64,000 nt of DNA from Alphaproteobacteria bacterium SO-S41 (lineage in GTDB: Bacteria > Pseudomonadota > Alphaproteobacteria > Micropepsales > Micropepsaceae): assembly GCA_019670725.1 (NCBI GenBank), contig AP024629.1, forward strand, positions 2,232,001 through 2,296,000, read 5' to 3'. The stretch's first letter is position 1. Each line of letters starts with the position of its first letter. Below, one piece after another: positions 1 through 64,000 of this stretch. The notes beneath the pieces were generated by a model. That model searched no databases and was not told the DNA's origin. It saw only the letters and a program-made list of their open reading frames with translations. The position numbers were made by a program, and so were the translations under genes.

Positions 1-257
1 TCGGCGCGGGTGGCGATGAAGCCGCGATCGGCGTCCGCGAAGTCCTGCTTGTCGTCGGCCTCGACGCGCGCCCTGGCGTCGGCCATCGCCTGCTGCGAGG
101 CGGCGGAGGCGGTGGCGGCGGGCGGCTTGGGGATCGACGGCGCGCCCATCAGCAAAGGCGCGATCACCCCGCCAAAGGCATAGAGCCCGCCCGCCGCTAC
201 CGCGCCGGTGAGCACAACGCCTGACAGCAAACCGAGAATGAACCTGCCGCGTGCCAT
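1..257 (-). CDS. Alkyl/aryl-sulfatase-like protein, N-terminal part (cut by window edge)
   Basis: Only the first 85 or so codons lie in the window. The start ATG at 257-255 is preceded on the minus strand by AGGGGG. The product begins with a short hydrophobic segment (FILGLLSGVVLTGAVAAGG) followed by a Pro/Ala linker, so it is exported or membrane anchored. Near the window edge it reads KQDFADADRGFIATR, which matches the segment just before the metallo-beta-lactamase domain in SdsA/BDS1-type alkyl sulfatases. These enzymes hydrolyse long-chain alkyl sulfate esters. The gene is divergent from the Crp-family regulator at 348 and shares its palindromic site. The catalytic metal-binding motifs are outside the window, so the family call is provisional. 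Confidence 0.55.
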   Translation of the reverse strand, partial: MARGRFILGLLSGVVLTGAVAAGGLYAFGGVIAPLLMGAPSIPKPPAATASAASQQAMADARARVEADDKQDFADADRGFIATRA

Positions 258-326
258 ATCGTCCCCCTGTCGCCGCGTGGGCGCGGCTTTGTATTGGCGG
301 CAGTTTACGAGGCGGGTCGCATCTCT

Positions 327-344
327 TTGTAACTTAGGTTACAA
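327..344. promoter_or_regulatory. Crp-family-type operator palindrome between divergent genes
   Basis: The sequence is TTGTAAC-ttag-GTTACAA, a perfect 7-bp inverted repeat with a 4-bp spacer. Written as half-sites it is TGTAA-N6-TTACA, the geometry of Crp-family sites (TGTGA-N6-TCACA). It ends three bases before the ATG of the adjacent Crp-family gene and lies 70 bp from the start of the sulfatase-like gene. Autoregulation and control of the divergent gene are inferred. Confidence 0.7.
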
Positions 345-347
345 TTG

Positions 348-1040
348 ATGATGGCCCTCAGTGATCGCGATCAGGCCCGGCGCGTACTGGCGCAGGCCGG
401 CTGGCTGGGCGGGCAGACCCCGGCGCTGGCCGAGGCGCTGCTGGCGCAAGGGCGTCTCGTCCGGCTGGCCGCTGGCCAATGGGCGCAGGCAGAGGGCGAT
501 GAGGAAACCGGGCTGCTCGTGGTCGTCGAGGGCGCGGTGCAGCTCTATTGCCAGGCGCCGGGCGACCGCGAGGTGCTGGTGGGGCATGTCGAGGCGGGCG
601 CGGCGCTCGGCCAGACCATGCGGTTCGGCGGCGGCCCGCGGATCGTGACCGCGATTGCGGTCGCGCCGAGCCTGGTGCTGGTGGTCGCCGACACTGCGCT
701 GGAGCGGATCGGGCACGGCCAGCCGGACATCTGGCGGGCGGTCGCCAGTCTCGTCTATGCGCAGTTGCGCCTCACGGTACGCGCGGGCGCCGAGGTGGTG
801 GCGCTGCCGCCACGGCAGCGGCTGGCCTCGCGGCTGCGCCTGCTGAGCCGGGCGACCGAGCGGCAGGGGGCGGTGACCCTGCATCTCAGCCAGCAGGCGC
901 TCGCCGAGCTGATCGGGGTGACCCGCAAGACGGTGAATATCTGCCTCGCGGAATTCGCCTGGATGGGCCTCGTGGAGCTGGGATATGGCCGGATTACGGT
1001 CACCGATCCGCGTGGGCTCGATCGCGTCGCAGCGAGCTAG
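348..1040 (+). CDS. Crp/Fnr-family transcriptional regulator
   Basis: A 230-residue regulator. The N-terminal half is a cyclic-nucleotide-binding-like beta-roll, with [13 protein letters not shown] near residues 62-74. The C-terminal half is a Crp-type winged helix, with [18 protein letters not shown] near residues 180-197. It lacks the N-terminal cysteine cluster of oxygen-sensing FNR. The start is ATG 348 or 351; neither has a convincing Shine-Dalgarno sequence. The 7-bp-arm palindrome at 327-344 sits directly upstream, so the mRNA may be nearly leaderless and the protein may repress itself. It is divergent from a sulfatase-like gene, which it may control. The effector is unknown. Confidence 0.85.
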
Positions 1041-1053
1041 AACCTCGCAAATA

Positions 1054-1081
1054 TTGACTTTTCGTCCCTCGGCCGTTAAAT
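1054..1081 (+). promoter_or_regulatory. Candidate sigma-70 promoter for the cold-shock gene
   Basis: TTGACT at 1054-1059 and TTAAAT at 1076-1081 are separated by 16 bases, close to the sigma-70 consensus. Transcription from here would give cspA a leader of about 170 nt, in keeping with the long leaders of cold-shock genes. Assigned by eye only. Confidence 0.45.
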
Positions 1082-1218
1082 CAGTTTCAGCAATCGAGAT
1101 GAGGCCGGTTACGGCGATGCCTCGGAGCGGCTTCTCGAAGCGCGTCCCGGGCCGAACCAAACACCTCCAAGAGACTCAGTTGTACCGCCGCGGGATGGTC
1201 CCACGGCGACATCACTAT

Positions 1219-1240
1219 CATGCCTGCGAATACAGGCATG
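1219..1240 (+). promoter_or_regulatory. Leader hairpin just upstream of the cspA ribosome-binding site
   Basis: CATGCCTG, the loop CGAATA and CAGGCATG form a perfect 8-bp stem with a 6-nt loop. It ends directly before the purine-rich ribosome-binding region CGGAGACGG at 1241-1249. A temperature-dependent effect on translation is possible but inferred. Confidence 0.5.
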
Positions 1241-1257
1241 CGGAGACGGATACAGAG

Positions 1258-1461
1258 ATGGCTACTGGTACGGTCAAGTGGTTCAACACCACGAAGGGTT
1301 TTGGTTTCATTCAGCCGGAAGACGGCGGCGCGGACGTGTTCGTGCACGTGAGTGCGGTCGAGAAGAGCGGCATGCGCAGCCTCGTTGAAGGTCAGCGCGT
1401 CTCGTTCGAGATCGTCAAAGAGCGCGGCAAGTCGGCGGCGGGCAACCTGAAGGCGGCGTAA
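1258..1461 (+). CDS. cspA: CspA-family cold-shock protein
   Basis: A 67-residue single cold-shock domain, the usual size. It carries both RNA-binding motifs: KGFGFI (RNP1) and DVFVHVSAV (RNP2). The family binds single-stranded RNA and DNA and works as an RNA chaperone. The start is ATG 1258, preceded by GGAGACGG. The open frame continues upstream, but the family fold begins with GTVKWFN right after this ATG. The gene has its own candidate promoter, a leader hairpin and a strong terminator, so it is probably monocistronic. Which paralogue it is, and whether it is cold-induced, cannot be told from the sequence. Confidence 0.93.
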
Positions 1462-1486
1462 GCCACTTCAACCGCTTGAGACACGC

Positions 1487-1522
1487 AACGGGTCGCACGC
1501 AAGTGCGGCCCGTTTGCTTTTG
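1487..1522 (+). terminator. Rho-independent terminator after cspA
   Basis: A 12-bp stem runs from AACGGGTCGCAC (1487-1498) to GTGCGGCCCGTT (1503-1514) with one G-T wobble. A GCAA tetraloop closes it, and TTGCTTTT follows. Confidence 0.85.
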
Positions 1523-1593
1523 GTCAGGCCGCTACAAGTTTAGTTGAGTCGCGTACCCAGCATTCTATCCTCGTGCGATCGGGGTGATTGCAC

Positions 1594-3123
1594 ATGGTTG
1601 CAAAGCTGCTCATTGGGCGAGGCTCGACATGGGCGATCGCGACGCTGGTCGCTGCAGCCCTCGCCTCGGCGCAGACGGCGAGCGCCGGCGCGATCTGCGA
1701 GGGATCGCAATCGTCGGCGCATGTCGATGCGACAACGACGGACATTCTCGAGCGTCTCGAGGCAGGCACCGCCAATCCGGAAGAGGATGCACGACGGTCT
1801 GCCGATGATGGCGACTTTGGCTTCGTCTATTCGGGCGTGCGCGGCACCGCCGCGATAGGGGTTCGCTGCCACACGCCGTATGGCCGGGGCCTATCGGTCA
1901 GGGCGTCGGCGCTTTGGGGCGACTCCTTCGATGAGAAAAAAAGCCGCGCGTATTCCCGCTTTAATGACTACGCGGCGGCCTACAATCGCGCGATCGTCGA
2001 GCATGATCGTTTTCCGATCGCCGATCTGTGCGTGGAGGCCGATCCAGGTGAGCCTCGCTCTCCTGGTGAAGGGGGGCTCAGTCGTCTTGGCGGGCCGGCA
2101 CGGACACTCGAACGCCAACCGTTGACCTTGCACGAGGCGGCGCGGCGCGGGGGTGTCGACGAGACAAGGCGCTTTCTGGAAGCCGAACCGGTCGATGGGC
2201 CGGACTGCTTCGGCATGACGGCGCTCGCATGGGCGGTTGCCTATGGGCGAGAGGACATCGCGTTGCTTCTGTTGAAGGCCGGCGCGCAATCGATGGCGCG
2301 GGGGGATGAGGGTGGCGTTACTCCGGTCTTGGCAGCAATCAGCCAGAAACATCTGCCGCTACTGCGACTGCTTGAGCCACCCAATCCGTATCCTCGCAAG
2401 TATGTGGAAGCGGCAATCCGAAGCGACGATCTTGGCATCGCTGCCGCAGTTTTTGATGCACCTCACGATTCGCCAGTGGAACTGGGGGCTCCCAACTTGG
2501 AGATGGCGGCGTTCGTGATCACTCGTGAAGGCAAGCCGGCAGCGGACAAGTATCTCTTCACCGGCGCTGACAGAATGAGGATCGATCTAGCGCGACTGGC
2601 GCTACAGAACGGCGCGGACGTAAATTTCCCAGACTACGGTGGTGATACGCCGCTTCTCGAGGCGCTCGATCATTATGGCCTCGAGCTTGTGCCTATGGTC
2701 GAACTCCTCGTTTCCGCCGGCGCGGACGTGAACATCCGCGTCAATCCGGGGCACGGGTATGACACGCCATTCTGGAAGGCGTATCGGCGAGCAGATGACG
2801 TGAGGTTCGGCGGCGCTGAGGTTTTCCGGCGTCTGCTGCAGGCCGGTGCTGATCCGAATGTCGAGATGAAGCCGGGCATTCCGTCGGTCTGGACCGTTGT
2901 CTTCCCGCCACGCGGCGGCGGGGACTTTTCGGAGATCATCGCGCCGTCACCTGAGATCATGGCGTTGCTGGTCGAGTCAGGGCTGGACCTCAACACGGTT
3001 TATCGCGACCAGTGCGTATTGGACGTTGTAGGGGCTGTGCCGGGTGCCGACGGCACCGTCGCTGAAACTCTGCGGCAGATGGGGGCGAAGCGTCGCGCCC
3101 CTGATGGGACGTGCTCCGCCTAG
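1594..3123 (+). CDS. Exported ankyrin-repeat protein
   Basis: A 509-residue protein. The N-terminus has a positively charged start, a hydrophobic stretch (AIATLVAAALASA) and a likely signal-peptidase site near TASAGA, so it is probably periplasmic or secreted. From about residue 180 there are ankyrin-type units, for example LTLHEAARRGGVDETRRFLE, GMTALAWAVAYGREDIALLL and GGDTPLLEALDHYG. The start is ATG 1594, with GGGGTGA six bases upstream; a TTG two codons earlier is less likely. The first 180 residues resemble nothing I recognise. Ankyrin domains mediate protein binding, but the partner is unknown. Its stop codon shares a CTAG tetramer with the convergent glycosylase gene. Confidence 0.8.
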   Translation: MVAKLLIGRGSTWAIATLVAAALASAQTASAGAICEGSQSSAHVDATTTDILERLEAGTANPEEDARRSADDGDFGFVYSGVRGTAAIGVRCHTPYGRGLSVRASALWGDSFDEKKSRAYSRFNDYAAAYNRAIVEHDRFPIADLCVEADPGEPRSPGEGGLSRLGGPARTLERQPLTLHEAARRGGVDETRRFLEAEPVDGPDCFGMTALAWAVAYGREDIALLLLKAGAQSMARGDEGGVTPVLAAISQKHLPLLRLLEPPNPYPRKYVEAAIRSDDLGIAAAVFDAPHDSPVELGAPNLEMAAFVITREGKPAADKYLFTGADRMRIDLARLALQNGADVNFPDYGGDTPLLEALDHYGLELVPMVELLVSAGADVNIRVNPGHGYDTPFWKAYRRADDVRFGGAEVFRRLLQAGADPNVEMKPGIPSVWTVVFPPRGGGDFSEIIAPSPEIMALLVESGLDLNTVYRDQCVLDVVGAVPGADGTVAETLRQMGAKRRAPDGTCSA

Positions 3124-3767
3124 GTTGAGGCCAGATCCCGCTCCACGCGCTCGAACACGTCGAGGAACATGCGCGGCGTCAGGACGCCGGTGTTCGTGTT
3201 GTACCGGCTGCAATGGTAGCTGTCGTAGAGCGTGTAGCGGCCGAGATCGTGGACGGCGCCGTGGCCGAACTTGTACGCGGACTTACGCGCGCCAAGCGCC
3301 GTCAGTGTCGCGTTGTGGGCGATCGTGCCGAGCGCGACGATAGCCTTCACTTTGGGCAACGCCGCGATGCGCGCCTTCAGGAAACCGTTGCATAGCTTGA
3401 TCTCTGACGTCTCCGGCTTGTTCTGCGGCGGGACGCAGCGCACGCCGTTGGAGATCATCGCCCGCTCAAGCGAGATCCCGTCATCGGGCCGGCGGTCATA
3501 GGTGCCCTTCAACCGGCCGACCGCGGCGAGCGTCGCGTAGAGCAGGTCGCCGGCATAGTCGCCCGTGAACGGGCGACCCGTACGGTTCGCGCCATGCAGT
3601 CCCGGCGCGAGGCCGACGATCAGCAGATCACAGTCCACATCGCCGAACGAGGGGACCGCGCCGTTGAAATAGGTGGGGAAGACCGTCCGGTTGGTGTCGC
3701 GGAACTCCGCCAGCCGCGGGCAGAGGCGGCAGTCGGCGGGCGCTTCCGGCGTGTAGACCGCGCTCAG
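3120..3767 (-). CDS. Family 4/5-type (Fe-S) uracil-DNA glycosylase, predicted CTG start
   Basis: The enzyme excises uracil from DNA at the first step of base-excision repair. The body carries LLIVGLAPGLHGANRTGRPF, typical of UdgB-like family 5 enzymes. The 4Fe-4S cysteines fit the family pattern: CRLC at residues 13-16 and a later pair in RCVPPQ and KLCNGF. The first cysteine pair lies upstream of the first ATG/GTG/TTG in frame (GTG 3638), so that shorter start would delete two cluster ligands. The only suitable upstream codon is CTG 3767-3765, which overlaps the stop of the NYN gene as CTGA. GGAAGA lies a few bases upstream. This gives 215 residues. A sequencing error turning ATGA into CTGA is the alternative. 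Confidence 0.8.
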   Translation of the reverse strand: MSAVYTPEAPADCRLCPRLAEFRDTNRTVFPTYFNGAVPSFGDVDCDLLIVGLAPGLHGANRTGRPFTGDYAGDLLYATLAAVGRLKGTYDRRPDDGISLERAMISNGVRCVPPQNKPETSEIKLCNGFLKARIAALPKVKAIVALGTIAHNATLTALGARKSAYKFGHGAVHDLGRYTLYDSYHCSRYNTNTGVLTPRMFLDVFERVERDLAST

Positions 3768-4441
3768 AGCAGGTCTTCCAGCGGCGTGGGGGCCGCGGGC
3801 GCTGCCTGACGCGGGCGACGTTCCTGGCGTTCGGGGCGGTCTTGGCGCTCATTGCCGTCACCCGCCTGGTGCGACTGGCGCGCTTCGCGGCGCTCGTCGG
3901 CCTGGGCGCGCGCGACAGGATCGCGCTGGATGAGGCTCTGCAGCGTCTGCAGCTCGATGAAGTTGTCGGCCTGGCGGCGCAGGTCGTCGGACATCATGGG
4001 CGGCGTCGATTTCAGCGTGGAGACGACGCTGACCCGCTTGCCCTTGCGCTGGATCGCCTCGACGAGGCGGCGGAAGTCGCCGTCACCGGAGAAAAGGACG
4101 ATGTGATCGACATTGTCGGCCATCTCCATCGCGTCGACCGCGAGCTCGATGTCGATCGAGCCCTTGAAGCGGCGGCGGCCCATCGTGTCGGTGTATTCCT
4201 TGGTCGGCTTCGTCACCATGGTGAAGCCGTTATAGTCGAGCCAGTCGATCAGCGGACGGAGCGGCGAGTACTCCTCGTTCTCCATCAGCGTCGTGTAGTA
4301 GAACGCGCGGATCAGGCGGCCGCGCTTCGAGAACTCGGTGAGCAGCCGCTTGTAGTCGATGTCGAAGCCGAGCGACTTCGACGCGCCGTGCAGATTCGCA
4401 CCGTCCACGAAAAGCGCGAGGCGCTCGTTCTGATAGAACAC
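3764..4441 (-). CDS. NYN-domain (LabA/DUF88) putative ribonuclease
   Basis: A 225-residue protein. The PIN-like NYN fold is seen in the first 165 residues: the opening acidic motif LALFVDGANLHG, KGSIDIELAVDAM, and VLFSGDGDFRRLV with its conserved aspartates. The family is predicted to cleave RNA using a metal bound by these acids. The last 60 residues are a low-complexity, charged Arg/Gln/Glu tail ending in TPLEDLL, possibly RNA binding. The start is GTG 4441 with GGAG seven bases upstream. The stop overlaps the start of the uracil-DNA glycosylase, so the two are probably translationally coupled. The link between the two activities is not known to me. Confidence 0.85.
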   Translation of the reverse strand: MFYQNERLALFVDGANLHGASKSLGFDIDYKRLLTEFSKRGRLIRAFYYTTLMENEEYSPLRPLIDWLDYNGFTMVTKPTKEYTDTMGRRRFKGSIDIELAVDAMEMADNVDHIVLFSGDGDFRRLVEAIQRKGKRVSVVSTLKSTPPMMSDDLRRQADNFIELQTLQSLIQRDPVARAQADERREARQSHQAGDGNERQDRPERQERRPRQAAPAAPTPLEDLL

Positions 4442-4568
4442 GTAGGTACTCCGTCGTTCGCAATGGTTCTGGTGCGCGGATCAATCGGCTGAATGAGCCG
4501 GGTGCGGCGCGGTTCGAATATCGACGCTCACCATAGGCGTTCGACGCTGTTTCGGCGATAACAAAACG

Positions 4569-5063
4569 ATGATCCTGATCGCCCTCGGCGCCAACCAACC
4601 CTCCATCGCCGGCCCACCCAGCGCGACCCTGCGCGCGGCGTTGGCCGCATTGGCGGAGGAGGGTGTCAAGGTCACCGCGGTGTCGCGCTTCTACAGTTCG
4701 CCGGCCTGGCCCGACCCGGCTGACCCGCCTTACGTGAATGCTGTCGTGCAGGCCGAAACCAATCTGACGCAACGTCAACTTATGGATCTGCTGCACCGGA
4801 TCGAGGCCCGCTTCGGCAGGGAGAGGCGGGCCGTGAACGCGCCTCGGACGCTGGATCTCGACATCGTCGACTATCGCGGCCGCGTCGAATCGCCGGCTCA
4901 GGGGCCGGTCCTGCCGCATCCCCGAGCGCATCAGCGGGTTTTCGTGCTCGCCCCGCTGCTGGACGTGGCGCCGGACTGGGTCCATCCGGCGCTCGGAATC
5001 CCCGGCCCGGCGCTGCTGAAAGCCGCGAAAACGGCGGGTGGAGCGGCCGAACCGCTGGATTAA
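4569..5063 (+). CDS. folK: 2-amino-4-hydroxy-6-hydroxymethyldihydropteridine pyrophosphokinase
   Basis: FolK transfers pyrophosphate from ATP to 6-hydroxymethyl-7,8-dihydropterin in folate synthesis. The 164-residue product has the family landmarks in order: LIALGANQPS at the N-terminus, SRFYSSPAW near residue 38, PYVNAVVQAET near residue 54, RFGRERR, then APRTLDLDIVDY and LPHPRAHQRVFVLAPLLD. The start ATG 4569 follows an A-rich stretch. It lies 78 bp upstream of rpoZ, which has its own candidate promoter, and is divergent from the NYN gene. No other folate gene is nearby. Confidence 0.95.
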   Translation: MILIALGANQPSIAGPPSATLRAALAALAEEGVKVTAVSRFYSSPAWPDPADPPYVNAVVQAETNLTQRQLMDLLHRIEARFGRERRAVNAPRTLDLDIVDYRGRVESPAQGPVLPHPRAHQRVFVLAPLLDVAPDWVHPALGIPGPALLKAAKTAGGAAEPLD

Positions 5064-5077
5064 CGAACCGGCAGGGG

Positions 5078-5106
5078 TTGCGCCGCTGAAATGACACCTA
5101 TATCAG
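5078..5106 (+). promoter_or_regulatory. Candidate promoter for rpoZ-rsh
   Basis: TTGCGC at 5078-5083 and TATCAG at 5101-5106 are separated by 17 bases. A short inverted repeat (CACCT, ATATC, AGGTG; 5095-5109) covers the -10 region. Assigned by eye; moderate support only. Confidence 0.35.
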
Positions 5107-5141
5107 GTGCAGCTTCCCGATAGGTCTGAAGGAGTGCGGCG

Positions 5142-5531
5142 ATGGCGCGCGTCACCGTCGAAGATTGCGTCGACAAGATTCCCAACCGTTTCGAGCTCGT
5201 GCTCCTGTCGGCGCAGCGCGCCCGGGCGCTCTCGGCCGGCGTGGCCCTGACCGTCGAACGCGACAACGACAAGAACCCGGTCGTCGCCCTGCGCGAGATC
5301 GCGGACGAGACCGTTACGGTCGCCCAGCTGCGTCATGAAATGATGCGCAGCCTGCAGCGCCACACCGAGATGGAAGACGTGCCGATCGCTGCGGCGGTGC
5401 AGGTCTCCGAAACCGAAGACAAGCCGGAAGACCTCCAGCTGTCAGAGGAAGATTTCTTCAAGGCCGTCACCCAGCAGGCGCCCGAACGGGAGCCGGAACC
5501 GGAAGATGACTCCTACGACGAGAGCATGTAA
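5142..5531 (+). CDS. rpoZ: RNA polymerase omega subunit
   Basis: Omega assists assembly of beta-prime into RNA polymerase and contributes to ppGpp sensing. The product is 129 residues. The N-terminal 65 hold the conserved fold: [27 protein letters not shown] and [13 protein letters not shown]. The C-terminal half is an acidic extension ([16 protein letters not shown], then [13 protein letters not shown]) that is longer than in enterobacteria. A good ribosome-binding site, GAAGGAG, precedes ATG 5142. The gene directly precedes the bifunctional RelA/SpoT homologue, an order common across proteobacteria and fitting for ppGpp physiology. Confidence 0.96.
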
Positions 5532-5585
5532 CGGCCCTCGCTTTAACGCCCCGCCGGACCGCATGAGCAAGCAGGCGGTCCGGCC

Positions 5586-7718
5586 ATGATGCGGCAGTAC
5601 GAACTTGCCGAGCGGGTCCATGCCTACGACCCCAGCGCCGACGAAACCCTGCTGAACCGCGCCTATGTGTTCGCCATGAAGGCGCACGGCCATCAGCGCC
5701 GCGCCTCCGGCGACCCCTATTTCTCCCATCCTCTCGAAGTCGCGGGCATCTGCACCGAGCTGAAGCTCGACGTGGAGACGGTCGTCACCGCGCTGCTGCA
5801 CGACACGATCGAGGACACCGAGGCGACGCACGACGATATCGAGCGCCTGTTCGGGGCCGAGATCGCCGGCCTCGTCGATGGGGTGACGAAGCTCTCCAAG
5901 CTGGAGCTGCAATCCGAGCGCACCAAGGACGCGGAGAACTTCCGCAAGTTCGTGCTCGCGATCTCCGACGACGTGCGCGTGTTGCTGGTGAAGCTGGCGG
6001 ACCGGCTGCACAACATGCGGACGCTCTCGCATATTCCCGCCGCGCCCAAGCGCCTGCGCATCGCGCAGGAGACGATGGACATCTATGCGCCGCTCGCCGG
6101 CCGCATGGGCATGCACGAGCTGCGCGAGGAGCTGGAGGATCTGGCGTTCCGCGAGATTAATCCCGACGCCCGCGATTCCATCGTGAAGCGGCAGGAGTTC
6201 CTGACCGCCGAAAGCGGCGGGCGGGTGCAGCGCATCACCGACGAGATCAAGCGCGTGCTGACCGCCTCGAATGTCGAGTCATGGGTGCGCGGGCGGCAGA
6301 AGCGGCCCTTCTCCATCTGGCGCAAGATGCAGGAGAAGAGCATCTCGTTCGAGCAGCTCTCGGACGTCATGGGCTTTCGCGTCGTTGTCGGCACGGTGGT
6401 CGATTGCTACAAGACGCTCGGCGTCCTGCACATGACCTGGCGCACCGTGCCGGGGCGCTTCAAAGATTACATCTCGCTGAGGAAGCCCAACGGCTATCAG
6501 TCGCTCCATACGACGATCGTCGGCCCCGACAATGCGCGCATCGAAGTGCAGATCCGCACCAGCGCGATGAACGACATCGCCGAGCGCGGCGTCGCGGCGC
6601 ACTGGTCCTACAAGGATCATGTCGCGGCGCTGGAAGAGGGCGGGTCGCCCTATGCCTTCCTGCAGAATCTCGGCGACCTCGCGCGCGAAGGCGAAACACT
6701 GGAAGACGTCATCGAGAACACCAAGCTGGAGCTGTTCCAGGACCAGGTGTTCTGCTTCACGCCCAAGGGCGCGCTGATCGCGCTGCCCAAGGGTGCGACG
6801 CCGATCGACTTTGCCTATGCCGTCCACACCGATGTCGGTAACCAATGCGTGGGTGCACGGATCAACGGCCGCGCCGCGCCGTTGCGCACGCAGTTGAACA
6901 ATGGCGACGAGGTCGAGATCGTCCGCTCCAAGAGCCAGACGCCGCAGCCCGCCTGGGAGGCGATGGTCGTCACCGGCAAGGCGCGCTCGGCGATCCGCCG
7001 CCATATCCGCAACGTGCATCGCGCCGAGATCGTGAAGATCGGCCGCCGCATCGCCGAGAAGGCTTTCCAGGAAGCCGATCAGGAACTGACCGACAAGGGT
7101 ATCGAGGAAGCGATCAAGCGCCTTAAGTTCGCCAAGCCCGACGATCTCTACGCGGCGATCGGGCAGGGGCAGGTCGCGCTGCGCGATGTCGTTGGCGCCG
7201 TGTTTCCTGAATCCGTCGCTGATGGCACAACGGCGCGGCGCAAGGCGAACGGCAAGGGCGGGCACGGCCTTATCCCGATCCGCGGCCTCACCGCCGGCGT
7301 CGCCTATCACCTTGGCGAGTGCTGTCATCCGCTACCGGGCGACCGGATCGTCGGTCTGATGGAGCCCGGCCTCGGCATCGTCGTCCATACGATCGACTGC
7401 GACCATCTGGAGACCTATCAGGACCGCCCCGATCTGTGGCTCGACCTCGGCTGGGAATCCTTCGCGAGCGAGCGGCAGGAATCCGCGGCGCGGCTGAAGG
7501 TCGATCTGAAGAACGAGCCCGGCGCGCTGGCGGCGCTCTGCACCATCATCGCGAAGGCGCAGGGCAACATCACCAATCTGAAGGTGACCGATCGCAGCCC
7601 GACCTTCTTCCAGTTCGTCGTGGACATCGAAGTCCGCGACCTGAAGCACGTCACCAACATCATGACCGCGCTGCGCGCCGCGCCGGTGGTAAGCACTGTC
7701 GAACGCGCCCGCGAATAG
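5586..7718 (+). CDS. rsh: Bifunctional (p)ppGpp synthetase/hydrolase (RelA/SpoT homologue)
   Basis: A 710-residue long RSH protein that makes and degrades (p)ppGpp in the stringent response. The order is an HD hydrolase domain (about residues 25-190, with ALLHDTIEDTEAT and KLADRLHNMRTL), a synthetase domain (about 240-360, with RFKDYISLRKPNGYQSLHTT), a TGS domain (about 390-450, VFCFTPKGALIALPKGATPI) and a C-terminal ACT domain. The RFKD signature, in place of the EXDD of mono-functional RelA, and the intact HD motif both indicate a bifunctional enzyme. ATG ATG opens the frame at 5586. It follows rpoZ by 54 bp and precedes pyrE by 15 bp. Confidence 0.95.
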   Translation: MMRQYELAERVHAYDPSADETLLNRAYVFAMKAHGHQRRASGDPYFSHPLEVAGICTELKLDVETVVTALLHDTIEDTEATHDDIERLFGAEIAGLVDGVTKLSKLELQSERTKDAENFRKFVLAISDDVRVLLVKLADRLHNMRTLSHIPAAPKRLRIAQETMDIYAPLAGRMGMHELREELEDLAFREINPDARDSIVKRQEFLTAESGGRVQRITDEIKRVLTASNVESWVRGRQKRPFSIWRKMQEKSISFEQLSDVMGFRVVVGTVVDCYKTLGVLHMTWRTVPGRFKDYISLRKPNGYQSLHTTIVGPDNARIEVQIRTSAMNDIAERGVAAHWSYKDHVAALEEGGSPYAFLQNLGDLAREGETLEDVIENTKLELFQDQVFCFTPKGALIALPKGATPIDFAYAVHTDVGNQCVGARINGRAAPLRTQLNNGDEVEIVRSKSQTPQPAWEAMVVTGKARSAIRRHIRNVHRAEIVKIGRRIAEKAFQEADQELTDKGIEEAIKRLKFAKPDDLYAAIGQGQVALRDVVGAVFPESVADGTTARRKANGKGGHGLIPIRGLTAGVAYHLGECCHPLPGDRIVGLMEPGLGIVVHTIDCDHLETYQDRPDLWLDLGWESFASERQESAARLKVDLKNEPGALAALCTIIAKAQGNITNLKVTDRSPTFFQFVVDIEVRDLKHVTNIMTALRAAPVVSTVERARE

Positions 7719-7733
7719 CCAGACGAGACCGAC

Positions 7734-8318
7734 ATGACACCCGATCAGGTTCTGAAAGAATTCGCCAAGGCCGGAGCTCTGCTCAAGGGGCACTTCGTGC
7801 TGTCGAGCGGGCTGCACAGCGACACGTTCCTGCAGAAGGCGCTGGTCTTCCAGGACGCCAAGCGCACCGCCAAGCTTTGCAAGGCGCTCGCCGCGCTGGT
7901 GAAGGAACAGGTTACCGGCCGGATCGATGCGATCGTCTCGCCGGCGGTCGGCGGCATCGTGCCCGGTTACGAGATGGGCCGGGCGATGGGCCTCCCTGCC
8001 ATGTATGTCGAGCGCGAGAACGGCCAGTTCGCGCTGCGCCGCGGCTTCCATCTCGACAAGACGATGCGGGTTCTGGTGGTCGAGGACATCGTGACGACGG
8101 GGCTGTCGTCGCGCGAATGCATCGAGGCGATCAAGGCAACCGGCGCGAAGGTCGCCGCCGAGGCGTGCCTGATCGACCGCTCGGGCGGCAAGGCGAAGCT
8201 GGGCGTCAAGCTGATCGCGCTCGCCTCGCTGAAAATCCCGGCTTGGGAGGCGGACGAGCTGCCGCCGCATCTGCAAGACACGCCGGCGATCAAGCCCGGC
8301 AGCCGGGGGCTGAAATGA
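7734..8318 (+). CDS. pyrE: Orotate phosphoribosyltransferase
   Basis: PyrE joins orotate to PRPP to give OMP in pyrimidine synthesis. The 194-residue product has the PRPP-binding loop VLVVEDIVTTGLSSRECI near residues 104-121, SPAVGGIVPGYEMG near residue 66, and the substrate segment VERENGQFALRRGF. Its C-terminus, with [16 protein letters not shown], is typical of the group of OPRTases found in alphaproteobacteria. It begins 15 bp after rsh. Its stop overlaps the start of pdxJ in an ATGA, implying translational coupling. Confidence 0.95.
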   Translation: MTPDQVLKEFAKAGALLKGHFVLSSGLHSDTFLQKALVFQDAKRTAKLCKALAALVKEQVTGRIDAIVSPAVGGIVPGYEMGRAMGLPAMYVERENGQFALRRGFHLDKTMRVLVVEDIVTTGLSSRECIEAIKATGAKVAAEACLIDRSGGKAKLGVKLIALASLKIPAWEADELPPHLQDTPAIKPGSRGLK

Positions 8319-9076
8319 GCCAGATCCTGCGTCTCGGGGTCAATATCGACCATGTCGCGACGATCCGTAACGCGCGCGGCGGGGCGCATCCCGATCCCGT
8401 AAAGGCCGCGCGTATCGCCGCCGCGGCCGGCGCGGACGGCATCACCGCGCATCTCCGCGAGGATCGCCGCCATATCACCGACGCCGATATCGAGGCGCTG
8501 GCCCGCGACATCGACCTGCCGCTGAACCTTGAAATGGCGGCGACCGACGAGATGCTGGCGATCGCGCTGAACCATCGGCCGCATGCCGCCTGCATCGTGC
8601 CGGAAAAGCGTGAGGAACGGACGACCGAAGGCGGGCTCGATGCCGCCGGCCAGCACAATCATCTAAGCCCGCTGGTGCGCGAACTGCGCGGGGCGCGCAT
8701 TCGCGTGTCGCTGTTCGTCGAGCCCGATCCGCGCCAGCTTGAGGCGGCGCTGTCGCTGGGCGCGCCCGTGGTCGAACTCCATACGGGCGCCTACGCCCAT
8801 GCCGTCATCGACGGCGACACGGCCAAGACCGCCGAGTTGCTGGAGAAAATCCGCACTGCCGCGGCGTTCGGGGCGGAGCGTGGGCTTGAGGTCCATGCCG
8901 GGCATGGCCTCACCTTCGACAATGTTGGACCGGTCGCCGAAATCGCCGAAATCGCCGAGCTGAATATCGGCCACTTCCTGATCGGCGAGGCGATCTTCTC
9001 CGGCCTCGATTCTGCGGTGCGCCGGATGCGCGGGCTGATGGATCAGGCGCGGTCGGCGGCGGGCAAGGCGGCCTGA
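8315..9076 (+). CDS. pdxJ: Pyridoxine 5'-phosphate synthase
   Basis: PdxJ condenses 1-deoxyxylulose 5-phosphate with 3-amino-2-oxopropyl phosphate to give pyridoxine 5'-phosphate. The 253-residue TIM-barrel product shows the family landmarks [55 protein letters not shown] and a late [12 protein letters not shown], and ends with [12 protein letters not shown]. The start ATG 8315 overlaps the pyrE stop. The stop shares its final A with the ATG of acpS (TGATG). PdxJ-AcpS adjacency is widespread in proteobacteria. Confidence 0.96.
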
Positions 9077-9483
9077 TGATCCTCGGCATCGGCAACGATC
9101 TCTGCGACATCCGCCGGATCGAGAAGACGCTGGAACGGTTCGGCGAGCGTTTCATAGCCCGGACCTTCACGGACATCGAGCGTGCCCGGTCCGAGCGCCG
9201 GGCCCAGCGGGCCGGGAGCTACGCCAAGCGGTTCGCCGCCAAGGAGGCCTGCTCCAAGGCGCTGGGGACCGGGTTTCGCAACGGGGTCTATCTGCGCGAC
9301 ATCGGCGTGGTGAACGCCCGCAGCGGCCGGCCGACGCTGGCGCTGACCAATGGCGCCGCCGACCGGCTGGCCGCCATGACGCCCGCCGGGCACCGGGCGG
9401 AGATTCATGTTACCCTCACCGACGAGTATCCGCTGGCGCAAGCCTTCGTGATGATCGTCGCTGTACCGCTGGTCGCCTCTTGA
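9076..9483 (+). CDS. acpS: Holo-[acyl-carrier-protein] synthase
   Basis: AcpS transfers 4'-phosphopantetheine from CoA to the acyl carrier protein. The product is 135 residues, the normal size. It has both magnesium-binding motifs: [12 protein letters not shown] near residues 5-16 (Asp) and [15 protein letters not shown] near residues 54-68 (Glu). Its start overlaps the pdxJ stop by one base. The signal peptidase genes follow after 67 bp, an order seen in alphaproteobacteria (acpS-lepB-rnc-era). Confidence 0.95.
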
Positions 9484-9550
9484 CGGGGCAGGCCATCACG
9501 ATGCCATTTGAAGGCCGGGCAGTTCGCTGCCGCGCCGGAATACAGGTCCC

Positions 9551-10345
9551 ATGAGCTTGAGCGACGCCCCCGTGACGAAAAAAGCCAAGCGCAACCGCGG
9601 CTGGTTCCACGAAATCATCTCGACCTTCGTCTACCCGCTGGTGGCGGTGGTCGCGGTCTATACGCTGCTTTTCCAGCCGTTCCGCATCCCCTCGGGGTCG
9701 ATGATCGACACGCTGCTGATCGGCGACTTCGTGTGGGTCGAGAAGTTCTCCTACGGCTATTCCAAGCACTCGATCCCGTTCAGCCCCGATGTCTTCGAGG
9801 GCCGGATCTGGGCGGCGAACCCGCAGCAGGGCGAGGTCGCGGTCTTCAAATGGCCGGTCGATGACTCCACCGACTTCATCAAGCGTGTGATCGGCCTGCC
9901 GGGCGACAAGGTGCAGATGAAGGAAGGCCGCCTCTACATCAACGGCGTCGCGGCCAAGACCGACTTCGTCGAGGATGTGGACTTCGAATATTACGATCCC
10001 CAGCGCCCCGGCCCGAGCGGCAACGGCCTCGTGCGCTACAAGGGCAAGAAGTATCTGGAAACGCTGCCCAACGGCGTCAGCCACTACATCCTGAAGGAAA
10101 GCGACTCCGGCCGCGAGAACAACACGCCTGAGTTCACGGTGCCGGACGGCCAGTACTTCATGATGGGCGACAACCGCGACAATTCGCAGGACAGCCGCTC
10201 GTGGGGCGGGGTGCCGGTGGTGAATTTCGTCGGCCGGGCCGTGCGCATCTTCCCCTCGGTCGATGGCGCCAAATCCGCCTGGTACGAGGTCTGGAATTGG
10301 CCGTTTGCCATAAGATGGGATCGCCTGTTTCAGTCCATCGATTGA
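9551..10345 (+). CDS. lepB: Signal peptidase I, first paralogue
   Basis: LepB is a membrane serine protease that removes signal peptides from exported proteins. The 264-residue product has one N-terminal transmembrane segment (FVYPLVAVVAVYTLLF, about residues 26-41). The catalytic serine lies in FRIPSGSMIDTLL, the catalytic lysine in TDFIKRVIGLPGDKVQ, and the late box is MMGDNRDNSQDSR. The S26 catalytic pair is intact. ATG 9551 follows ACAGGT. A second complete lepB follows 52 bp downstream. Between its lysine box and late box it carries an insert (around DVDFEYYDPQRPGPSG) that differs from the paralogue and may shape substrate choice. Confidence 0.95.
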   Translation: MSLSDAPVTKKAKRNRGWFHEIISTFVYPLVAVVAVYTLLFQPFRIPSGSMIDTLLIGDFVWVEKFSYGYSKHSIPFSPDVFEGRIWAANPQQGEVAVFKWPVDDSTDFIKRVIGLPGDKVQMKEGRLYINGVAAKTDFVEDVDFEYYDPQRPGPSGNGLVRYKGKKYLETLPNGVSHYILKESDSGRENNTPEFTVPDGQYFMMGDNRDNSQDSRSWGGVPVVNFVGRAVRIFPSVDGAKSAWYEVWNWPFAIRWDRLFQSID

Positions 10346-10397
10346 GCTCGAATCCTGCTAGGATGCGGGTGCGGGCGATGACGGCCCGGACAGGCCC

Positions 10398-11198
10398 ATG
10401 ACCGTCGAAAGCCCGAGCTCCGCCATCCCCAGGACCCACAGCCTTCTGGGTGAAGTCCTGAAGACGCTGATCTATGCGCTGGCGATCGTGCTCGGCGTGC
10501 GCACCTTCCTGTGGCAACCCTTCAACATCCCTTCAGCCTCTATGGCCGATACGCTGCTGGTCGGCGACTATGTCTGGGTCTCCAAATACGCCTATGGCTA
10601 TTCGCGTTACTCGTTTCCCGGCGGGCTGCCGCTGTTTTCCGGCCGCATCTGGGGGGCGGAGCCGGCGCGGGGCGATGTCGTCGTCTTCAAGCTGCCCAAG
10701 GACAACGCCACCGACTACATCAAGCGCGTCATCGGCCTGCCGGGCGACCGCATCCAGATGAAGAAGGGCGTGCTCTTCATCAATGGCGAGGCGGTGCAGC
10801 GCGAGCTGATCGGCGACTATGAAGCTGTCGTGCCGGGCCTGATGGATGTCAGGGGCAAGCGCTATCGCGAGACGCTGCCGGGCGGCCGGGTGCACGACAT
10901 CATCGACCGGTTCGAGGCGAGCGAGGGCGACAACACCCGCGAATATGTCGTGCCGGCCGGCCACTATTTCATGATGGGCGACAACCGCGACGACTCCACC
11001 GACAGCCGCTTCGCCCCGGCGGGTGCGGCCCCCGAATTCATGACCCGCAGCGACGGGGTCGGTTACGTGCCTTACGAGAATATCGAGGGTCGCGCCGACG
11101 CAATCTTCTTCTCGGCGGACGGCACCGCAGGCTTCCTGGAGGTCTGGGAATGGCCGACGGCGATCCGCTGGTCGCGCATCTTCAAGGCGCTGGAATGA
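10398..11198 (+). CDS. lepB: Signal peptidase I, second paralogue
   Basis: A 266-residue second signal peptidase I. It has one transmembrane segment (LKTLIYALAIVLGVRTFLW) and intact catalytic boxes: the serine in FNIPSASMADTLLVGDYVW, the lysine in TDYIKRVIGLPGDRIQ, and MMGDNRDDSTDSR. It is clearly homologous to the copy just upstream but diverged through the middle and N-terminus, so the duplication is not recent. The stop overlaps the rnc start in ATGA, so this copy, not the first, holds the canonical lepB-rnc junction. Confidence 0.94.
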   Translation: MTVESPSSAIPRTHSLLGEVLKTLIYALAIVLGVRTFLWQPFNIPSASMADTLLVGDYVWVSKYAYGYSRYSFPGGLPLFSGRIWGAEPARGDVVVFKLPKDNATDYIKRVIGLPGDRIQMKKGVLFINGEAVQRELIGDYEAVVPGLMDVRGKRYRETLPGGRVHDIIDRFEASEGDNTREYVVPAGHYFMMGDNRDDSTDSRFAPAGAAPEFMTRSDGVGYVPYENIEGRADAIFFSADGTAGFLEVWEWPTAIRWSRIFKALE

Positions 11199-11866
11199 GC
11201 GATCTGGAAGCCGTTCTCGGCCACCGCTTCACCAAGCGCAGCCTGCTGACCGAGGCGCTGACCCATGCCAGCGCTGCCGGCGCACGCTCCAACGAACGGC
11301 TGGAATTCCTTGGCGACCGCGTGCTGGGGCTGGTCGTCGCCAAGGAGCTGATTGCCCGCTTCCCGGGTCTTGACGAGGGCGACCTCGCCATCCGTCTCAA
11401 CGCCCTGGTCCGCAAGGAGACCTGCGCCCGCATCGCCCAGGCCACCGGCATCGACCGCGAACTGGTCCTCGCCCCCGGCGAGCGTCAGGCGGGCGGTGCG
11501 GTGAAAGCGGCGGCGCTGGGCGATGCCTGCGAGGCGGTCATCGCGGCGCTGTTCCTCGACGGCGGGCTGGAGGCCGCGGAGCGCTTCATCCTGACGGCGT
11601 GGAAGTCCGACTTCGACGCCAGCACGACCGTGGCCCGCGATCCGAAAACCGAGCTCCAGGAATGGGCCCAGTCGCGAGGCGATCTCGGGAGGGTCCTCCC
11701 GGCCTATCGCGTGGTCGAAAGCTCAGGCCCCGCCCATGCGCCGCATTTCGTGGTAGAGGTGTCGGTACCGGGCGCGGGGATCGCGACCGGGGAGGGCGGC
11801 TCGAAGCGAGACGCCGAACGCCGGGCGGCCGAGACGCTGCTGGCCCAGATGAAAGCAGGCTCATGA
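11195..11866 (+). CDS. rnc: Ribonuclease III
   Basis: RNase III cleaves double-stranded RNA in rRNA and mRNA maturation. The 223-residue product has the catalytic signature NERLEFLGDRVLGLVVA (about residues 30-46), the second acidic motif in ALGDACEAVIAALFLDGG (about 106-123), and a C-terminal double-stranded RNA-binding domain from about residue 150 (DPKTELQEWAQSRG, then GGSKRDAERRAAETLL). The start ATG 11195 overlaps the lepB stop, and its own stop overlaps era in the same way. Confidence 0.96.
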   Translation: MSDLEAVLGHRFTKRSLLTEALTHASAAGARSNERLEFLGDRVLGLVVAKELIARFPGLDEGDLAIRLNALVRKETCARIAQATGIDRELVLAPGERQAGGAVKAAALGDACEAVIAALFLDGGLEAAERFILTAWKSDFDASTTVARDPKTELQEWAQSRGDLGRVLPAYRVVESSGPAHAPHFVVEVSVPGAGIATGEGGSKRDAERRAAETLLAQMKAGS

Positions 11867-12786
11867 GCGACACCAAAACCCGCGCCGGGGTCGTCGCCAT
11901 CATCGGCGCTCCGAATGCGGGCAAGTCGACGCTGGTCAACCGCCTCGTCGGCGCCAAGGTCACGATCGTCACCCACAAGGTGCAGACGACCCGGATGCGT
12001 GTGCGCGGCGTGATGATCGAGGGCGACGCCCAGGTCGTGCTGGTCGACACGCCCGGCATCTTCGCGCCCAAGCGCCGCTTCGACAAAGCCATGGTCGAGG
12101 CCGCCTGGGCGGGCGCCGAGGACGCCGACGCCATCGTGGTGATCGTCGATGCCGCCGAAATGGACGCCAAGCCCAATGGGCTGGGTGCGCAGGACACGAC
12201 CCGGATCGTCGAGGGCCTGAAGGGGCAGGGCCGCAAGGCCGTGCTCGTGCTCAACAAGGTGGACGCGTTGAAGCGCGAGAAGCTGCTCGATCTCTCGGAG
12301 GGGCTGAACAAGCTCTTCGCGTTCGAGGAGACCTTCATGGTCTCGGCCTTGAAGGGCAGCGGCATCGAGAAACTGCGGACCTGGCTGGCAGGCAAGACCG
12401 AGCCCGGCCCGTGGCTGTTCCCGGAAGACCAGACCGGCGACATCTCCAGCCGCCTGCTCGCCGCCGAAGCGACCCGCGAGCAGATTTATCTGAGGCTCCA
12501 CGAGGAGTTACCCTACTCGGTTCACGTGACCACCGAGGGCTGGGAGGAACGGCGTGACGGCTCGGTGAAGATCGATCAGGTGATCTTTGTCGAACGTGAC
12601 GGGCAGAAGCCCATCGTCATCGGCAAGAGCGGCGCGACGCTGAAGGCGATCGGCGCGGCGGCGCGTAAGGAGATTTCCGGCATTCTCGATCGCACCGTCC
12701 ACCTCTTCCTCCAGGTGAAGGTGAAGAGCAACTGGGCCGACGATCGCAGCGTCTACGACGAGATCGGGATCGAGTATAAAAAGTAG
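11863..12786 (+). CDS. era: GTPase Era
   Basis: Era is a ribosome-assembly GTPase that binds the 3' end of 16S rRNA. The 307-residue product has the G1 motif GAPNAGKST, G3 DTPGIF, G4 NKVD and G5 VSALKGSG, followed by a C-terminal KH domain (about residues 215-300, with VEREGQKPIVIGKSG-like VERDGQKPIVIGKSGATL). The start ATG 11863 overlaps the rnc stop. The operon appears to end here: the next 150 bp hold a palindromic repeat and an AT-rich stretch before recO. Confidence 0.96.
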   Translation: MSDTKTRAGVVAIIGAPNAGKSTLVNRLVGAKVTIVTHKVQTTRMRVRGVMIEGDAQVVLVDTPGIFAPKRRFDKAMVEAAWAGAEDADAIVVIVDAAEMDAKPNGLGAQDTTRIVEGLKGQGRKAVLVLNKVDALKREKLLDLSEGLNKLFAFEETFMVSALKGSGIEKLRTWLAGKTEPGPWLFPEDQTGDISSRLLAAEATREQIYLRLHEELPYSVHVTTEGWEERRDGSVKIDQVIFVERDGQKPIVIGKSGATLKAIGAAARKEISGILDRTVHLFLQVKVKSNWADDRSVYDEIGIEYKK

Positions 12787-12802
12787 CTCGCTACCTCCTT
12801 CG

Positions 12803-12873
12803 TCATGACCGCCCTTGAGGCGGTCATCCAGAGTCGGTGTCTGGCGGCTGGCTGCATGGCCGGGGCGCTCATG
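12803..12873. repeat. Degenerate dispersed palindrome, GCCCTTGAGGC type
   Basis: The left half is a perfect hairpin: ATGACCGCC (12805-12813), CTTGA, GGCGGTCAT (12819-12827), followed by CCA. It matches the left half of the repeats at 54755-54835 and 59746-59823. The right half (CATGGCCGG...CTCATG) is degraded. The rest of the gap to recO (12874-12926) is AT-rich and probably holds the recO promoter, with CATAAT at 12912-12917. Confidence 0.6.
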
Positions 12874-12935
12874 AAAATAAATTTAGTTAAATCAAAATGA
12901 TATCGCTCTTTCATAATCTATAGCTTGAGGCTCGA

Positions 12936-13664
12936 TTGGACTGGCAGGACGACGGCTATGTGCTTTCGGTAGGGCGGTTCGGGGATCATGACGCGATCCT
13001 GGACGTGCTGACGAAGGGCCATGGTCGCCATCTCGGCCTCGTCAAAGGCGGCATGTCCAAGACCCGCCGGGCCGATCTTCAGCCGGGCAATCAGGTCCGG
13101 GTCGACTGGAAGGCCCGGCTCTCCGAACAGCTCGGCCGCTACGAGATCGAGCCGGTCCGCGCCTATGCCAGCCTCGCGCTCGACTCCGGCCTGGCGCTCG
13201 CCGGGTTGACGGCGGCGGCGTCGGTCGCCTCGGCCTGCCTGCCGGAGCGGGAGCTGCACCCGGCGGTCTGCGAGGGCTTCGGGGTCCTCATGGAGGCGCT
13301 GACGGGCGCACAGCCATCCATCGCGCCGGTGATCTTCGTGAAATGGGAGGCCGGCCTGCTGCAGGATCTCGGCTTCGGCCTCGACCTCACCAAATGCGCC
13401 GTGACCGGCTCGTTCGACAATCTGGCATTCGTCTCGCCGCGCACCGGCCGGGCCGTCTGCCACGAGGCCGCGGCGCCCTATGCCAGCCGCCTGATGGCCC
13501 TGCCGCCTTTCCTGCTCGGCAACCAGGCAGGCAGCCCGACGCCGGCCGATCTCGCGGCCGGGCTTCGCCTGACCGGGCACTTCCTGGCGCAGTCGGTCCT
13601 GGAGCCGCACGGCAAGACCCTGCCGCAGGCCCGGGACTACTATGCGGACCTCGTGACCCGCTGA
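12936..13664 (+). CDS. recO: DNA repair protein RecO
   Basis: RecO loads RecA on SSB-coated DNA in the RecFOR pathway. The 242-residue product starts with an OB-fold (DDGYVLSVGRFGDHDAILDV, then GRHLGLVKGGMSKTRRADLQ) and continues with the helical domain (FVKWEAGLLQDLGFGLDLTKC). The start is TTG 12936 with GAGG five bases upstream; no ATG suits. C-terminally it lacks an obvious four-cysteine zinc site. An AT-rich region upstream suggests its own promoter, although era-recO adjacency is conserved. Confidence 0.93.
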   Translation: MDWQDDGYVLSVGRFGDHDAILDVLTKGHGRHLGLVKGGMSKTRRADLQPGNQVRVDWKARLSEQLGRYEIEPVRAYASLALDSGLALAGLTAAASVASACLPERELHPAVCEGFGVLMEALTGAQPSIAPVIFVKWEAGLLQDLGFGLDLTKCAVTGSFDNLAFVSPRTGRAVCHEAAAPYASRLMALPPFLLGNQAGSPTPADLAAGLRLTGHFLAQSVLEPHGKTLPQARDYYADLVTR

Positions 13665-13673
13665 TCGCCCATC

Positions 13674-13747
13674 TCTGTCATGCCCGCGCAGGCGGGCATC
13701 CAGCCGTTGCGCTGAAGGTGGATGCCCGCCTGCGCGGGCATGACAGA
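13674..13747. repeat. Dispersed palindrome, CATGCCCGCGCAGGCGGGCAT type
   Basis: The arms at 13674-13700 and 13721-13747 are perfect 27-bp inverted repeats around a 20-nt centre. Each arm is itself a small hairpin (GCCCGC, GCA, GGCGGGC). A near-identical copy lies at 43706-43777. It occupies the recO-oxidoreductase gap. Confidence 0.9.
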
Positions 13748-13795
13748 TTGGGGTGAGGCGACGTGCCTTCGCCAACCGCTTGCTAGGCTGGGCCC

Positions 13796-14815
13796 ATGAA
13801 AACCTATCGATTCGACGCCCTCACCGGTCTTGATGACCTGACGCTGCACGATGAAGCCGTGCCCGTGCCTCAGCGCGGCGAGGTGCTGGTCCGCATCCAC
13901 GCGGTGTCGCTGAACTATCGCGACCTCTCCGTCGTCCTCGGCAACTACGTCCACGCCGCCGCGACGGGTCTGGTCCCGTGCAGCGACGCGGCGGGCGAGA
14001 TCGCCGCGGTGGGCGAGGGCGTGACCGCCTGGAAGCCGGGCGACCGGGTCATCTCGACCTTCCACCCCCGCTGGTTCGGCGGCCGCCCGCATCGCAGCCT
14101 TGGGGCCGAAGTCTATGGCAGCGGGCAGGACGGCTGGTTGAGCGAGTACAAGGTCTGCTCGCAGGAGGCGATCGTCGCGCTCGGCAAGGGCGTTTCCTAC
14201 GAAGCCGGCAGCACGCTGCCCTGCGCCGCGACGACGGCGTGGAGCGCGCTCTCCGGCAACCCGCCGATCCGTGCCGGCCAGACGGTCCTGACCCTGGGCA
14301 CGGGCGGCGTCTCGGTCTTTGCCGTTCAGCTCGCCAAGCTGCTGGGCGCCACGGTGATCGCCACCACCTCCAGCGCGCGCAAGGGCGAGATCCTGAGGGG
14401 CCTCGGCGCCGATCATGTCGTCAACTACGCCGAGATCGCCGAGTGGGGTGTCCACGTGAAGAAGGCGTTGACTGGCGGCATGGGCGTCGATTGCGTCGTC
14501 GAAGTCGGCGGTCCCGGCACGGTCAACCAGTCGCTTCATGCCGTGCGCTGGGGCGGCGAGGTCGTGCTGATCGGCTTCCTCACGACCGAGAACCCCGGCA
14601 TCGATTATTTCCACCTGAAAGGCAGCGGCGCGACGGTCCGCGCCATCGGCGTCGGCGACCGTGCCGCGCTGCAGGACCTCGTCCGCGCCGTCGACGGCGG
14701 GCGGCTGCAGCCGGTGATCGACAAGGTCTTCGGCTTCGCCGACGCCAAGGCCGCCTTCGCCCATCTCCATGCGGCGAAGCATGTGGGCAAGATCGTCATC
14801 AAGGTCGGCGGCTAA
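13796..14815 (+). CDS. Zinc-type MDR alcohol dehydrogenase / quinone oxidoreductase family protein
   Basis: A 339-residue NAD(P)-dependent medium-chain reductase. The N-terminal GroES-like domain covers about residues 1-125 (SLNYRDLSVVLGNY, PCSDAAGEIAAVGEGV, WKPGDRVIS). The Rossmann domain covers about 150-290, with the nucleotide-binding stretch TLGTGGVSVFAVQLAKLLGA. The catalytic zinc cysteine of classical alcohol dehydrogenases is replaced by the NYRD sequence typical of the quinone-reductase-like branch, so zinc dependence is doubtful. The substrate is not predictable. It stands alone between a palindromic repeat and parC. Confidence 0.85.
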   Translation: MKTYRFDALTGLDDLTLHDEAVPVPQRGEVLVRIHAVSLNYRDLSVVLGNYVHAAATGLVPCSDAAGEIAAVGEGVTAWKPGDRVISTFHPRWFGGRPHRSLGAEVYGSGQDGWLSEYKVCSQEAIVALGKGVSYEAGSTLPCAATTAWSALSGNPPIRAGQTVLTLGTGGVSVFAVQLAKLLGATVIATTSSARKGEILRGLGADHVVNYAEIAEWGVHVKKALTGGMGVDCVVEVGGPGTVNQSLHAVRWGGEVVLIGFLTTENPGIDYFHLKGSGATVRAIGVGDRAALQDLVRAVDGGRLQPVIDKVFGFADAKAAFAHLHAAKHVGKIVIKVGG

Positions 14816-14881
14816 CGCACGCTGGACGGGGCGGGCGGGCGGCGGCTATCCGCTGTGAGTCCCGCCTTTTGATTGATTCGC

Positions 14882-17134
14882 ATGGCCCGTACCGCAGCAC
14901 CGCCGCCGCCCCCGCCCACCGACGATGTCCGCGACGAGCCGCTCGCTCGGGCGCTCGGCGACCGCTATCTCGCTTATGCGCTGTCCACGATCACGTCGCG
15001 GGCGCTGCCGGATGTGCGCGACGGGCTGAAGCCGGTCCATCGGCGCATCCTCTTCGCCATGAGCCGCCTCGGCCTCAACCCGACCTCGCCGTTCAAGAAG
15101 AGCGCGACCGTGGTCGGCGAGGTGATCGGCAAGTATCACCCGCACGGCGACCAATCGATTTATGACGCCATGGTCCGCCTCGCGCAGGATTTCGCCGCAC
15201 GCTATCCGATCGTCGACGGCCAGGGGAATTTCGGCAGCATCGACGGCGATAACCCCGCCGCCTATCGCTACACCGAAAGCCGTCTTACTGCCGTCGCGAC
15301 CTCGATGGTCGAGGGCCTGGACGAGGACGCGGTCGATTTCCGCGACACCTACAACCAGGAAGGCGAAGAGCCGACGGTCATGCCGGGCGCCTTCCCGAAC
15401 CTGCTCGCCAACGGCGCGGCGGGCATCGCGGTCGGCATGGCGACCTCGATCCCGCCGCACAATGCGGGCGAGATCTGCGACGCGCTGGTCCATCTGATCA
15501 AGACGCCCGCCGCCCGCGACGACACGCTGCTCAACTTCATCAAAGGCCCGGACTTCCCGACCGGCGGCATCATCGTGGAAACCCGCGAGGCGATGGCCGA
15601 GGCCTATCGCACCGGCCGCGGCGGTTTCCGCACGCGGGCGGCCTGGCACAAGGAAGAGGGCTCGCGCGGCTCCTACATCATCGTCGTCGATCAGATCCCC
15701 TATCAGGTCCAGAAGTCGAAGCTGATCGAGCGCGTCGCCGCGCTGCTGCAGGACAAGAAGCTGCCGCTGCTGGAAGACATTCGCGACGAGTCCGCGGAAG
15801 ACATCCGCCTTGTGCTGGAGCCCAAGAGCCGCACGGTCGATCCCGAACTGCTGATGGAGCAGCTCTTCCGCCAGACCGAGCTGGAGAGCCGCTTCCCGCT
15901 CAACCTCAACGTGATCGACGCCGAGGGCGCGCCGCGGGTGATGAGCCTTAAGGAGGCGCTGCAGGCGTTCCTTGATCACCGCCGCGTCGTGCTGCGGCGT
16001 CGCTCCGAGCATCGGCTGGAGCAGATCGCCCGGCGGATGGAGGTGCTGGAAGGCTACCTCGTCGCGTTCCTCAACCTCGACAAGGTGATCAAGATCATCC
16101 GCGAGGAGGACGAGCCCAAGCCCGCGCTGATGCGCGCGTTCAAGATCAACGAGGTCCAGACCGACGCCATCCTCAACATGCGCCTGCGCTCGCTGCGCAA
16201 GCTGGAAGAGATGGAAATCCGCACCGAGCACAAGGGCCTGAAGGACGAGGCCGCCGGGCTGAAGAAGCTGCTCGGCTCCGACGATCTGCAATGGAAGCGG
16301 ATCGGCGAGGAGATCGCCGAGATCAAGGCGAAGTTCGGTCCCAAGACGCCGCTGGGCGCCCGCCGCACGCAGTTCGCAGACGCACCGGCGCTGGACGAGA
16401 TGCCCGAGGAGCATTTCATCGAGCGCGAGCCGATCACCGTCATCTGCTCCGACAAGCTGTGGCTGCGCGCGATGAAGGGCCATGTCGACCGCGGCGCGGA
16501 GATCAAGTTCAAGGAAGGCGATCGGGCGCGCTTCTTCATCCACGCCGAAACCACCGACAAGCTGATCGCCTTCGCCACCAATGGCCGCTTCTACACGCTG
16601 GCCGGCGACAAGCTGCCCGGCGGGCGCGGCATGGGTGAACCGATCCGCCTCGCCATCGACCTGGAGAACGACGCCGATATCGTCGCGCTGTTCGTCCATA
16701 AACCGGGGCGCATGCTGCTGGTCGCCGCCCGCAGCGGCCACGGCTTCCAGGTCGGCGAGGACGAGGTCATCGCCATGACCCGCAAGGGCAAGCAGGTGAT
16801 GAATGTCGAGACCGGCAGCGAGGCCGTCGTCTGCATGACGTCCGAGGGCGATACGATCGCGGTGTCCGGCGACAACCGGAAGGTCGTGATTTTCCCGCTG
16901 TCCGAAGTGCCGATACTGGCCCGCGGGCGCGGCGTCACCTTGCAAAAGTACAAAGACGGACATCTTGCCGACGCAAAGGTGTTTACTCTGAAAGAGGGCC
17001 TGAAGGACTCCAACGGCCGCCTGTGGACTGAGAAGGAGCTTGCGGATTGGCGCGGCGGACGCGCCAATGCAGGCCGACTGGCGCCCAAGGGGTTCCCGAA
17101 GAACAATCGCTTCACCCCGGTGGGAGACTTCTAG
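14882..17134 (+). CDS. parC: DNA topoisomerase IV subunit A
   Basis: ParC is the strand-cleaving subunit of topoisomerase IV, which decatenates daughter chromosomes. The 750-residue product starts with a proline run and enters the family at [20 protein letters not shown]. The active-site tyrosine is in [16 protein letters not shown] near residue 133. The C-terminal beta-pinwheel has degenerate repeats ([39 protein letters not shown]). The length and the lack of a canonical GyrA box favour ParC over GyrA. The start is ATG 14882; a TTG three codons upstream is less likely. ParE is not in the window. Confidence 0.93.
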
Positions 17135-17138
17135 ACGC

Positions 17139-19004
17139 ATGACGGCATCCGGCGGCAAACCGGGCGATGGGAAGGCGATCAAGGCCGCTCTTCGTTCGCT
17201 TGCCGCCGACGAGCGGGAAGGCGTCTACCAGGCCGCGATCGATGCGATCGCCGAGGATGTCTCGTCATCGCCGGACCTCGTGGAGTCGGTGCTCGCCGAA
17301 ACCGCGCCGGAATTCGCCCTCAGCCCCGTCGTCAGCATCGTCGATGAGACCTGGCTCGCCGGGGCGGCGATCCTCGACCAGCGCATCCTCCACGCCGATC
17401 CGGGGCTCGATATCGCGCCGGGCGGTGAGGGTCTCGAAAACCTGCGGCGGCTGGCCGCCCGTGCCGCGCGCGCGCCGCGGGCCTTCGCCATGCTGCGCCT
17501 CGCCGACGGCTCGCTGGCGGTCGCGGTGGCGGCGCGAGGCGAGCAGGCGGCGGCCTGGCCGCTTGGCCCAGAGGTGCGCGCGGCGCTGGGCAATAGCGGC
17601 CGGGCGACGGCGGTGCTGGCCTTCGCACCCGGCAGCGAGGCGGGACTGGAAGGCATCATCGCCAACGCCTTCGGGCTCAATCGCAGCGAAGCGCGGCTGG
17701 GCGCCGTGCTGTTTCGCGGCCTCGGCGTGGACGAGGCGGCGGGCGAGATCGGCATGACGGTCGGCACGGCGCGCAAGACGGCGCGCTCGCTGCTGCGCAA
17801 GACCGGGACGCTGCGCCGGGCCGGCCTCACCGCCCGCATCGCCGAACTGCTGGCGGGCCATTATCTGAGGGTCCGCGACCGGGCCGAGCTGATCCAGGAG
17901 GCGTTCTCGCTGTCGGCGGCGGAGGCGCGGGTCGCCGAAGCGGTGGCGCATGGCCTGACCGTCCGCGAGATCGCCGACCGCCGGCGGGTCAGCGCGCATA
18001 CCGTGCGGACCCAGCTCAATGCCGCGCTGCTGAAGACCGGCATCGCCCGTGCCTCGGATCTCGCCCGCATTCTCGTCAATCTCTGCGCGCTGGTGTCCTG
18101 GACCAGTTGCAGCGAGCCGCAGCGCCAGGACCAGCGCCTGCTGATCGCCGCGACGCGGATGATCCCGGCCGAAGGCACGCGGCGTATCGCGGCGGCCGAT
18201 TACGGTCCGGCCAAGGGTGCGCCGGTGCTCTCGTTCCACCCGGGCCTCAGCTATCGCTGGGTGCGCCGACGGTTGCGCGAGGCGTTCCAGGCGCGGGGGT
18301 TCCGCACCCTCTGCTACGATCGCGCGGGCTGCGGCCTCAGCGATATCGCCGAGGGGAACGTGCTGGACCTGGCGGCGGATGACGCGGCGCGGGTGCTCGA
18401 CCGGTTCCGGGTCGAGCGCACGCGGATCTTCGCCAGCTTCGGCGGCGCGGCGCCCGCGGTCGCCTTCGCGGCGCGGCATCCCGACCGGGTCGCGGAAGCC
18501 GTACTGCTGATGCCGCGCCCGTCACGCTCCATCACCACGCACCCGTCGAGCCTGAAGGGGCTGTGGCACGCCTTCGCCGAGCGGCCGGGCGTCGCCGACA
18601 GTTTCTACAACACGGTTCGCCTGGCGGTGGGGTCGCGGTTCTGGCGGTGGCTGCAGGCGCAGGTCGCGCGCGGCACGCCGGCCGATCGCGCGACCATGCG
18701 GGACGATGCCTATAACGACGAGCGGATCGCCGAGATCTACGCCTCGTTCGCGCGGACGGCACGGGGGACGCTCGACCTCGACCGCGCCTATCGCACGGGC
18801 TGGCCGCGGCCGGAGCGGGTCGGCGGCACGCGGTGGACGATCGTGACGACCGCTGCCTCCCCATCACAGGGCGGCGAGAGCGATGCGGATGCGTGGGGCT
18901 GGCTGCCCGGCCTGCAGCGCGTGGCGCTGCCGCAGGCCGGCCGGTTCGCGATGCACACCCATGCGGACGAGATCGCCGCCTGCTTCGCGCCGCCGGCGTC
19001 CTGA
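17139..19004 (+). CDS. Fusion of two LuxR-type HTH domains to an alpha/beta-hydrolase domain
   Basis: A 621-residue protein of unusual layout. Residues 1-170 are an Ala-rich domain of unknown function. Residues about 178-235 form one LuxR-type HTH (LNRSEARLGAVLFRGLGVDE, then AGEIGMTVGTARKTARSLL). Residues about 257-313 form a second (LSAAEARVAEAVAHGLTVRE, IADRRRVSAHTVRTQL). Residues about 334-616 look like an alpha/beta-hydrolase: an HPGLSYRW loop, LCYDRAGCGLSD, a nucleophile elbow FASFGGAAPA (Ser433, with Ala in place of the first Gly) and late histidines in FAMHTHADE. It may couple sensing of an ester or lactone to transcription, but no ligand can be named. It starts 5 bp after the parC stop. 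Confidence 0.75.
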   Translation: MTASGGKPGDGKAIKAALRSLAADEREGVYQAAIDAIAEDVSSSPDLVESVLAETAPEFALSPVVSIVDETWLAGAAILDQRILHADPGLDIAPGGEGLENLRRLAARAARAPRAFAMLRLADGSLAVAVAARGEQAAAWPLGPEVRAALGNSGRATAVLAFAPGSEAGLEGIIANAFGLNRSEARLGAVLFRGLGVDEAAGEIGMTVGTARKTARSLLRKTGTLRRAGLTARIAELLAGHYLRVRDRAELIQEAFSLSAAEARVAEAVAHGLTVREIADRRRVSAHTVRTQLNAALLKTGIARASDLARILVNLCALVSWTSCSEPQRQDQRLLIAATRMIPAEGTRRIAAADYGPAKGAPVLSFHPGLSYRWVRRRLREAFQARGFRTLCYDRAGCGLSDIAEGNVLDLAADDAARVLDRFRVERTRIFASFGGAAPAVAFAARHPDRVAEAVLLMPRPSRSITTHPSSLKGLWHAFAERPGVADSFYNTVRLAVGSRFWRWLQAQVARGTPADRATMRDDAYNDERIAEIYASFARTARGTLDLDRAYRTGWPRPERVGGTRWTIVTTAASPSQGGESDADAWGWLPGLQRVALPQAGRFAMHTHADEIAACFAPPAS

Positions 19005-19007
19005 GGC

Positions 19008-19766
19008 CTAGGCGGGCGCCCGCGCAACGGTCGCGCCGAGCCGTTCGTAGACCCGAAGCTCCTCAGGCGCGACGTCGCTGGTCGTCAGGATCGTCGCGAT
19101 CGCCGTGACCGGAGCGATGAGGAAGGGTGACGCCGCGCCCAGCTTCTCGGGCGACGCCAGAACGACGGTTTCAGCGGCGGCAGCGATCAGCGCGCGTTTG
19201 ATCGCGGCCTCCTCAGCATCGCCCGTCGTCAGGCCGGTCTCCGGGTGGATGCCCGTAACGCCGAGGAAGAAGAGGTCGGCCCTGATCCGCGCGATCGCCT
19301 CCATCGCCAGTGTGCCCGTCGCGACCATCGAATGGCGGAAGAGGCGGCCGCCGATGAGGATGACCTCCGCGGCGTGATCGGCGAGTTCGGCCGCAACGAG
19401 CGGACTGTGCGTGACCAGCGTCGCGCGCAGCCCCGGATCGATCTGGCGGGCGAGCTGCACCGCCGTCGTGCCGCCGTCGATGAAGGCGACCTGGCCCGAA
19501 CGGATCATCGCCGCCGCCGCGCGGCCGATGGCCGTCTTTTCGGCGGTCGAAACGGCCTGGCGTTTTTCGAGATTCTGGACGGCCGGCGAGGCGGGAAGGG
19601 CGCCGCCATGGACGCGCTGCAGCAGCCCGTCGCGCGCGAGGTCGCGCAGGTCGCGACGGATCGTGTCTTCGGAAATGTCGAGATCGACGGCGACCGACCG
19701 CGCGACGACGCGGCCGTCGCGGCGAAGGATCGAGAGGATGTGTTTCTTGCGCTGCTGCGTCAGCAT
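19008..19766 (-). CDS. DeoR-family transcriptional regulator
   Basis: A 252-residue repressor. The N-terminal winged helix reads VARSVAVDLDISEDTIRRDL then LARDGLLQRVHGGALP, the DeoR signature. The C-terminal DeoRC domain, which binds sugar phosphates, has AFIDGGTTAVQLARQI and FFLGVTGIHPETGLTTGDAE. It is divergent from a Nudix hydrolase gene, and four 10-bp-spaced repeats lie between the two starts. The regulator probably controls both genes from that site. The effector is not identifiable from sequence alone. Confidence 0.9.
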   Translation of the reverse strand: MLTQQRKKHILSILRRDGRVVARSVAVDLDISEDTIRRDLRDLARDGLLQRVHGGALPASPAVQNLEKRQAVSTAEKTAIGRAAAAMIRSGQVAFIDGGTTAVQLARQIDPGLRATLVTHSPLVAAELADHAAEVILIGGRLFRHSMVATGTLAMEAIARIRADLFFLGVTGIHPETGLTTGDAEEAAIKRALIAAAAETVVLASPEKLGAASPFLIAPVTAIATILTTSDVAPEELRVYERLGATVARAPA

Positions 19767-19790
19767 GATTGACTCCGGTCGTGCGCGAAT

Positions 19791-19830
19791 TTACACGATA
19801 AAGAACGATAGTACACGAAATTACACGATC
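19791..19830. promoter_or_regulatory. Four tandem 10-bp repeats, candidate DeoR operator
   Basis: The 40 bases divide into ttacacgata, aagaacgata, gtacacgaaa and ttacacgatc. ACGA recurs at exactly 10-bp intervals (19795, 19805, 19815, 19825), and TACACGA occurs in units 1, 3 and 4. The array ends one base before the ATG of the Nudix gene and lies 25 bp from the DeoR start. Repeats spaced one helical turn apart suggest cooperative binding on one DNA face. Confidence 0.7.
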
Positions 19831-20436
19831 ATGCATGAAATCGCGCTGGCCGACCGGATAAAGATCAAGGAAATCCGCCTTTTGTCGGATGACTGGTACG
19901 TTCTGCGGAAAACGACGTTCGAGTGGCTGCGGGCCGACGGGCGCTGGCAGACGCAGAGCCGCGAGACTTACGACCGCGGCAATGGCGCGACGCTGCTGCC
20001 CTATAACCTTGCCCAGCGGACGGTCGTGCTGACCCGGCAGTTCCGCTACCCCACCTATGCCAACGGCTATGACCGGCTGCTCATCGAGGCGCCGGCGGGC
20101 CTGCTCGACAACGCGGCGCCCGAGGCGCGCATCCGGGCCGAGGTCGAGGAGGAAACCGGCTATCGGCTCGGCGCGGTCAGCAAGATCTTCGAATGCTTCA
20201 TGAGCCCCGGCTCGGTGACCGAGCGGCTGCACTTCTTCGTCGCGCCGTATGACGCGGCGATGCGGGTCGGCCGCGGTGGCGGCGTCGAGGCCGAGGGTGA
20301 AGAGATCGAGGTGCTGGAGCTGCCGTTCGACCGCGCACTGGAAATGGTCGCGACCGGCGCGATCGCCGACGCCAAGACGATCATGCTGCTGCAATACGCG
20401 GCGCTGACCCTGTTCGCGGTCTCTAGCGCGGGTTGA
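19831..20436 (+). CDS. NudK-like Nudix hydrolase
   Basis: A 201-residue Nudix protein resembling GDP-mannose/ADP-ribose pyrophosphatases of the NudK group. The Nudix box is in the region APAGLLDNAAPEAR followed by AEVEEETGY. It differs slightly from the strict pattern because Ala precedes the first catalytic Glu. The segment MSPGSVTERLHFFVAPY is typical of NudK-type enzymes. The start is ATG 19831, immediately after the 10-bp repeat array, so a regulator bound there would block transcription or translation. Its 3' end overlaps the convergent bpt gene by 14 bp. The substrate is inferred only at the nucleoside-diphosphate-sugar level. Confidence 0.85.
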   Translation: MHEIALADRIKIKEIRLLSDDWYVLRKTTFEWLRADGRWQTQSRETYDRGNGATLLPYNLAQRTVVLTRQFRYPTYANGYDRLLIEAPAGLLDNAAPEARIRAEVEEETGYRLGAVSKIFECFMSPGSVTERLHFFVAPYDAAMRVGRGGGVEAEGEEIEVLELPFDRALEMVATGAIADAKTIMLLQYAALTLFAVSSAG

Positions 20437-21166
20437 AACGGGTCCAGCCGTCGGGGCCGTGGCCTTCCAGCGGCTGGTAGCGCGCCTTGTAGGCCATCTT
20501 GCGGCACTCCTCGACGAGATAGCCGAGATAGACATGGGGCAGGCCGCCGGCCCGGGCGCGCTCGATATGGTGCAGCACCATGAAGCTGCCGAGGCTGCGT
20601 CTGTCGAATTCGGGATCAAAGAAGCTGTAGATCATCGACAGCCCGTCGCTCATGACGTCAGTCAAGGCGCAGGCGATCAGCCGCCCCTTGTCGCGCGGCC
20701 GGTCCGGCGGCAGGCGGTATTCGACGATCTGGGTATCGACCGTCGTGTCCTCGATCATCGCGACGAAATCGAGGATGCCCATGCCCGACATGCCGCCGCC
20801 CTTGTGGCGGTGATCGAGATAGGCCTTCAGCAGATAGAACTGCTCCTCGCTGGCGATGGGATCGACGGCCTCGGCGGTGACGCCGGCATTCGCCTCCAGC
20901 ACCCGCTTGAAGCCCCGCGAGGGCTCGAACGCGTCCACCAGGATGCGCACCGAGGTGCAGGCGCTGCAGCCGTCGCAGGCGGGGCGGTAGGCGATGTTCT
21001 GGCTGCGGCGGAAGCCGACCTTGGCCAGGCTCTCATGGATCTGGCGCGCCAGCGGGCCGGTCAGCTTGGTGAAGACCTTCCGCTCCATCCGGCCCGGCAG
21101 ATAGGGGCAGACCGTCGGCTGGGTCAGGTAGAATTGCGGAAACCGGGTGCCGAGTTGTTCGGTCAT
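20423..21166 (-). CDS. bpt: Aspartate/glutamate leucyltransferase
   Basis: Bpt transfers leucine from Leu-tRNA to proteins with N-terminal Asp or Glu, marking them for the N-degron pathway. The 247-residue product resembles eukaryotic ATE1. The N-terminal domain has the cysteine cluster CPYLPG and ACDGCSAC, and the GNAT-like C-terminal domain includes MSDGLSMIYSFFDPEFDRRS and PHVYLGYLVEECRKMAYKA. I took the start at MTEQLGTRFPQFYLT (ATG 21166); an in-frame start four codons earlier also exists. It converges on the Nudix gene with a 14-bp overlap. Confidence 0.93.
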   Translation of the reverse strand: MTEQLGTRFPQFYLTQPTVCPYLPGRMERKVFTKLTGPLARQIHESLAKVGFRRSQNIAYRPACDGCSACTSVRILVDAFEPSRGFKRVLEANAGVTAEAVDPIASEEQFYLLKAYLDHRHKGGGMSGMGILDFVAMIEDTTVDTQIVEYRLPPDRPRDKGRLIACALTDVMSDGLSMIYSFFDPEFDRRSLGSFMVLHHIERARAGGLPHVYLGYLVEECRKMAYKARYQPLEGHGPDGWTRFNPR

Positions 21167-21206
21167 GATGGACAGCATGGCACCGCCAGCGGGCGGCGCA
21201 AGGCGC

Positions 21207-22115
21207 TTAAGGCTTGGCGCCGGCGGGCAAAGGCGGGGCCTCGCGCAGCAAGACGATGGTGATCCGCCGGTTTGCCGAGGCGTAGGGGTCTTCGGGAAGC
21301 AGCGGCTCGGAACCCGCCTTGCCGGTCACGGCATAGACCCGGTCGGCAGGCACGCCGTCGGCCATCAGGATCTTCAGCGTGGCGTTGGCCCGGTCGGTCG
21401 AGAGGTTCCAGTTGTTGTAGCCGTTGGCGCCTTCGAACTGGCCGTTGTCGGTGTGGCCGGAGATGGTGATGCGGTTCGGCAGCTTCAGCACGATCTTGGC
21501 GACTTCGGTCAGCAGGCGCTTGATGCGGTCGGTCGGCTCGGGCGAGCCGGCGGCGAACATCGGGCGGCCTTCCTGGTCCACGAGCTGGAGCCGCAGGCCC
21601 TCGGGCGTGATGTCGACCAGGATCTGCTTCGACAGTTCGGCGAGGTCCGGCATGTCCTGCATCGCCTGGCGCAGCGACATTTCGGCGGCCTCGAAATCGC
21701 GTTCTTCGGAGGCGGACTGTTCCTGCGCCTCGACATCCTCGGCGGACGGGCGGATTTCCTCGGCCGGCACGGATTCGGTCGGCGGCGAGTCATTGTCTTT
21801 CGTCTTGGTGGTCTCGGGCGCCATCTTGACGACAACGGCCACCGCGCCGCCGCTCTTGCCGCCGTTTTCGCCGAAGCTGGTGCCGTCCAGAATGCCGCCT
21901 GCGCCGCTGGTCGAGCGGCTGACGGAGGCGGGGGCGAAGTAGTCGGCGATGCCGCGTTTCTGCTCGGGGCTGGTCGTATTGATTAGCCACATCAGCAGGA
22001 AGAAGGCCATCATCGCGGTCACGAAGTCGGCGTAGGCGACTTTCCAGGCGCCGCCGTGGTGGCCGCCATGGCCACCCTTCTTGATCTTCTTGATGATGAT
22101 GGCGTCGTCAGCCAT
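21207..22115 (-). CDS. motB: Flagellar motor stator protein MotB
   Basis: MotB is the peptidoglycan-anchored stator subunit that carries protons with MotA. The 302-residue product has a positively charged, His/Gly-rich N-terminus (IIIKKIKKGGHGGHHGG). One transmembrane helix carries the proton-binding aspartate (YADFVTAMMAFFLLMWLINT, about residues 28-47). A plug-like segment (PEQKRGIADYF), a long acidic linker and an OmpA-like peptidoglycan-binding domain from about residue 165 follow (ITISGHTDNGQFEG, NLSTDRANATLKIL). No motA or other flagellar gene is near, so it is an orphan stator gene. Confidence 0.93.
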   Translation of the reverse strand: MADDAIIIKKIKKGGHGGHHGGAWKVAYADFVTAMMAFFLLMWLINTTSPEQKRGIADYFAPASVSRSTSGAGGILDGTSFGENGGKSGGAVAVVVKMAPETTKTKDNDSPPTESVPAEEIRPSAEDVEAQEQSASEERDFEAAEMSLRQAMQDMPDLAELSKQILVDITPEGLRLQLVDQEGRPMFAAGSPEPTDRIKRLLTEVAKIVLKLPNRITISGHTDNGQFEGANGYNNWNLSTDRANATLKILMADGVPADRVYAVTGKAGSEPLLPEDPYASANRRITIVLLREAPPLPAGAKP

Positions 22116-22231
22116 GAGGGTGGTCGGACCTGGCGCATAAAGCGCCGCCGGCCGGACGACGCCTCTCGCACCTTTGCGGCGTCGGCCTTAAGAAGCGGTG
22201 AACAGTTTTTAACGAACGGCATGGTTTGGGC

Positions 22232-22711
22232 ATGACGACAGAAATACGCAGGCTGCGCGACGCGCTCGGATGCTTCACGACCGGGGTGTGCGTCGTCACC
22301 GCCGCAACCGACACCGGCGTCATCGGGCTGACGATCAATTCGTTCGCCTCGGTGTCGCTCGATCCGCCTCTGGTGCTGTGGAGCCTCGATCGCGCCTCGG
22401 ACCGGGCCGAGGCGTTTCATATCGTGGACCGCTTCGCGATCAATGTGCTCAGCGAGGAGATGCAGGCGATCTCGTCCGCGCTCGCCAAGAAGGGCGCGCA
22501 TGCGGTGCCTGTCGAGGCGCTGGACCCCGGCCCGCACGAAGTGCCAATCCTGCACGGCGCGCTCGCGCAGTTCATCTGCACCGTTGAGAACCGTCATGAC
22601 GGCGGCGACCACGTGATCTTCGTCGGCCGGGTGACCGAGTTCCGCCAGAGCGAGGGCGCGGCGCCGCTGATCTATTATCGCGGCAAGTATCGCACGCTGG
22701 CGGAGGCGTAG
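22232..22711 (+). CDS. Flavin reductase-like (FMN-binding split barrel) protein
   Basis: A 159-residue member of the flavin reductase family that reduces FMN or FAD with NAD(P)H, often serving a two-component monooxygenase. Landmarks are the opening LRDALGCFTTGVCVVTA, GLTINSFASVSLDPPLVLW and VIFVGRVTEF near the end. ATG 22232 was chosen over a TTG two codons upstream. It heads a short operon, with 3 bp to the next gene and then an ATGA overlap with a TetR regulator. No monooxygenase partner is adjacent. Confidence 0.88.
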   Translation: MTTEIRRLRDALGCFTTGVCVVTAATDTGVIGLTINSFASVSLDPPLVLWSLDRASDRAEAFHIVDRFAINVLSEEMQAISSALAKKGAHAVPVEALDPGPHEVPILHGALAQFICTVENRHDGGDHVIFVGRVTEFRQSEGAAPLIYYRGKYRTLAEA

Positions 22712-22714
22712 GGC

Positions 22715-23581
22715 ATGGCGCGGGTCGCATTTCTCGGGCTCGGCGTGATGGGCGGTCCGATGGCGGGCCATCTCGTCCGCGCCGGCCACGAGGTGACGGT
22801 CTACAACCGCACCACGGCCAAGGCGCTGACCTGGGCGCAGAACAATGCCGGCTGGGCCGCGCAGAAGCCGGCCGCCGCGGTGGCCGGCGCGGAGATCGTC
22901 TTCGCCTGTGTCGGGCGCGACGACGATGTGCGCGCGGTAACGACGGCGCCCGAGGGTGCCTTTGCGGCGATGGCGCCGGGCGCAATCTTTGTCGATCACA
23001 CGACGACCTCGGCGGCGCTGGCGCGCGAGCTGGACGAGGCGGCGCGAGCGAAGGGGCTCAGCTTCGTCGATGCGCCCGTCAGCGGCGGGCAGGCGGGGGC
23101 CGAGAAGGGCCAGCTCACCGTCATGTGCGGCGGCGCGGCCGAGGATTATGCGAAGGTCGAGCCGGTCATCGCCGCCTATGCGAAGATGCAGCGCCTGCTG
23201 GGGCCTGCGGGCTCGGGCCAGCTCGCCAAGATGGTCAACCAGATCTGCATCGCCGGTGTGGTCCAAGGCGTCTCCGAAGGCCTCGCCTTCGCGGCCAATG
23301 CCGGGCTCGACGGCAAGGCGGTGATCGACGTCATCTCCAAGGGTGCGGCGCAGTCGTGGCAGATGGAGAACCGCCACGCGACGATGATCGAGGACAAGTT
23401 CGACTTCGGCTTCGCCGTCGAATGGATGCGCAAGGATCTCGGCATCGCGCTGGACGAGGCGCGGCGCAACGGATCGCAACTGCCGGTGACGGCGCTGGTC
23501 GATCAGTTCTATGCCGAGGTCGAGGCGATGGGCGGCAAGCGTTGGGACACGTCCAGCCTGATCGCTCGGCTGCGTGGATGA
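22715..23581 (+). CDS. Beta-hydroxyacid dehydrogenase (3-hydroxyisobutyrate dehydrogenase family)
   Basis: A 288-residue NAD(P)-dependent dehydrogenase. The Rossmann motif is FLGLGVMGGPMAGHLVRAG at the N-terminus, with VDAPVSGGQAGAEKG near residue 114. The catalytic-lysine segment is GQLAKMVNQ near residue 171. The C-terminal helical domain has FDFGFAVEWMRKDLGIALDE. Within the family it could act on 3-hydroxyisobutyrate, tartronate semialdehyde or a related acid. Valine-catabolism genes lie about 2 kb away (25.7-28.3 kb), so HIBADH activity is possible but unproven. It lies between a flavin reductase and a TetR gene. Confidence 0.85.
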   Translation: MARVAFLGLGVMGGPMAGHLVRAGHEVTVYNRTTAKALTWAQNNAGWAAQKPAAAVAGAEIVFACVGRDDDVRAVTTAPEGAFAAMAPGAIFVDHTTTSAALARELDEAARAKGLSFVDAPVSGGQAGAEKGQLTVMCGGAAEDYAKVEPVIAAYAKMQRLLGPAGSGQLAKMVNQICIAGVVQGVSEGLAFAANAGLDGKAVIDVISKGAAQSWQMENRHATMIEDKFDFGFAVEWMRKDLGIALDEARRNGSQLPVTALVDQFYAEVEAMGGKRWDTSSLIARLRG

Positions 23582-24171
23582 GCCGACTCGACGAAGGCCG
23601 GGCGCGGTTGCTGGCGGCGGCGCGCCGCGCGGCGACCGAAACCGCGGCCTCGCGGGTCTCGCTGCGCGATATCGCCAAGGCCGCCGGCCTGTCGCCCGCC
23701 GCCTGCTATCGCTATTTTCCCTCGCGCGAGCGGCTGGCCGATGCGCTGGCGGCGGAGGTCTGTGCCGAGATCGTCGCCGCCGCGCGCGGGGCAGCGGCTC
23801 TGGAAACCGAACCGTATGAGCGGCTGACGGCCGCGGCCCATGCCTATCTCGTCTACGCCGTCGCCAATCGCGGCGCGTTCGATCTCGCTTTCGAGCGGGC
23901 GGAGGGCGACTGGGCGGCGGCCGAGCGCAGTGTTGCGGGGGCCGAGATCGCCCATCTCTTCGCGGACCTCGCCGAACGTCCCGGCGCGGGTCCTGCTCTG
24001 TGGGGCGCCGTGCATGGCCTCGTCGATCTGCTCATCAAGGGCATCATCGATGTCGGTCAGCGCGAGCACGGCGCCAGCGTGATCCCCTCGCGGGGAAACA
24101 CGCTGATGCGCGGGCTGCTGGAAGGCCTGCTTACTTCTTCAGCGAGTCGCGAATCTCGCGCAGCAGAATGA
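23578..24171 (+). CDS. TetR/AcrR-family transcriptional regulator
   Basis: A 197-residue regulator. The N-terminal HTH reads VSLRDIAKAAGLSPAACYRYFPSRE-type sequence: SLRDIAKAAGLSPAACYRY, then FPSRERLADAL. The ligand-binding domain is Ala-rich and its ligand is unknown. The start ATG 23578 overlaps the stop of the dehydrogenase in ATGA, so the three genes from 22232 form one operon and the regulator probably represses it. Its last 41 bp overlap the convergent mscL gene on the opposite strand. Confidence 0.88.
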   Translation: MSRLDEGRARLLAAARRAATETAASRVSLRDIAKAAGLSPAACYRYFPSRERLADALAAEVCAEIVAAARGAAALETEPYERLTAAAHAYLVYAVANRGAFDLAFERAEGDWAAAERSVAGAEIAHLFADLAERPGAGPALWGAVHGLVDLLIKGIIDVGQREHGASVIPSRGNTLMRGLLEGLLTSSASRESRAAE

Positions 24172-24547
24172 TGTCCTCGGGCGTCACCGCGACGGGCGCC
24201 TCGACCGGCTTCTTGGGCATCAACCGGTTCGCCGCCTTGATCAGCAGGAAGACCGCAAAGGCGACGATCAGGAACTTCACCGCCGCATTGATGAAGAGCC
24301 CGTAATTCAGCGTCGCGACGCCGGCCTTCTGGGCATCGGCGAGGACGGTGTAGAGCGTGTCGCGCCCGCTGAGCTGGATGAACAGGTTCGAAAAGTCGAC
24401 GCCGCCCAGCGCGAGCCCGATCGGCGGCATGATCATGTCGCTGACCAGCGAGGTCACGATGGCCGTGAAGGCCGCGCCGATGATGATACCGACCGCGAGG
24501 TCGAGCACGTTGCCGCGCAGGATGAAGTCTCGGAATTCCTTGATCAT
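24131..24547 (-). CDS. mscL: Large-conductance mechanosensitive channel
   Basis: MscL opens under membrane tension to release solutes on osmotic downshock. The 138-residue product has the classic N-terminus KEFRDFILRGNVLDLAVGII and the first transmembrane helix IGAAFTAIVTSLVSDMIMPP. The second helix is FLIVAFAVFLLIKAANRLM, and a C-terminal cytoplasmic helix (DIILLREIRDSLKK) ends the protein. Its 3' end overlaps the TetR gene by 41 bp in convergent orientation. Confidence 0.96.
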   Translation of the reverse strand: MIKEFRDFILRGNVLDLAVGIIIGAAFTAIVTSLVSDMIMPPIGLALGGVDFSNLFIQLSGRDTLYTVLADAQKAGVATLNYGLFINAAVKFLIVAFAVFLLIKAANRLMPKKPVEAPVAVTPEDIILLREIRDSLKK

Positions 24548-24617
24548 GGTCGTCTCCGATGGCTGCAGCTGAATCTGTGCTGCCAGTCAAAGACGGATCG
24601 GCGGGAACGTCCAGCGT

Positions 24618-25601
24618 TTAAGCCAGGAGCTTGGCGATATCGCGGGCGAAGTAGGTGAGCACCCCGTCGGCCCCTGCGCGTTTGAAGGCCGTCAGGCTCT
24701 CCAGCAGCGTGCGCTCGCCGTCGAGCCAGCCATTGTCGATCGCGCCGCGGATCATCGAATACTCGCCCGACACCTGATAGGCGAAGGTCGGCACCTTGAA
24801 CTCGGCCTTCACCCGCTGGACGATGTCGAGATAGGGCATCCCCGGCTTCACCATCACCATGTCCGCGCCCTCGGCGAGGTCGAGCGCGACCTCGCGCAGG
24901 GCTTCATCGGTATTGGCAGGGTCCATCTGGTAGGTTTTCTTGTCGCCGGTCAGCGCCGTCTTGGTGCCGATGGCGTCGCGGAAGGGGCCGTAGAAGGCCG
25001 AGGCGAATTTGGCGGCATAGGAGAGGATCAGCGTATCCTTGTGGGAGGCCGCCTCCAGCGCCGCGCGGATGGCGCCGATCCGGCCGTCCATCATGTCCGA
25101 CGGCGCGATGATGTCGCAGCCGGCCTTTACCTGCAGCAGCGCCTGCTGGCAGAGGATGTCGACCGTCTCGTCGTTGAGGATGCGGCCGTCTTTGAGCAGC
25201 CCGTCATGGCCGTGGCTCGTATAGGGGTCGAGCGCAACGTCGCAGAGCACCCCGATCTCCGGCGCCTTGGCCTTGATCTCGGCGATCGCGCGGCAGACGA
25301 GATTGTCGGGATTCAGCGCCTCGCGCCCGTCTTCGGTGCGGTTGTGCGGCTGGGTAAAGGGGAAGAGGGCGATGCAGGGAATCCCCAGATCGGCGGCTTC
25401 CCGGGCGGCCTTGCCGATCAGGTCCACGGACTGGCGGAAGACGCCGGGCATCGAGGCGATCGGCTCCTCCATCCACTGACCGGCGCAGACGAAAAGCGGC
25501 CAGATCAGGTCGTTGGGGGAGAGCGTGGTTTCGCGCACCATGCGGCGCGTCCAGTCGGCCTGGCGCAGGCGGCGCATGCGGAGGGCAGGGAAGGTCGTCA
25601 C
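24618..25601 (-). CDS. hemB: Delta-aminolevulinic acid dehydratase (porphobilinogen synthase)
   Basis: HemB condenses two 5-aminolevulinate molecules to porphobilinogen. The product has both Schiff-base lysine segments, [15 protein letters not shown] and [13 protein letters not shown]. The metal region reads [15 protein letters not shown]: aspartates replace the zinc-binding cysteines, the pattern of the magnesium-dependent type known from alphaproteobacteria. I chose GTG 25601 ([17 protein letters not shown]) because family members begin there; a TTG start 16 codons upstream (25649) is possible. hemA lies 5 kb away. Confidence 0.94.
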
Positions 25602-25675
25602 GGTTGCGGTCTTTACGTCTGCGGAACTGGCGGAAATCGGGCTGCTCAAGTATCACCCGGGCGAGGGAGTACGCC

Positions 25676-26815
25676 ATGAATTTCGAACTGACCGAAGACC
25701 AGCGCGCCTTTCAGGACGCCGCCCGCGGTTTCGCCGCCGACTATCTGAAGCCCAAGGCCGCCGAATGGGACGAAACCTCGCATTTCGCGGTCGATGAAAT
25801 GCGCAAGGCGGCCGAGCTGGGCTTCGCGGCGATCTATGTGAAGGGCGATGTCGGCGGTTCGGAACTGACCCGGCTCGACGCCGCGATCATCTTCGAGGAG
25901 CTCTCCTGGGGCTGCACCGCGACCGCCGCCTATCTCTCCATCCACAACATGGCGTCGTGGATGATCGACCGCTTCGGTTCGGACGAGCTGCGCCACCGCT
26001 ATCTCCCGCGCCTCGCGACCATGGAGCTGATCGCCTCCTATTGCCTGACCGAGCCCAATTCCGGCTCCGACGCCGCTGCGCTGCGCACCCGCGCGGTGCG
26101 CGACGGCGACCATTACGTCCTGAACGGCTCCAAGGCCTTCATCTCGGGCGCCGGCGTCTCGGACATCTATGTCTGCATGGTGCGCACCGGCGATGACGGG
26201 CCGAAGGGGATTTCCTGCCTCGTCATCGAGAAGGGTACGCCCGGCCTCAGCTTCGGCAAGCCCGAGCGCAAGATGGGCTGGAACAGCCAGCCGACCGCGA
26301 CCGTCGATTTCGCCGATTGCCGCGTGCCGGTCGCCAATCTCGTCGGCAAGGAGGGCGAGGGCTTCCGCTTCGCCATGATGGGCCTCGACGGCGGGCGGCT
26401 GAATATCGGCGCCTGCTCGCTCGGCACCGCCCGGGCGGCGCTGGAGGCGAGCCAGGCCTATCTCGGCGAGCGCAAGGCGTTCGGCCGGCCGATCGGCGAC
26501 TTCCAGGCGCTGCAGTTTAAGCTGGCCGACATGGCGACGGACCTTGAAGCCTCGCGCCTGATGATCCGCAACGCCGCCTCGAAGCTCGACCAGCGTGATC
26601 CCAAGGCAACCATGCTCTGCGCGATGGCCAAGCGCTTCGCCACGGATGCCGGCTTCAAGATCGCCAATGACGCGCTTCAACTCCATGGCGGCTATGGCTA
26701 CCTTAAGGACTTCCCGCTCGAGCGGCATGTCCGGGATCTGCGCGTTCACCAGATCCTGGAAGGCACGAACGAGATCATGCGGGTCATCATCGCCCGCGAG
26801 CTCACGCGGCAATAG
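25676..26815 (+). CDS. Acyl-CoA dehydrogenase, isobutyryl-CoA dehydrogenase-like
   Basis: A 379-residue FAD-dependent acyl-CoA dehydrogenase. Family landmarks are [19 protein letters not shown] (signature 1, about residue 123), [36 protein letters not shown], and the C-terminal signature [20 protein letters not shown] and [12 protein letters not shown] with its catalytic Glu. The closest match I recognise is the ACAD8 branch, which oxidises isobutyryl-CoA in valine breakdown. The context supports this: a 3-hydroxyisobutyryl-CoA hydrolase gene lies two genes on. ATG 25676 follows GGGAG. Confidence 0.87.
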
Positions 26816-26829
26816 AGGGGTTACTGGGG

Positions 26830-27243
26830 ATGATCTTCCACTCGCTCGTCGGTTTCATTCTGTGGGTCCTCGCGACCCTGCTGTTCCGCTTCTACGGGCA
26901 GATGTTCTTCTATCCGGATGTCGTCATCCTGACGGTCCTGTTCCTCATCACCGCACCGGTCCTGTGGGGCTTCATGGTGCTGTATCTGGGTATCCTGAAC
27001 GTGCTGCCGGAAAACCGGGCGCTCGCCGCGATCGGCTTCGTCCTGCCGGGCATGGCGCTCGACTCGCTGGCGACGGCGAATTTCGGGGTCGTGTTCCCCA
27101 ATCTCGACATGTCGCTCGACGGGATGTTCGGGGCGCTGATGATCTGGTGCTACGGCGCGCTGCTGTTCGGCGGGTACAGCTCCGACCGCCGCGCCAAACG
27201 GGCCGCGGCCCGCGCCACACTCGTACGTCTGGGAACTGAATGA
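26830..27243 (+). CDS. Small four-helix membrane protein (DUF5367-like)
   Basis: A 137-residue protein of about four hydrophobic segments: SLVGFILWVLATLLFRFYG, VILTVLFLITAPVLWGFMVL, LAAIGFVLPGMALDSLATA and FGALMIWCYGALLFGGY, with a basic C-terminal tail. It resembles the DUF5367 family, whose role is unknown. It lies 14 bp after the acyl-CoA dehydrogenase, with GGGG upstream of ATG 26830. Its stop overlaps the start of the CoA hydrolase in ATGA, so it is embedded in a valine-catabolism operon. A transport or membrane-docking role is possible but unsupported. Confidence 0.75.
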   Translation: MIFHSLVGFILWVLATLLFRFYGQMFFYPDVVILTVLFLITAPVLWGFMVLYLGILNVLPENRALAAIGFVLPGMALDSLATANFGVVFPNLDMSLDGMFGALMIWCYGALLFGGYSSDRRAKRAAARATLVRLGTE

Positions 27244-28280
27244 GCGACGCTGAAGTCCTGTTCGAGCGCCGCGGCGCCATCGGCCTCGTCACGCTGAACC
27301 GGCCGAAGGCGCTGAACGCGCTGACCCTCGGCATGGTGCGGGCGATGACGCCGCAGCTGAAGGCCTGGGCCGAGGACGTCCATGTGAAGGCGGTCGTCGT
27401 GCGCAGCACCGGCGAGCGCGGCTTCTGCGCCGGCGGCGACATCCGTGCGCTCTACAAGTCCGGTATCGCGAAGGATTCTTACGCCACCGAGTTCTGGGGC
27501 GAGGAGTACCAGCTCAACACGCTGATCAAGGAATACCCTAAGCCTTATGTCGCGCTGACCCAGGGCGTCGTCATGGGCGGCGGCGTCGGACTGTCCGTAC
27601 ACGGCACGCACCGCGTCGCCTGCGAGACGACAATGCTCGCCATGCCCGAAAGCGGCATCGGCCTCTTCCCCGACGTCGGCGGCACCTATTTCCTGCCGCG
27701 TCTTGCGGGGCGGGTAGGGCTCTATCTCGCTTTGACCGGTGCGAGGCTGAAGGCGGCGGACCTCCGCTTCCTCGGCATCTCCACCCACATCGCTGCCTAT
27801 GCCGACTTCGACGCCATCGTCGATGCCCTCGCCGCGTCGGGCGACGTCGATGCGGTCCTGCGTCCCTATGCGGAGCCGGTGGCGGACGCGCCCATCGCGG
27901 CGATCACGCATGACATCGACGCCCATTTCGGCGGCGCCTCGGTCGAGGAAGTCGTCGCAAGCCTCGCGGCTGATCCGGGCGAATGGGCGCAGGCCCAGGC
28001 GGCGATCATCCGCTCCAAATCGCCGACCAGCCTCAAGATCGCGTTCCGCCAGATGCAGGAAGGCCGTCTGCTGCCGTTCCGCGACTGCATGCGGCTTGAG
28101 TTCCGCATCACCCAGCAGATCCAGAAAGGCGTCGATTTCTACGAGGGCGTGCGCGCGACCATCATCGAAAAGGACGGCGCCCCCAAATGGTCGCCGGCGA
28201 CGCTGGAAGAGGTGAAGCCGTGGATGATCGACGCTTACTTCGCGCCGCTCGCGCATGAATGGTCGGCCGACGATTTTTAG
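27240..28280 (+). CDS. 3-hydroxyisobutyryl-CoA hydrolase-like (crotonase family)
   Basis: A 346-residue crotonase-fold protein, the length of HIBCH and longer than an ordinary enoyl-CoA hydratase. Landmarks are GLVTLNRPKALNALTLGMV, GERGFCAGGDIRALY (first oxyanion hole), GVVMGGGVGLSVHGTHRVA (second) and MPESGIGLFPDVGGTYFLPR with the catalytic glutamate. The C-terminal domain (SLKIAFRQMQEGR, EFRITQQIQKGVDFYEGVRA) is the HIBCH-specific part. The enzyme releases 3-hydroxyisobutyrate from its CoA thioester in valine degradation. It overlaps the membrane protein gene upstream. Confidence 0.88.
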   Translation: MSDAEVLFERRGAIGLVTLNRPKALNALTLGMVRAMTPQLKAWAEDVHVKAVVVRSTGERGFCAGGDIRALYKSGIAKDSYATEFWGEEYQLNTLIKEYPKPYVALTQGVVMGGGVGLSVHGTHRVACETTMLAMPESGIGLFPDVGGTYFLPRLAGRVGLYLALTGARLKAADLRFLGISTHIAAYADFDAIVDALAASGDVDAVLRPYAEPVADAPIAAITHDIDAHFGGASVEEVVASLAADPGEWAQAQAAIIRSKSPTSLKIAFRQMQEGRLLPFRDCMRLEFRITQQIQKGVDFYEGVRATIIEKDGAPKWSPATLEEVKPWMIDAYFAPLAHEWSADDF

Positions 28281-28362
28281 AAAATTCGCGTGTTAGGAAA
28301 AATTTACCAACACTGTTTCCTTTTCGCTTACGGGCGAGATGCGGAAAGCCGGTCAAAACCGA

Positions 28363-28396
28363 GATTAAGTTTGCGAATGGGAAATCAAGCTTAATC
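28363..28396. promoter_or_regulatory. Inverted repeat upstream of the ldtR-like gene
   Basis: GATTAAG (28363-28369) and CTTAATC (28390-28396) form a 7-bp inverted repeat with a 20-bp centre. A further palindrome, GCTTAAGC, lies at about 28432-28439. The spacer 28281-28485 is otherwise free of genes and relatively AT-rich. Possible regulator sites; no protein can be assigned. Confidence 0.35.
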
Positions 28397-28485
28397 CGGA
28401 TTCACCGCGTTCTTTGACCGGGGCTTAAGCGTGCCCGCGTATCTTCATCATCAATGGTGGTGGAATAAAGCGGAAGAAATTCGCA

Positions 28486-29013
28486 ATGAATATCGCGCTC
28501 AAGACTCGTGCCTCACATGCCCCCGAACTTCCCGCCGCGTCGGAAAGCTCGATGGAGCTGCGGCCGCTTTATCTCGAAACGCTGAACCGCATCGAGCGGC
28601 TGCATCGCCAGCTCCTGGACGTCATCAAGGACGAACTGGAGCGCGTGCGCATCCGTGACGTGAACTCGGTCCAGGCGCTGCTGCTGTTCAATATCGGCGA
28701 TGCCGAAATGACGGCCGGCGAACTGCGCACGCGCGGCCACTATCTCGGCTCGAACGTGTCGTACAATCTGAAGAAGCTCGTCGACATGGGCTACATCAAC
28801 CACGCCCGTTCGGAAGTCGACCGCCGCTCGGTGCGCGTGCGCCTGACGGAAAAGGGCCGCGTCGTGCACAAGCTCTGCTCGTCGCTGTTCGACCGCCACA
28901 CTCTCTCGGTCGACAAGGTCGGCGGCGTCGATGCCGGCACCTTCAACGGTCTCAACGACTCGCTGCGCCGCCTCGAGCGCTTCTGGGCCGACCAGATCCG
29001 CTTCCGGCTCTAG
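28486..29013 (+). CDS. ldtR: MarR-type winged-helix regulator, LdtR-like
   Basis: A 175-residue DNA-binding protein that matches the LdtR group of alphaproteobacterial MarR regulators, which control L,D-transpeptidase and osmotic-stress genes in Liberibacter and Sinorhizobium. The winged helix covers about residues 50-125: VNSVQALLLFNIGDAEMTAG, TRGHYLGSNVSYNLKKLVDM, ARSEVDRRSVRVRLTEKG. The C-terminal helix FNGLNDSLRRLERFWADQIR probably dimerises. No L,D-transpeptidase gene lies in the window, so the targets must be elsewhere. The stop shares CTAG with the convergent DUF1295 gene. Confidence 0.85.
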   Translation: MNIALKTRASHAPELPAASESSMELRPLYLETLNRIERLHRQLLDVIKDELERVRIRDVNSVQALLLFNIGDAEMTAGELRTRGHYLGSNVSYNLKKLVDMGYINHARSEVDRRSVRVRLTEKGRVVHKLCSSLFDRHTLSVDKVGGVDAGTFNGLNDSLRRLERFWADQIRFRL

Positions 29014-29813
29014 GCCTCGCGCCGCTTCGGCGGCCATGGAATGAACGCGCTGGTCCGCCTCGCATAATCTGCGTAGGCGGGCTTTCGCTTTTTGAGGCCG
29101 TGCTCCAGCATCGTGACGCCAGAGACGCGCAGCAGCATGAAGGTCATGAGGGCAGGGGAGGCCGCCGTCCACCACGGCGCCCCGATCGCGAAGGCCATGA
29201 GGAAGAGGCCCCACCACAGCGTGCTCTCCCCGAAATAGTTGGGATGGCGCGACCAGGCCCACAGGCCGCGGTCATTCACCTGATCTGGCCCGCCGCGGGT
29301 CTTCATGAAGCGCCGGAGCTGCCAGTCCCCGATGGCTTCGATCGTCAGGCCGACAATGAAGACCGCAAGCCCGGCATAGAAGACCACGTCCATGAAGCGC
29401 GATGGCGCGGCCAGCGCGAAGATGATGGGCATGGCGACCAGCCATTGCAGCACCGCCTGCAAGCCGAACACCCACACCAGGCTCTGCCCGACGAAGGCAT
29501 CGCCCGCCTTGCGGCGCATGGCGGCGTAGCGCGCATCCTCATGCGACTCGCCGAGCTTGCGGATGCCGATATGCGCCCCGAGACGCAGCGCCCATGCTGT
29601 GACGGCGGCCAGCAGGATCAGGCTGGGGGTCGAGGGCCCGCCGGCCATGATCGCCACGGCCGCGACCAGGACGAAGCCCGGTCCCCAATAGATATCGACG
29701 ATGCTGACGTCGCGCATCCGCACGCTCACCAGCCAGATCAGGAAGAACGGCACGAGCGTCGCGGCGAGAGTCGCCGCCAGCACGAGCTTCAGGTCCATCG
29801 GGAAAAGGGGCAT
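29010..29813 (-). CDS. DUF1295 (steroid 5-alpha-reductase-like) membrane protein
   Basis: A 267-residue polytopic membrane protein with six or so hydrophobic segments. The family core is RGLWAWSRHPNYFGESTLWW near residue 190, which resembles the cofactor-binding end of isoprenylcysteine methyltransferases and steroid reductases. RVSGVTMLEHGLKKRKPAY follows near the C-terminus. The family is widespread but has no settled bacterial substrate. It starts 20 bp from the divergent phosphodiesterase gene and its stop shares a CTAG tetramer with ldtR. Confidence 0.85.
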   Translation of the reverse strand: MPLFPMDLKLVLAATLAATLVPFFLIWLVSVRMRDVSIVDIYWGPGFVLVAAVAIMAGGPSTPSLILLAAVTAWALRLGAHIGIRKLGESHEDARYAAMRRKAGDAFVGQSLVWVFGLQAVLQWLVAMPIIFALAAPSRFMDVVFYAGLAVFIVGLTIEAIGDWQLRRFMKTRGGPDQVNDRGLWAWSRHPNYFGESTLWWGLFLMAFAIGAPWWTAASPALMTFMLLRVSGVTMLEHGLKKRKPAYADYARRTSAFIPWPPKRREA

Positions 29814-29833
29814 GGTGGCTCCGGGGAGAAACG

Positions 29834-30583
29834 ATGAAAGACCTGCATCCTTATCTGCGGCACGACGGCGTCCTCGCCTTCGCCCATCGTGGCGGCGCCT
29901 TGGAAGCGCCTGAGAACACCATGAAGGCGTTTCAGTACGCCGTCGACCTCGGCTACGCCTATGTCGAGACCGACGCCTATGCGACCCGCGACGGTGTGCT
30001 GCTCGCCTTTCATGACGACCGGCTCGACCGTGTGACGGACCGAAAGGGCGTCATCGCCGACCTCGACTATGAAACTATACGCGGCGCGCGCATCGGTGGA
30101 TCGGAGCCGATTCCCTTGCTTGAGGAACTGCTCACCACCTGGCCGGCCCTGAAGATCAATATCGATCCCAAGCATGACGGCGCGGTCGAGCCGCTGATCG
30201 CTCTGCTCAAGCGGCTGAAGGCGCTCGACCGGGTCTGCATCGGCTCGTTCTCCGACAAGCGCATCGCCCGCGTGCGAGACGCGTTCGGCCCGGCCGTCTG
30301 CACCTCGATGGGACCGAAGGAGGTCGCGCGTTTCTGGCTTGCCAAGCGCCGCATTCCCGTCGGCCGGTTCGGCGCGAACTGCGCGCAGATCCCGGTCAAA
30401 CAAAGCGGCGTGACCCTGGTCGATGCCGCCGCCGTCCGCGCCGCCAAGCGCCTCGGCCTGCAGATCCATGTCTGGACGATCGACGACGAAGGCGAGATGA
30501 GGCGGCTCATCGCTCTCGGCGTCGATGGGATCATGACCGATCGGCCCTCGCTATTGCGAGGCGTTCTCAAGTCAATTCAATGA
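29834..30583 (+). CDS. Glycerophosphodiester phosphodiesterase family protein
   Basis: A 249-residue GDPD-fold protein of the UgpQ type, which splits glycerophosphodiesters into glycerol 3-phosphate and an alcohol. The active-site motifs are visible: AFAHRGGALEAPENTMKAF (catalytic His and metal-binding Glu), YVETDAYATRDGV, AFHDDRLDRVTD (second His) and KINIDPKHDG. The late VWTIDDEGEMRRLIALGVDG is typical. No signal peptide is seen, so it is cytoplasmic. It precedes hemA, separated by a regulatory gap. Confidence 0.9.
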   Translation: MKDLHPYLRHDGVLAFAHRGGALEAPENTMKAFQYAVDLGYAYVETDAYATRDGVLLAFHDDRLDRVTDRKGVIADLDYETIRGARIGGSEPIPLLEELLTTWPALKINIDPKHDGAVEPLIALLKRLKALDRVCIGSFSDKRIARVRDAFGPAVCTSMGPKEVARFWLAKRRIPVGRFGANCAQIPVKQSGVTLVDAAAVRAAKRLGLQIHVWTIDDEGEMRRLIALGVDGIMTDRPSLLRGVLKSIQ

Positions 30584-30600
30584 TTTAGTGAATGCTGCCC

Positions 30601-30614
30601 TTGACCCTGATCAA
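30601..30614. promoter_or_regulatory. FNR/FixK-type box upstream of hemA
   Basis: TTGAC-CCTG-ATCAA fits the FNR/FixK consensus TTGAT-N4-ATCAA with one mismatch. It lies 55 bp upstream of the hemA start. Oxygen control of hemA by FnrL or FixK is established in several alphaproteobacteria. Class II activation at about -41.5 would place transcription start near 30649. Confidence 0.7.
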
Positions 30615-30669
30615 AGCCGCGGGCACATCCGAGACTTAGGGTTGACCTTGCCGGGTGCAGGGACGGGTC

Positions 30670-31890
30670 ATGGATTACGACAAGATCTTCGATGAGGCGA
30701 TCGACTCGCTCAAGGGCGAGGGGCGTTACCGCGTGTTCGTCGATATCGAACGCCAGCGCGGTTCGTATCCGCGCGCCGTCCACCATGCCGGCGAGACCCA
30801 GGGCAAGCGCACCGTCACGGTGTGGTGCAGCAACGACTATCTCGGCATGGGCCAGCATCCCGTCGTCACCACGGCGATGCATGAGGCGATCGAGGCGACG
30901 GGCGCCGGTTCGGGCGGTACGCGCAACATCTCCGGCACCACGCATTATCACGTCGAGCTTGAGCGCGAGCTCGCCGATCTCCACGGCAAGGAAGCCGCGC
31001 TGCTGTTCACCAGCGGCTATGTCTCCAATGACGCGACGCTGTCGACGCTCGCCAAGCTGCTACCCGGCGTCATCATCTATTCCGACGAGCTGAACCACGC
31101 CTCGATGATCGAGGGCATCAAGCGCGGCCAGTCCGAACGCCGGATCTTCCGCCACAACGATCTGGCGCATCTGGAAGAGCTGCTCGCCGCCGACGATCCG
31201 GACCTGCCGAAGCTGATCGCCTTCGAGTCCGTCTATTCGATGGACGGCGATATCGCGCCGCTCGCGGGTCTCTGCGACCTCGCCGACAAATACAAGGCGC
31301 TCACCTATCTCGACGAAGTCCACGCGGTCGGCATGTACGGCCCGCGCGGCGCCGGCGTTGCCGAGCGCGACGGCGTGATGCACCGCATCGACATCATCGA
31401 GGGCACGCTCGCCAAGGCGTTCGGCGTCATGGGCGGCTACATCGCCGCGAGCACGCGCATCGTCGATTGCGTGCGCTCCTACGCGCCCGGCTTCATCTTC
31501 TCGACCTCGATGTCGCCGGTGCTGACGGCGGGCGCGCTCGCCAGCGTGCGCTATCTAAAGGACAGCACCGCCGAGCGCGATACGCTCCACGCCAAGGCGG
31601 CCAAGCTGAAGGCGCTGCTGCGCGCCGCGAACCTGCCGGTCATGGAAAGCTCGGTCTCGCACATGGTGCCGGTGCTGGTCGGCGATCCCGTCCAGTGCAA
31701 GGCGGTCGCGGACGAACTGCTCTTCGAATACGGCATCTATGTTCAGCCGATCAATTATCCGACCGTCCCGCGCGGCGCGGAGCGGCTGCGTTTCACGCCG
31801 TCGCCCGCGCACAGCGATGAGAAGCTGGAGCAGCTGGTCGCCGCGCTCGACACGTGCTGGCGGCGGCTGAAGATCAGGCGTGTCGCCTGA
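30670..31890 (+). CDS. hemA: 5-aminolevulinate synthase
   Basis: HemA condenses glycine and succinyl-CoA to 5-aminolevulinate with PLP, the C4 route confined to alphaproteobacteria and mitochondria. The 406-residue product has [49 protein letters not shown], and the PLP lysine in [15 protein letters not shown] near residue 248. The start is ATG 30670, since the family begins with [14 protein letters not shown]; a GTG five codons upstream is less likely. A candidate FNR/FixK box precedes it. The small conserved gene at 31880 overlaps its end by 11 bp. Confidence 0.96.
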
Positions 31891-32155
31891 GCCGCCACGC
31901 GATCGCCGGCCGGCGCCCGGTTCGGGCGAAATCTATATTGAGGTCGTGCGGCGCGGAAACGCGGTCGTCGCGACCGCCATCGATCCTGTTAGCGGCAAGG
32001 AAGCCAGCGCCACCGGCCCGGTCGGTGCGCGCGGCGATGTCGAGCGTCTTGCCGTCGCCAAGCTTGAGCGGCTGGTGAACGGGGTCCGTTCGCGCGAACC
32101 CGGCGACCCCAAAAGCGAAACCCCGCCCGTTCCCGGGCGGGGCATCATTGTCTAG
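31880..32155 (+). CDS. Small conserved protein downstream of hemA (DUF6898-like)
   Basis: A 91-residue protein starting at GTG 31880 inside the last codons of hemA, so it is probably translationally coupled. The core [20 protein letters not shown] and [13 protein letters not shown] resembles a short family found after hemA in other alphaproteobacteria, which I associate with DUF6898. The role is unknown. Its last codons contain the hairpin that terminates mucR transcription from the other strand, which constrains the C-terminus ([10 protein letters not shown]). Confidence 0.6.
32111..32142 (-). terminator. Rho-independent terminator of mucR, inside the end of the opposing gene
   Basis: CCCCGCCCG (32121-32129), TTCC and CGGGCGGGG (32134-32142) form a perfect 9-bp stem. 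Read on the minus strand it is followed by TTTCGCTTTTGG, so it suits the mucR transcript. It lies within the last codons of the plus-strand gene. Confidence 0.65.
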
Positions 32156-32170
32156 CAACCAGGTGGCTGA

Positions 32171-32632
32171 TCAGGCCGCCTTCTTCTTGCGGCCGCGGCC
32201 CGAAGCAGGCGTCAGGCGACCAAGGCCGATGCGCTTCGCCATTTCCGAACGGGCCTGCGCGTAGTTCGGCGCGACCATCGGGTAGTCCGATGGCAGGCCC
32301 CACTTGGTGCGGTATTCTTCCGGCGACAAATTGTAGTGCGTGCGCAGATAACGCTTCAGCATCTTCAGCTTCGCGCCGTCTTCCAGACAGATGATGTATT
32401 CATCGGTCACTGATTTCTTGACCGGGACAGCCGGCTTCAGGGCGGCGGGCAGGGCGATGTCGGCCAGGGGCTGCGAGACGCCTGCCAGCGCATCGAACAC
32501 AGATTTGATCAGGACCGGCAGGTCGGACTGCGGAATCTGGTTACGGCCGACATAAGCCGCGACGATTCCCGTCGCGTATTCCAGAAGGTCCGACTTCTCC
32601 GCCATGCTGCTACCCATATCTTCCTTCGTCAT
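32171..32632 (-). CDS. mucR: MucR/Ros-family transcriptional regulator
   Basis: A 153-residue regulator of the alphaproteobacterial Ros/MucR group, which binds AT-rich DNA and controls exopolysaccharide, motility and cell-cycle genes in other species. The DNA-binding core reads YIICLEDGAKLKMLKRYLRT then HYNLSPEEYRTKWGLPSDYP. The zinc pattern C-x2-D-x9-H...H is altered: Tyr (TAT at 32350-32348) stands where the first His of KRHL is expected. The N-terminal oligomerisation region is intact. AGGA precedes ATG 32632. The AT-rich spacer to glyA could hold its own binding sites. Confidence 0.92.
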   Translation of the reverse strand: MTKEDMGSSMAEKSDLLEYATGIVAAYVGRNQIPQSDLPVLIKSVFDALAGVSQPLADIALPAALKPAVPVKKSVTDEYIICLEDGAKLKMLKRYLRTHYNLSPEEYRTKWGLPSDYPMVAPNYAQARSEMAKRIGLGRLTPASGRGRKKKAA

Positions 32633-32770
32633 CGCGACTCTGTCCTGGTTTTGATTGCACTTCCATGTATATGATTGGCCAGCGCATTACCAACACAATC
32701 TGCGCGTGTATCTTTTAGTATCATATATTTGCAGATCGCGGCCGTTATACTTGAGTATTATATCGAGCCG

Positions 32771-32790
32771 CTATATCGCCCTAGATATAG
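32771..32790. promoter_or_regulatory. AT-rich palindrome in the mucR-glyA spacer
   Basis: CTATATC, GCCCTA and GATATAG form a 7-bp inverted repeat. It sits in a markedly AT-rich stretch (about 32695-32800) in an otherwise GC-rich window, the type of DNA that MucR proteins bind. The divergent promoters of mucR and glyA must lie in this 221-bp gap. Confidence 0.4.
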
Positions 32791-32853
32791 TGCATGGCAC
32801 CGTCCGCTGAGCTATAAGGCGCGGCCTTCGCACTTGCCCTCGGGATTTCAGCC

Positions 32854-34161
32854 ATGTCCGCCCCCAGCGCCGCCGCCACTGCATCGACACGCCAGTCCTT
32901 CTTTTCCGCCAGTTTGAGCCAGACGGACCCGGAGTTGCTCGGCGCGCTGACCAATGAACTGCAGCGCCAGCAGGATCAGATCGAGCTGATTGCTTCAGAA
33001 AACATTGTGTCGCGCGCTGTTCTTGAAGCGCAGGGCTCAGTCCTGACCAACAAATACGCCGAGGGCTATCCCGGTCGGCGCTATTACGGCGGCTGTGAAT
33101 TTGTCGATGTCGCCGAAACATTGGCGATCGATCGCGCCTGCAAGCTCTTCAATGCCAAGTTCGCCAATGTGCAGCCCCATTCGGGCGCGCAGGCGAACCA
33201 GGCCGTCTTCCTCGCCCTGCTGCAGCCGGGCGATGCCTATATGGGCCTCAACCTCGCGGCCGGCGGACACCTGACGCACGGCTCGCCCGCCAATATCTCG
33301 GGCAAGTGGTTCAAGCCGGTGCCCTACAGCGTCCGGCCTGACGATCACCGCATCGACTACGATGAAGTCGCGCGCCTCGCCGAGGCGAACAAGCCGAAGC
33401 TGATCATCGCCGGCGGCTCGGCCTATCCGCGCGCGATCGACTTCAAGCGCTTTCGCGAGATCGCCGATTCCGTCGGCGCGACCTTCATGGTCGATATGGC
33501 GCATTTCGCCGGCCTCGTCGCCGGCGGCGCGCATGCCAATCCGCTGGACCACGCGCATATCGTCACCACGACGACGCATAAGACACTGCGCGGACCGCGC
33601 GGCGGCATGATCCTGACCAACGACGAAGCGCTGGCCAAGAAGATCAACTCGGCCGTCTTCCCCGGCCTGCAGGGCGGCCCGCTGATGCATGTCATCGCCG
33701 CCAAGGCCGTGGCCTTCGGCGAGGCGCTTAGACCTGAGTTCAAGCTCTATGCGAAGAGCGTCGTCGAGAACGCCCAGGCGCTCGCCGAAACGCTGAAGTC
33801 GGGCGGGCTCGACATCGTCTCCGGCGGCACCGACACGCACCTGATGCTGGTTGACCTGCGCCCGAAGAAGACCACCGGCAAGGTCGCCGAAGCGGTGCTG
33901 GAGCGCGCCCACATCACCTGCAACAAGAACGGCATCCCGTTCGATCCGGAAAAGCCGGCGCTGACCTCGGGCATCCGCCTCGGCTCGCCCGCCGGCACGA
34001 CGCGCGGCTTCGGCGTCGCGGAGTTCAAGCAGATCGGCGAGATGATCGTCGAAGTGCTGGACGGCCTCAACGCCAACAGCCCCGAAGGCAATGCGCTGGT
34101 CGAGGAGCGGGTGCGTAATCGCGCGCTCGAACTCTGCGCCAGATTCCCAATCTACGGCTAG
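32854..34161 (+). CDS. glyA: Serine hydroxymethyltransferase
   Basis: GlyA interconverts serine and glycine while charging tetrahydrofolate with a one-carbon unit. The 435-residue PLP enzyme has [50 protein letters not shown] and the PLP-lysine segment [18 protein letters not shown] near residue 243. The N-terminus carries about 15 extra Ala/Ser residues before the family core. It is the first gene of an operon running through nrdR and the riboflavin genes to thiL. Confidence 0.97.
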
Positions 34162-34170
34162 GATTCAAAG

Positions 34171-34650
34171 ATGCGCTGTCCGTTCTGCGGGTCGGAAGAA
34201 ACACAGGTCAAGGACAGCCGTCCGACCGAAGACAATTCGGCCATCCGCCGCCGGCGCTTCTGCGCGGCGTGCAATGCCCGCTTCACGACTTTCGAGCGGG
34301 TGCAGCTGCGCGAACTGACCGTCATCAAGAAGCTCGGCAAGCGCGAGCCCTTCGACCGCGACAAGCTCTATCGCTCCGTCGAGAAGGCCGTGCGCAAGCG
34401 GCCCGTCGAAGCCGAGCGTGTCGAGCGCCTGGTCAGCGGCATCGTTCGCCGCCTGGAAAGCATGGGCGAGACCGATATCGACTCCAAGGAGATCGGCGCG
34501 CTGGTGATGGAGGGCCTCAAGACCCTCGATCCCGTCGCCTATGTCCGCTTCGCCTCGGTCTATCGCAATTTCCGCGAAGTGAACGACTTCGAGAAGTTCG
34601 TCGACCAGCAATATGGCAGGGGCGGCGGCAGTGGTCGCGGCGACAACTGA
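34171..34650 (+). CDS. nrdR: Ribonucleotide reductase regulator NrdR
   Basis: NrdR represses ribonucleotide reductase genes in response to dATP/ATP. The 159-residue product has the four-cysteine zinc ribbon ([40 protein letters not shown]) and an ATP-cone from about residue 49 ([20 protein letters not shown]). It starts 9 bp after glyA. The ribD start lies 38 bp inside its 3' end. NrdR-RibD adjacency is conserved in many bacteria. Confidence 0.97.
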
Positions 34651-35743
34651 TCTTGAGCACATGGCCGCCGCGCTGGTTCTGGCGCGGCGCGGTCTTGGGC
34701 TGACCTGGCCCAATCCCGCCGTCGGCTGCGTCATCGTCGATGCGGCGGGCCGCGTGGCGGGCCGCGGCTGGACGCAGCCGGGTGGGCGGCCCCACGCCGA
34801 AACCGAAGCGCTGAAGCAGGCCGGCGAACGCGCCAGAGACGGCACCGCCTATGTCACGCTGGAGCCCTGCGCCCATTACGGCAAGACGCCGCCCTGCGCC
34901 GAGGCCCTCATCGCCGCCGGCATCGCGCGCGTCGTCGCGGCGATCGAGGACCCTGATCCACGCACGGCGGGGCAGGGCTTCGCGAAGCTGGAAGCGGCAG
35001 GGATCAAGGTCACGCGCGGCGTCCGGCGCGGCGAGGCAGTCGAGGTGACCGCTGGCTTCCTCACCCGGATCACCAAAGGACGCCCCTTCTTCCTGCTGAA
35101 GAGCGCCATGACGCTCGACGGCCGGATCGCCGCCCATACCGGCGCCAGCCGCTGGATCACCGGCGAGGCGGCGCGGGCACGCGGGCACCTGTCGCGCGCG
35201 CAGGCCGACGCCGTGCTGGTCGGCATCGGCACCGCCATCGCCGACGACCCGCAGCTTGATGTCCGCCTGCCCGGGCTCACCGCCCTCAAGCCCGTCCGCA
35301 TCGTCGCCGACGCGCGCCTCCGCCTGCCGCTGACCTCGAAGCTCGCCCGCAGCGCGCGGACCCAGCCGCTCTGGGTCATTTCGCGTCCCGACGCCGACAA
35401 GGGCCGCGCCGCCGCGTTTCGCGATCTCGGCGCCGAGGTGCTGCATTGCCCCGCCATGGACAGCGGCGAACTCGATCTCACGACCGCGTCCCGCCTGATG
35501 GGCGAGCGTGGCCTCACCCGCGTGCTTGTGGAAGGCGGCGGGCGCATCGCCGCCGGGCTGATGCGGGCGGGCGTCATCGACCGGATCGAGGCCTATCGCT
35601 CCGGCCTCGTCATGGGCGGCGACGGCCTCGCCGGCATCGCCGCGATGGGCGTCACCGGCCCTGCCACCGCGCCGCATTATGATCTGGTTGGCATCGAAAG
35701 AGTGGGTGAAGACGTTCTGGAAACCTGGGCGGCACGCGCGTAG
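34613..35743 (+). CDS. ribD: Bifunctional diaminohydroxyphosphoribosylaminopyrimidine deaminase / reductase
   Basis: RibD carries out the deamination and reduction steps after GTP ring opening in riboflavin synthesis. The 376-residue product has the zinc-dependent deaminase domain first ([14 protein letters not shown], then [19 protein letters not shown]). The reductase domain starts at about residue 155 ([35 protein letters not shown]). ATG 34613 lies 38 bp inside nrdR; an in-frame ATG 16 codons later ([12 protein letters not shown]) is a possible alternative. It is followed by ribE. Confidence 0.95.
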
Positions 35744-35753
35744 AAGAGCGCGC

Positions 35754-36353
35754 ATGTTCACAGGCATCATCACCGACCAGGGCCGCGTCCGGGCGATCTC
35801 CAAGCCCGGCGACACGCTCATCGAGATCGACACCTCCTACGACGTCGCGCGCATCGCCATCGGCGCCTCCATCGCCTGCTCGGGCCCGTGCCTTACCGTC
35901 GTGCGGCGCGGCGTGACGGACGGGCAGGGCTGGTTCGCGGTCGAGGCCTCGGCCGAGACGCTGTCGAAAACCACGATCGGCGACTGGACGGTCGGCACCG
36001 TCATCAACCTGGAACGCGCGTTGCGCGTTGGCGACGAGCTGGGCGGGCACATCGTCAGCGGCCATGTCGACGGCGTCGGCAAGGTTCTGTCGATCACCGC
36101 CGAGGGCCAGTCCTGGCGCTTCAAGTTCCAGGCGCCGGGCGAGCTGATGCGCTACATCGCGCACAAGGGCTCCATCGCCATCGACGGCGTCTCGCTGACG
36201 GTCAACGAGGTCGAGGGCGACACGTTCGGCGTCAACATCATCCCCCACACCTTCGCGGAAACGACCTTCGGCCGGCTGACGCAAGGGCAGCGCATCAATC
36301 TGGAGATCGATGCGCTGGCACGCTACGTGGAACGCATCAGAACTGCGAATTGA
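35754..36353 (+). CDS. ribE: Riboflavin synthase alpha subunit
   Basis: RibE dismutates two 6,7-dimethyl-8-ribityllumazine molecules into riboflavin. The 199-residue product begins MFTGIITDQGRVRAI and shows the two lumazine-binding repeats expected, about residues 1-97 and 98-199 (GHIVSGHVDGVGKVLSI, HKGSIAIDGVSLTVNEV). The start is ATG 35754, 10 bp after ribD; the open frame extends upstream, but the family starts at MFTGI. It is the third riboflavin-related step encoded in this operon. Confidence 0.96.
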   Translation: MFTGIITDQGRVRAISKPGDTLIEIDTSYDVARIAIGASIACSGPCLTVVRRGVTDGQGWFAVEASAETLSKTTIGDWTVGTVINLERALRVGDELGGHIVSGHVDGVGKVLSITAEGQSWRFKFQAPGELMRYIAHKGSIAIDGVSLTVNEVEGDTFGVNIIPHTFAETTFGRLTQGQRINLEIDALARYVERIRTAN

Positions 36354-36366
36354 AGGCGCAAGCGCC

Positions 36367-37491
36367 ATGAACGAGTACACCAACTACATCGCATCGATCG
36401 AGGACGTCATCGAGGACGCCCGCAACGGCAAGATGTTCATTCTTGTCGATGCCGAGGACCGCGAGAACGAGGGCGACCTCGTCATCCCCGCGCAGATGGT
36501 GACGCCCGCCGCCATCAACTTCATGGCGCGGTTCGGCCGCGGCCTGATCTGCCTCGCGCTCACCGCCGAACGCGGCGAGCAGCTGAAGCTCAATCCCATG
36601 AGCCAGCACAACGGCACGCCCCTGGGCACCGCGTTCACCGTCTCCATCGAGGCGAAGGAAGGCATTTCCACCGGCATCTCGGCGCATGATCGCGCGCACA
36701 CCGTGACGGTCGCGATCGATCCGACCAAGGGCGTCGACGACATCGTTTCGCCGGGCCATGTCTTCCCGTTGATCGCGCGTCAGGGCGGCGTTCTGGTGCG
36801 CACCGGCCATACCGAGGCGGCGGTCGATATCTCGCGCCTCGCCGGCCTCTATCCCGCTGGCGTCATCTGCGAGATCATGAACGACGACGGCACCATGGCG
36901 CGGCTGCCTGATCTCGTCGGCTTCGCCCAGCTGCACAATCTCAAGATCGGCACGATCGCCGACCTCATCGCCTATCGCCGCCGCTACGATCATCCGATCA
37001 AGCGCGTGATGGAGAGCAACGTCGAGAGCGACTATGGCGGCGCTTTCAAGCTGATCGTCTACCAGAACCAGATCGACCACGCCGAGCATATCGCGTTGGT
37101 GAAGGGCGACATCTCCGGCGATGAGCCCGTGCTGGTGCGCATGCATGCGGTCAATGTTTTCGAGGATCTGCTCGGCTTCAAGACCGGTCGCCAGGACCTG
37201 TTGCCCCAGGCGATGCAGGAACTGGCGTCGGAGGGGCGAGGCGTCCTCGTGCTGATCCGCGATACGAAGGACTTGGCGCCGATGGCGACCGGCCGCCGTA
37301 TCCAGGACCAGGCGGCGAAGGAACAGGCGATGCTGAAGGAATACGGCGTGGGGGCGCAGATCCTCACCGATCTCGGCGTCACCTCCATGCAGCTTCTGTC
37401 TCGCACCGAACCGCGCAAGATCGTCGGTCTGGAAGGCTACGGCCTGACGGTCGAAGGCCATCGCGACATTCCCCGGAAAGGCGACAACTGA
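36367..37491 (+). CDS. ribB: 3,4-dihydroxy-2-butanone 4-phosphate synthase with degenerate GTP cyclohydrolase II domain
   Basis: A 374-residue fusion. Residues about 8-205 are RibB, which makes the four-carbon unit of riboflavin from ribulose 5-phosphate. The active-site stretches [34 protein letters not shown] and [16 protein letters not shown] are intact. Residues about 213-374 align with GTP cyclohydrolase II, but the three-cysteine zinc site and the catalytic segment are missing: the region reads [20 protein letters not shown], then [10 protein letters not shown]. This matches the RibBX type, in which the second domain lacks activity. A true RibA must be encoded elsewhere. Confidence 0.92.
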
Positions 37492-37949
37492 TGGCCCCGA
37501 AACCGCATCTCCTGCTCGTGGAAGCCCGCTTCTACGACGACATTTCCGACGCGCTCTATGAAGGCGCGAAGATGGCGCTCGAAGCGGCTGGCGCGACCCA
37601 TGACCGCGTGACCGTTCCGGGCGCGCTCGAAATTCCCTATGCCATCCGCATGGCGGTCGAGGCGACGGACGAAGGCACGCTCGCCAAGCCCTATGACGGC
37701 TATGTCGCACTCGGCGCCGTCATCCGCGGCGAGACCACGCATTACGAGATCGTCTCGAACGAATCCGCCCGCGGCATCATGAACCTGACGCTGGAAGGCA
37801 TCGCCATCGGCAACGGCATCCTGACCGTCGAGGACGAAGAGCAGGCCTGGGAACGGGCCAGCGCCGAGAAGCTGGACAAGGGCGGCGGGGCCGCCGCGGC
37901 GGCGCTCGCCATGATCGCCTGGCGCCGCAAGCTCGGCCTGGAGTCGTGA
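37491..37949 (+). CDS. ribH: 6,7-dimethyl-8-ribityllumazine synthase
   Basis: RibH joins the pyrimidine and the four-carbon unit to form lumazine, the riboflavin synthase substrate. The 152-residue product has [55 protein letters not shown] with the catalytic His, and an ITL..-like [16 protein letters not shown] near the end. The start shares its A with the ribB stop (TGATG). The stop overlaps the GTG of nusB. Confidence 0.96.
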
Positions 37950-38425
37950 GCAAGCCGCGCATCACCCGCAGCCGCGCGCGTCTCGCCGCCGCGCAAGCCT
38001 TGTATCAGCTGGACATCGGCGGCGAGGATGCCGGCGAGGTCGTGTCCGAATTCCAGAGCCACCGCCTCGGTTTCGAGCAGGATGCCCTGCAGGGCGAAAC
38101 GCTGGGCGATTCCGATGAGAAGCTGTTCGCCGACATCGTCAACGGCGTGGTCAGCCGCCAGGTCGAGATCGACAAGGCGCTGGCGGGCGCGCTGGTCGCG
38201 GGCTGGGCGCTCGACCGGGTCGATGCGACGTTGCGCGCCGTGATGCGCGCCGCCGCCTATGAAATCATCGCCCGGCCCGACGTGCCGGCCAAGGTCGTGC
38301 TCGACGAATATATCCGCGTCGCCGACGCGTTCTTCGGCGGCGAAGAGGTGAAGTTCGCCAACGGCGTGCTCAACACGCTGGCCCGCAAGGTCCGCCCGAC
38401 CGAATTCGGTATTCCCGCGCAGTGA
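37946..38425 (+). CDS. nusB: Transcription antitermination factor NusB
   Basis: NusB, with NusE, binds the boxA RNA element and prevents early termination of rRNA operons. The 159-residue all-helical product has [19 protein letters not shown] at the N-terminus and [20 protein letters not shown] then [20 protein letters not shown] in the C-terminal half, the family signatures. It starts at GTG 37946, overlapping the ribH stop in GTGA. The same overlap recurs at its 3' end with thiL. RibH-NusB linkage is widely conserved. Confidence 0.95.
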
Positions 38426-39408
38426 GCGGGCAGGGCGAATTCGCTCTCATCGCGCGCCACTTCGCGCCGCTCACGAAGGGCGTGCCGCTCGCCTTCGGCC
38501 TTACCGATGATGCGGCGATGCTGAAGCCCCGTAAGGGCCAGGCGCTGGTCGTTACCGCCGATGCAATCGTCGAAGGCGTGCACTACCTGCCCGACGATCC
38601 GCCCGAGACGATCGCCCGCAAGCTGCTGCGCGTGAACCTGTCGGACCTCGCCGCCAAGGGCGCGACGCCACGCGCCTATCTCCTCACTGCGGCGTTCCCG
38701 CGCGACGTGAAAGAGCCGTGGATCGCCGCCTTCGCGCGCGGGCTGAAGCAGGACCAGGCGCATTTCGGCGTCCATCTGCTCGGCGGCGATACGGTGGCGA
38801 CGCCGGGACCGGCGACCTTCAGCCTGACTGCGATCGGCGAAGTACCCGGCGCCAGGATGCTGCGCCGCTCCGGCGCCCGTCCCGGCGATCTCGTCTGTGT
38901 CAGCGGCACGATCGGCGATGGCGGCTTCGGCCTCGCCGAACTGCGCCAACCACATCCCGACCTCACCGATGCCCAGCGCCGCTTCCTGATCGCCCGCTAC
39001 CGCATCCCGCAGCCGCGCACCCGGCTGGGACCGTCGCTGCTCGGCCTCGCCAGCGCGGCCCTCGACGTCTCCGACGGCCTTATCCAGGACCTCGGCCACA
39101 TCGCCCGCCAATCCGGCGTCGGCCTCAGCATCGACGCTGCCGCCGTGCCGCTGTCGCCGGCCGGTCTGGCGATCGCGCGCGGGGATCCACCGGCCCGACT
39201 GCGGGCGCTCAGCGCCGGCGACGACTATGAGATCGCGTTCACGGTGCCCAAGGCGCGGCTCAAGGCGATGGAAGCCGCGGCCGCCAAGGCCCGCATCCGC
39301 GTCTCGGTCATCGGCCGGGTCATGAAGGGGCAGGGCGTCACGGTCCTTGGGCCTGACGGCACGCCGTTCGAGGCCGGCCCCGGCGGTTTTGACCATTTCG
39401 GCCGCTAA
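38422..39408 (+). CDS. thiL: Thiamine-monophosphate kinase
   Basis: ThiL phosphorylates thiamine monophosphate to the active cofactor thiamine diphosphate. The 328-residue product has the AIR-synthase-like fold, with GEFALIARHFAPL, LTDDAAMLKPRKGQALVVTA, VNLSDLAAKGATPRAYLL, HLLGGDTVATPG and ALDVSDGLIQDLGHIARQSG in the usual order. GTG 38422 overlaps the nusB stop. It is probably the last gene of the glyA-thiL operon; the exported protein gene 36 bp further on may be part of it. Confidence 0.95.
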   Translation: MSGQGEFALIARHFAPLTKGVPLAFGLTDDAAMLKPRKGQALVVTADAIVEGVHYLPDDPPETIARKLLRVNLSDLAAKGATPRAYLLTAAFPRDVKEPWIAAFARGLKQDQAHFGVHLLGGDTVATPGPATFSLTAIGEVPGARMLRRSGARPGDLVCVSGTIGDGGFGLAELRQPHPDLTDAQRRFLIARYRIPQPRTRLGPSLLGLASAALDVSDGLIQDLGHIARQSGVGLSIDAAAVPLSPAGLAIARGDPPARLRALSAGDDYEIAFTVPKARLKAMEAAAAKARIRVSVIGRVMKGQGVTVLGPDGTPFEAGPGGFDHFGR

Positions 39409-39444
39409 CCCGGACTTAAGCCTGACGGGCGCAGAGTGGCCCTC

Positions 39445-39963
39445 ATGCGCCTCGTCATTCTCGCCGCTGCCTGCTTGCTCGCCCTCGTCACGGCCACCCC
39501 GGCGCTCGCATCGGGCGCGCCTGTCGCGAAGGAAGACGCCGGCGACCTGACGGAGCTGGAGCTGCCCATGCTGGTCGCCCCGGTCACGGTCAACGGGCGG
39601 CTCTACCACTACGCCTATATGCGCATCCTCCTGAAGGCCAAGGACAGTGCGACGGCCGATATCGCCCGCGACAAGGTCCCCTTCATCCTTGACGCCATGC
39701 TGCGCGAGACCCACCGCGCGACCATCACGGCCAATAACGACCCGGGCCAGATCGACGGAAAAGGCCTCGAAAAGCGCCTTTTTGACGCCGCCAACGCGAC
39801 GATCGGCGCCGGTTCGTTCGTCTCGCTGACCTTCCGCGACACGATCCAGACGGACGACCCCGCCTCGAATCAGGCCGCGGCCGAAGCCGCCGCCGAGGAG
39901 GCCGCCGCGGCCGAGTTCGCCGCCCAGACGGCGAAGAAGCCCGCGCCGTCAGCGCACCATTAA
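39445..39963 (+). CDS. Exported protein of unknown function
   Basis: A 172-residue protein starting at ATG 39445. The signal peptide is clear (MRLVILAAACLLALVTATPA, cleaved near ALASGA). The core has LELPMLVAPVTVNGRLYHYA, FILDAMLRETHR and FVSLTFRDTIQTDDP. It ends in an alanine/glutamate-rich tail (AAAEAAAEEAAAAEFAAQ). Its spacing of conserved-looking segments faintly recalls FliL-type periplasmic domains, but I cannot assign it. It follows thiL by 36 bp. Confidence 0.7.
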   Translation: MRLVILAAACLLALVTATPALASGAPVAKEDAGDLTELELPMLVAPVTVNGRLYHYAYMRILLKAKDSATADIARDKVPFILDAMLRETHRATITANNDPGQIDGKGLEKRLFDAANATIGAGSFVSLTFRDTIQTDDPASNQAAAEAAAEEAAAAEFAAQTAKKPAPSAHH

Positions 39964-40034
39964 AACCTTCTTGGACCGGGCGTTGCCATAACCGCCCGCA
40001 TTTGGCATAAGCCCGGCGCTTCGCAGCGGGGGCC

Positions 40035-40049
40035 GGTCACGTCGTGACC
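40035..40049. promoter_or_regulatory. Palindrome upstream of hppA
   Basis: GGTCACG, T and CGTGACC form a perfect 7-bp inverted repeat in the 195-bp gap before hppA. It could be a regulator site. Nothing else in 39964-40158 is recognisable apart from the hppA ribosome-binding site GAGAGG. Confidence 0.35.
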
Positions 40050-40158
40050 ATGGGGGCATACCGCTGCCGCTCGGATGGAAGCGGCTTCTAAACGGCGCAA
40101 AAAAGGCGCCCGCCGACCGGCCAAGTCCGACCTTCGACAATCAATCGAGAGGTCATCC

Positions 40159-42315
40159 GTGGATCCTACTACAATCATCTGGGCAACGATCGGCTGCGGC
40201 ATCGCCGCAATCGTTTATGGCCTGTGGGCGACTGCTTCCATTCTCGCCCAGAGCGCGGGCAATGCCCGCATGCAGGAAATCGCCGCCGCCATTCAGGAAG
40301 GCGCCAACGCCTACCTGGCGCGGCAGTACATCACGATCACCATCGTGGGCGTGGTCGTCGCGATCATCGTCGGCGTGTTGCTGGGCGGCCTTGCCGCCGT
40401 CGGCTTCGTGATCGGCGCCGTGCTCTCGGGCATCGCCGGCTATGTCGGCATGCTTGTCTCGGTGCGCGCCAACGTGCGTACGGCGGAGGCCTCGCGCCTC
40501 GGCCTGGCACAGGGCCTCGCCACCGCCTTCAAGGCGGGCGCGATCACCGGCATGCTCGTCGCGGGCCTCGCGCTCCTCGGCGTCACCGTCTATTTCTACG
40601 TCCTGATCGGTCCGATGCAGTACGCGCCGGACTCGCGCACCGTGGTCGTCGCGTTCATCGCGCTCAGCCTCGGCGCCTCGCTGGTCTCGATCTTCGCCCG
40701 TCTCGGCGGCGGCATCTTCACCAAGGGTGCGGATGTCGGCGGCGACATGGTCGGCAAGGTCGAAGCGGGTATTCCCGAAGATGACCCCCGCAACCCCGCC
40801 ACGATCGCCGACAACGTGGGCGACAATGTCGGCGACTGCGCCGGCATGGCGGCCGACCTGTTCGAAACCTATGTCGTGACCGCGGTCGCCACGATGCTGC
40901 TCGCCAGCATCTTCTTCGGCGGTTCGCCGTTGCTTCTGCCGATGATGCTGCTCCCGCTCGCCATCGGCGGCGCGTGCATCCTGACCTCGATCGCCGGCAC
41001 GTTCTTCGTGCGCCTCGGCCCGTCGAAGAACATCATGGGCGCCCTCTACAAGGGCCTCATCGCCACCGGCGTCCTGTCGATCGGCGCGCTGGCCGGCGTG
41101 ATCTACGCGCTCATCGGCTTCGGCACGAAGATCAACTACGCCGGCGCCCCGCACGAGTTCACCGGCACGACGCTGTTCATCTGCGGCGTGATCGGCCTCG
41201 TGGTTACGGCGCTGATCGTGATCGTCACCGAGTACTACACCGGCACGGGCAAGCGCCCGGTCGTCTCGATCGCCCAGGCCTCGGTCACCGGCCACGGCAC
41301 CAATGTCATCCAGGGCCTCGCGGTCTCGATGGAATCGACGGCGCTGCCGGCGATCATCATCGTGGGCGGCATCATCTCCTGCTACATGATGGCGGGCCTC
41401 TTCGGCATCGCCGTCGCCGTGGCGACGATGCTGGCGCTGGCGGGCATGATCGTGGCGCTCGACGCCTTCGGTCCGGTCACCGACAATGCCGGCGGCATCG
41501 CCGAAATGGCAGGCCTCGACAAGGAAGTCCGTCACACGACGGACGCCCTCGACGCGGTCGGCAACACGACCAAGGCGGTCACCAAGGGCTACGCGATCGG
41601 TTCGGCCGGTCTCGGCGCGCTGGTGCTGTTCGCGGCGTACACCTCGGACATCCAGCACTTCATCGCGGAAGCGGCGCCCGGCACCTTCTTTGCCGGGATC
41701 AATCAGCTGACCTTCTCGCTGTCGAGCCCGTGGGTCGTTTCCGGCCTGCTGATCGGCGGCCTGCTGCCGTATCTGTTCGGCGGCATGGCGATGACGGCGG
41801 TCGGCCGCGCCGCGCAGGCGGTGGTCGAGGAAGTCCGTCGCCAGTTCCGCGAAGACAAGGGCATCATGGCCGGAACCTCGAAGCCGAACTACGGCCGCGC
41901 GGTGGACATGCTGACCAAGGCCGCGATCCGCGAAATGATCGTGCCCTCGCTGCTGCCCGTACTGTCGCCGATCGTGCTGTTCTTTGCCGTCCTCTACATC
42001 TCGGGCGACAAGGCTTCGGCGCTTGAAGCGGTCGGCGCGATGCTGCTCGGCGTCATCGTCACCGGCATCTTTGTCGCCATCTCGATGACCTCGGGCGGCG
42101 GCGCCTGGGACAACGCCAAGAAGTCCTTCGAAGACGGTTTCGTCGACAAGGACGGCGTGAAGCACCTGAAGGGTTCGGACGCCCACAAGTCGTCCGTCAC
42201 CGGCGACACCGTCGGCGACCCCTACAAGGACACGGCGGGCCCCGCCGTGAACCCGCTGATCAAGATCACCAACATCGTGGCGCTGCTGCTGCTCGCCGTG
42301 CTCGCGCACGGCTAA
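40159..42315 (+). CDS. hppA: K+-independent membrane-bound proton-pumping pyrophosphatase
   Basis: HppA couples pyrophosphate hydrolysis to proton export across the inner membrane. The 718-residue product has about 16 transmembrane segments and the signature motifs [20 protein letters not shown] then [19 protein letters not shown], and late on [13 protein letters not shown]. The segment [17 protein letters not shown] has Lys (residue 472) where K+-dependent enzymes have Ala, which marks the K+-independent proton pump. The start is GTG 40159 with GAGAGG six bases upstream; an in-frame ATG at 40075 would add a basic, non-homologous extension. A strong terminator follows. Confidence 0.95.
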
Positions 42316-42337
42316 GCCTGGCCACAGATCGACCGGG

Positions 42338-42370
42338 AAGGGCGCGGAGCAATCCGCGCCCTTTTCTTTT
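42338..42370 (+). terminator. Rho-independent terminator after hppA
   Basis: AAGGGCGCGGA (42338-42348), a GCAA loop and TCCGCGCCCTT (42353-42363) form a perfect 11-bp stem followed by TTCTTTTG. Confidence 0.88.
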
Positions 42371-42443
42371 GCCGTCACCACCCTGTGATGAGGGCGACGC
42401 CGGGATCGCGCTCATGATCCGAGGAAACAGGGGAGGGCCTCCG

Positions 42444-43016
42444 ATGTCAGCAGTCCGCAGTCTCGTGCTCGGTATCTTCGTTGCGTGTGCGGGCCTCTCG
42501 CCGATGGCGCACACCGCCATCGCGGCGCAGGCACCGGCCGGCGAGCGCGACGGCCAGAAGGATTTTGATTTCGAGATCGGCACCTGGACGACGAAGGTTC
42601 AGGTCCTGACCAATCCGCTGTCCGGTGCGCCCGCCGAATGGGCGCAGTTCGAGGGCACCAGCATCGTCCGGCCGCTGCTCGACGGCCGCGCCAATTTCGT
42701 CGAACTCTCGATCGCCAGCGCCGACGGCAAGATCGAGGGCGGCTCGCTGCGGCTCTACAACCCCAAGACCCGCCAATGGAACGTGAACTACGCCAGCCTC
42801 GGCAACGGCACGCTGACCGCGCCGATCTATGGCGCCTTCGACGGGGCGGGGAAGGGCACCTTTTACGGCCAGGACACGCTGGACGGGCGCGTCATCATGG
42901 TGCGCTTCGTCATCACCCAGGCCTCGAAGGATGAAGTGAAGTTCGAGCAGGCGTACTCCGCCGATGGCGGCATGACCTGGGCGACCAACTGGATCGCGGT
43001 CGATACGCGGTCCTGA
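42444..43016 (+). CDS. Exported protein with DFEIGTW motif (DUF1579-like)
   Basis: A 190-residue protein with a signal peptide (VLGIFVACAGLSPMAHTAIA, cleaved near AIAAQA). The mature part begins KDFDFEIGTWTTKVQVLTN, a motif of small exported or cytoplasmic lipocalin-like families such as DUF1579. Later it has LRLYNPKTRQWNVNYASLG and a C-terminal FEQAYSADGGMTWATNWIAV. A beta-barrel binding protein is likely, but the ligand is unknown. A good ribosome-binding site (GGGGAGG) precedes ATG 42444. It lies between the hppA terminator and an ArsR operator. Confidence 0.72.
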   Translation: MSAVRSLVLGIFVACAGLSPMAHTAIAAQAPAGERDGQKDFDFEIGTWTTKVQVLTNPLSGAPAEWAQFEGTSIVRPLLDGRANFVELSIASADGKIEGGSLRLYNPKTRQWNVNYASLGNGTLTAPIYGAFDGAGKGTFYGQDTLDGRVIMVRFVITQASKDEVKFEQAYSADGGMTWATNWIAVDTRS

Positions 43017-43037
43017 GCTGACGCACCCTTGACGCAA

Positions 43038-43079
43038 TCTAGTTCGATAATTATCTAATTAGATAGCTGTCGAACTAGA
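43038..43079. promoter_or_regulatory. 42-bp palindromic operator of the ArsR-type regulator
   Basis: The outer arms are TCTAGTTCGA (43038-43047) and TCGAACTAGA (43070-43079). The centre contains a perfect 14-bp palindrome, TATCTAATTAGATA (43052-43065). It ends 9 bp before the regulator's ATG and covers a possible -10 (TATCTA) lying 17 bp from TTGACG at 43029-43034, which suggests autorepression. Confidence 0.75.
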
Positions 43080-43088
43080 GTTTGTGCC

Positions 43089-43697
43089 ATGACCGAAGAC
43101 ACGACCGCCCGCCTGCTCGCCTTCTTCAAGGCGCTCGCCCATGAAAGCCGTCTCAAGCTGCTCGGCCTCGTCGCCCAGCGCGAGCACAGCGTGCAGGAGC
43201 TGGCCGCCGCCGTGGGCGTGACCGAGCCGACGGCTTCGCATCATCTGGCGATGCTGCGCGACCTCGGCCTCGTCAGCCGCCGTGCCGACGGCAATACGCA
43301 TTGGTATGCGTTTGTGCCTGACGCACTGTCGGCGCTGGCGAAGCAGATCCTCAGCGTCGAGGGCGTCAAGAAGCTCGCCGGTCCCGCCCGTCCGCGCGGC
43401 TCGGCGGAGGCCGTGGTCGCGAACTTCACCAATCCCGACGGGACGCTGAAGGACATCCCGGCCAGCCGGAAGAAGCGCTACGCGGTGCTCGCCTGGCTGG
43501 TGCGCCAGCTCGAGGAGGACCGGCGCTATACCGAGCCGGAGATCAACGCCTTCCTCAAGCGCTTCCATTGGGACAGCGCGACGCTGCGCCGCGAGTTCAT
43601 CATCAACCGCATGATGGCCCGCGAGAAGGGCGTCTACTGGCGGCTGTCCGACTTCGACTGGCTGTCATCGGATGGCAGCGCGCAGACGTCGTATTGA
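43089..43697 (+). CDS. ArsR-type HTH regulator fused to DUF2087
   Basis: A 202-residue protein. The N-terminal 85 residues are an ArsR winged helix (FKALAHESRLKLLGLVAQRE, VQELAAAVGVTEPTASHHLA, MLRDLGLVSRRADGNTHWYA). It lacks the metal-binding cysteines of arsenic or cadmium sensors. The C-terminal 95 residues match DUF2087, with RKKRYAVLAWLVRQLEEDRR, YTEPEINAFLKRFHWDSATL and MMAREKGVYWRLS, a domain that often follows such HTHs. The signal sensed is unknown. A large palindrome directly upstream probably mediates self-repression. It appears monocistronic. Confidence 0.87.
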   Translation: MTEDTTARLLAFFKALAHESRLKLLGLVAQREHSVQELAAAVGVTEPTASHHLAMLRDLGLVSRRADGNTHWYAFVPDALSALAKQILSVEGVKKLAGPARPRGSAEAVVANFTNPDGTLKDIPASRKKRYAVLAWLVRQLEEDRRYTEPEINAFLKRFHWDSATLRREFIINRMMAREKGVYWRLSDFDWLSSDGSAQTSY

Positions 43698-43705
43698 TAG
43701 TCTTG

Positions 43706-43777
43706 CTGTCATGCCCGCGCAGGCGGGCATCCAGCCGCCGCGCTGACCATGGATGCCCGCCTACGCGGGCATGACAG
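43706..43777. repeat. Dispersed palindrome, CATGCCCGCGCAGGCGGGCAT type (second copy)
   Basis: Arms of 26 bp at 43706-43731 and 43752-43777 are inverted repeats with a single mismatch, around a 20-nt centre. The arm sequence equals that of the copy at 13674-13747. It lies between the ArsR-type gene and the bamE terminator. Confidence 0.9.
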
Positions 43778-43784
43778 GGTAGTG

Positions 43785-43819
43785 GAATAAAAATGGCCGC
43801 CCCGAAAGGGCGGCCATTT
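43785..43819 (-). terminator. Rho-independent terminator of bamE
   Basis: AAATGGCCGCCC (43791-43802), the loop CGAAA and GGGCGGCCATTT (43808-43819) form a perfect 12-bp stem. On the minus strand it is followed by TTATTCC after a run of T, so it fits bamE. It could also act on the plus strand. Confidence 0.8.
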
Positions 43820-43840
43820 CGTTCGCGCGGCGCGACGGCC

Positions 43841-44332
43841 TTAGCGGCGGTTGCGCGGGTCGTTCTGTTCGTCGTTGAGCGTGCCCACCGGCGAGCCGCG
43901 GCCGACATTGCCGAAGATCTGCTGCAGGAAGGTCAGCTCGCGGCCCTTGGCGGGCGTCTCGCGATCGCTGAACGCGACCTCGACGCCGTCTTCGAGGCCG
44001 TAACGCTTCACCGACGTCACCGTGTCGTCGGGTCCGAAATTGATCGCGTAGATCTGCCGCTGCATCTCCTCGGGACGGTAGAAGAGGTAATCTTCCTGCG
44101 TGCTGGAGATGTAATACCAGGTGCGGTCCGTGAAGGTGCCCATGGTCGAGGGCGAACCGAGCGCCGCCTGCAGCGAGGCCTTGTTGTCGATGCCGGGGCG
44201 GATCGCCTCCAGCATGCCGGGCGCGGGCAGATAGCCGCGCTGGTTGACGGTCGCCGTGCAGCCCGCGGCGGAAACGGCGGCCAGCGCGAGAAGGGCGCCG
44301 AGCGCCACCTTGCGCCCTGTACTGAACGTCAT
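43841..44332 (-). CDS. bamE: Outer membrane assembly lipoprotein BamE (SmpA/OmlA)
   Basis: BamE is a small lipoprotein subunit of the BAM complex that inserts outer-membrane barrels. The 163-residue product has a lipoprotein signal with lipobox VSAAGC, then the SmpA/OmlA core: GYLPAPGMLEAIRPGIDNKA, LGSPSTMGTFTDRTWYYIS, IYAINFGPDDTVTSVKRYGL. The C-terminus has an extended, polar tail (NVGRGSPVGTLNDEQNDPRN) common in alphaproteobacterial members. It is divergent from the CBP3-yceD-rpmF operon, an arrangement seen in relatives. Confidence 0.93.
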   Translation of the reverse strand: MTFSTGRKVALGALLALAAVSAAGCTATVNQRGYLPAPGMLEAIRPGIDNKASLQAALGSPSTMGTFTDRTWYYISSTQEDYLFYRPEEMQRQIYAINFGPDDTVTSVKRYGLEDGVEVAFSDRETPAKGRELTFLQQIFGNVGRGSPVGTLNDEQNDPRNRR

Positions 44333-44408
44333 ACGTTTTGACTCGCTGTTGACGGGATGCGTCGGGTTGACCTACCCCCCACGGCCAGCAATTTCAAGGA
44401 CAGGCGTT

Positions 44409-44975
44409 TTGGCTCGAGGCTCAGTGCGCGGCATTCTCACTCATCTGTTCGGATCGAACGAGCGCCGGCAGCGCACGGACCGCCTGCTCGCGGCCATCAC
44501 CGCCGAGGCCCGGCGGCCGGTGTTCTACGAGGCGATGGGGGTGCCGGACACGCTGGATGGTCGGTTCGACCTGATGGCCCTGTTCGGTTCGCTGGCCTTT
44601 CGCAGCCTTGCGAAGAAGGGCAAGGACGGCATCACGCTCGCCCAGGACACCACGGACCTCATGTTTTCGGCCTTTGACGACGCGATCCGTTCGCTCGGCG
44701 TCGGCGACGGCGGCATCCCGCGCCGGGTGAAGACCATGGGCAAGGCCTATATCGGCCGCGCCGGGGTCTACGATGCGGCCATCAGGGCAGGGGACGCGGC
44801 CGCCCTGAGGGATGCCCTCCAGCGCAATGTCTATCGCGGCACGCCGGAACCGGGCGCGGCCGATCTGGCGGCGCATGTGATGGCGGAGGCGGCGATTCTC
44901 GACGCCCTGCCGCTGGAGCGCTTCCAGGCCGGCGATCTCGGCCGCCGGCCGGTCACAGGCGAGGTCGCGGCATGA
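44409..44975 (+). CDS. Ubiquinol-cytochrome c chaperone (CBP3) family protein
   Basis: A product of about 188 residues resembling the CBP3 chaperone of mitochondria, which helps assemble the cytochrome bc1 complex. Recognisable segments are RPVFYEAMGVPDTLDGRFDL, MFSAFDDAIRSLGVGDGGIP and RRVKTMGKAYIGRAGVYDAA. No ATG is available at the N-terminus. TTG 44409 has AAGGA eight bases upstream, while GTG 44424 (MRGILTHLFGSN) has GAGG close by and is an equal alternative. The stop overlaps yceD in ATGA. Confidence 0.85.
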   Translation: MARGSVRGILTHLFGSNERRQRTDRLLAAITAEARRPVFYEAMGVPDTLDGRFDLMALFGSLAFRSLAKKGKDGITLAQDTTDLMFSAFDDAIRSLGVGDGGIPRRVKTMGKAYIGRAGVYDAAIRAGDAAALRDALQRNVYRGTPEPGAADLAAHVMAEAAILDALPLERFQAGDLGRRPVTGEVAA

Positions 44976-45526
44976 CGAACGACGATCCCAAATTCCATCG
45001 CTGGGTCGATCCTGCGGGCCGCGGAGCGGTCAAATCCCACCACAAGGTCGAGGCCGCCCCGGCGGAATTGCTGACCCTGGCGGCGTGGCTGGGGATCCCA
45101 CGGGTCTTCGCGCTGAGGGCGGATCTTGAGGTCGAGCGGGTTTCCTCCAGCGAAGTCGCGGTCTCCGGCACCTTCTTCGCGGACGTCGAGCTCACCTGCG
45201 GGGTGTCCCTCGAAGACTTCCGCCAGAAGCTGGATGGCCCGGTTTCCGGGCGTTTCCGCAAGCCGGACGGCCGGGCGCCCAAGCACGAGGCCGAGGAGGC
45301 CGCCGAAATCGTCATCGACCTCGACACCGAGGAGCCCGGCGAATGGCGCCCCCAGGGGGTCGACCTGGGCGGCCTCATTGCCGAGGAATTGTCGCTGGCT
45401 TTGCCGGAATTCCCGCGCAAGCCCGACGCCACGCTGGACCTGACCGAGGCGGCGGCGCCGGACGAGAAGCCCAACCCCTTCGCCGTCCTCACCCGGCTGA
45501 AGACGCCGCCCCGGGACGGGACCTAA
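44972..45526 (+). CDS. yceD: YceD-family (DUF177) protein
   Basis: A 184-residue DUF177 protein. The family is widely encoded next to rpmF and plsX and has been linked to ribosomal RNA accumulation, though its mechanism is not settled. Visible features are VSGTFFADVELTCGVSLEDF near the middle (DUF177 usually carries Cys here), a following acidic segment (EAEEAAEIVIDLDTEEPGEW) and VDLGGLIAEELSLALPEFPR. It overlaps the CBP3-like gene in ATGA and precedes rpmF by 133 bp. A separate rpmF promoter in that gap is possible. Confidence 0.88.
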   Translation: MTNDDPKFHRWVDPAGRGAVKSHHKVEAAPAELLTLAAWLGIPRVFALRADLEVERVSSSEVAVSGTFFADVELTCGVSLEDFRQKLDGPVSGRFRKPDGRAPKHEAEEAAEIVIDLDTEEPGEWRPQGVDLGGLIAEELSLALPEFPRKPDATLDLTEAAAPDEKPNPFAVLTRLKTPPRDGT

Positions 45527-45659
45527 ATCGTCCTTGCGCGGCGAGGGGATTTCGGGGCATACCCCGCCCCTGATTTGACACCCCCACGCGCGCGCCTTGC
45601 TTACACCGTCCTGCGGTGACGGTCGGTCGCGTTGCGGAATTGAGCTGGAGAGAGACCCC

Positions 45660-45839
45660 ATGGCGGTCCCCAAGAGGAAAACCTCGCCGTCGCGGCGGAA
45701 TATGCGTCGTTCGCATCATGCGTTGACGCCCGTTGCGTATGCCGAGTGCTCGAACTGCGGCGAGCAGAAGCGCCCGCACCACGTTTGTGCGAAGTGCGGC
45801 CATTACGATGGCCGTGAGGTCGTCGCGGCCTCGACTTAA
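45660..45839 (+). CDS. rpmF: 50S ribosomal protein L32
   Basis: A 59-residue ribosomal protein. It starts [20 protein letters not shown], the standard L32 N-terminus, and holds two CxxC pairs in [14 protein letters not shown] and CAKC, so it is the zinc-binding (C+) form. GGAGAGAG lies upstream of ATG 45660. It sits between yceD and plsX, the usual yceD-rpmF-plsX-fabH order that links ribosome and phospholipid synthesis. Confidence 0.97.
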
Positions 45840-45860
45840 GAGCTGCGGACGGCGCGCGCC

Positions 45861-46958
45861 ATGGCAGATGCGCCCGGTTCACGACCCCTGACACTGTCGA
45901 TCGACGCGATGGGCGGCGACCGCGCGCCTGGCGCTGTGCTCGACGGCATCGACATCGCGCGCATCCGCCATCCCGGCGTGCGCTACCTGCTGCACGGCAA
46001 CAAGGGCGAACTTGAACGCCTGCTGGCGGGCGAGGCCGGTCTCGCGGCCGTGGTCGAGATTCGCCACGCCCCCGACGTCGTCGGCATGGAAGACAAGCCG
46101 AGCCAGGCCATCCGCCGCCGCGACACCTCGATGTCGCGCGCCCTCGAATCGGTGAAGGCGGGCGAGGCCGTCGGCGTCGTGTCGGCCGGCAATACCGGTG
46201 CGCTGATGGCGCTCTCGATGCTTCATCTGCGCCGCCTCGACGGCATCTCGCGTCCCGCCATCGCCGCCCTGTGGCCAACCGTCTACGGCCAGAGCGTCGT
46301 GCTCGATGTCGGCGCCAATGTCGGCTCGGACGCCCGCAACCTCGTCGATTTCGCCGTCATGGGCGCCGCCTTCGCGCGCGCCGTGTTCGGCATTCAGAAG
46401 CCCTCGCTCGGCCTCCTCAACATCGGCGCCGAAGAGGTGAAGGGCAACGAAGAGGTCAAGCTCGCGGCCCAGTCCATCCGCGAAGCCAATCTCGACATCG
46501 CGTTCGCCGGCTTCGTCGAAGGCGACGACATCAGCGCCGGCGCGGTCGATGTCGTGGTGACCGACGGCTATACCGGCAATATCGCGCTGAAGACCGCCGA
46601 AGGCACCGCCAAGCTCGTCGCCCACTATCTGCGCGAGGCGCTGAAGCGCTCGCTGTTCTCCAAGATCGGCGCGTTCTTCGCGCAGGGCGCGTTCCGTATC
46701 CTGAAGGTCCGCATGGACCCGCGCACCGCCAATGGCGGCATTTTCCTGGGGCTTAACGGCATCGTCGTGAAGAGCCATGGCGGCACGGACGGACTTGGCT
46801 TCGCCGCCGCCATCGACCTCGCCGTGGACATGGCGAAGCAGAACGTCGTCCAGCGCATTTCGGACGATATCAAGGGCGTCGCCGGCGTGTTGTCGCGACT
46901 GCCCACCGTTGCGCCTGAGCCTGAGCCGGCGGCCTTGCCGAACGTGGAAACGGCCTGA
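45861..46958 (+). CDS. plsX: Phosphate acyltransferase PlsX
   Basis: PlsX makes acyl-phosphate from acyl-ACP for the first acylation of glycerol 3-phosphate. The 365-residue product has [20 protein letters not shown] at the N-terminus, [20 protein letters not shown] then [38 protein letters not shown], and [20 protein letters not shown] further on. It is 21 bp downstream of rpmF. PlsY and PlsC are not in the window. fabH follows after 4 bp. Confidence 0.96.
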
Positions 46959-46962
46959 TCCC

Positions 46963-47940
46963 ATGAGCGTACGCAGATCTGTTGTCGCGGGCACCGGCGC
47001 CTATCTGCCGGAGAAGATCGTCACCAATGCCGATCTCGCCAAGATCGTCGACACCAGCGACGAGTGGGTGCTCGAGCGCACCGGCATCGCCGAGCGCCGC
47101 ATGGTCGCCGATGGCGAGACCACCTCCGATCTCGCGGTGAAGGCCGCCGAAGCCGCCATGGCCGCCGCCGGCGTCACGGGCGAAGACATCGACCTGATCG
47201 TCCTCGCGACCACCACGCCGGACTACACCTTCCCGGCGACGGCCACCCAGGTGCAGCACCGCATCGGCATGACGCGCGGCGCCGCTTTCGACGTGCAGGC
47301 CGTGTGCTCCGGCTTCATCTATGCCCTCAACGTCGCCGACAATTTCATCAAGGTCGGGCAGGCCAATACCGTGCTCGTCATCGGCGCGGAGACCATGTCG
47401 CGCCTACTCGACTGGACCGACCGCACGACCTGCGTCCTGTTCGGCGACGGCGCCGGTGCGCTGGTGCTGAAGGCGGGCGAGGGCGACGGCACCTCCGCCG
47501 ATCGCGGCGTGCTCTCCAGCCATCTCTACTCCGACGGCCGCCTGCGCGAGCTGCTCTACGTCGATGGCGGGCCCTCGACGACGCAGTCGACCGGTCACCT
47601 GCGCATGCAGGGCAAGGAAGTCTTCAAGCACGCCGTGACCAACATCTCAGGCGCCATCACCGCGGCCCTGGACGCCAATAATCTGAAGCCGGACGATGTC
47701 GCCTGGTTCGTGCCCCACCAGGCCAACAAGCGCATTCTCGACGCCACAGCACGCAAGATCGGCCTCAAGCCCGAAAGCGTCGTGATGACGGTCGCCAAGC
47801 ACGGCAACACGTCCGCGGCCTCGATCCCGCTGGCTCTGCACGAAGCGGTCGCCGACGGCCGGGTAAAGCGGAACGATCTCGTCCTGCTGGAAGCCATGGG
47901 CGGCGGCTTCACCTGGGGCTCCTCGCTGATCCGCTGGTAG
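46963..47940 (+). CDS. fabH: 3-oxoacyl-[acyl-carrier-protein] synthase III
   Basis: FabH starts fatty acid chains by condensing acetyl-CoA with malonyl-ACP. The 325-residue product has the complete catalytic triad: Cys in [15 protein letters not shown] near residue 112, His in [14 protein letters not shown] near residue 249, and Asn in [16 protein letters not shown] near residue 279. [15 protein letters not shown] near residue 27 is the usual N-terminal signature. ATG 46963 lies 4 bp after plsX. The sister gene cluster of other fatty acid enzymes is not here. Confidence 0.97.
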
Positions 47941-48038
47941 CGCCGTTTACGGTATCGCGCCGTCCCGCCTAGAAAACGCCACGAAATCCTGCGCTATCAT
48001 CCGCGCGCGATCGTCGGGGTCGCTCGGGGGTATTCGAC

Positions 48039-48389
48039 ATGAAACGTTTCTTCGCGGCCGGTGCCGCCATCCTCGCGATCTGCGGCAGCATCGCCGCCAG
48101 CGCGCCCGCCTTCGCGCGGCAGCTCCAGCCCTTCGCGATCGTCAACAATAGCGGCTACACGATAACCCACGTCTTCGTGCGCCTGGACGGCATGAGCTGG
48201 AGCCGCAACTGGCTGCGCTACACGATCCGCCCGAACCAGGACCGGGATTTCAGCTTTACCGGCGGCAAGAGCTGCACCGGCAAGATCTGGCTGCGCACCC
48301 AGCAGCGCGCCGAGTTCAACCTCAGTGTCGACTTCTGCTACGGCATGACCTTCGTGCTGACCAATGACGGGCTCGACGTCGAATATTGA
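48039..48389 (+). CDS. Small exported protein of unknown function
   Basis: A 116-residue protein with a signal peptide (MKRFFAAGAAILAICGSIAA, cleaved near PAFARQ). The mature part is rich in aromatic residues, with FAIVNNSGYTITHVFVRLDG, SWSRNWLRYTIRPNQDRDFS and two cysteines (GKSCTG, VDFCYG) that could form a disulfide. The pattern suggests a small periplasmic beta-sandwich. It interrupts the otherwise conserved fabH-ihfA order. I do not recognise the family. Confidence 0.7.
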   Translation: MKRFFAAGAAILAICGSIAASAPAFARQLQPFAIVNNSGYTITHVFVRLDGMSWSRNWLRYTIRPNQDRDFSFTGGKSCTGKIWLRTQQRAEFNLSVDFCYGMTFVLTNDGLDVEY

Positions 48390-48490
48390 GGCCGGCTTCC
48401 AAGATGGACGAGGATTAACGTCTATCCCGTTGATTTAAGGCGGAGTTTCGTCTTCATTCTGTCATCTGCCGATTCCCGTGGGGGTGGACG

Positions 48491-48805
48491 ATGGCCAAGA
48501 CATTGACGCGTTCCGACCTCAGCGAGGCGGTTTACCAGGAGGTCGGCCTGTCGCGGAACGAGTCCGCGGCGCTGGTCGAGCGGGTGCTCGACGAGGTCAC
48601 CGGCGCCTTGCTGCGCGACGAGCAGGTGAAGCTCTCCTCCTTCGGCACCTTCCTGGTGCGCGCCAAGGGCGGCCGGGTGGGACGCAATCCCAAGACCGGC
48701 CAGGAAGTGCCGATCGCGCCGCGGAAAGTTCTCCTGTTCCGCCCGTCGCACGTCCTCAAGGATCAGATCAACGCGAGCATCAAGAGCGGGGCCGAGCCGG
48801 CGTAA
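48491..48805 (+). CDS. ihfA: Integration host factor alpha subunit
   Basis: IHF alpha pairs with IHF beta to bend DNA at specific sites in replication, recombination and transcription. The 104-residue HU/IHF-fold product reads [20 protein letters not shown], then [20 protein letters not shown] and [20 protein letters not shown], the IHF-alpha signature. The start is ATG 48491. The stop TAA shares an A with the ATG of the MerR gene (TAATG), a coupling conserved across proteobacteria. Confidence 0.95.
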
Positions 48806-49425
48806 TGAGCGAAGCAGGCGGCGAGTACAGCGCCTTGGTGGACGGCGAGCGCGCGGCCGGACAGAAGTCGCCCGATGCCTTCCGCACGATCAGCGAAGTC
48901 TCCATCGATCTCGACGTGCCGCAGCACGTGCTGCGCTTCTGGGAAGGCAAGTTCGCCCAGATCCGTCCGCTGAAGCGGGGCGGGGGCCGGCGCTACTACC
49001 GCCCCGACGACATGGACCTGCTGCGCGGCATCCAGCATCTGCTCTACGGCGACGGCTACACGATCAAGGGCGTGCAGAAACTGCTGCGCGAGCACGGCGC
49101 GAAATACGTCATCGCTGCCGGCCGCCGCCAGCCCGAGCCGCCCAAGGTGAAGCCCGCGACCGCGCCGGTCGCTGAAGCCGCCCCTCAAGCCGTGGAAGCG
49201 CCCCCGCTAGTCGCCGCACCGCCGCCGGTCCGCAGCGATGCCGATGCGGTGCCCGCCGACCTGCTGCCCTCGCGCAAGCCGACATTCAGCTTCGTCCCGG
49301 TGCCCATCGAGCCGCCGGCCACCGAGAGCGACCGCTTCGAACTGGCCGCCCGCATCTTCGGCAAGCTGAAGACCCTGCGCCGCGAATACGACCAAAAGCT
49401 CCAGGCCGCCAAGAACGGGCGCTGA
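48805..49425 (+). CDS. MerR-family transcriptional regulator
   Basis: A 206-residue protein. The N-terminal half holds the MerR winged helix ([60 protein letters not shown]). The middle is a Pro/Ala/Val-rich linker (about residues 110-160) and the end is a short basic coiled helix ([20 protein letters not shown]). It lacks the metal-binding cysteines of MerR proper. It matches the MerR-like protein conserved directly after ihfA in proteobacteria; its targets are not known to me. Confidence 0.9.
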
Positions 49426-49434
49426 CGCCCTTCC

Positions 49435-49539
49435 CGTCATCCCGGGCGAGGCCGCCGTCAGGCGCCCGAGACCCGGGACCCAGGAGCGGCAAGCACCGAA
49501 GCCCAGCCACCTGGGTCCCGGCTCAAGGCCGGGATGACG
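49435..49539. repeat. Long dispersed-type palindrome, CGTCATCCCGG arms
   Basis: CGTCATCCCGG (49435-49445) and CCGGGATGACG (49529-49539) are inverted outer arms. Inner segments GACCCGGGACCCAGG and CCTGGGTCCCGG also pair. The 105-bp element can form a long branched hairpin. This kind of repeat is common between genes in alphaproteobacteria, but this is the only copy in the window. Confidence 0.8.
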
Positions 49540-49575
49540 AAGTGTTCGAACGACGAGAATCAGGGAAGCCCTCCG

Positions 49576-49971
49576 ATGATCTCCGACACGATGAAGCAGG
49601 GCATCGTGGCGCTGCGCCCGTTCGTGCCCGCCCGCGATCTCGCCCAGAGCCGCGACTTCTACGAGCGCCTCGGCTTCACGGCCGAGCCGCTGGGCGACCA
49701 GCTCTTCAACATGCGACTCGGCGACGCCGAGGGGGCCTTCGCCTTCCTGCTCCAGGACTATTACGTGAAGGACTGGGCCGAGAACTTCATGATGCACCTG
49801 CTGGTGCGCGACCTCGACGCCTGGTGGGCCCATGTCGAGAGCCTGCAGCTCGAAACCCATTTCCCGGTTCAGGCGCCCCGGGCGCCCGCCATGCAGCCCT
49901 GGGGCCTCAGGATCTTCTATGTCTTCGATCCCGCGGGCGTGCTGTGGCACATCGCGGGCGTGCCGGGCTGA
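49576..49971 (+). CDS. VOC-family (glyoxalase/bleomycin resistance-like) protein
   Basis: A 131-residue single VOC domain. Visible features are LRPFVPARDLAQSRDFYERL GF-type start (split as LRPFVPARDLAQSRDFYERL, then GFTAEPLGD), FMMHLLVRDLDAWWAHVESL in the middle, and GLRIFYVFDPAGVLWHIAGV at the end with a metal-ligand-like His. Members are metal-dependent lyases, dioxygenases or drug-binding proteins; the substrate cannot be inferred. GGAAGCCCTCCG precedes ATG 49576. The longer open frame upstream runs into the palindromic repeat and is unlikely. Confidence 0.8.
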   Translation: MISDTMKQGIVALRPFVPARDLAQSRDFYERLGFTAEPLGDQLFNMRLGDAEGAFAFLLQDYYVKDWAENFMMHLLVRDLDAWWAHVESLQLETHFPVQAPRAPAMQPWGLRIFYVFDPAGVLWHIAGVPG

Positions 49972-50083
49972 GGCCGGTTTCGGACGCGCGCCCGAGGCCG
50001 TCATCTTCCATTGCGCTTGACCCCGAGCCTGCCTATAACCCGCGCCTCGCGCCGAGCCGGTGGTTCGTCGCGCCCCCATAGGT

Positions 50084-50160
50084 CGGAGCGTAGCGCAGCC
50101 TGGTAGCGCATCAGTCTGGGGGACTGGGGGTCGTGGGTTCGAATCCCGCCGCTCCGACCA
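50084..50160 (+). tRNA. tRNA-Pro (GGG)
   Basis: The 77-nt sequence folds into a full cloverleaf. The acceptor stem is CGGAGCG/CGCTCCG, the D stem GCGC/GCGC, the anticodon stem TCAGT/ACTGG with loop CTGGGGG (anticodon GGG at 50118-50120), and the T arm GTGGG-TTCGAAT-CCCGC. CCA is encoded at 50158-50160. GGG decodes CCC and CCU proline codons. Confidence 0.95.
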
Positions 50161-50201
50161 TTTCTATCCCGCCAGATGATGCGGCGCTCGGCCCGCCTCA
50201 G

Positions 50202-50654
50202 CTACTTCTCGATCGTCACCGTCAGTTCCTTGGCGCTCGACTTCACCATCGGCACCTTCCACGTTTCGTCCTTCGACAGGATGTTGCCGCTCGCGTCTTC
50301 GGTGTAGGCGCGGTTGATCTTCAGGATGATGTAGTCGTTGGTCTGCTCGGCGACCTCCCATGAGTTGAAGTCGCCGATCCAGAAGGTCGGGCTCTCCTCC
50401 ATCTTGTCTTCCGACATGACCTGCATGAAGAGATAGAGGCCGTTGGCCGCCGGGTCGCCGCCGCTCGTCGCGAACAGGTGGGTGTCTTCGGCGGCCTTGT
50501 CGAGTTCCACGACCGCATAGACGCTCTCGGCCATCTGGTCGCTCGGCGCGGCTTTGATGACGACCGGGCTTTTGCCGATCTCATCTTTCGCCATCGCCGG
50601 CGGCGCAAACGCAGTCAAAGCCAGCGCGATGCCGGCACCCAGTTTCCAATTCAT
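50202..50654 (-). CDS. Exported protein of unknown function, tandem paralogue A
   Basis: A 150-residue protein with a signal peptide (MNWKLGAGIALALTAFAPPA, cleaved near PAMAKD). The mature part includes KSPVVIKAAPSDQMAESV, GDFNSWEVAEQTNDYIILKI and VPMVKSSAKELTVTIEK. It is clearly homologous along its length to the gene 50 bp upstream (50705-51160), so the two arose by tandem duplication. GGGGAGAG precedes ATG 50654. I do not recognise the family; a small periplasmic beta-rich protein is likely. Confidence 0.75.
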   Translation of the reverse strand: MNWKLGAGIALALTAFAPPAMAKDEIGKSPVVIKAAPSDQMAESVYAVVELDKAAEDTHLFATSGGDPAANGLYLFMQVMSEDKMEESPTFWIGDFNSWEVAEQTNDYIILKINRAYTEDASGNILSKDETWKVPMVKSSAKELTVTIEK

Positions 50655-50704
50655 CGCACTCTCCCCAAGTCGTAGCGCGAGCCGTTGCGGCCCGCCGCGC
50701 AGTC

Positions 50705-51160
50705 CTATTTCGCGACCGTGATTGTCAGCTCCTGGGCGGTCGACTTGACCATCGGCACCGTCCACTTTTCCTCGGTCGACTTGATCTCGCCCGTGGGGTC
50801 GTCGACCCAGCTACGGCTGATCTTCAGGACGACATGGTCCTTGGTCTGCTCGAGGATTTCCCAGGAATTGAAGTCGCCGACCTGGAAGATCGCGTCCTCC
50901 TGGCTCATGTCCTCCGGCGAGACGTCCAGGAAGACGTATTCCCCGTTGATCGCCGGGTCACCGCCGGTGACCGAGAACAGGTGCGTGCTTTCCTCGGTCT
51001 TATCGAGACTTTCGACCCGGGCGACATTTTCCGCCGCCTGACCGCTTTCCGGCACGGCCTTGATGACGACCGGACCCTTGCCGATCATGTCTTCGGCCAC
51101 GGCCAGCGGCGCAAACGCAACCAAAGCCAGCGCAACACTGGCGCCCAATGTCCAATTCAT
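50705..51160 (-). CDS. Exported protein of unknown function, tandem paralogue B
   Basis: A 151-residue protein with a signal peptide (MNWTLGASVALALVAFAPLA, cleaved near AVAEDM). It shares with paralogue A the blocks GPVVIKA, THLFSVTGGDPAINGEYVFL, VGDFNSWEILEQTKDHVVLK and VPMVKSTAQELTITVAK. The middle is more acidic and diverged. The pair is transcribed together on the minus strand, this copy first. The function is unknown. Confidence 0.75.
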   Translation of the reverse strand: MNWTLGASVALALVAFAPLAVAEDMIGKGPVVIKAVPESGQAAENVARVESLDKTEESTHLFSVTGGDPAINGEYVFLDVSPEDMSQEDAIFQVGDFNSWEILEQTKDHVVLKISRSWVDDPTGEIKSTEEKWTVPMVKSTAQELTITVAK

Positions 51161-51292
51161 ACCAATCTCCCCACGTCCCCGCCCCGAGCGGGTAGCGGAG
51201 AGTGCGGAAAAGGCGAAATCAAGGCAACCCGGGCGTGTGCGGCGTCGTGGCACACATTGAATTCACCCCGTCTGCCGCCAATCTTGAGGCCC

Positions 51293-51709
51293 ATGAAGAT
51301 CGTCTGCCCGCATTGCCAGTCCGCCAACCGCGTTCCCGCCGAGCGTGACGCCCGCGCCGCGAAATGCGGCAAGTGCGGCGACCGACTGTTCACCGGCCAT
51401 CCCGCGGCGCTGGGGCTCGCCGCCTTCGATCGTCAGATCGCGGGCAGCGAGATTCCCGTTATCGTCGATTTCTGGGCGGCGTGGTGCGGGCCGTGCCGGA
51501 CGATGGGTCCGATCTTCGAGCGCGCGGCGGCCGAACTGGAGCCCAACGCGCGCTTCGTGAAGGTGGATGTCGATGCCGAGCCGGCACTCGCCGCGCGCTA
51601 CGGCATCCGCGGCATCCCGGCGCTCTATCTCTTCAAGAGCGGCAAGGTCGCCGCGAGCCACTCCGGCGTCGCCGATATTACGATGCTACGTGGGTGGGCT
51701 CAGGGCTAG
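51293..51709 (+). CDS. trxC: Zinc-ribbon thioredoxin (thioredoxin 2)
   Basis: TrxC is a cytoplasmic disulfide reductase induced by oxidative stress in other bacteria. The 138-residue product begins with a zinc ribbon of two CxxC pairs (VCPHC at residue 4, KCGKC near residue 25). The thioredoxin fold follows, with the active site DFWAAWCGPCRTMGPIFERA near residues 60-79 and the cis-proline in IRGIPALYLFKSGK. This architecture and length match thioredoxin 2. Its last 32 bp overlap the convergent Crp-family gene. Confidence 0.94.
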   Translation: MKIVCPHCQSANRVPAERDARAAKCGKCGDRLFTGHPAALGLAAFDRQIAGSEIPVIVDFWAAWCGPCRTMGPIFERAAAELEPNARFVKVDVDAEPALAARYGIRGIPALYLFKSGKVAASHSGVADITMLRGWAQG

Positions 51710-52439
51710 ACGCCTGCAGCGTCGGCGCGGCGGCCGCAGACACGGGCACCACGCGGCGATACTCCGACCCCGACGTGCCATAAGCGCCGCCCGCGACGGC
51801 GATGAGCTTTTCGCGATCGCGGATCTCGATCTTGGCGCGCGTGGCACGCACCATGCCGGCGCCCTCGATCGTTTGCACCGCCAACGTCACTGCGGGGCGG
51901 CGGACGCCCAGCATGACCGACAGCAGCTCGTGCGTGATCGCGATCTCGTCGCCGTCCAGCCGGTCGTGGCACATGAGCAGCCAGCGGGCGAGCCGCTGCT
52001 CCAGCGAGAACAGCGCATTTGCAAACGCGGTCTCGGCGGTCTGCACGCTGAAGGCATAGGCATAGCGGACAAGGATCCGCTGGACGTCCGGTGCGCCGGC
52101 CGCGGCGTCGCGCAGCGCGGCGGCGGCGACCCGCCAGGCAACGCCGGGGACCTGCATGTAGGTGTCGTAAGGCGATTGGCCGACGCCATAGGCGAAGGCA
52201 GTGCCGCTCATGCCCTCGCGCCCGAACACGCCAATCTCCAATTGCCGGCCGTCAATTCCAGCCACGACCGAGCCGACGCCTTCAGTAGGAAAATAAAGAT
52301 GCTCGATCGGCTGGTTGCTGCGCGCCATCCAGTCGCCGCGGTTCATGCGGACCAACTCGCTAGAAGGCGCCAGCCGTTCGAGGACCGGCGCGCTCAGCGA
52401 TCGCAATATGAGATTTGACGATTGCTTGAAGTTAGGCAC
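51678..52439 (-). CDS. Crp/Fnr-family transcriptional regulator (second)
   Basis: A 253-residue regulator. The N-terminal domain is a cyclic-nucleotide-binding-like fold (HLYFPTEGVGSVVAGIDGRQ, EIGVFGREGMSGTAFAYGVG). The C-terminal domain is a Crp-type winged helix (ITHELLSVMLGVRRPAVTLA, QTIEGAGMVRATRAKIEIRD). Cysteines for an FNR cluster are absent. This type is common in soil alphaproteobacteria. I took GTG 52439 as the start (VPNFKQSSNLILRSL); the frame is open further upstream. It is divergent from a single-domain response regulator. Confidence 0.83.
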   Translation of the reverse strand: MPNFKQSSNLILRSLSAPVLERLAPSSELVRMNRGDWMARSNQPIEHLYFPTEGVGSVVAGIDGRQLEIGVFGREGMSGTAFAYGVGQSPYDTYMQVPGVAWRVAAAALRDAAAGAPDVQRILVRYAYAFSVQTAETAFANALFSLEQRLARWLLMCHDRLDGDEIAITHELLSVMLGVRRPAVTLAVQTIEGAGMVRATRAKIEIRDREKLIAVAGGAYGTSGSEYRRVVPVSAAAAPTLQASSPEPTHVAS

Positions 52440-52633
52440 GGCTCTCAATTCCACCTGGGCAAGAAATGTCTTGCAGGTGTGTCCTAGTCGCGAGCCCCGA
52501 AAAGGTTCCCGCAGAACGGTCAGTAACCACACATGTAGAGCTAGGGATGCGGCGCTGCCACAAGATATGGCACATTGGGCGCGTCTGTTCGCAGTTGTAC
52601 CAAAAGTTTCGCCGCAGCGCGGAAGATCGCAGA

Positions 52634-53092
52634 ATGTCCCCAACGTCGGGATCGCCCGTCGCGGAATGGGTTCACGATATGGCGCCGGCGAAGCGACCAG
52701 GCACGGTGCTTGTTGTCGAAGACGAACCGCTCATCCGCATGACCATCGAGGAATGCCTTGCGGACCAAGGTTTCACTGTCGATGCGGTTGGCACGAGTGT
52801 GGAAGCGGTCGCGCGCGTGCGCGGCAATCCCGACACCTATCGCGCTGCGATCCTCGATATCGGCTTGCCCGATGGACGCGGCGATCAACTTGCCGACGCG
52901 TTGCGCGACATCGTGGCCGGACTGCCGATCGTTTTATGTACCGGTTACGGAATGGGCGAAATTCGATCTCGCGCGTTTCAACAGGGACGTATCGTGATGA
53001 TCTCGAAGCCCTTCCTGTCCGAAGCGCTCCTGGAAGCCTTGCGTGCCGTTGAGGATCAGCCGGACGTTTTGGGAGGCCACGATCATGAATAG
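52634..53092 (+). CDS. Single-domain response regulator (receiver only)
   Basis: A 152-residue protein made of one receiver domain after a short leader. The phosphorylation machinery is intact: acidic pair in VLVVEDEPLIR, phospho-acceptor Asp in AAILDIGLPDGRGD, Thr in PIVLCTGYGMGE and Lys in VMISKPFLSEALLEAL. No output domain is present, so it acts on a partner or as a phosphate sink. The start is ATG 52634 with GGAAGA upstream; ATG 52679 is an alternative. The stop overlaps the following small gene. It is divergent from a Crp-family gene, as often seen in alphaproteobacteria. Confidence 0.87.
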   Translation: MSPTSGSPVAEWVHDMAPAKRPGTVLVVEDEPLIRMTIEECLADQGFTVDAVGTSVEAVARVRGNPDTYRAAILDIGLPDGRGDQLADALRDIVAGLPIVLCTGYGMGEIRSRAFQQGRIVMISKPFLSEALLEALRAVEDQPDVLGGHDHE

Positions 53093-53285
53093 CCAGCCTA
53101 CGATCATCGAGCGTGCCTTCGAACTTGCCGCATCGGGAAAGATCGGCAGCTTGGCCGAGTTGCGGCGCCAGCTTTCACATGAGGGTTTCGCGCTCGCGAA
53201 TGCGCATGTGCAAGGCGCGGCGCTGACGAAACAGCTCGGCGCCATCATCCGCTCGGCGATGCCGCCGGTCGTCGCTGCGGGCTGA
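53085..53285 (+). CDS. Small protein coupled to the response regulator
   Basis: A 66-residue protein starting at ATG 53085 inside the end of the receiver gene, with GGGAGG ten bases upstream. It reads TIIERAFELAASGKIGSLAE, LRRQLSHEGFALANAHVQGA and ALTKQLGAIIRSAM. The predicted fold is helical. Similar short proteins accompany stress-related regulators in alphaproteobacteria. The function is unknown. It converges on the patatin gene, whose stop lies 1 bp away. Confidence 0.7.
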   Translation: MNSQPTIIERAFELAASGKIGSLAELRRQLSHEGFALANAHVQGAALTKQLGAIIRSAMPPVVAAG

Positions 53286-53286
53286 C

Positions 53287-54681
53287 CTACTGCGTCAAAG
53301 CAGCATCGGACGTCAGCGCCCGCGCCGTCGGATTGGCGCGCACCGCTTTTTCGCCCCCGGCAATCAGATGATCGATGGTGGCGGCGGGTAGGCTCACTTG
53401 CGTCGCAACGGCTGACAGCTCGTCGCGCTCGGCCTCGGGCAGATCGCCGAACCACACCATGTCAACCGACAGCGTGATCGCGTTGCAGTCCCACCCCTTC
53501 AGCGAGCCGCGGAGACGTTTCACTTCAGCGAAGGGCAGGGAACAGCGCCAGGCGCGCAGATCGCCCTGCCAATCGCGCACCGCCATCGTGAACGCGTCAT
53601 AGGCGGCGCGCTTGGCGGTATCCATCGCGGCATTCACGGCGGCATCGCCAACCTCTTCGCCGTCGGGGCCTTTCAGTGTCAGCGCCCATTTGTTGTCGCT
53701 CGCCTGGCCGGCATCCACGAGCAGCACCGACAGGCTGGTCAGCCGCACCGCATCCTGGGGCCCCAGCGGCGCAAAGGGCGTCGTTGCCGAAAGGCGTGAG
53801 GCGGTGAGACCGCTGAGGCCAAAATTGTCGATCACGCCGCCGTCGAAGAGGTGGACGTATTTCATCAGCTTGGGATCGCGATAGATCCGGTACGAGCGCG
53901 CCAGCGTGCGCAGCAGTTGCGGCGTCTTGCGCCGCTCCTCGGCCTTCACCGCCCATTCCGGAAGAGCAACGTTGCAGGCCTCAGGAAATGCCTGGACGAC
54001 AACGGGACGGAAGACCAGCGGCACCGCCATCGAAGCCGCGACGGCGTCGGCGACCCGCACGTCACCAAGATCGCTGCACAGCGCGCTGAACGCTTCCGGA
54101 CCGAAGACGAACGGCGACGCGTTCGCCATGTCGGTCGCGTTGAGGATGACGATGGGATGGCCGTTGCGGCGCAGGTCCCTCATCCGCGCATTCTTGAAGA
54201 TCGTGGTGTCGAGCCAGCCCGACAGTTCCGCCGCGCTGTTCATGCCGCCATCCGCGGCGTTGATGATGTTGGACGGCGACCAGATGCTGGTGTGCAGCCG
54301 CGACTGCCAGTCGGGATCGAGCGCCGCAGCGCGAAACCCGTTCAACCCTGCTTTGCCGTAGAGCCCGAACCACGCCGCGGCGATCGATCCTCCGGACACG
54401 GCGGATACGACGGACACCCGATCGAGCAGCGTTCCGCCGCCCCGCGCCGGCATGGTGTCGAGCCCCTTCAGCACGCCATACGAGAACGCCGCCGCCCGGG
54501 CACCACCACCCGAGAAGGCGAGCATGACGGCCTCGCCCTGCAAGCCCATGCCTTCGGGCAGGATGCCGCCCGGCTCGGGGTTGGCGGAAGGGCGATTGAC
54601 CGCCACGGGCTCGGGCATCGAAACGCAGGCGGAAAGGGCAAACGCCGTCGCCAATGCCAAAAACAAAGTCGTGCGCGCCAT
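53287..54681 (-). CDS. Patatin-like phospholipase lipoprotein
   Basis: A 464-residue protein with a lipoprotein signal (LFLALATAFALSAC; lipobox LSAC), so it is probably anchored to the outer membrane. The patatin domain is intact: oxyanion loop FSGGGARAAAFSYGV, nucleophile serine in VSAVSGGSIAAAWFG, and the aspartate of the Ser-Asp dyad in HLFDGGVIDNFGLSG. These enzymes hydrolyse phospholipid acyl chains. The last 130 residues are a helical tail typical of bacterial members. The start is ATG 54681, chosen because the signal peptide begins there. Confidence 0.88.
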   Translation of the reverse strand: MARTTLFLALATAFALSACVSMPEPVAVNRPSANPEPGGILPEGMGLQGEAVMLAFSGGGARAAAFSYGVLKGLDTMPARGGGTLLDRVSVVSAVSGGSIAAAWFGLYGKAGLNGFRAAALDPDWQSRLHTSIWSPSNIINAADGGMNSAAELSGWLDTTIFKNARMRDLRRNGHPIVILNATDMANASPFVFGPEAFSALCSDLGDVRVADAVAASMAVPLVFRPVVVQAFPEACNVALPEWAVKAEERRKTPQLLRTLARSYRIYRDPKLMKYVHLFDGGVIDNFGLSGLTASRLSATTPFAPLGPQDAVRLTSLSVLLVDAGQASDNKWALTLKGPDGEEVGDAAVNAAMDTAKRAAYDAFTMAVRDWQGDLRAWRCSLPFAEVKRLRGSLKGWDCNAITLSVDMVWFGDLPEAERDELSAVATQVSLPAATIDHLIAGGEKAVRANPTARALTSDAALTQ

Positions 54682-54754
54682 GCGAGTCTCTCCGAACCAT
54701 CGACTTAGAACATCGTCGTGGACTTCTTCACGCAGATATTTCCACCCCAATATT

Positions 54755-54835
54755 CCTCATGGCCGCCCTTGAGGCGGCCATCCACGCGGCCGCGCCGCCG
54801 TCAGATGGATGGCCGGGTCAGGCCCGGCCATGAGG
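54755..54835. repeat. Dispersed palindrome, CATGGCCGCCCTTGAGGCGGCCAT type
   Basis: Outer arms CCTCATGG (54755-54762) and CCATGAGG (54828-54835) pair. Inside are two small hairpins: GGCCGCC-CTTGA-GGCGGCC and GGCCGGG-TCA-GGCCCGGCC. A near-identical copy is at 59746-59823 and a degraded one at 12803-12873. Confidence 0.88.
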
Positions 54836-54910
54836 ATGGTAGGGGCGGTTGAACGTTGATCATGGCAGCGATCCTCCTAGAGTGCTGGAAAGAAAACCGG
54901 GGAGATGCCG

Positions 54911-56329
54911 ATGAACGATTATGAGAGCTACGATGCCCTCGGGCTTGCGGACCTCGTCCGCCGCAAGGAAACGACACCGGCCGAACTCCTCGACGCCGCA
55001 CTGACCCGCGCCGAGGCGGCGCAGGCGCGCATCAACTGCTTCTCCTCGATCCTCCCCGGTCATGCCCGCGCCCAGCTCGAAGCGGGCCTGCCGGACGGTC
55101 CGTTCACCGGCGTGCCCTTCGCGCTGAAGGATCTCGGCGCGGCCCTCAAGGGCGCGCCGCTGACCTCGGGCTCGCTCGCCTACAAGGACTACGTCGCCGA
55201 CTACGACGCGACGCTGACGGCGCGCTACAAGGCCGCCGGGCTCGTCATTTTCGGCCAGACCACGACACCCGAATTCGGCGGCACCACCACGACCGAGTCC
55301 AAGCTCTTCGGCCTCACCCGCAACCCCTGGGACCTCGAACGCATCGCGGGCGGCTCGTCCGGCGGCGCGGCGGCGGCGGTTGCGGCAGGCGTCATTCCGC
55401 TCGCTCATGCAAGCGACGGCGGCGGCTCGATCCGCGTTCCCGCCGCGTGCAACGGCCTCTTTGGCCTCAAGCCCTCGCGCGGCCGGATGCCGATGGGGCC
55501 GTACCGGACAGAGGGGTGGGGCGGCTTCAGCACCAATCACTGCGTCTCGCGTTCGGTGCGCGACAGCGCCGCGCTGCTCGACGTCTCGCACGGCATCGAA
55601 ACCGGCTCGCGGTACGATGCGCCCGCGCCGGAACGCCCTTATCTCGACGAGGTCGGCCGCGATCCCGGCAAGCTGCGCGTCGCCCTGTGGCGCAAGGCGC
55701 CGAACGGCACGCTGCCCGATGCCGACGCCCAGCGCGGCCTCGACGCGACGGTCAAGCTGCTGCTCTCGCTCGGCCACGAGGTCGAGGAGGCGGAGCCTGA
55801 GATCGACGGCCCGCAGCTTGCGCAGACCCTCACCATGATGGTCAGCGCCCATCTCGCGGCCAGCATCGATCTCTGGGGCGAGCAGCGGGGCAAGCCGGTC
55901 GGCGAGGACGAGCTGGAAGCCGTCACCTGGGCGATGACCCGCAACGCCAAGAAGTTCGGCGCCATCGAGATGGCGCGCAACGAGGTGACGCTCCAGCTCG
56001 CCGCCATCGCCTATGCCAAGCTGATGCAGCGCTTCGACGTGACGCTCTCGCCGACCATCACGCGCAAGCCCGAACTCCTCGGCGTGCTCAGCCTGTCGCC
56101 CAAGGACATGGGCGGTTTCGCTAAGGCGATCAGCACCTTCCCGGCCCATTGCGCCTTCTACAATCAGGTGGGCGCGCCCGCGATGTCGGTGCCGCTGCAC
56201 TGGACCGATGACGGTCTCCCGCTCGGCATCATGTTCGGCGCCGCCTACGGGAATGAGGGGCTGCTCTACCGCCTCGCGGGCCAGCTTGAACAGGCGCAGC
56301 CCTGGTTCAACAAGCGCGCGCCTCGCTAA
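54911..56329 (+). CDS. Amidase-signature family hydrolase
   Basis: A 472-residue member of the amidase-signature family, which splits amide bonds with a Ser-cisSer-Lys triad. The lysine is in [17 protein letters not shown] near residue 73. The glycine/serine-rich signature is [20 protein letters not shown] followed by [20 protein letters not shown] and KPSRGRMP, which holds both serines. The C-terminal part has [26 protein letters not shown] lies six bases before ATG 54911; an ATG two codons earlier would leave no spacing. The substrate is unknown. It follows a palindromic repeat. Confidence 0.9.
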
Positions 56330-56393
56330 ATCGAATATTGCTGTGCATGCTTCAATCGCACGCATTGTCTGAATTCTGCTGGGGGGCGGAACG

Positions 56394-57145
56394 ATGATTG
56401 TTTGGCAGGTATTTGCAGGCGGCGTACTGTTGCTTTGTGCACTGGCCTTGATCAGGCCATTCTGGGTGTTCGCGAGCCGGGGCCAAGCTGCGGCATTGCG
56501 TTGGTATTCGCCCTCGTTTGGGCGATGGGCAATCAGGCCGAGCAACGCAAGACGCAATCCCTTTCGTCGGGCCAGCAGGTGGTGGCGGAAGCGCCAACCG
56601 AGCCGAAGCCCGCAAGCAAACCAGCAGAAAGTGATACCAAACCTGCACCGATTGCCACGGAACCGCCGGTGCCCGCGCCACAACCTGGGGTGAAGCCCGC
56701 CGCGCCAGAGCCGCCCCCCGAACCACCAAGCAAATGGGTCTATACCTCGGAAATTGATCCGATGACGGACAAAGAAACCAAATTCGCTTGCCTGATTTCA
56801 GACACGACCTTGCACTTCGACTTTCCGTACGGCGACGTGTCTGCGAACCTTTGCATTCGCAAAAGTCCGCGGTGGGGCAACGATGTGATCCTGTCGGTCT
56901 CGAAAGGCCAATTCCTCTGTAAGTACGACGGCTGCTCTGTCAGGGTGCGTTTCGACAAGAATGCGGTCGCCACCTATTCCGTGCTCGAACCGTCGGATAA
57001 TTCGACTACGAGCCTATTCGTCCAAGGGTTCGATAAATTTGTATCGCGTACCCGAAAGGCGGACGTCACGATCATCGAGGCGGAATTCTATCAGTCCGGT
57101 TGGCACCAGATGGTCTTTGAGACGAGTGGTCTGAAATGGCCTTAA
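56394..57145 (+). pseudogene. Membrane-anchored protein of unknown function, apparent frameshift
   Basis: The gene appears split between two frames. From ATG 56394 (preceded by GGGGGGCGGAACG) frame 1 gives a transmembrane start, MIVWQVFAGGVLLLCALALI then RPFWVFASRGQAA. It then degenerates into a basic out-of-frame run. Frame 3 takes over near 56485-56500 with GIALVFALVWAMGNQAEQRK, a Pro-rich linker, and a globular domain (WVYTSEIDPMTDKETKFACL ... GWHQMVFETSGLKWP) to the stop at 57145. One missing base in 56485-56500 would restore a single protein of about 250 residues. It may be a true frameshift, a sequencing error, or programmed slippage. Confidence 0.7.
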
Positions 57146-57164
57146 GTGCCTTGACGGCGGACAG

Positions 57165-57380
57165 TCACGTCCGCCGCCGCGGCTCTTCGCTCATCCAGGC
57201 GATGAGAAAGCCCGGCGGCACGATCCAGGCGATGCCGGCAAAGGCGTAATAGGCGAGCTCCAGCACCCAGTGCGCATTGGGCAAGACCGTGATCGCCAGC
57301 TTCATGGCGATCAGCGTGTACATGATGATCCAGATCAGGATCAGCACGGTCCCGATCAGCTTTTTCAGGCGCACAGGCAT
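57165..57380 (-). CDS. DUF2842 family small membrane protein
   Basis: A 71-residue protein starting at ATG 57380 (MPVRLKKLIGTVLILIWIIM). It has two hydrophobic helices, the second in LAYYAFAGIAWIVPPGFLIA, and ends WMSEEPRRRT. It resembles the DUF2842 family of short alphaproteobacterial proteins with no known role. The gene is divergent from heme A synthase, with their starts about 55 bp apart. A longer upstream start is possible but adds a non-conserved basic segment. Confidence 0.75.
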   Translation of the reverse strand: MPVRLKKLIGTVLILIWIIMYTLIAMKLAITVLPNAHWVLELAYYAFAGIAWIVPPGFLIAWMSEEPRRRT

Positions 57381-57433
57381 GGGCAAAGGGGCTCGCAGGG
57401 AGGTGCGGGGTGCGCTATCACGCGCCCGCATTC

Positions 57434-58474
57434 ATGTCGATCACAGTACCCCCCTCCCGGCCCTCGCGCGCCGTCATCGTCTGGCTCGCCGTCGTGCTGG
57501 CCATGGTCGCCGCCATCGTCGTGGTCGGGGGCCTGACGCGGCTCACTGAATCCGGGCTTTCGATCACCGAATGGAAGCCGATCTCCGGCGTCATCCCGCC
57601 GCTGTCGGACGCCGATTGGCAGGCGGAACTCGAGAAATACCGCTCGACCACCCAGTACCAGGTGGTGAACCAGGGCATGAGCGTCGAGCAGTTCAAGACG
57701 ATCTTCTGGTGGGAATGGGGCCACCGGCTGCTGGCGCGCGCGATCGGCCTCGTCGTCCTGCTGCCGCTGCTCTGGTTCGGCTGGCGCGGGACGCTGGCCG
57801 GCGCGCCGCTCCGCCGCGGCTGGGTCCTGTTTGGCCTCGTCTGCTTTCAGGGCCTGATTGGCTGGCTGATGGTGGTCAGCGGCCTCGTGGGGCGGCTTGA
57901 GGTCAGCCAGTACCGCCTCGCAGCCCATCTCGGCGTCGCCTTCATCATCTTCGGCTGGACGCTGAGCCTGATGCTCAACCTGCTCAGGCGCGAGGCGAGG
58001 GCCCGGCTGCCAGGCCTCACGCTCGCCACCGCCGTCGTCGTCGCGGTCTTCGTCCAGATCCTGCTGGGCGCGCTGGTCGCCGGGCTCGACGCCGGGCTCA
58101 CCTACAACACCTGGCCGCTGATGGACGGCCATATCGTGCCGGACGGGCTCTTCATCGCGCAGCCCTGGTGGGCGAATTTCGGCGAAAACGTCACCCTGGT
58201 GCAGTTCCAGCACCGCACCGTCGCCTATGCGATCGCGCTGCTGGTCGCCGCCGCGGCGTTCATCGCCGGACAGAAGCGGGCAGGGGCGGGCACGGCCGGC
58301 ATCCTCGTCTTCGCCGTGGTGGTGCAGATCGCGCTCGGCATCTACACGTTGCTGGCCGGTGCAGGGGGCGAGCAGCCCATCGTGCTTGGCGCGATGCACC
58401 AGTCCGGCGCACTCGCCCTGTTTGCCGCCGCCATCGCCCACCGGCACGCCCTGAACGGTAGCAAAGCCGCCTGA
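57434..58474 (+). CDS. ctaA: Heme A synthase (COX15/CtaA)
   Basis: CtaA oxidises heme O to heme A for the aa3-type cytochrome oxidase. The 346-residue product has about eight transmembrane segments and the heme-liganding histidines in WWEWGHRLLARAIG, YRLAAHLGVAFIIFG, LVQFQHRTVAYAIALL and GAMHQSGALALF. VVGGLTRLTESGLSITEWKP near residue 30 is the family signature. The start is ATG 57434; GTG 57410 eight codons upstream is an alternative. It shows that the organism makes heme a and so respires with oxygen. Confidence 0.95.
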   Translation: MSITVPPSRPSRAVIVWLAVVLAMVAAIVVVGGLTRLTESGLSITEWKPISGVIPPLSDADWQAELEKYRSTTQYQVVNQGMSVEQFKTIFWWEWGHRLLARAIGLVVLLPLLWFGWRGTLAGAPLRRGWVLFGLVCFQGLIGWLMVVSGLVGRLEVSQYRLAAHLGVAFIIFGWTLSLMLNLLRREARARLPGLTLATAVVVAVFVQILLGALVAGLDAGLTYNTWPLMDGHIVPDGLFIAQPWWANFGENVTLVQFQHRTVAYAIALLVAAAAFIAGQKRAGAGTAGILVFAVVVQIALGIYTLLAGAGGEQPIVLGAMHQSGALALFAAAIAHRHALNGSKAA

Positions 58475-58590
58475 GGCGGTGTCTTGCCGCAGGTGCGAAG
58501 AGGCCAATTCCGCTCGCCAGGAAATTGGGCCATGATGCGAGTCAGCGGGCACGTGTTCGGCGCCGCCCGCCCATCTCAGGGGACCTGCCC

Positions 58591-59055
58591 ATGTTCATGC
58601 TCTACGTCATCTTCCTGCTGACGCTCGCTCTCTTGACCGTGCTGGGCCTCGTCTCCTTCACCAGCGGCGCCGGTCCCGCCGCGCTGACCCCGATCCAGAA
58701 CGCGCTCAAGCCGGCCGGCAATGCCGTGAAAGGCATCGCCGGGGTCTTCGGGATCATCGCGGTGATTTGGGGTTTCTGGCTCGTCATCCGCTTCATCATC
58801 GGCATCCAGGGCGTCGACTTCTCCTCGTTCCTGGGCCTGCTGATCGCCCTGACCCTCATCACCGTCGGCATCCTCGCCGGCTATGTCTCCGTCGCCGCCT
58901 ATTTCGGCGCGCCAGCCTCGGGTGCCGGCAAGGTCATCGACTGGTTCAAGCGCACCTTCGGACCCAATGAATCCATTGTGGGTATCGTTGCGCTGGTGTT
59001 CGCGCTTTGGACCTTGATCGAGTTCATTCTGAACCGCAGCGGCGTCTATATCTAA
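58591..59055 (+). CDS. Four-helix membrane protein of unknown function (pair member 1)
   Basis: A 154-residue protein of four predicted transmembrane segments (MLYVIFLLTLALLTVLGLVS, IIAVIWGFWLVIRFIIGIQG, LLIALTLITVGILAGYVSVA, IVGIVALVFALWTLIEFILN). A soluble loop between helices 3 and 4 contains KVIDWFKRTFGPNES. CAGGGGA precedes ATG 58591. It has the same length and layout as the next gene and may be a distant paralogue. I do not recognise the family. Confidence 0.72.
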   Translation: MFMLYVIFLLTLALLTVLGLVSFTSGAGPAALTPIQNALKPAGNAVKGIAGVFGIIAVIWGFWLVIRFIIGIQGVDFSSFLGLLIALTLITVGILAGYVSVAAYFGAPASGAGKVIDWFKRTFGPNESIVGIVALVFALWTLIEFILNRSGVYI

Positions 59056-59176
59056 ACGCGGCTCTACGGCCTGATTTGTCGCACCTGAAAGGGCTGGTGC
59101 GGCGGCGTTACGCAATGCAATTTGTGGCCTTGGCGGAGTCGCCAGTCCGCGTCACCACAGGGGGAATGTTTTCGAC

Positions 59177-59641
59177 ATGAGCGGTACACTTGGACTTATC
59201 CTGAATATCCTTCTGCTGGGGTCGATGGGCCTCCTCGGACTTGCCGGCAGCGGCGGCCTGCCGGGCGCTTCCGCCCAGGCGCAGGACGCGGCGAACCAGG
59301 CAGCGGCGAAGCTCGCGCCCTTCGCGGGCATCATCGGTATCGTCGGCCTCGTGCTCGGCGTGCTAGGCCTCATCGGCCTGCTCGACATCTTCTCCGTCAT
59401 CTCGATCATCCCCGTGACCGTGCTCGTCGCGCTCGCGGTCGTCGTCGTGCTGATCCTGCTCGGCCTGCTGCTCGCCTATCCGCTGATCGCCCAGCTGACG
59501 GGCGGCGGTTCGGACGGCGCGGCGAAGGCCGTCGCCAGCGTGAAGGGCTTCCAGCGCCCGCTGAGCCTCGCGGCGCTCGCCCTCGCGGTGATCCAGCTCG
59601 TGCTCTATCTGCTCGCGGTCGTGGCCGGCGTCGCCATCTAA
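59177..59641 (+). CDS. Four-helix membrane protein of unknown function (pair member 2)
   Basis: A 154-residue protein of about four hydrophobic segments (LGLILNILLLGSMGLLGLAG, GIIGIVGLVLGVLGLIGLLD, VTVLVALAVVVVLILLGLLL, LALAVIQLVLYLLAVVAGVA). A polar loop (GGGSDGAAKAVASVKGFQRP) lies between helices 3 and 4. GGGG lies ahead of ATG 59177. Length and topology match the gene just upstream, though identity is low. A strong terminator follows at 59666. The function is unknown. Confidence 0.72.
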   Translation: MSGTLGLILNILLLGSMGLLGLAGSGGLPGASAQAQDAANQAAAKLAPFAGIIGIVGLVLGVLGLIGLLDIFSVISIIPVTVLVALAVVVVLILLGLLLAYPLIAQLTGGGSDGAAKAVASVKGFQRPLSLAALALAVIQLVLYLLAVVAGVAI

Positions 59642-59665
59642 GCCACGCAGCCAACCAGACAAACG

Positions 59666-59703
59666 AACGGCGGCGGGAGCGATCCCGCCGCCGTTTGCTT
59701 TTA
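59666..59703 (+). terminator. Rho-independent terminator after the membrane-protein pair
   Basis: AACGGCGGCGGGA (59666-59678), a GCGA tetraloop and TCCCGCCGCCGTT (59683-59695) form a perfect 13-bp stem followed by TGCTTTTAG. Confidence 0.9.
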
Positions 59704-59745
59704 GGGATGACGGGACCGCGCCGCACCGCTCAGGTTTCCCCTCAT

Positions 59746-59823
59746 CCTCATGGCCGCCCTTGAGGCGGCCATCCATCTTGGACGCCGCGCCGGTGGATAG
59801 CCGGGTCAGGCCCGGCCATGAGG
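59746..59823. repeat. Dispersed palindrome, CATGGCCGCCCTTGAGGCGGCCAT type (second copy)
   Basis: The outer arms CCTCATGG (59746-59753) and CCATGAGG (59816-59823), the left hairpin around CTTGA and the right segment CCGGGTCAGGCCCGG match the copy at 54755-54835. The centre between them differs. It sits between a terminator and the metY stop. Confidence 0.88.
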
Positions 59824-59848
59824 AGTAAGGAATGGCTGACGGAAAGAC

Positions 59849-61129
59849 CTAGCCGTTCAGTGCTTGATCCAGATCCGCCGTGAGATCAGCGACATCTTCC
59901 AGACCGACCGACAGGCGCACGACATCCGGCCCCGCGCCGGCCGCGATCTTGCCCTCGTCTGAAAGCTGCGAGTGCGTGGTCGAGGCGGGGTGGATCACCA
60001 GCGAGCGCACGTCACCGAGATTGGCGAGATGCGAGAACAGCTTCACGCCGTTCACCAGCTTTACGCCCGCGTCATAGCCGCCCTTGACGCCGAAGGTCAG
60101 CACCGCGCCGCCGCCCTTGGGGCTGTACTTCTTCAGCAGCGGATTGAACGGATCATCGGCGAGGCCGGCATACGACACCCACGAGACCTTCTCGTGCGTC
60201 TTCAGCCATTCCGCGACCGCCAGCGCACTGTCGCTGTGCCGCTGCATGCGCAGGTGCAGCGTCTCGGCGCCGGTCAGGATCAGGAACGAGTTGAACGGCG
60301 CGATCGCCGCTCCAAGATCGCGCAGGCCCAGCACCCGTGCCGCGATGGCGAACGAGATGCCCATCGGCGCGAAGACGTCGTTCAGCACCAGCCCGTGATA
60401 GCTGCCCGACGGCTCGGTCAGCGACGGGAACTTGCCGGACGCCTTCCAGTCGAAATTGCCGCCGTCGACGATCGCGCCGCCGATCGAGTTGCCGTGCCCG
60501 CCGATGAACTTGGTCAGCGAATGGACGACGATATTCGCGCCCCATTCGATGGGCCGGATGAGGTAGGGCGTCGCCAGCGTGTTGTCGACGACATAGGGGA
60601 TCTTGGCGTCGGTGGCGATTTTCGCGATGGCCTCAAGGTCCATGACGATGCCGCCGGGATTGGCGATGCTCTCGGTGAAGATGAAGCGCGTCTTCTCGGT
60701 GATCGCCGCCTTGAAGTTCTCCGGCTTGGTGCCGTCGACGAATTTGACGCCCCAGCCGAACTTCTTGAAGGCTTGGGAGAACTGGTTGATCGAGCCGCCA
60801 TACAGCTGCTTCGCAGCCAGGATCTCGTCGCCCGGCTCCAGCAGCGTATGGGCGACCAGCGCCTGCGCCGCGTGGCCCGACGCCACCGCCAGCGCGGCCG
60901 TGCCGCCCTCCAGCGCCGCCAGCTTGCCTTCCAGCGCGCCCTGGGTTGGGTTCTGGATGCGGGTATAGATGTTCCCGAACTCCTGCAGCCCGAACAGCCG
61001 CGCGGCGTGGCCGGCGTCCTGGAACTGGTAGGAGGTGGTCTGGTGGATCGCCGTGGCGCGCGAGCCGGTCACCGGATCGGGCGCTTCGCCGGCATGCACG
61101 GCCTTGGTTGCGAAGCCTTGTTCGCTCAT
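59849..61129 (-). CDS. metY: O-acetylhomoserine sulfhydrylase
   Basis: MetY makes homocysteine from O-acetylhomoserine and sulfide with PLP. The 426-residue product is typical of this long Cys/Met-metabolism subgroup: FATKAVHAGEAPDPVTGSRA, TTSYQFQDAGHAARLFGLQE, YTRIQNPTQGALEGKLAALE, and the PLP lysine in ANIVVHSLTKFIGGHGNSIG near residue 208. GNFDWKASGKFPSLTEPSGS and VRSLVIHPASTTHSQLSDEG support MetY over cystathionine enzymes. GAGGAGACG precedes ATG 61129. No riboswitch was recognised in the short upstream gap. Confidence 0.93.
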   Translation of the reverse strand: MSEQGFATKAVHAGEAPDPVTGSRATAIHQTTSYQFQDAGHAARLFGLQEFGNIYTRIQNPTQGALEGKLAALEGGTAALAVASGHAAQALVAHTLLEPGDEILAAKQLYGGSINQFSQAFKKFGWGVKFVDGTKPENFKAAITEKTRFIFTESIANPGGIVMDLEAIAKIATDAKIPYVVDNTLATPYLIRPIEWGANIVVHSLTKFIGGHGNSIGGAIVDGGNFDWKASGKFPSLTEPSGSYHGLVLNDVFAPMGISFAIAARVLGLRDLGAAIAPFNSFLILTGAETLHLRMQRHSDSALAVAEWLKTHEKVSWVSYAGLADDPFNPLLKKYSPKGGGAVLTFGVKGGYDAGVKLVNGVKLFSHLANLGDVRSLVIHPASTTHSQLSDEGKIAAGAGPDVVRLSVGLEDVADLTADLDQALNG

Positions 61130-61209
61130 TGCTGCGTCTCCTCGTCTAAGGTGACGCGGGTATAGCGCAGGCTCCGGATCGAATCTTGCGGCCGGGCTAA
61201 AGCGACCCT

Positions 61210-61650
61210 TCAGTGCGACGGAATGCCTTTCAGCCCCAGCCGCGGATATTCGATCTTGGGGCAGCGGTTCTGGACGACGACCAGGCCAGCCGCGACCGCG
61301 CGCGCCGCGGCTTTGTCATCGACGACGCCAAGCTGCGTCCAGATCGCGGGGATGCCGGCGGCGATGCTGTCATCGACGATCCCCCCGACGTATTCGCTGG
61401 CCCGGAAGACATCCAGCAGATCCACCTTCTCCGGCAGGTCGGCGATCGAGGCATAGACCGTCTCGCCCAGCAGCGTCTGCCCAGCCAGCCCCGGATTGAT
61501 CGGGATCACCCGGTGCCCCTTGCGCTGCAGGAACTGCATGACGCCATAGCTGTCGCGCGAGGCGTTCGCGCTGGCGCCGATCAGGGCAATGGTCTTCGCG
61601 CCGTTCAGCAGCGCAGCGACGTCGGTATCGGAAGGATTTGAAAACGCCAT
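61210..61650 (-). CDS. CoA-binding domain protein (YccU-like)
   Basis: A 146-residue single CoA-binding Rossmann domain. Motifs are KTIALIGASANASRDSYGVM then QFLQRKGHRVIPINPGLAGQ, LGETVYASIADLPEKVDLLD and the late VVQNRCPKIEYPRLG. The YccU family is widespread, and its cellular role is unknown. I chose ATG 61650 (MAFSNPSDTD), with GAGG upstream, over an in-frame start 21 codons earlier. It lies 80 bp upstream of metY on the same strand and may share its operon. Confidence 0.87.
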   Translation of the reverse strand: MAFSNPSDTDVAALLNGAKTIALIGASANASRDSYGVMQFLQRKGHRVIPINPGLAGQTLLGETVYASIADLPEKVDLLDVFRASEYVGGIVDDSIAAGIPAIWTQLGVVDDKAAARAVAAGLVVVQNRCPKIEYPRLGLKGIPSH

Positions 61651-61731
61651 TGGGTGCCTCGTCTCGTCGAAGGATTGCGCATCAGAACGCGCAAATCCCT
61701 TCATTCGCGCCACGGCCGCGCTGGCCGTTCA

Positions 61732-62142
61732 TCAGAAGATGGGGCCGATGCCCAGCATGTTCCAGATGATGCCGACGGCGGCGCCCAGCATCAGGATCAG
61801 CGTCGCCAGCGCCTGGATGCCGAACCCGGCGCTCCGCTTCTCGGCGGCTTCGATATAGCCTTCCATGTAGACATAACGTCCGACGACCCAGACGACGCCC
61901 AGCGCCGCGGCGATGTAGTCGTGCACGAAGCTCGCGAAGAGGAACAGCGAGGGCAGGTAGATGACGATCCATTCCAGCGTGTTCTGGTGCACGCGGAAGG
62001 CTCGTTCGAACTCCTCATGGCCCGTCGTGGCGGGCGCCTTGATGCCGTGCTTGGCGCGGGCCTGGCCGACCCGGATGCTCATATAGAGATACAGCAGCAT
62101 CGACACGATCGCGACCAGCGCGACCAGATGAAAACCGAACAT
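61732..62142 (-). CDS. MAPEG-family membrane protein
   Basis: A 136-residue protein with four transmembrane helices in the MAPEG pattern, the family of microsomal glutathione transferases and leukotriene synthases. Visible segments are FHLVALVAIVSMLLYLYMSI, the RV...RAKHGIKAPATTGHEEFE loop, FRVHQNTLEWIVIYLPSLFL and VVGRYVYMEGYI. The FxRxxxxxxN-type motif FERAFRVHQNTLE matches the family. Bacterial members may conjugate glutathione to lipophilic compounds; the substrate is unknown. It is divergent from eno. Confidence 0.87.
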   Translation of the reverse strand: MFGFHLVALVAIVSMLLYLYMSIRVGQARAKHGIKAPATTGHEEFERAFRVHQNTLEWIVIYLPSLFLFASFVHDYIAAALGVVWVVGRYVYMEGYIEAAEKRSAGFGIQALATLILMLGAAVGIIWNMLGIGPIF

Positions 62143-62246
62143 GGACTTCCCCCGGGAAGGTGATGGACTCAGCGGGACGTTAGGCCGGGTTGCGGCCCTT
62201 CACAACGCGTCCCCCGTCCGCTATCTGGCCCGGGCTTCTGGCTTAA

Positions 62247-63530
<1,284 letters not shown>

Positions 63531-63533
63531 GCC

Positions 63534-63896
63534 ATGAAGCTCCTCGCCGTCTGTTCCGCCGCTCTCCTGCTGGCCGGTGCGGCCGCGGCGAAGGAGCATC
63601 GCTGCGCCGCCGATGCCCGTGCCCAGGCGCTGAAGTTCCTGCCGGCCTTCTATGCGCAGACCGGCGGCGAACTCGCCCCCGAAGAGGGCGAGCCCAAGGA
63701 AGGCCAAGCGCCGGGCGTCATGAACTGGGCGCTCGATGAGACCGTGACGGCGCTGCCGGAAGCGGCCGACGGCACCGCCGAGGTGCTGGAGGTCAACGGC
63801 TTCGTCTACAAGGCGACGTTCCGGATGCGCTTTCTCTACCTCAAGGATGTCACCGACAGCTGCGTCCTGGTCGGCGAAGAAATCCTCGCGCAATAG
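63534..63896 (+). CDS. Small exported protein of unknown function after eno
   Basis: A 120-residue protein with a signal peptide (MKLLAVCSAALLLAGAAAAK, cleaved near AAAKEH). The mature part has HRCAADARAQALKFLPAFYA, an acidic middle (ELAPEEGEPKEGQAPG) and FVYKATFRMRFLYLKDVTDS with a second cysteine near the end, so one disulfide is possible. It starts 3 bp after eno, likely co-transcribed. A related signal-peptide start follows at 63939. The family is not recognised. Confidence 0.72.
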   Translation: MKLLAVCSAALLLAGAAAAKEHRCAADARAQALKFLPAFYAQTGGELAPEEGEPKEGQAPGVMNWALDETVTALPEAADGTAEVLEVNGFVYKATFRMRFLYLKDVTDSCVLVGEEILAQ

Positions 63897-63938
63897 CGTA
63901 CTGCTGTTGCCGGCCCCTCGATCCCGAAGGCCAAAGCC

Positions 63939-64000
63939 ATGAAGCTTCTCGCCGCCTCTTTCGCCGCACTGCTGCTCGCCGGCAGCGCCGCTGCCGCCTC
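63939..64000 (+). CDS. Exported protein, N-terminal fragment (cut by window edge)
   Basis: Only the first 20 codons lie in the window: MKLLAASFAALLLAGSAAAA, a signal peptide close to that of the gene just upstream (MKLLAVCSAALLLAGAAAA). The spacing of 42 bp and the similar start suggest a tandem paralogue. The mature part is outside the window, so the identity is unknown. Confidence 0.55.
   Translation, partial: MKLLAASFAALLLAGSAAAA

Follow-up and report, generated by a model that had tools for sequence, protein, structure and literature searches.

The 64,000-nucleotide stretch of Alphaproteobacteria bacterium SO-S41 analysed here (the window) carries two divergent genes separated by a gap of 64 bp (19767-19830). 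The gene on the minus strand (19008-19766) encodes a DeoR-family transcriptional regulator of 252 aa, and the gene on the plus strand (19831-20436) encodes a NudK-like Nudix hydrolase of the YffH/AdpP subfamily, 201 aa in length. Both domains that mark membership of the DeoR family are present in the regulator, namely the N-terminal HTH (PF08220, HTH_DeoR, 8.2e-13, 48.3 bits against a cut-off of 21) and the C-terminal sensor domain (PF00455, DeoRC, 2.5e-40, 138.5 bits against 31.8), and in its own genome the protein finds no match but itself at E<=0.001. Every cut-off of the NCBIfam equivalogs GlpR, AgaR, SrlR, UlaR, DeoR, YgbI and YciT was missed, the best score being that of haloarchaeal GlpR (194.2 bits, cut-off 300). 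The Nudix protein reached the TIGR00052 subfamily (146.8 bits, cut-off 79.55) and missed the NCBIfam NudK equivalog, GDP-mannose pyrophosphatase (210.5 bits, cut-off 234). Against the PDB it matched 1viu (2e-56) and 3o52 (4e-56), with NudK entries among the closest sequences.

Between the two genes, and reaching into nudK, lies a candidate operator array of six 10-bp slots in register (19782-19838, minus strand), with the unit TCRTGYA-N3 when read towards deoR. From 19838 down to 19782 the slots are TCATGCA (19832-19838, 7/7), TCGTGTA (19822-19828, 7/7), TCGTGTA (19812-19818, 7/7), a degenerate TCGTTCT (19802-19808, 5/7), TCGTGTA (19792-19798, 7/7) and TCGCGCA (19782-19788, 6/7), all on the minus strand; five of the six score at least 6/7 against TCRTGYA. 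The first-pass annotation had described four exact repeats of ACGA, phased at 10 bp and touching the start codon of nudK. The period holds, with ACGA starting exactly at 19795, 19805, 19815 and 19825. Exactness applies to this 4-mer in all four copies, but the longer 7-mer TACACGA is exact in three only (19792, 19812 and 19822), and AGAACGA stands at 19802. The repeat count is higher than four, as TGCGCGA at 19782 and TGCATGA at 19832 on the plus strand are also in phase and extend the array to six slots; the sixth overlaps the ATG of nudK (19831-19833), so that the array indeed reaches the start codon. The window contains a single case of a 4-mer in four copies at an exact period of 10, the one in the deoR-nudK gap, and 50 shuffles of the 64-kb window gave a mean of 0.04 such arrays. 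Nowhere else in the own genome (4,443,179 bp) do two TCRTGYA units stand at a spacing of 10 or 20 bp, and the pattern ACACGAW-N3-ACACGAW is likewise confined to the deoR-nudK site.

A sigma-70 consensus scan of 19650-19950 gave no promoter. By eye, a weak candidate nudK promoter can be read with low confidence at 19769-19797 on the plus strand (TTGACT, 17-nt spacer, TACACG), and its second hexamer would fall within the unit at 19792-19798. The single terminator-like site of the scan, at 19846-19823 on the minus strand, was set aside, being near shuffle expectation (mean 0.3).

With the DeoR protein as query, 39 loci were found, 25 of them close (L001-L025, 48-69% identity over the best segment) and 14 distant (L026-L039, 32-37%). 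A class-wide search of 385 genomes, including the own genome, added one further orthologue at E<=1e-45 (L074). Members of the clade come from Pseudomonadota and Actinomycetota, and one contig that carries the clade is labelled Chloroflexi. All 25 close-clade proteins examined carry the motif THSP in the sensor domain (the window, L074 and 23 loci, leaving out L005, which has stops, and L021), whereas 13 of the 14 distant DeoRs sampled have TN[SGA] in its place, L039 being the exception. Since several loci are near-duplicates (L002/L003, L011/L012, L014/L016 and L020-L022), counts over the close loci overstate independence and do not amount to 25 independent trials.

A divergent NudK partner is found in nine of the 25 close loci, eight by blastp clustering and the ninth in L006, where NudK lies inside a fusion. 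In 13 further loci the divergent gene encodes a small protein starting ILIAGPYRSGTGDD or nearly so (AGPYR type; 11 clustered, plus L025 and L012, the latter judged from DNA as the contig cuts the protein), and for L018, L019 and L023 no divergent partner was found in the deoR-upstream region. Besides DeoR and these two partners, no gene cluster exceeded four loci, and clusters of three or four came from related genera. The ORF filter used in the neighbourhood clustering was crude and lost nudK both in the window and in L006, and hence the clusters point only roughly to regulator and partner as the conserved unit.

The units in the regions upstream of deoR keep their phase. Over 130 bp in each of 26 regions (the window and 25 relatives), 57 units were counted on both strands together, and all 29 same-strand pairs within 45 bp were spaced 10, 20, 30 or 40 bp apart, as were all 23 pairs left after removal of the window. 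The remainder of the 25 loci (199,550 bp) served as background and held 74 units with one pair within 45 bp, at a spacing of 24 bp. With the shorter motif TCRTG, 27 of 30 pairs were at multiples of 10; the three off-phase pairs (26-27 bp) involve TCATG in L002, L003 and L008, which is read as the start codon of the partner gene.

Slot scoring over 110 bp found at least two units (at least 6/7) sharing a register in 20 of the 25 loci, versus 38 of 3,889 background stretches, and at least three units in register in none of these stretches. Divided by partner, at least two units in register are present in 9/9 NudK loci, 11/13 loci of AGPYR type and 0/3 without partner. The five loci failing the two-unit test are thus the partnerless L018, L019 and L023 together with L009 and L024, which have variant or single units. 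Because the unit consensus was derived from the same sequences that were later scored, there is some circularity in the slot test, which touches the phase count and L074 to a lesser degree. L074 comes from a separate genome set and has an adjoining NudK gene; its three phased units all score 7/7, and TCGTGTA, as in the window, accounts for two of them. The first-pass annotation had named absence of the array beside a conserved gene pair as one observation that would count against it, and what was found is two or more units in register at every NudK-partner locus, L074 included. In L014, L016, L020-L022 and L025, where the partner is the AGPYRSGTGDD protein, one or two inverted units lie nearer the partner gene, so that the two genes may have separate arrays.

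None of the 14 distant DeoRs had an upstream unit pair; L026 had one lone unit, and in L039 the match begins inside the protein, so that its true upstream region is uncertain. Phase, co-occurrence and the distant DeoRs without array together lend strong support to the earlier proposal that the array is a DeoR operator. On this comparison of sequences, the array is very probably an operator common to nudK and deoR, through which a local DeoR-family repressor controls nudK as well as its own gene. According to this model, DeoR protomers would load adjacent to each other on one helix face, one protomer per 10-bp unit, and the bound protein would mask the start of nudK together with the 64-bp region of the divergent promoters, turning both nudK and deoR off. 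DeoR would then be freed by an effector, for which a phosphorylated sugar or nucleotide tied to NudK activity is the likeliest candidate. Binding by DeoR, cooperativity, repression rather than activation and the identity of the effector are all what we infer, and a nucleotide sugar or sugar phosphate, as was suggested in the first-pass annotation, is a plausible signal.

A DeoR protein that binds the array and activates nudK, or acts as a mixed activator and repressor, is improbable. Activators are known within the DeoR family, and the model of the L-fucose operon activator is among the NCBIfam matches of this protein, below its cut-off. However, the array is placed between the two start codons and up to them, and the arrays of relatives contain a -35-like element. 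Thirteen of the 19 occurrences of CAAG (complement of TTG in the -35 box) in 27 upstream regions fall at one of the ten array phases, which would place the -35 of the partner gene in relatives inside the array. With this position of the array and its internal -35-like element, a bound protein should block polymerase. The CAAG slot typical of relatives is not retained in the window.

That the array serves a different regulator, such as a response regulator of the OmpR type, is less likely still and would be surprising. OmpR-type response regulators also use direct repeats of 10-11 bp, and G010, a genome of the same family as the source genome with no match to this DeoR, has a different array that also fits the pattern of four ACGA. 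This distinct array of about 10 bp period (L072, about 1450-1550) consists of GTAACANNAC/ACGAAACANN repeats; its unit, about GTAACANNAC, differs from that of the window, and with no match to this DeoR in G010 the reading by way of this genome was dropped. Moreover, the TCRTGYA unit travels with the DeoR clade across differing neighbourhoods, and it was not seen beside five sampled nudK genes from genomes without this DeoR (L053-L057). Upstream of these genes, in 200-250 bp scored by eye and by cores, no two CACGA/CATGA cores lie within 45 bp; L055 and L057 have two cores each, 60 and 50 bp apart. All five loci come from a single other genus within the family, and their NudK relatives have 51-61% identity. 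An accidental periodicity of AT-rich intergenic DNA was discarded as scarcely credible. The array region does have a GC-content of 44% versus 66% in the whole window, but among 20,000 dinucleotide shuffles of these 74 bp none contained any 4-mer in four copies at a constant spacing of 8-12 bp, and the array is conserved in the DeoR relatives.

With the array taken as the operator of an autoregulated DeoR repressor, a likely operator and a likely target gene are now assigned to an uncharacterised DeoR clade. One regulator, one enzyme and one array, the genome having shown no second one, comprise a clean test case for the loading of DeoR on phased repeats and for what DeoR proteins sense.

The distribution of the module gives some indication of its origin. 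A search of 36 other genomes from the genus and family, of which some are incomplete, gave no match to this DeoR at E 0.001. In the window, about 3.3 kb between parC and an arginyltransferase gene (17134-20423) hold a LuxR/alpha-beta-hydrolase gene, deoR and nudK. The parC-arginyltransferase gaps of the congeners G001, G002 and G004 are under about 30, 520 and 480 bp, respectively, and the fetched stretches of these three gave no match to the DeoR, NudK or LuxR/hydrolase gene; that of a fourth congener, G003, did not show parC, so that presence of the module there cannot be judged. The extra 3.3 kb or so relative to the three congeners would reflect either insertion in the window genome or loss in the others. 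Relatives of the DeoR protein reach 68% identity in Comamonadaceae, and this, combined with the patchy presence, leads us to favour acquisition of the deoR-nudK module by transfer. Many forks of the DeoR tree are without firm support (10 of 25 inner branches starred). The LuxR/hydrolase gene is itself unusual in pairing a LuxR-type HTH region with an alpha/beta hydrolase domain in one 654-aa open frame (17040-19004, plus strand); the frame overlaps parC, and its real start is probably more internal.

The second kind of partner could be placed by structure. Three members of the AGPYRSGTGDD protein had no Pfam match at E 0.1, and for three members NCBIfam gave nothing at E 1; L011 gave one chance-level NCBIfam match (E 0.09, 11.3 bits versus 349), and the L006 fusion gave matches to its NudK part only. 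No solved relative was found by sequence, the best match being unrelated at E 0.22. The AlphaFold model of the L025 protein has a mean pLDDT of 86.5, and its best structural match is 6evs_A (E 4.7e-4, TM 0.65), the sole match below 0.001; those at higher E include further NDT, DNPH1 and MilB (CMP N-glycosidase) entries. As modelled, the AGPYR-type partner resembles the fold of the nucleoside 2-deoxyribosyltransferase (NDT) superfamily. A search of the own genome, run without a positive control, found no orthologue of this partner.

In Janthinobacterium L006 (2969-3925, minus strand), a NudK-like Nudix domain is followed by an NDT-fold AGPYRSGTGDD domain in one 318-aa frame, adjoining a DeoR of the same clade. 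The exchange of the two partners next to a common regulator, taken with this fusion, suggests that the NudK-like and NDT-fold partners may act in a common pathway on nucleotides. Through a shared regulator and one gene fusion, a NudK-like hydrolase is linked to an NDT-fold protein that lacks annotation. We put forward tentatively, as a possibility with the odds somewhat against it, a horizontally mobile "nucleotide housekeeping" module. In such a module the THSP-type DeoR subclade would sense a nucleotide-derived phosphate, and the array of one unit per turn would control a NudK-like hydrolase or an NDT-fold presumed N-glycosidase (or their fusion), both acting on the same nucleotide.

Direct-repeat operators are known for IolR, GlpR and AgaR. 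According to PMC3870299, the motifs of RhaR, another DeoR-family regulator, in four taxonomic groups are two imperfect direct repeats with a periodicity of 10-11 bp; one RhaR bound a 38-bp fragment with four tandem sites in EMSA, and L-rhamnulose abolished the binding. The single-turn spacing, which the first-pass annotation had called distinctive, is therefore shared with these RhaR motifs. A tandem-repeat operator of this kind has direct repeats of 10-11 bp upstream of both regulator and target, and such repeats are present here with a period of 10. The closest likeness is to RhaR of Chloroflexus aurantiacus, a DeoR-family regulator with 10-11-bp direct repeats and, as that source describes it, with four sites in tandem within 38 bp, upstream of its own gene. 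The unit there is TCGAAA, in contrast to TCRTGYA here, and RhaR controls a rhamnose operon, whereas the present array has up to six slots and adjoins a single NudK-like gene.

UlaR is reported to be tetrameric on DNA, AgaR to form tetramers and DeoR an octamer, as cited in PMC10991401; with the RhaR tandem operator, these oligomers indicate that the architecture of the array is of a known kind. This DeoR has its two-domain architecture in common with enterobacterial UlaR, AgaR, SrlR and GlpR, but it lies under every equivalog cut-off. Similarly, the Nudix protein, as predicted from its sequence, belongs to the same YffH/AdpP subfamily as NudK, but it falls below the equivalog cut-off and is paired with a DeoR of its own. 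The SorC-family DeoR/CggR of Bacillus (PMC11229326) belong to a different family. Among the papers listed from the open-licence PMC literature, none dealt with a DeoR-NudK pair or with the TCRTGYA motif, which is no proof of absence, and the DeoR-NudK pairing looks undescribed. Thus, the architecture is already known from other DeoR-family systems, and the new part is the unit sequence, the DeoR clade and the NudK target.
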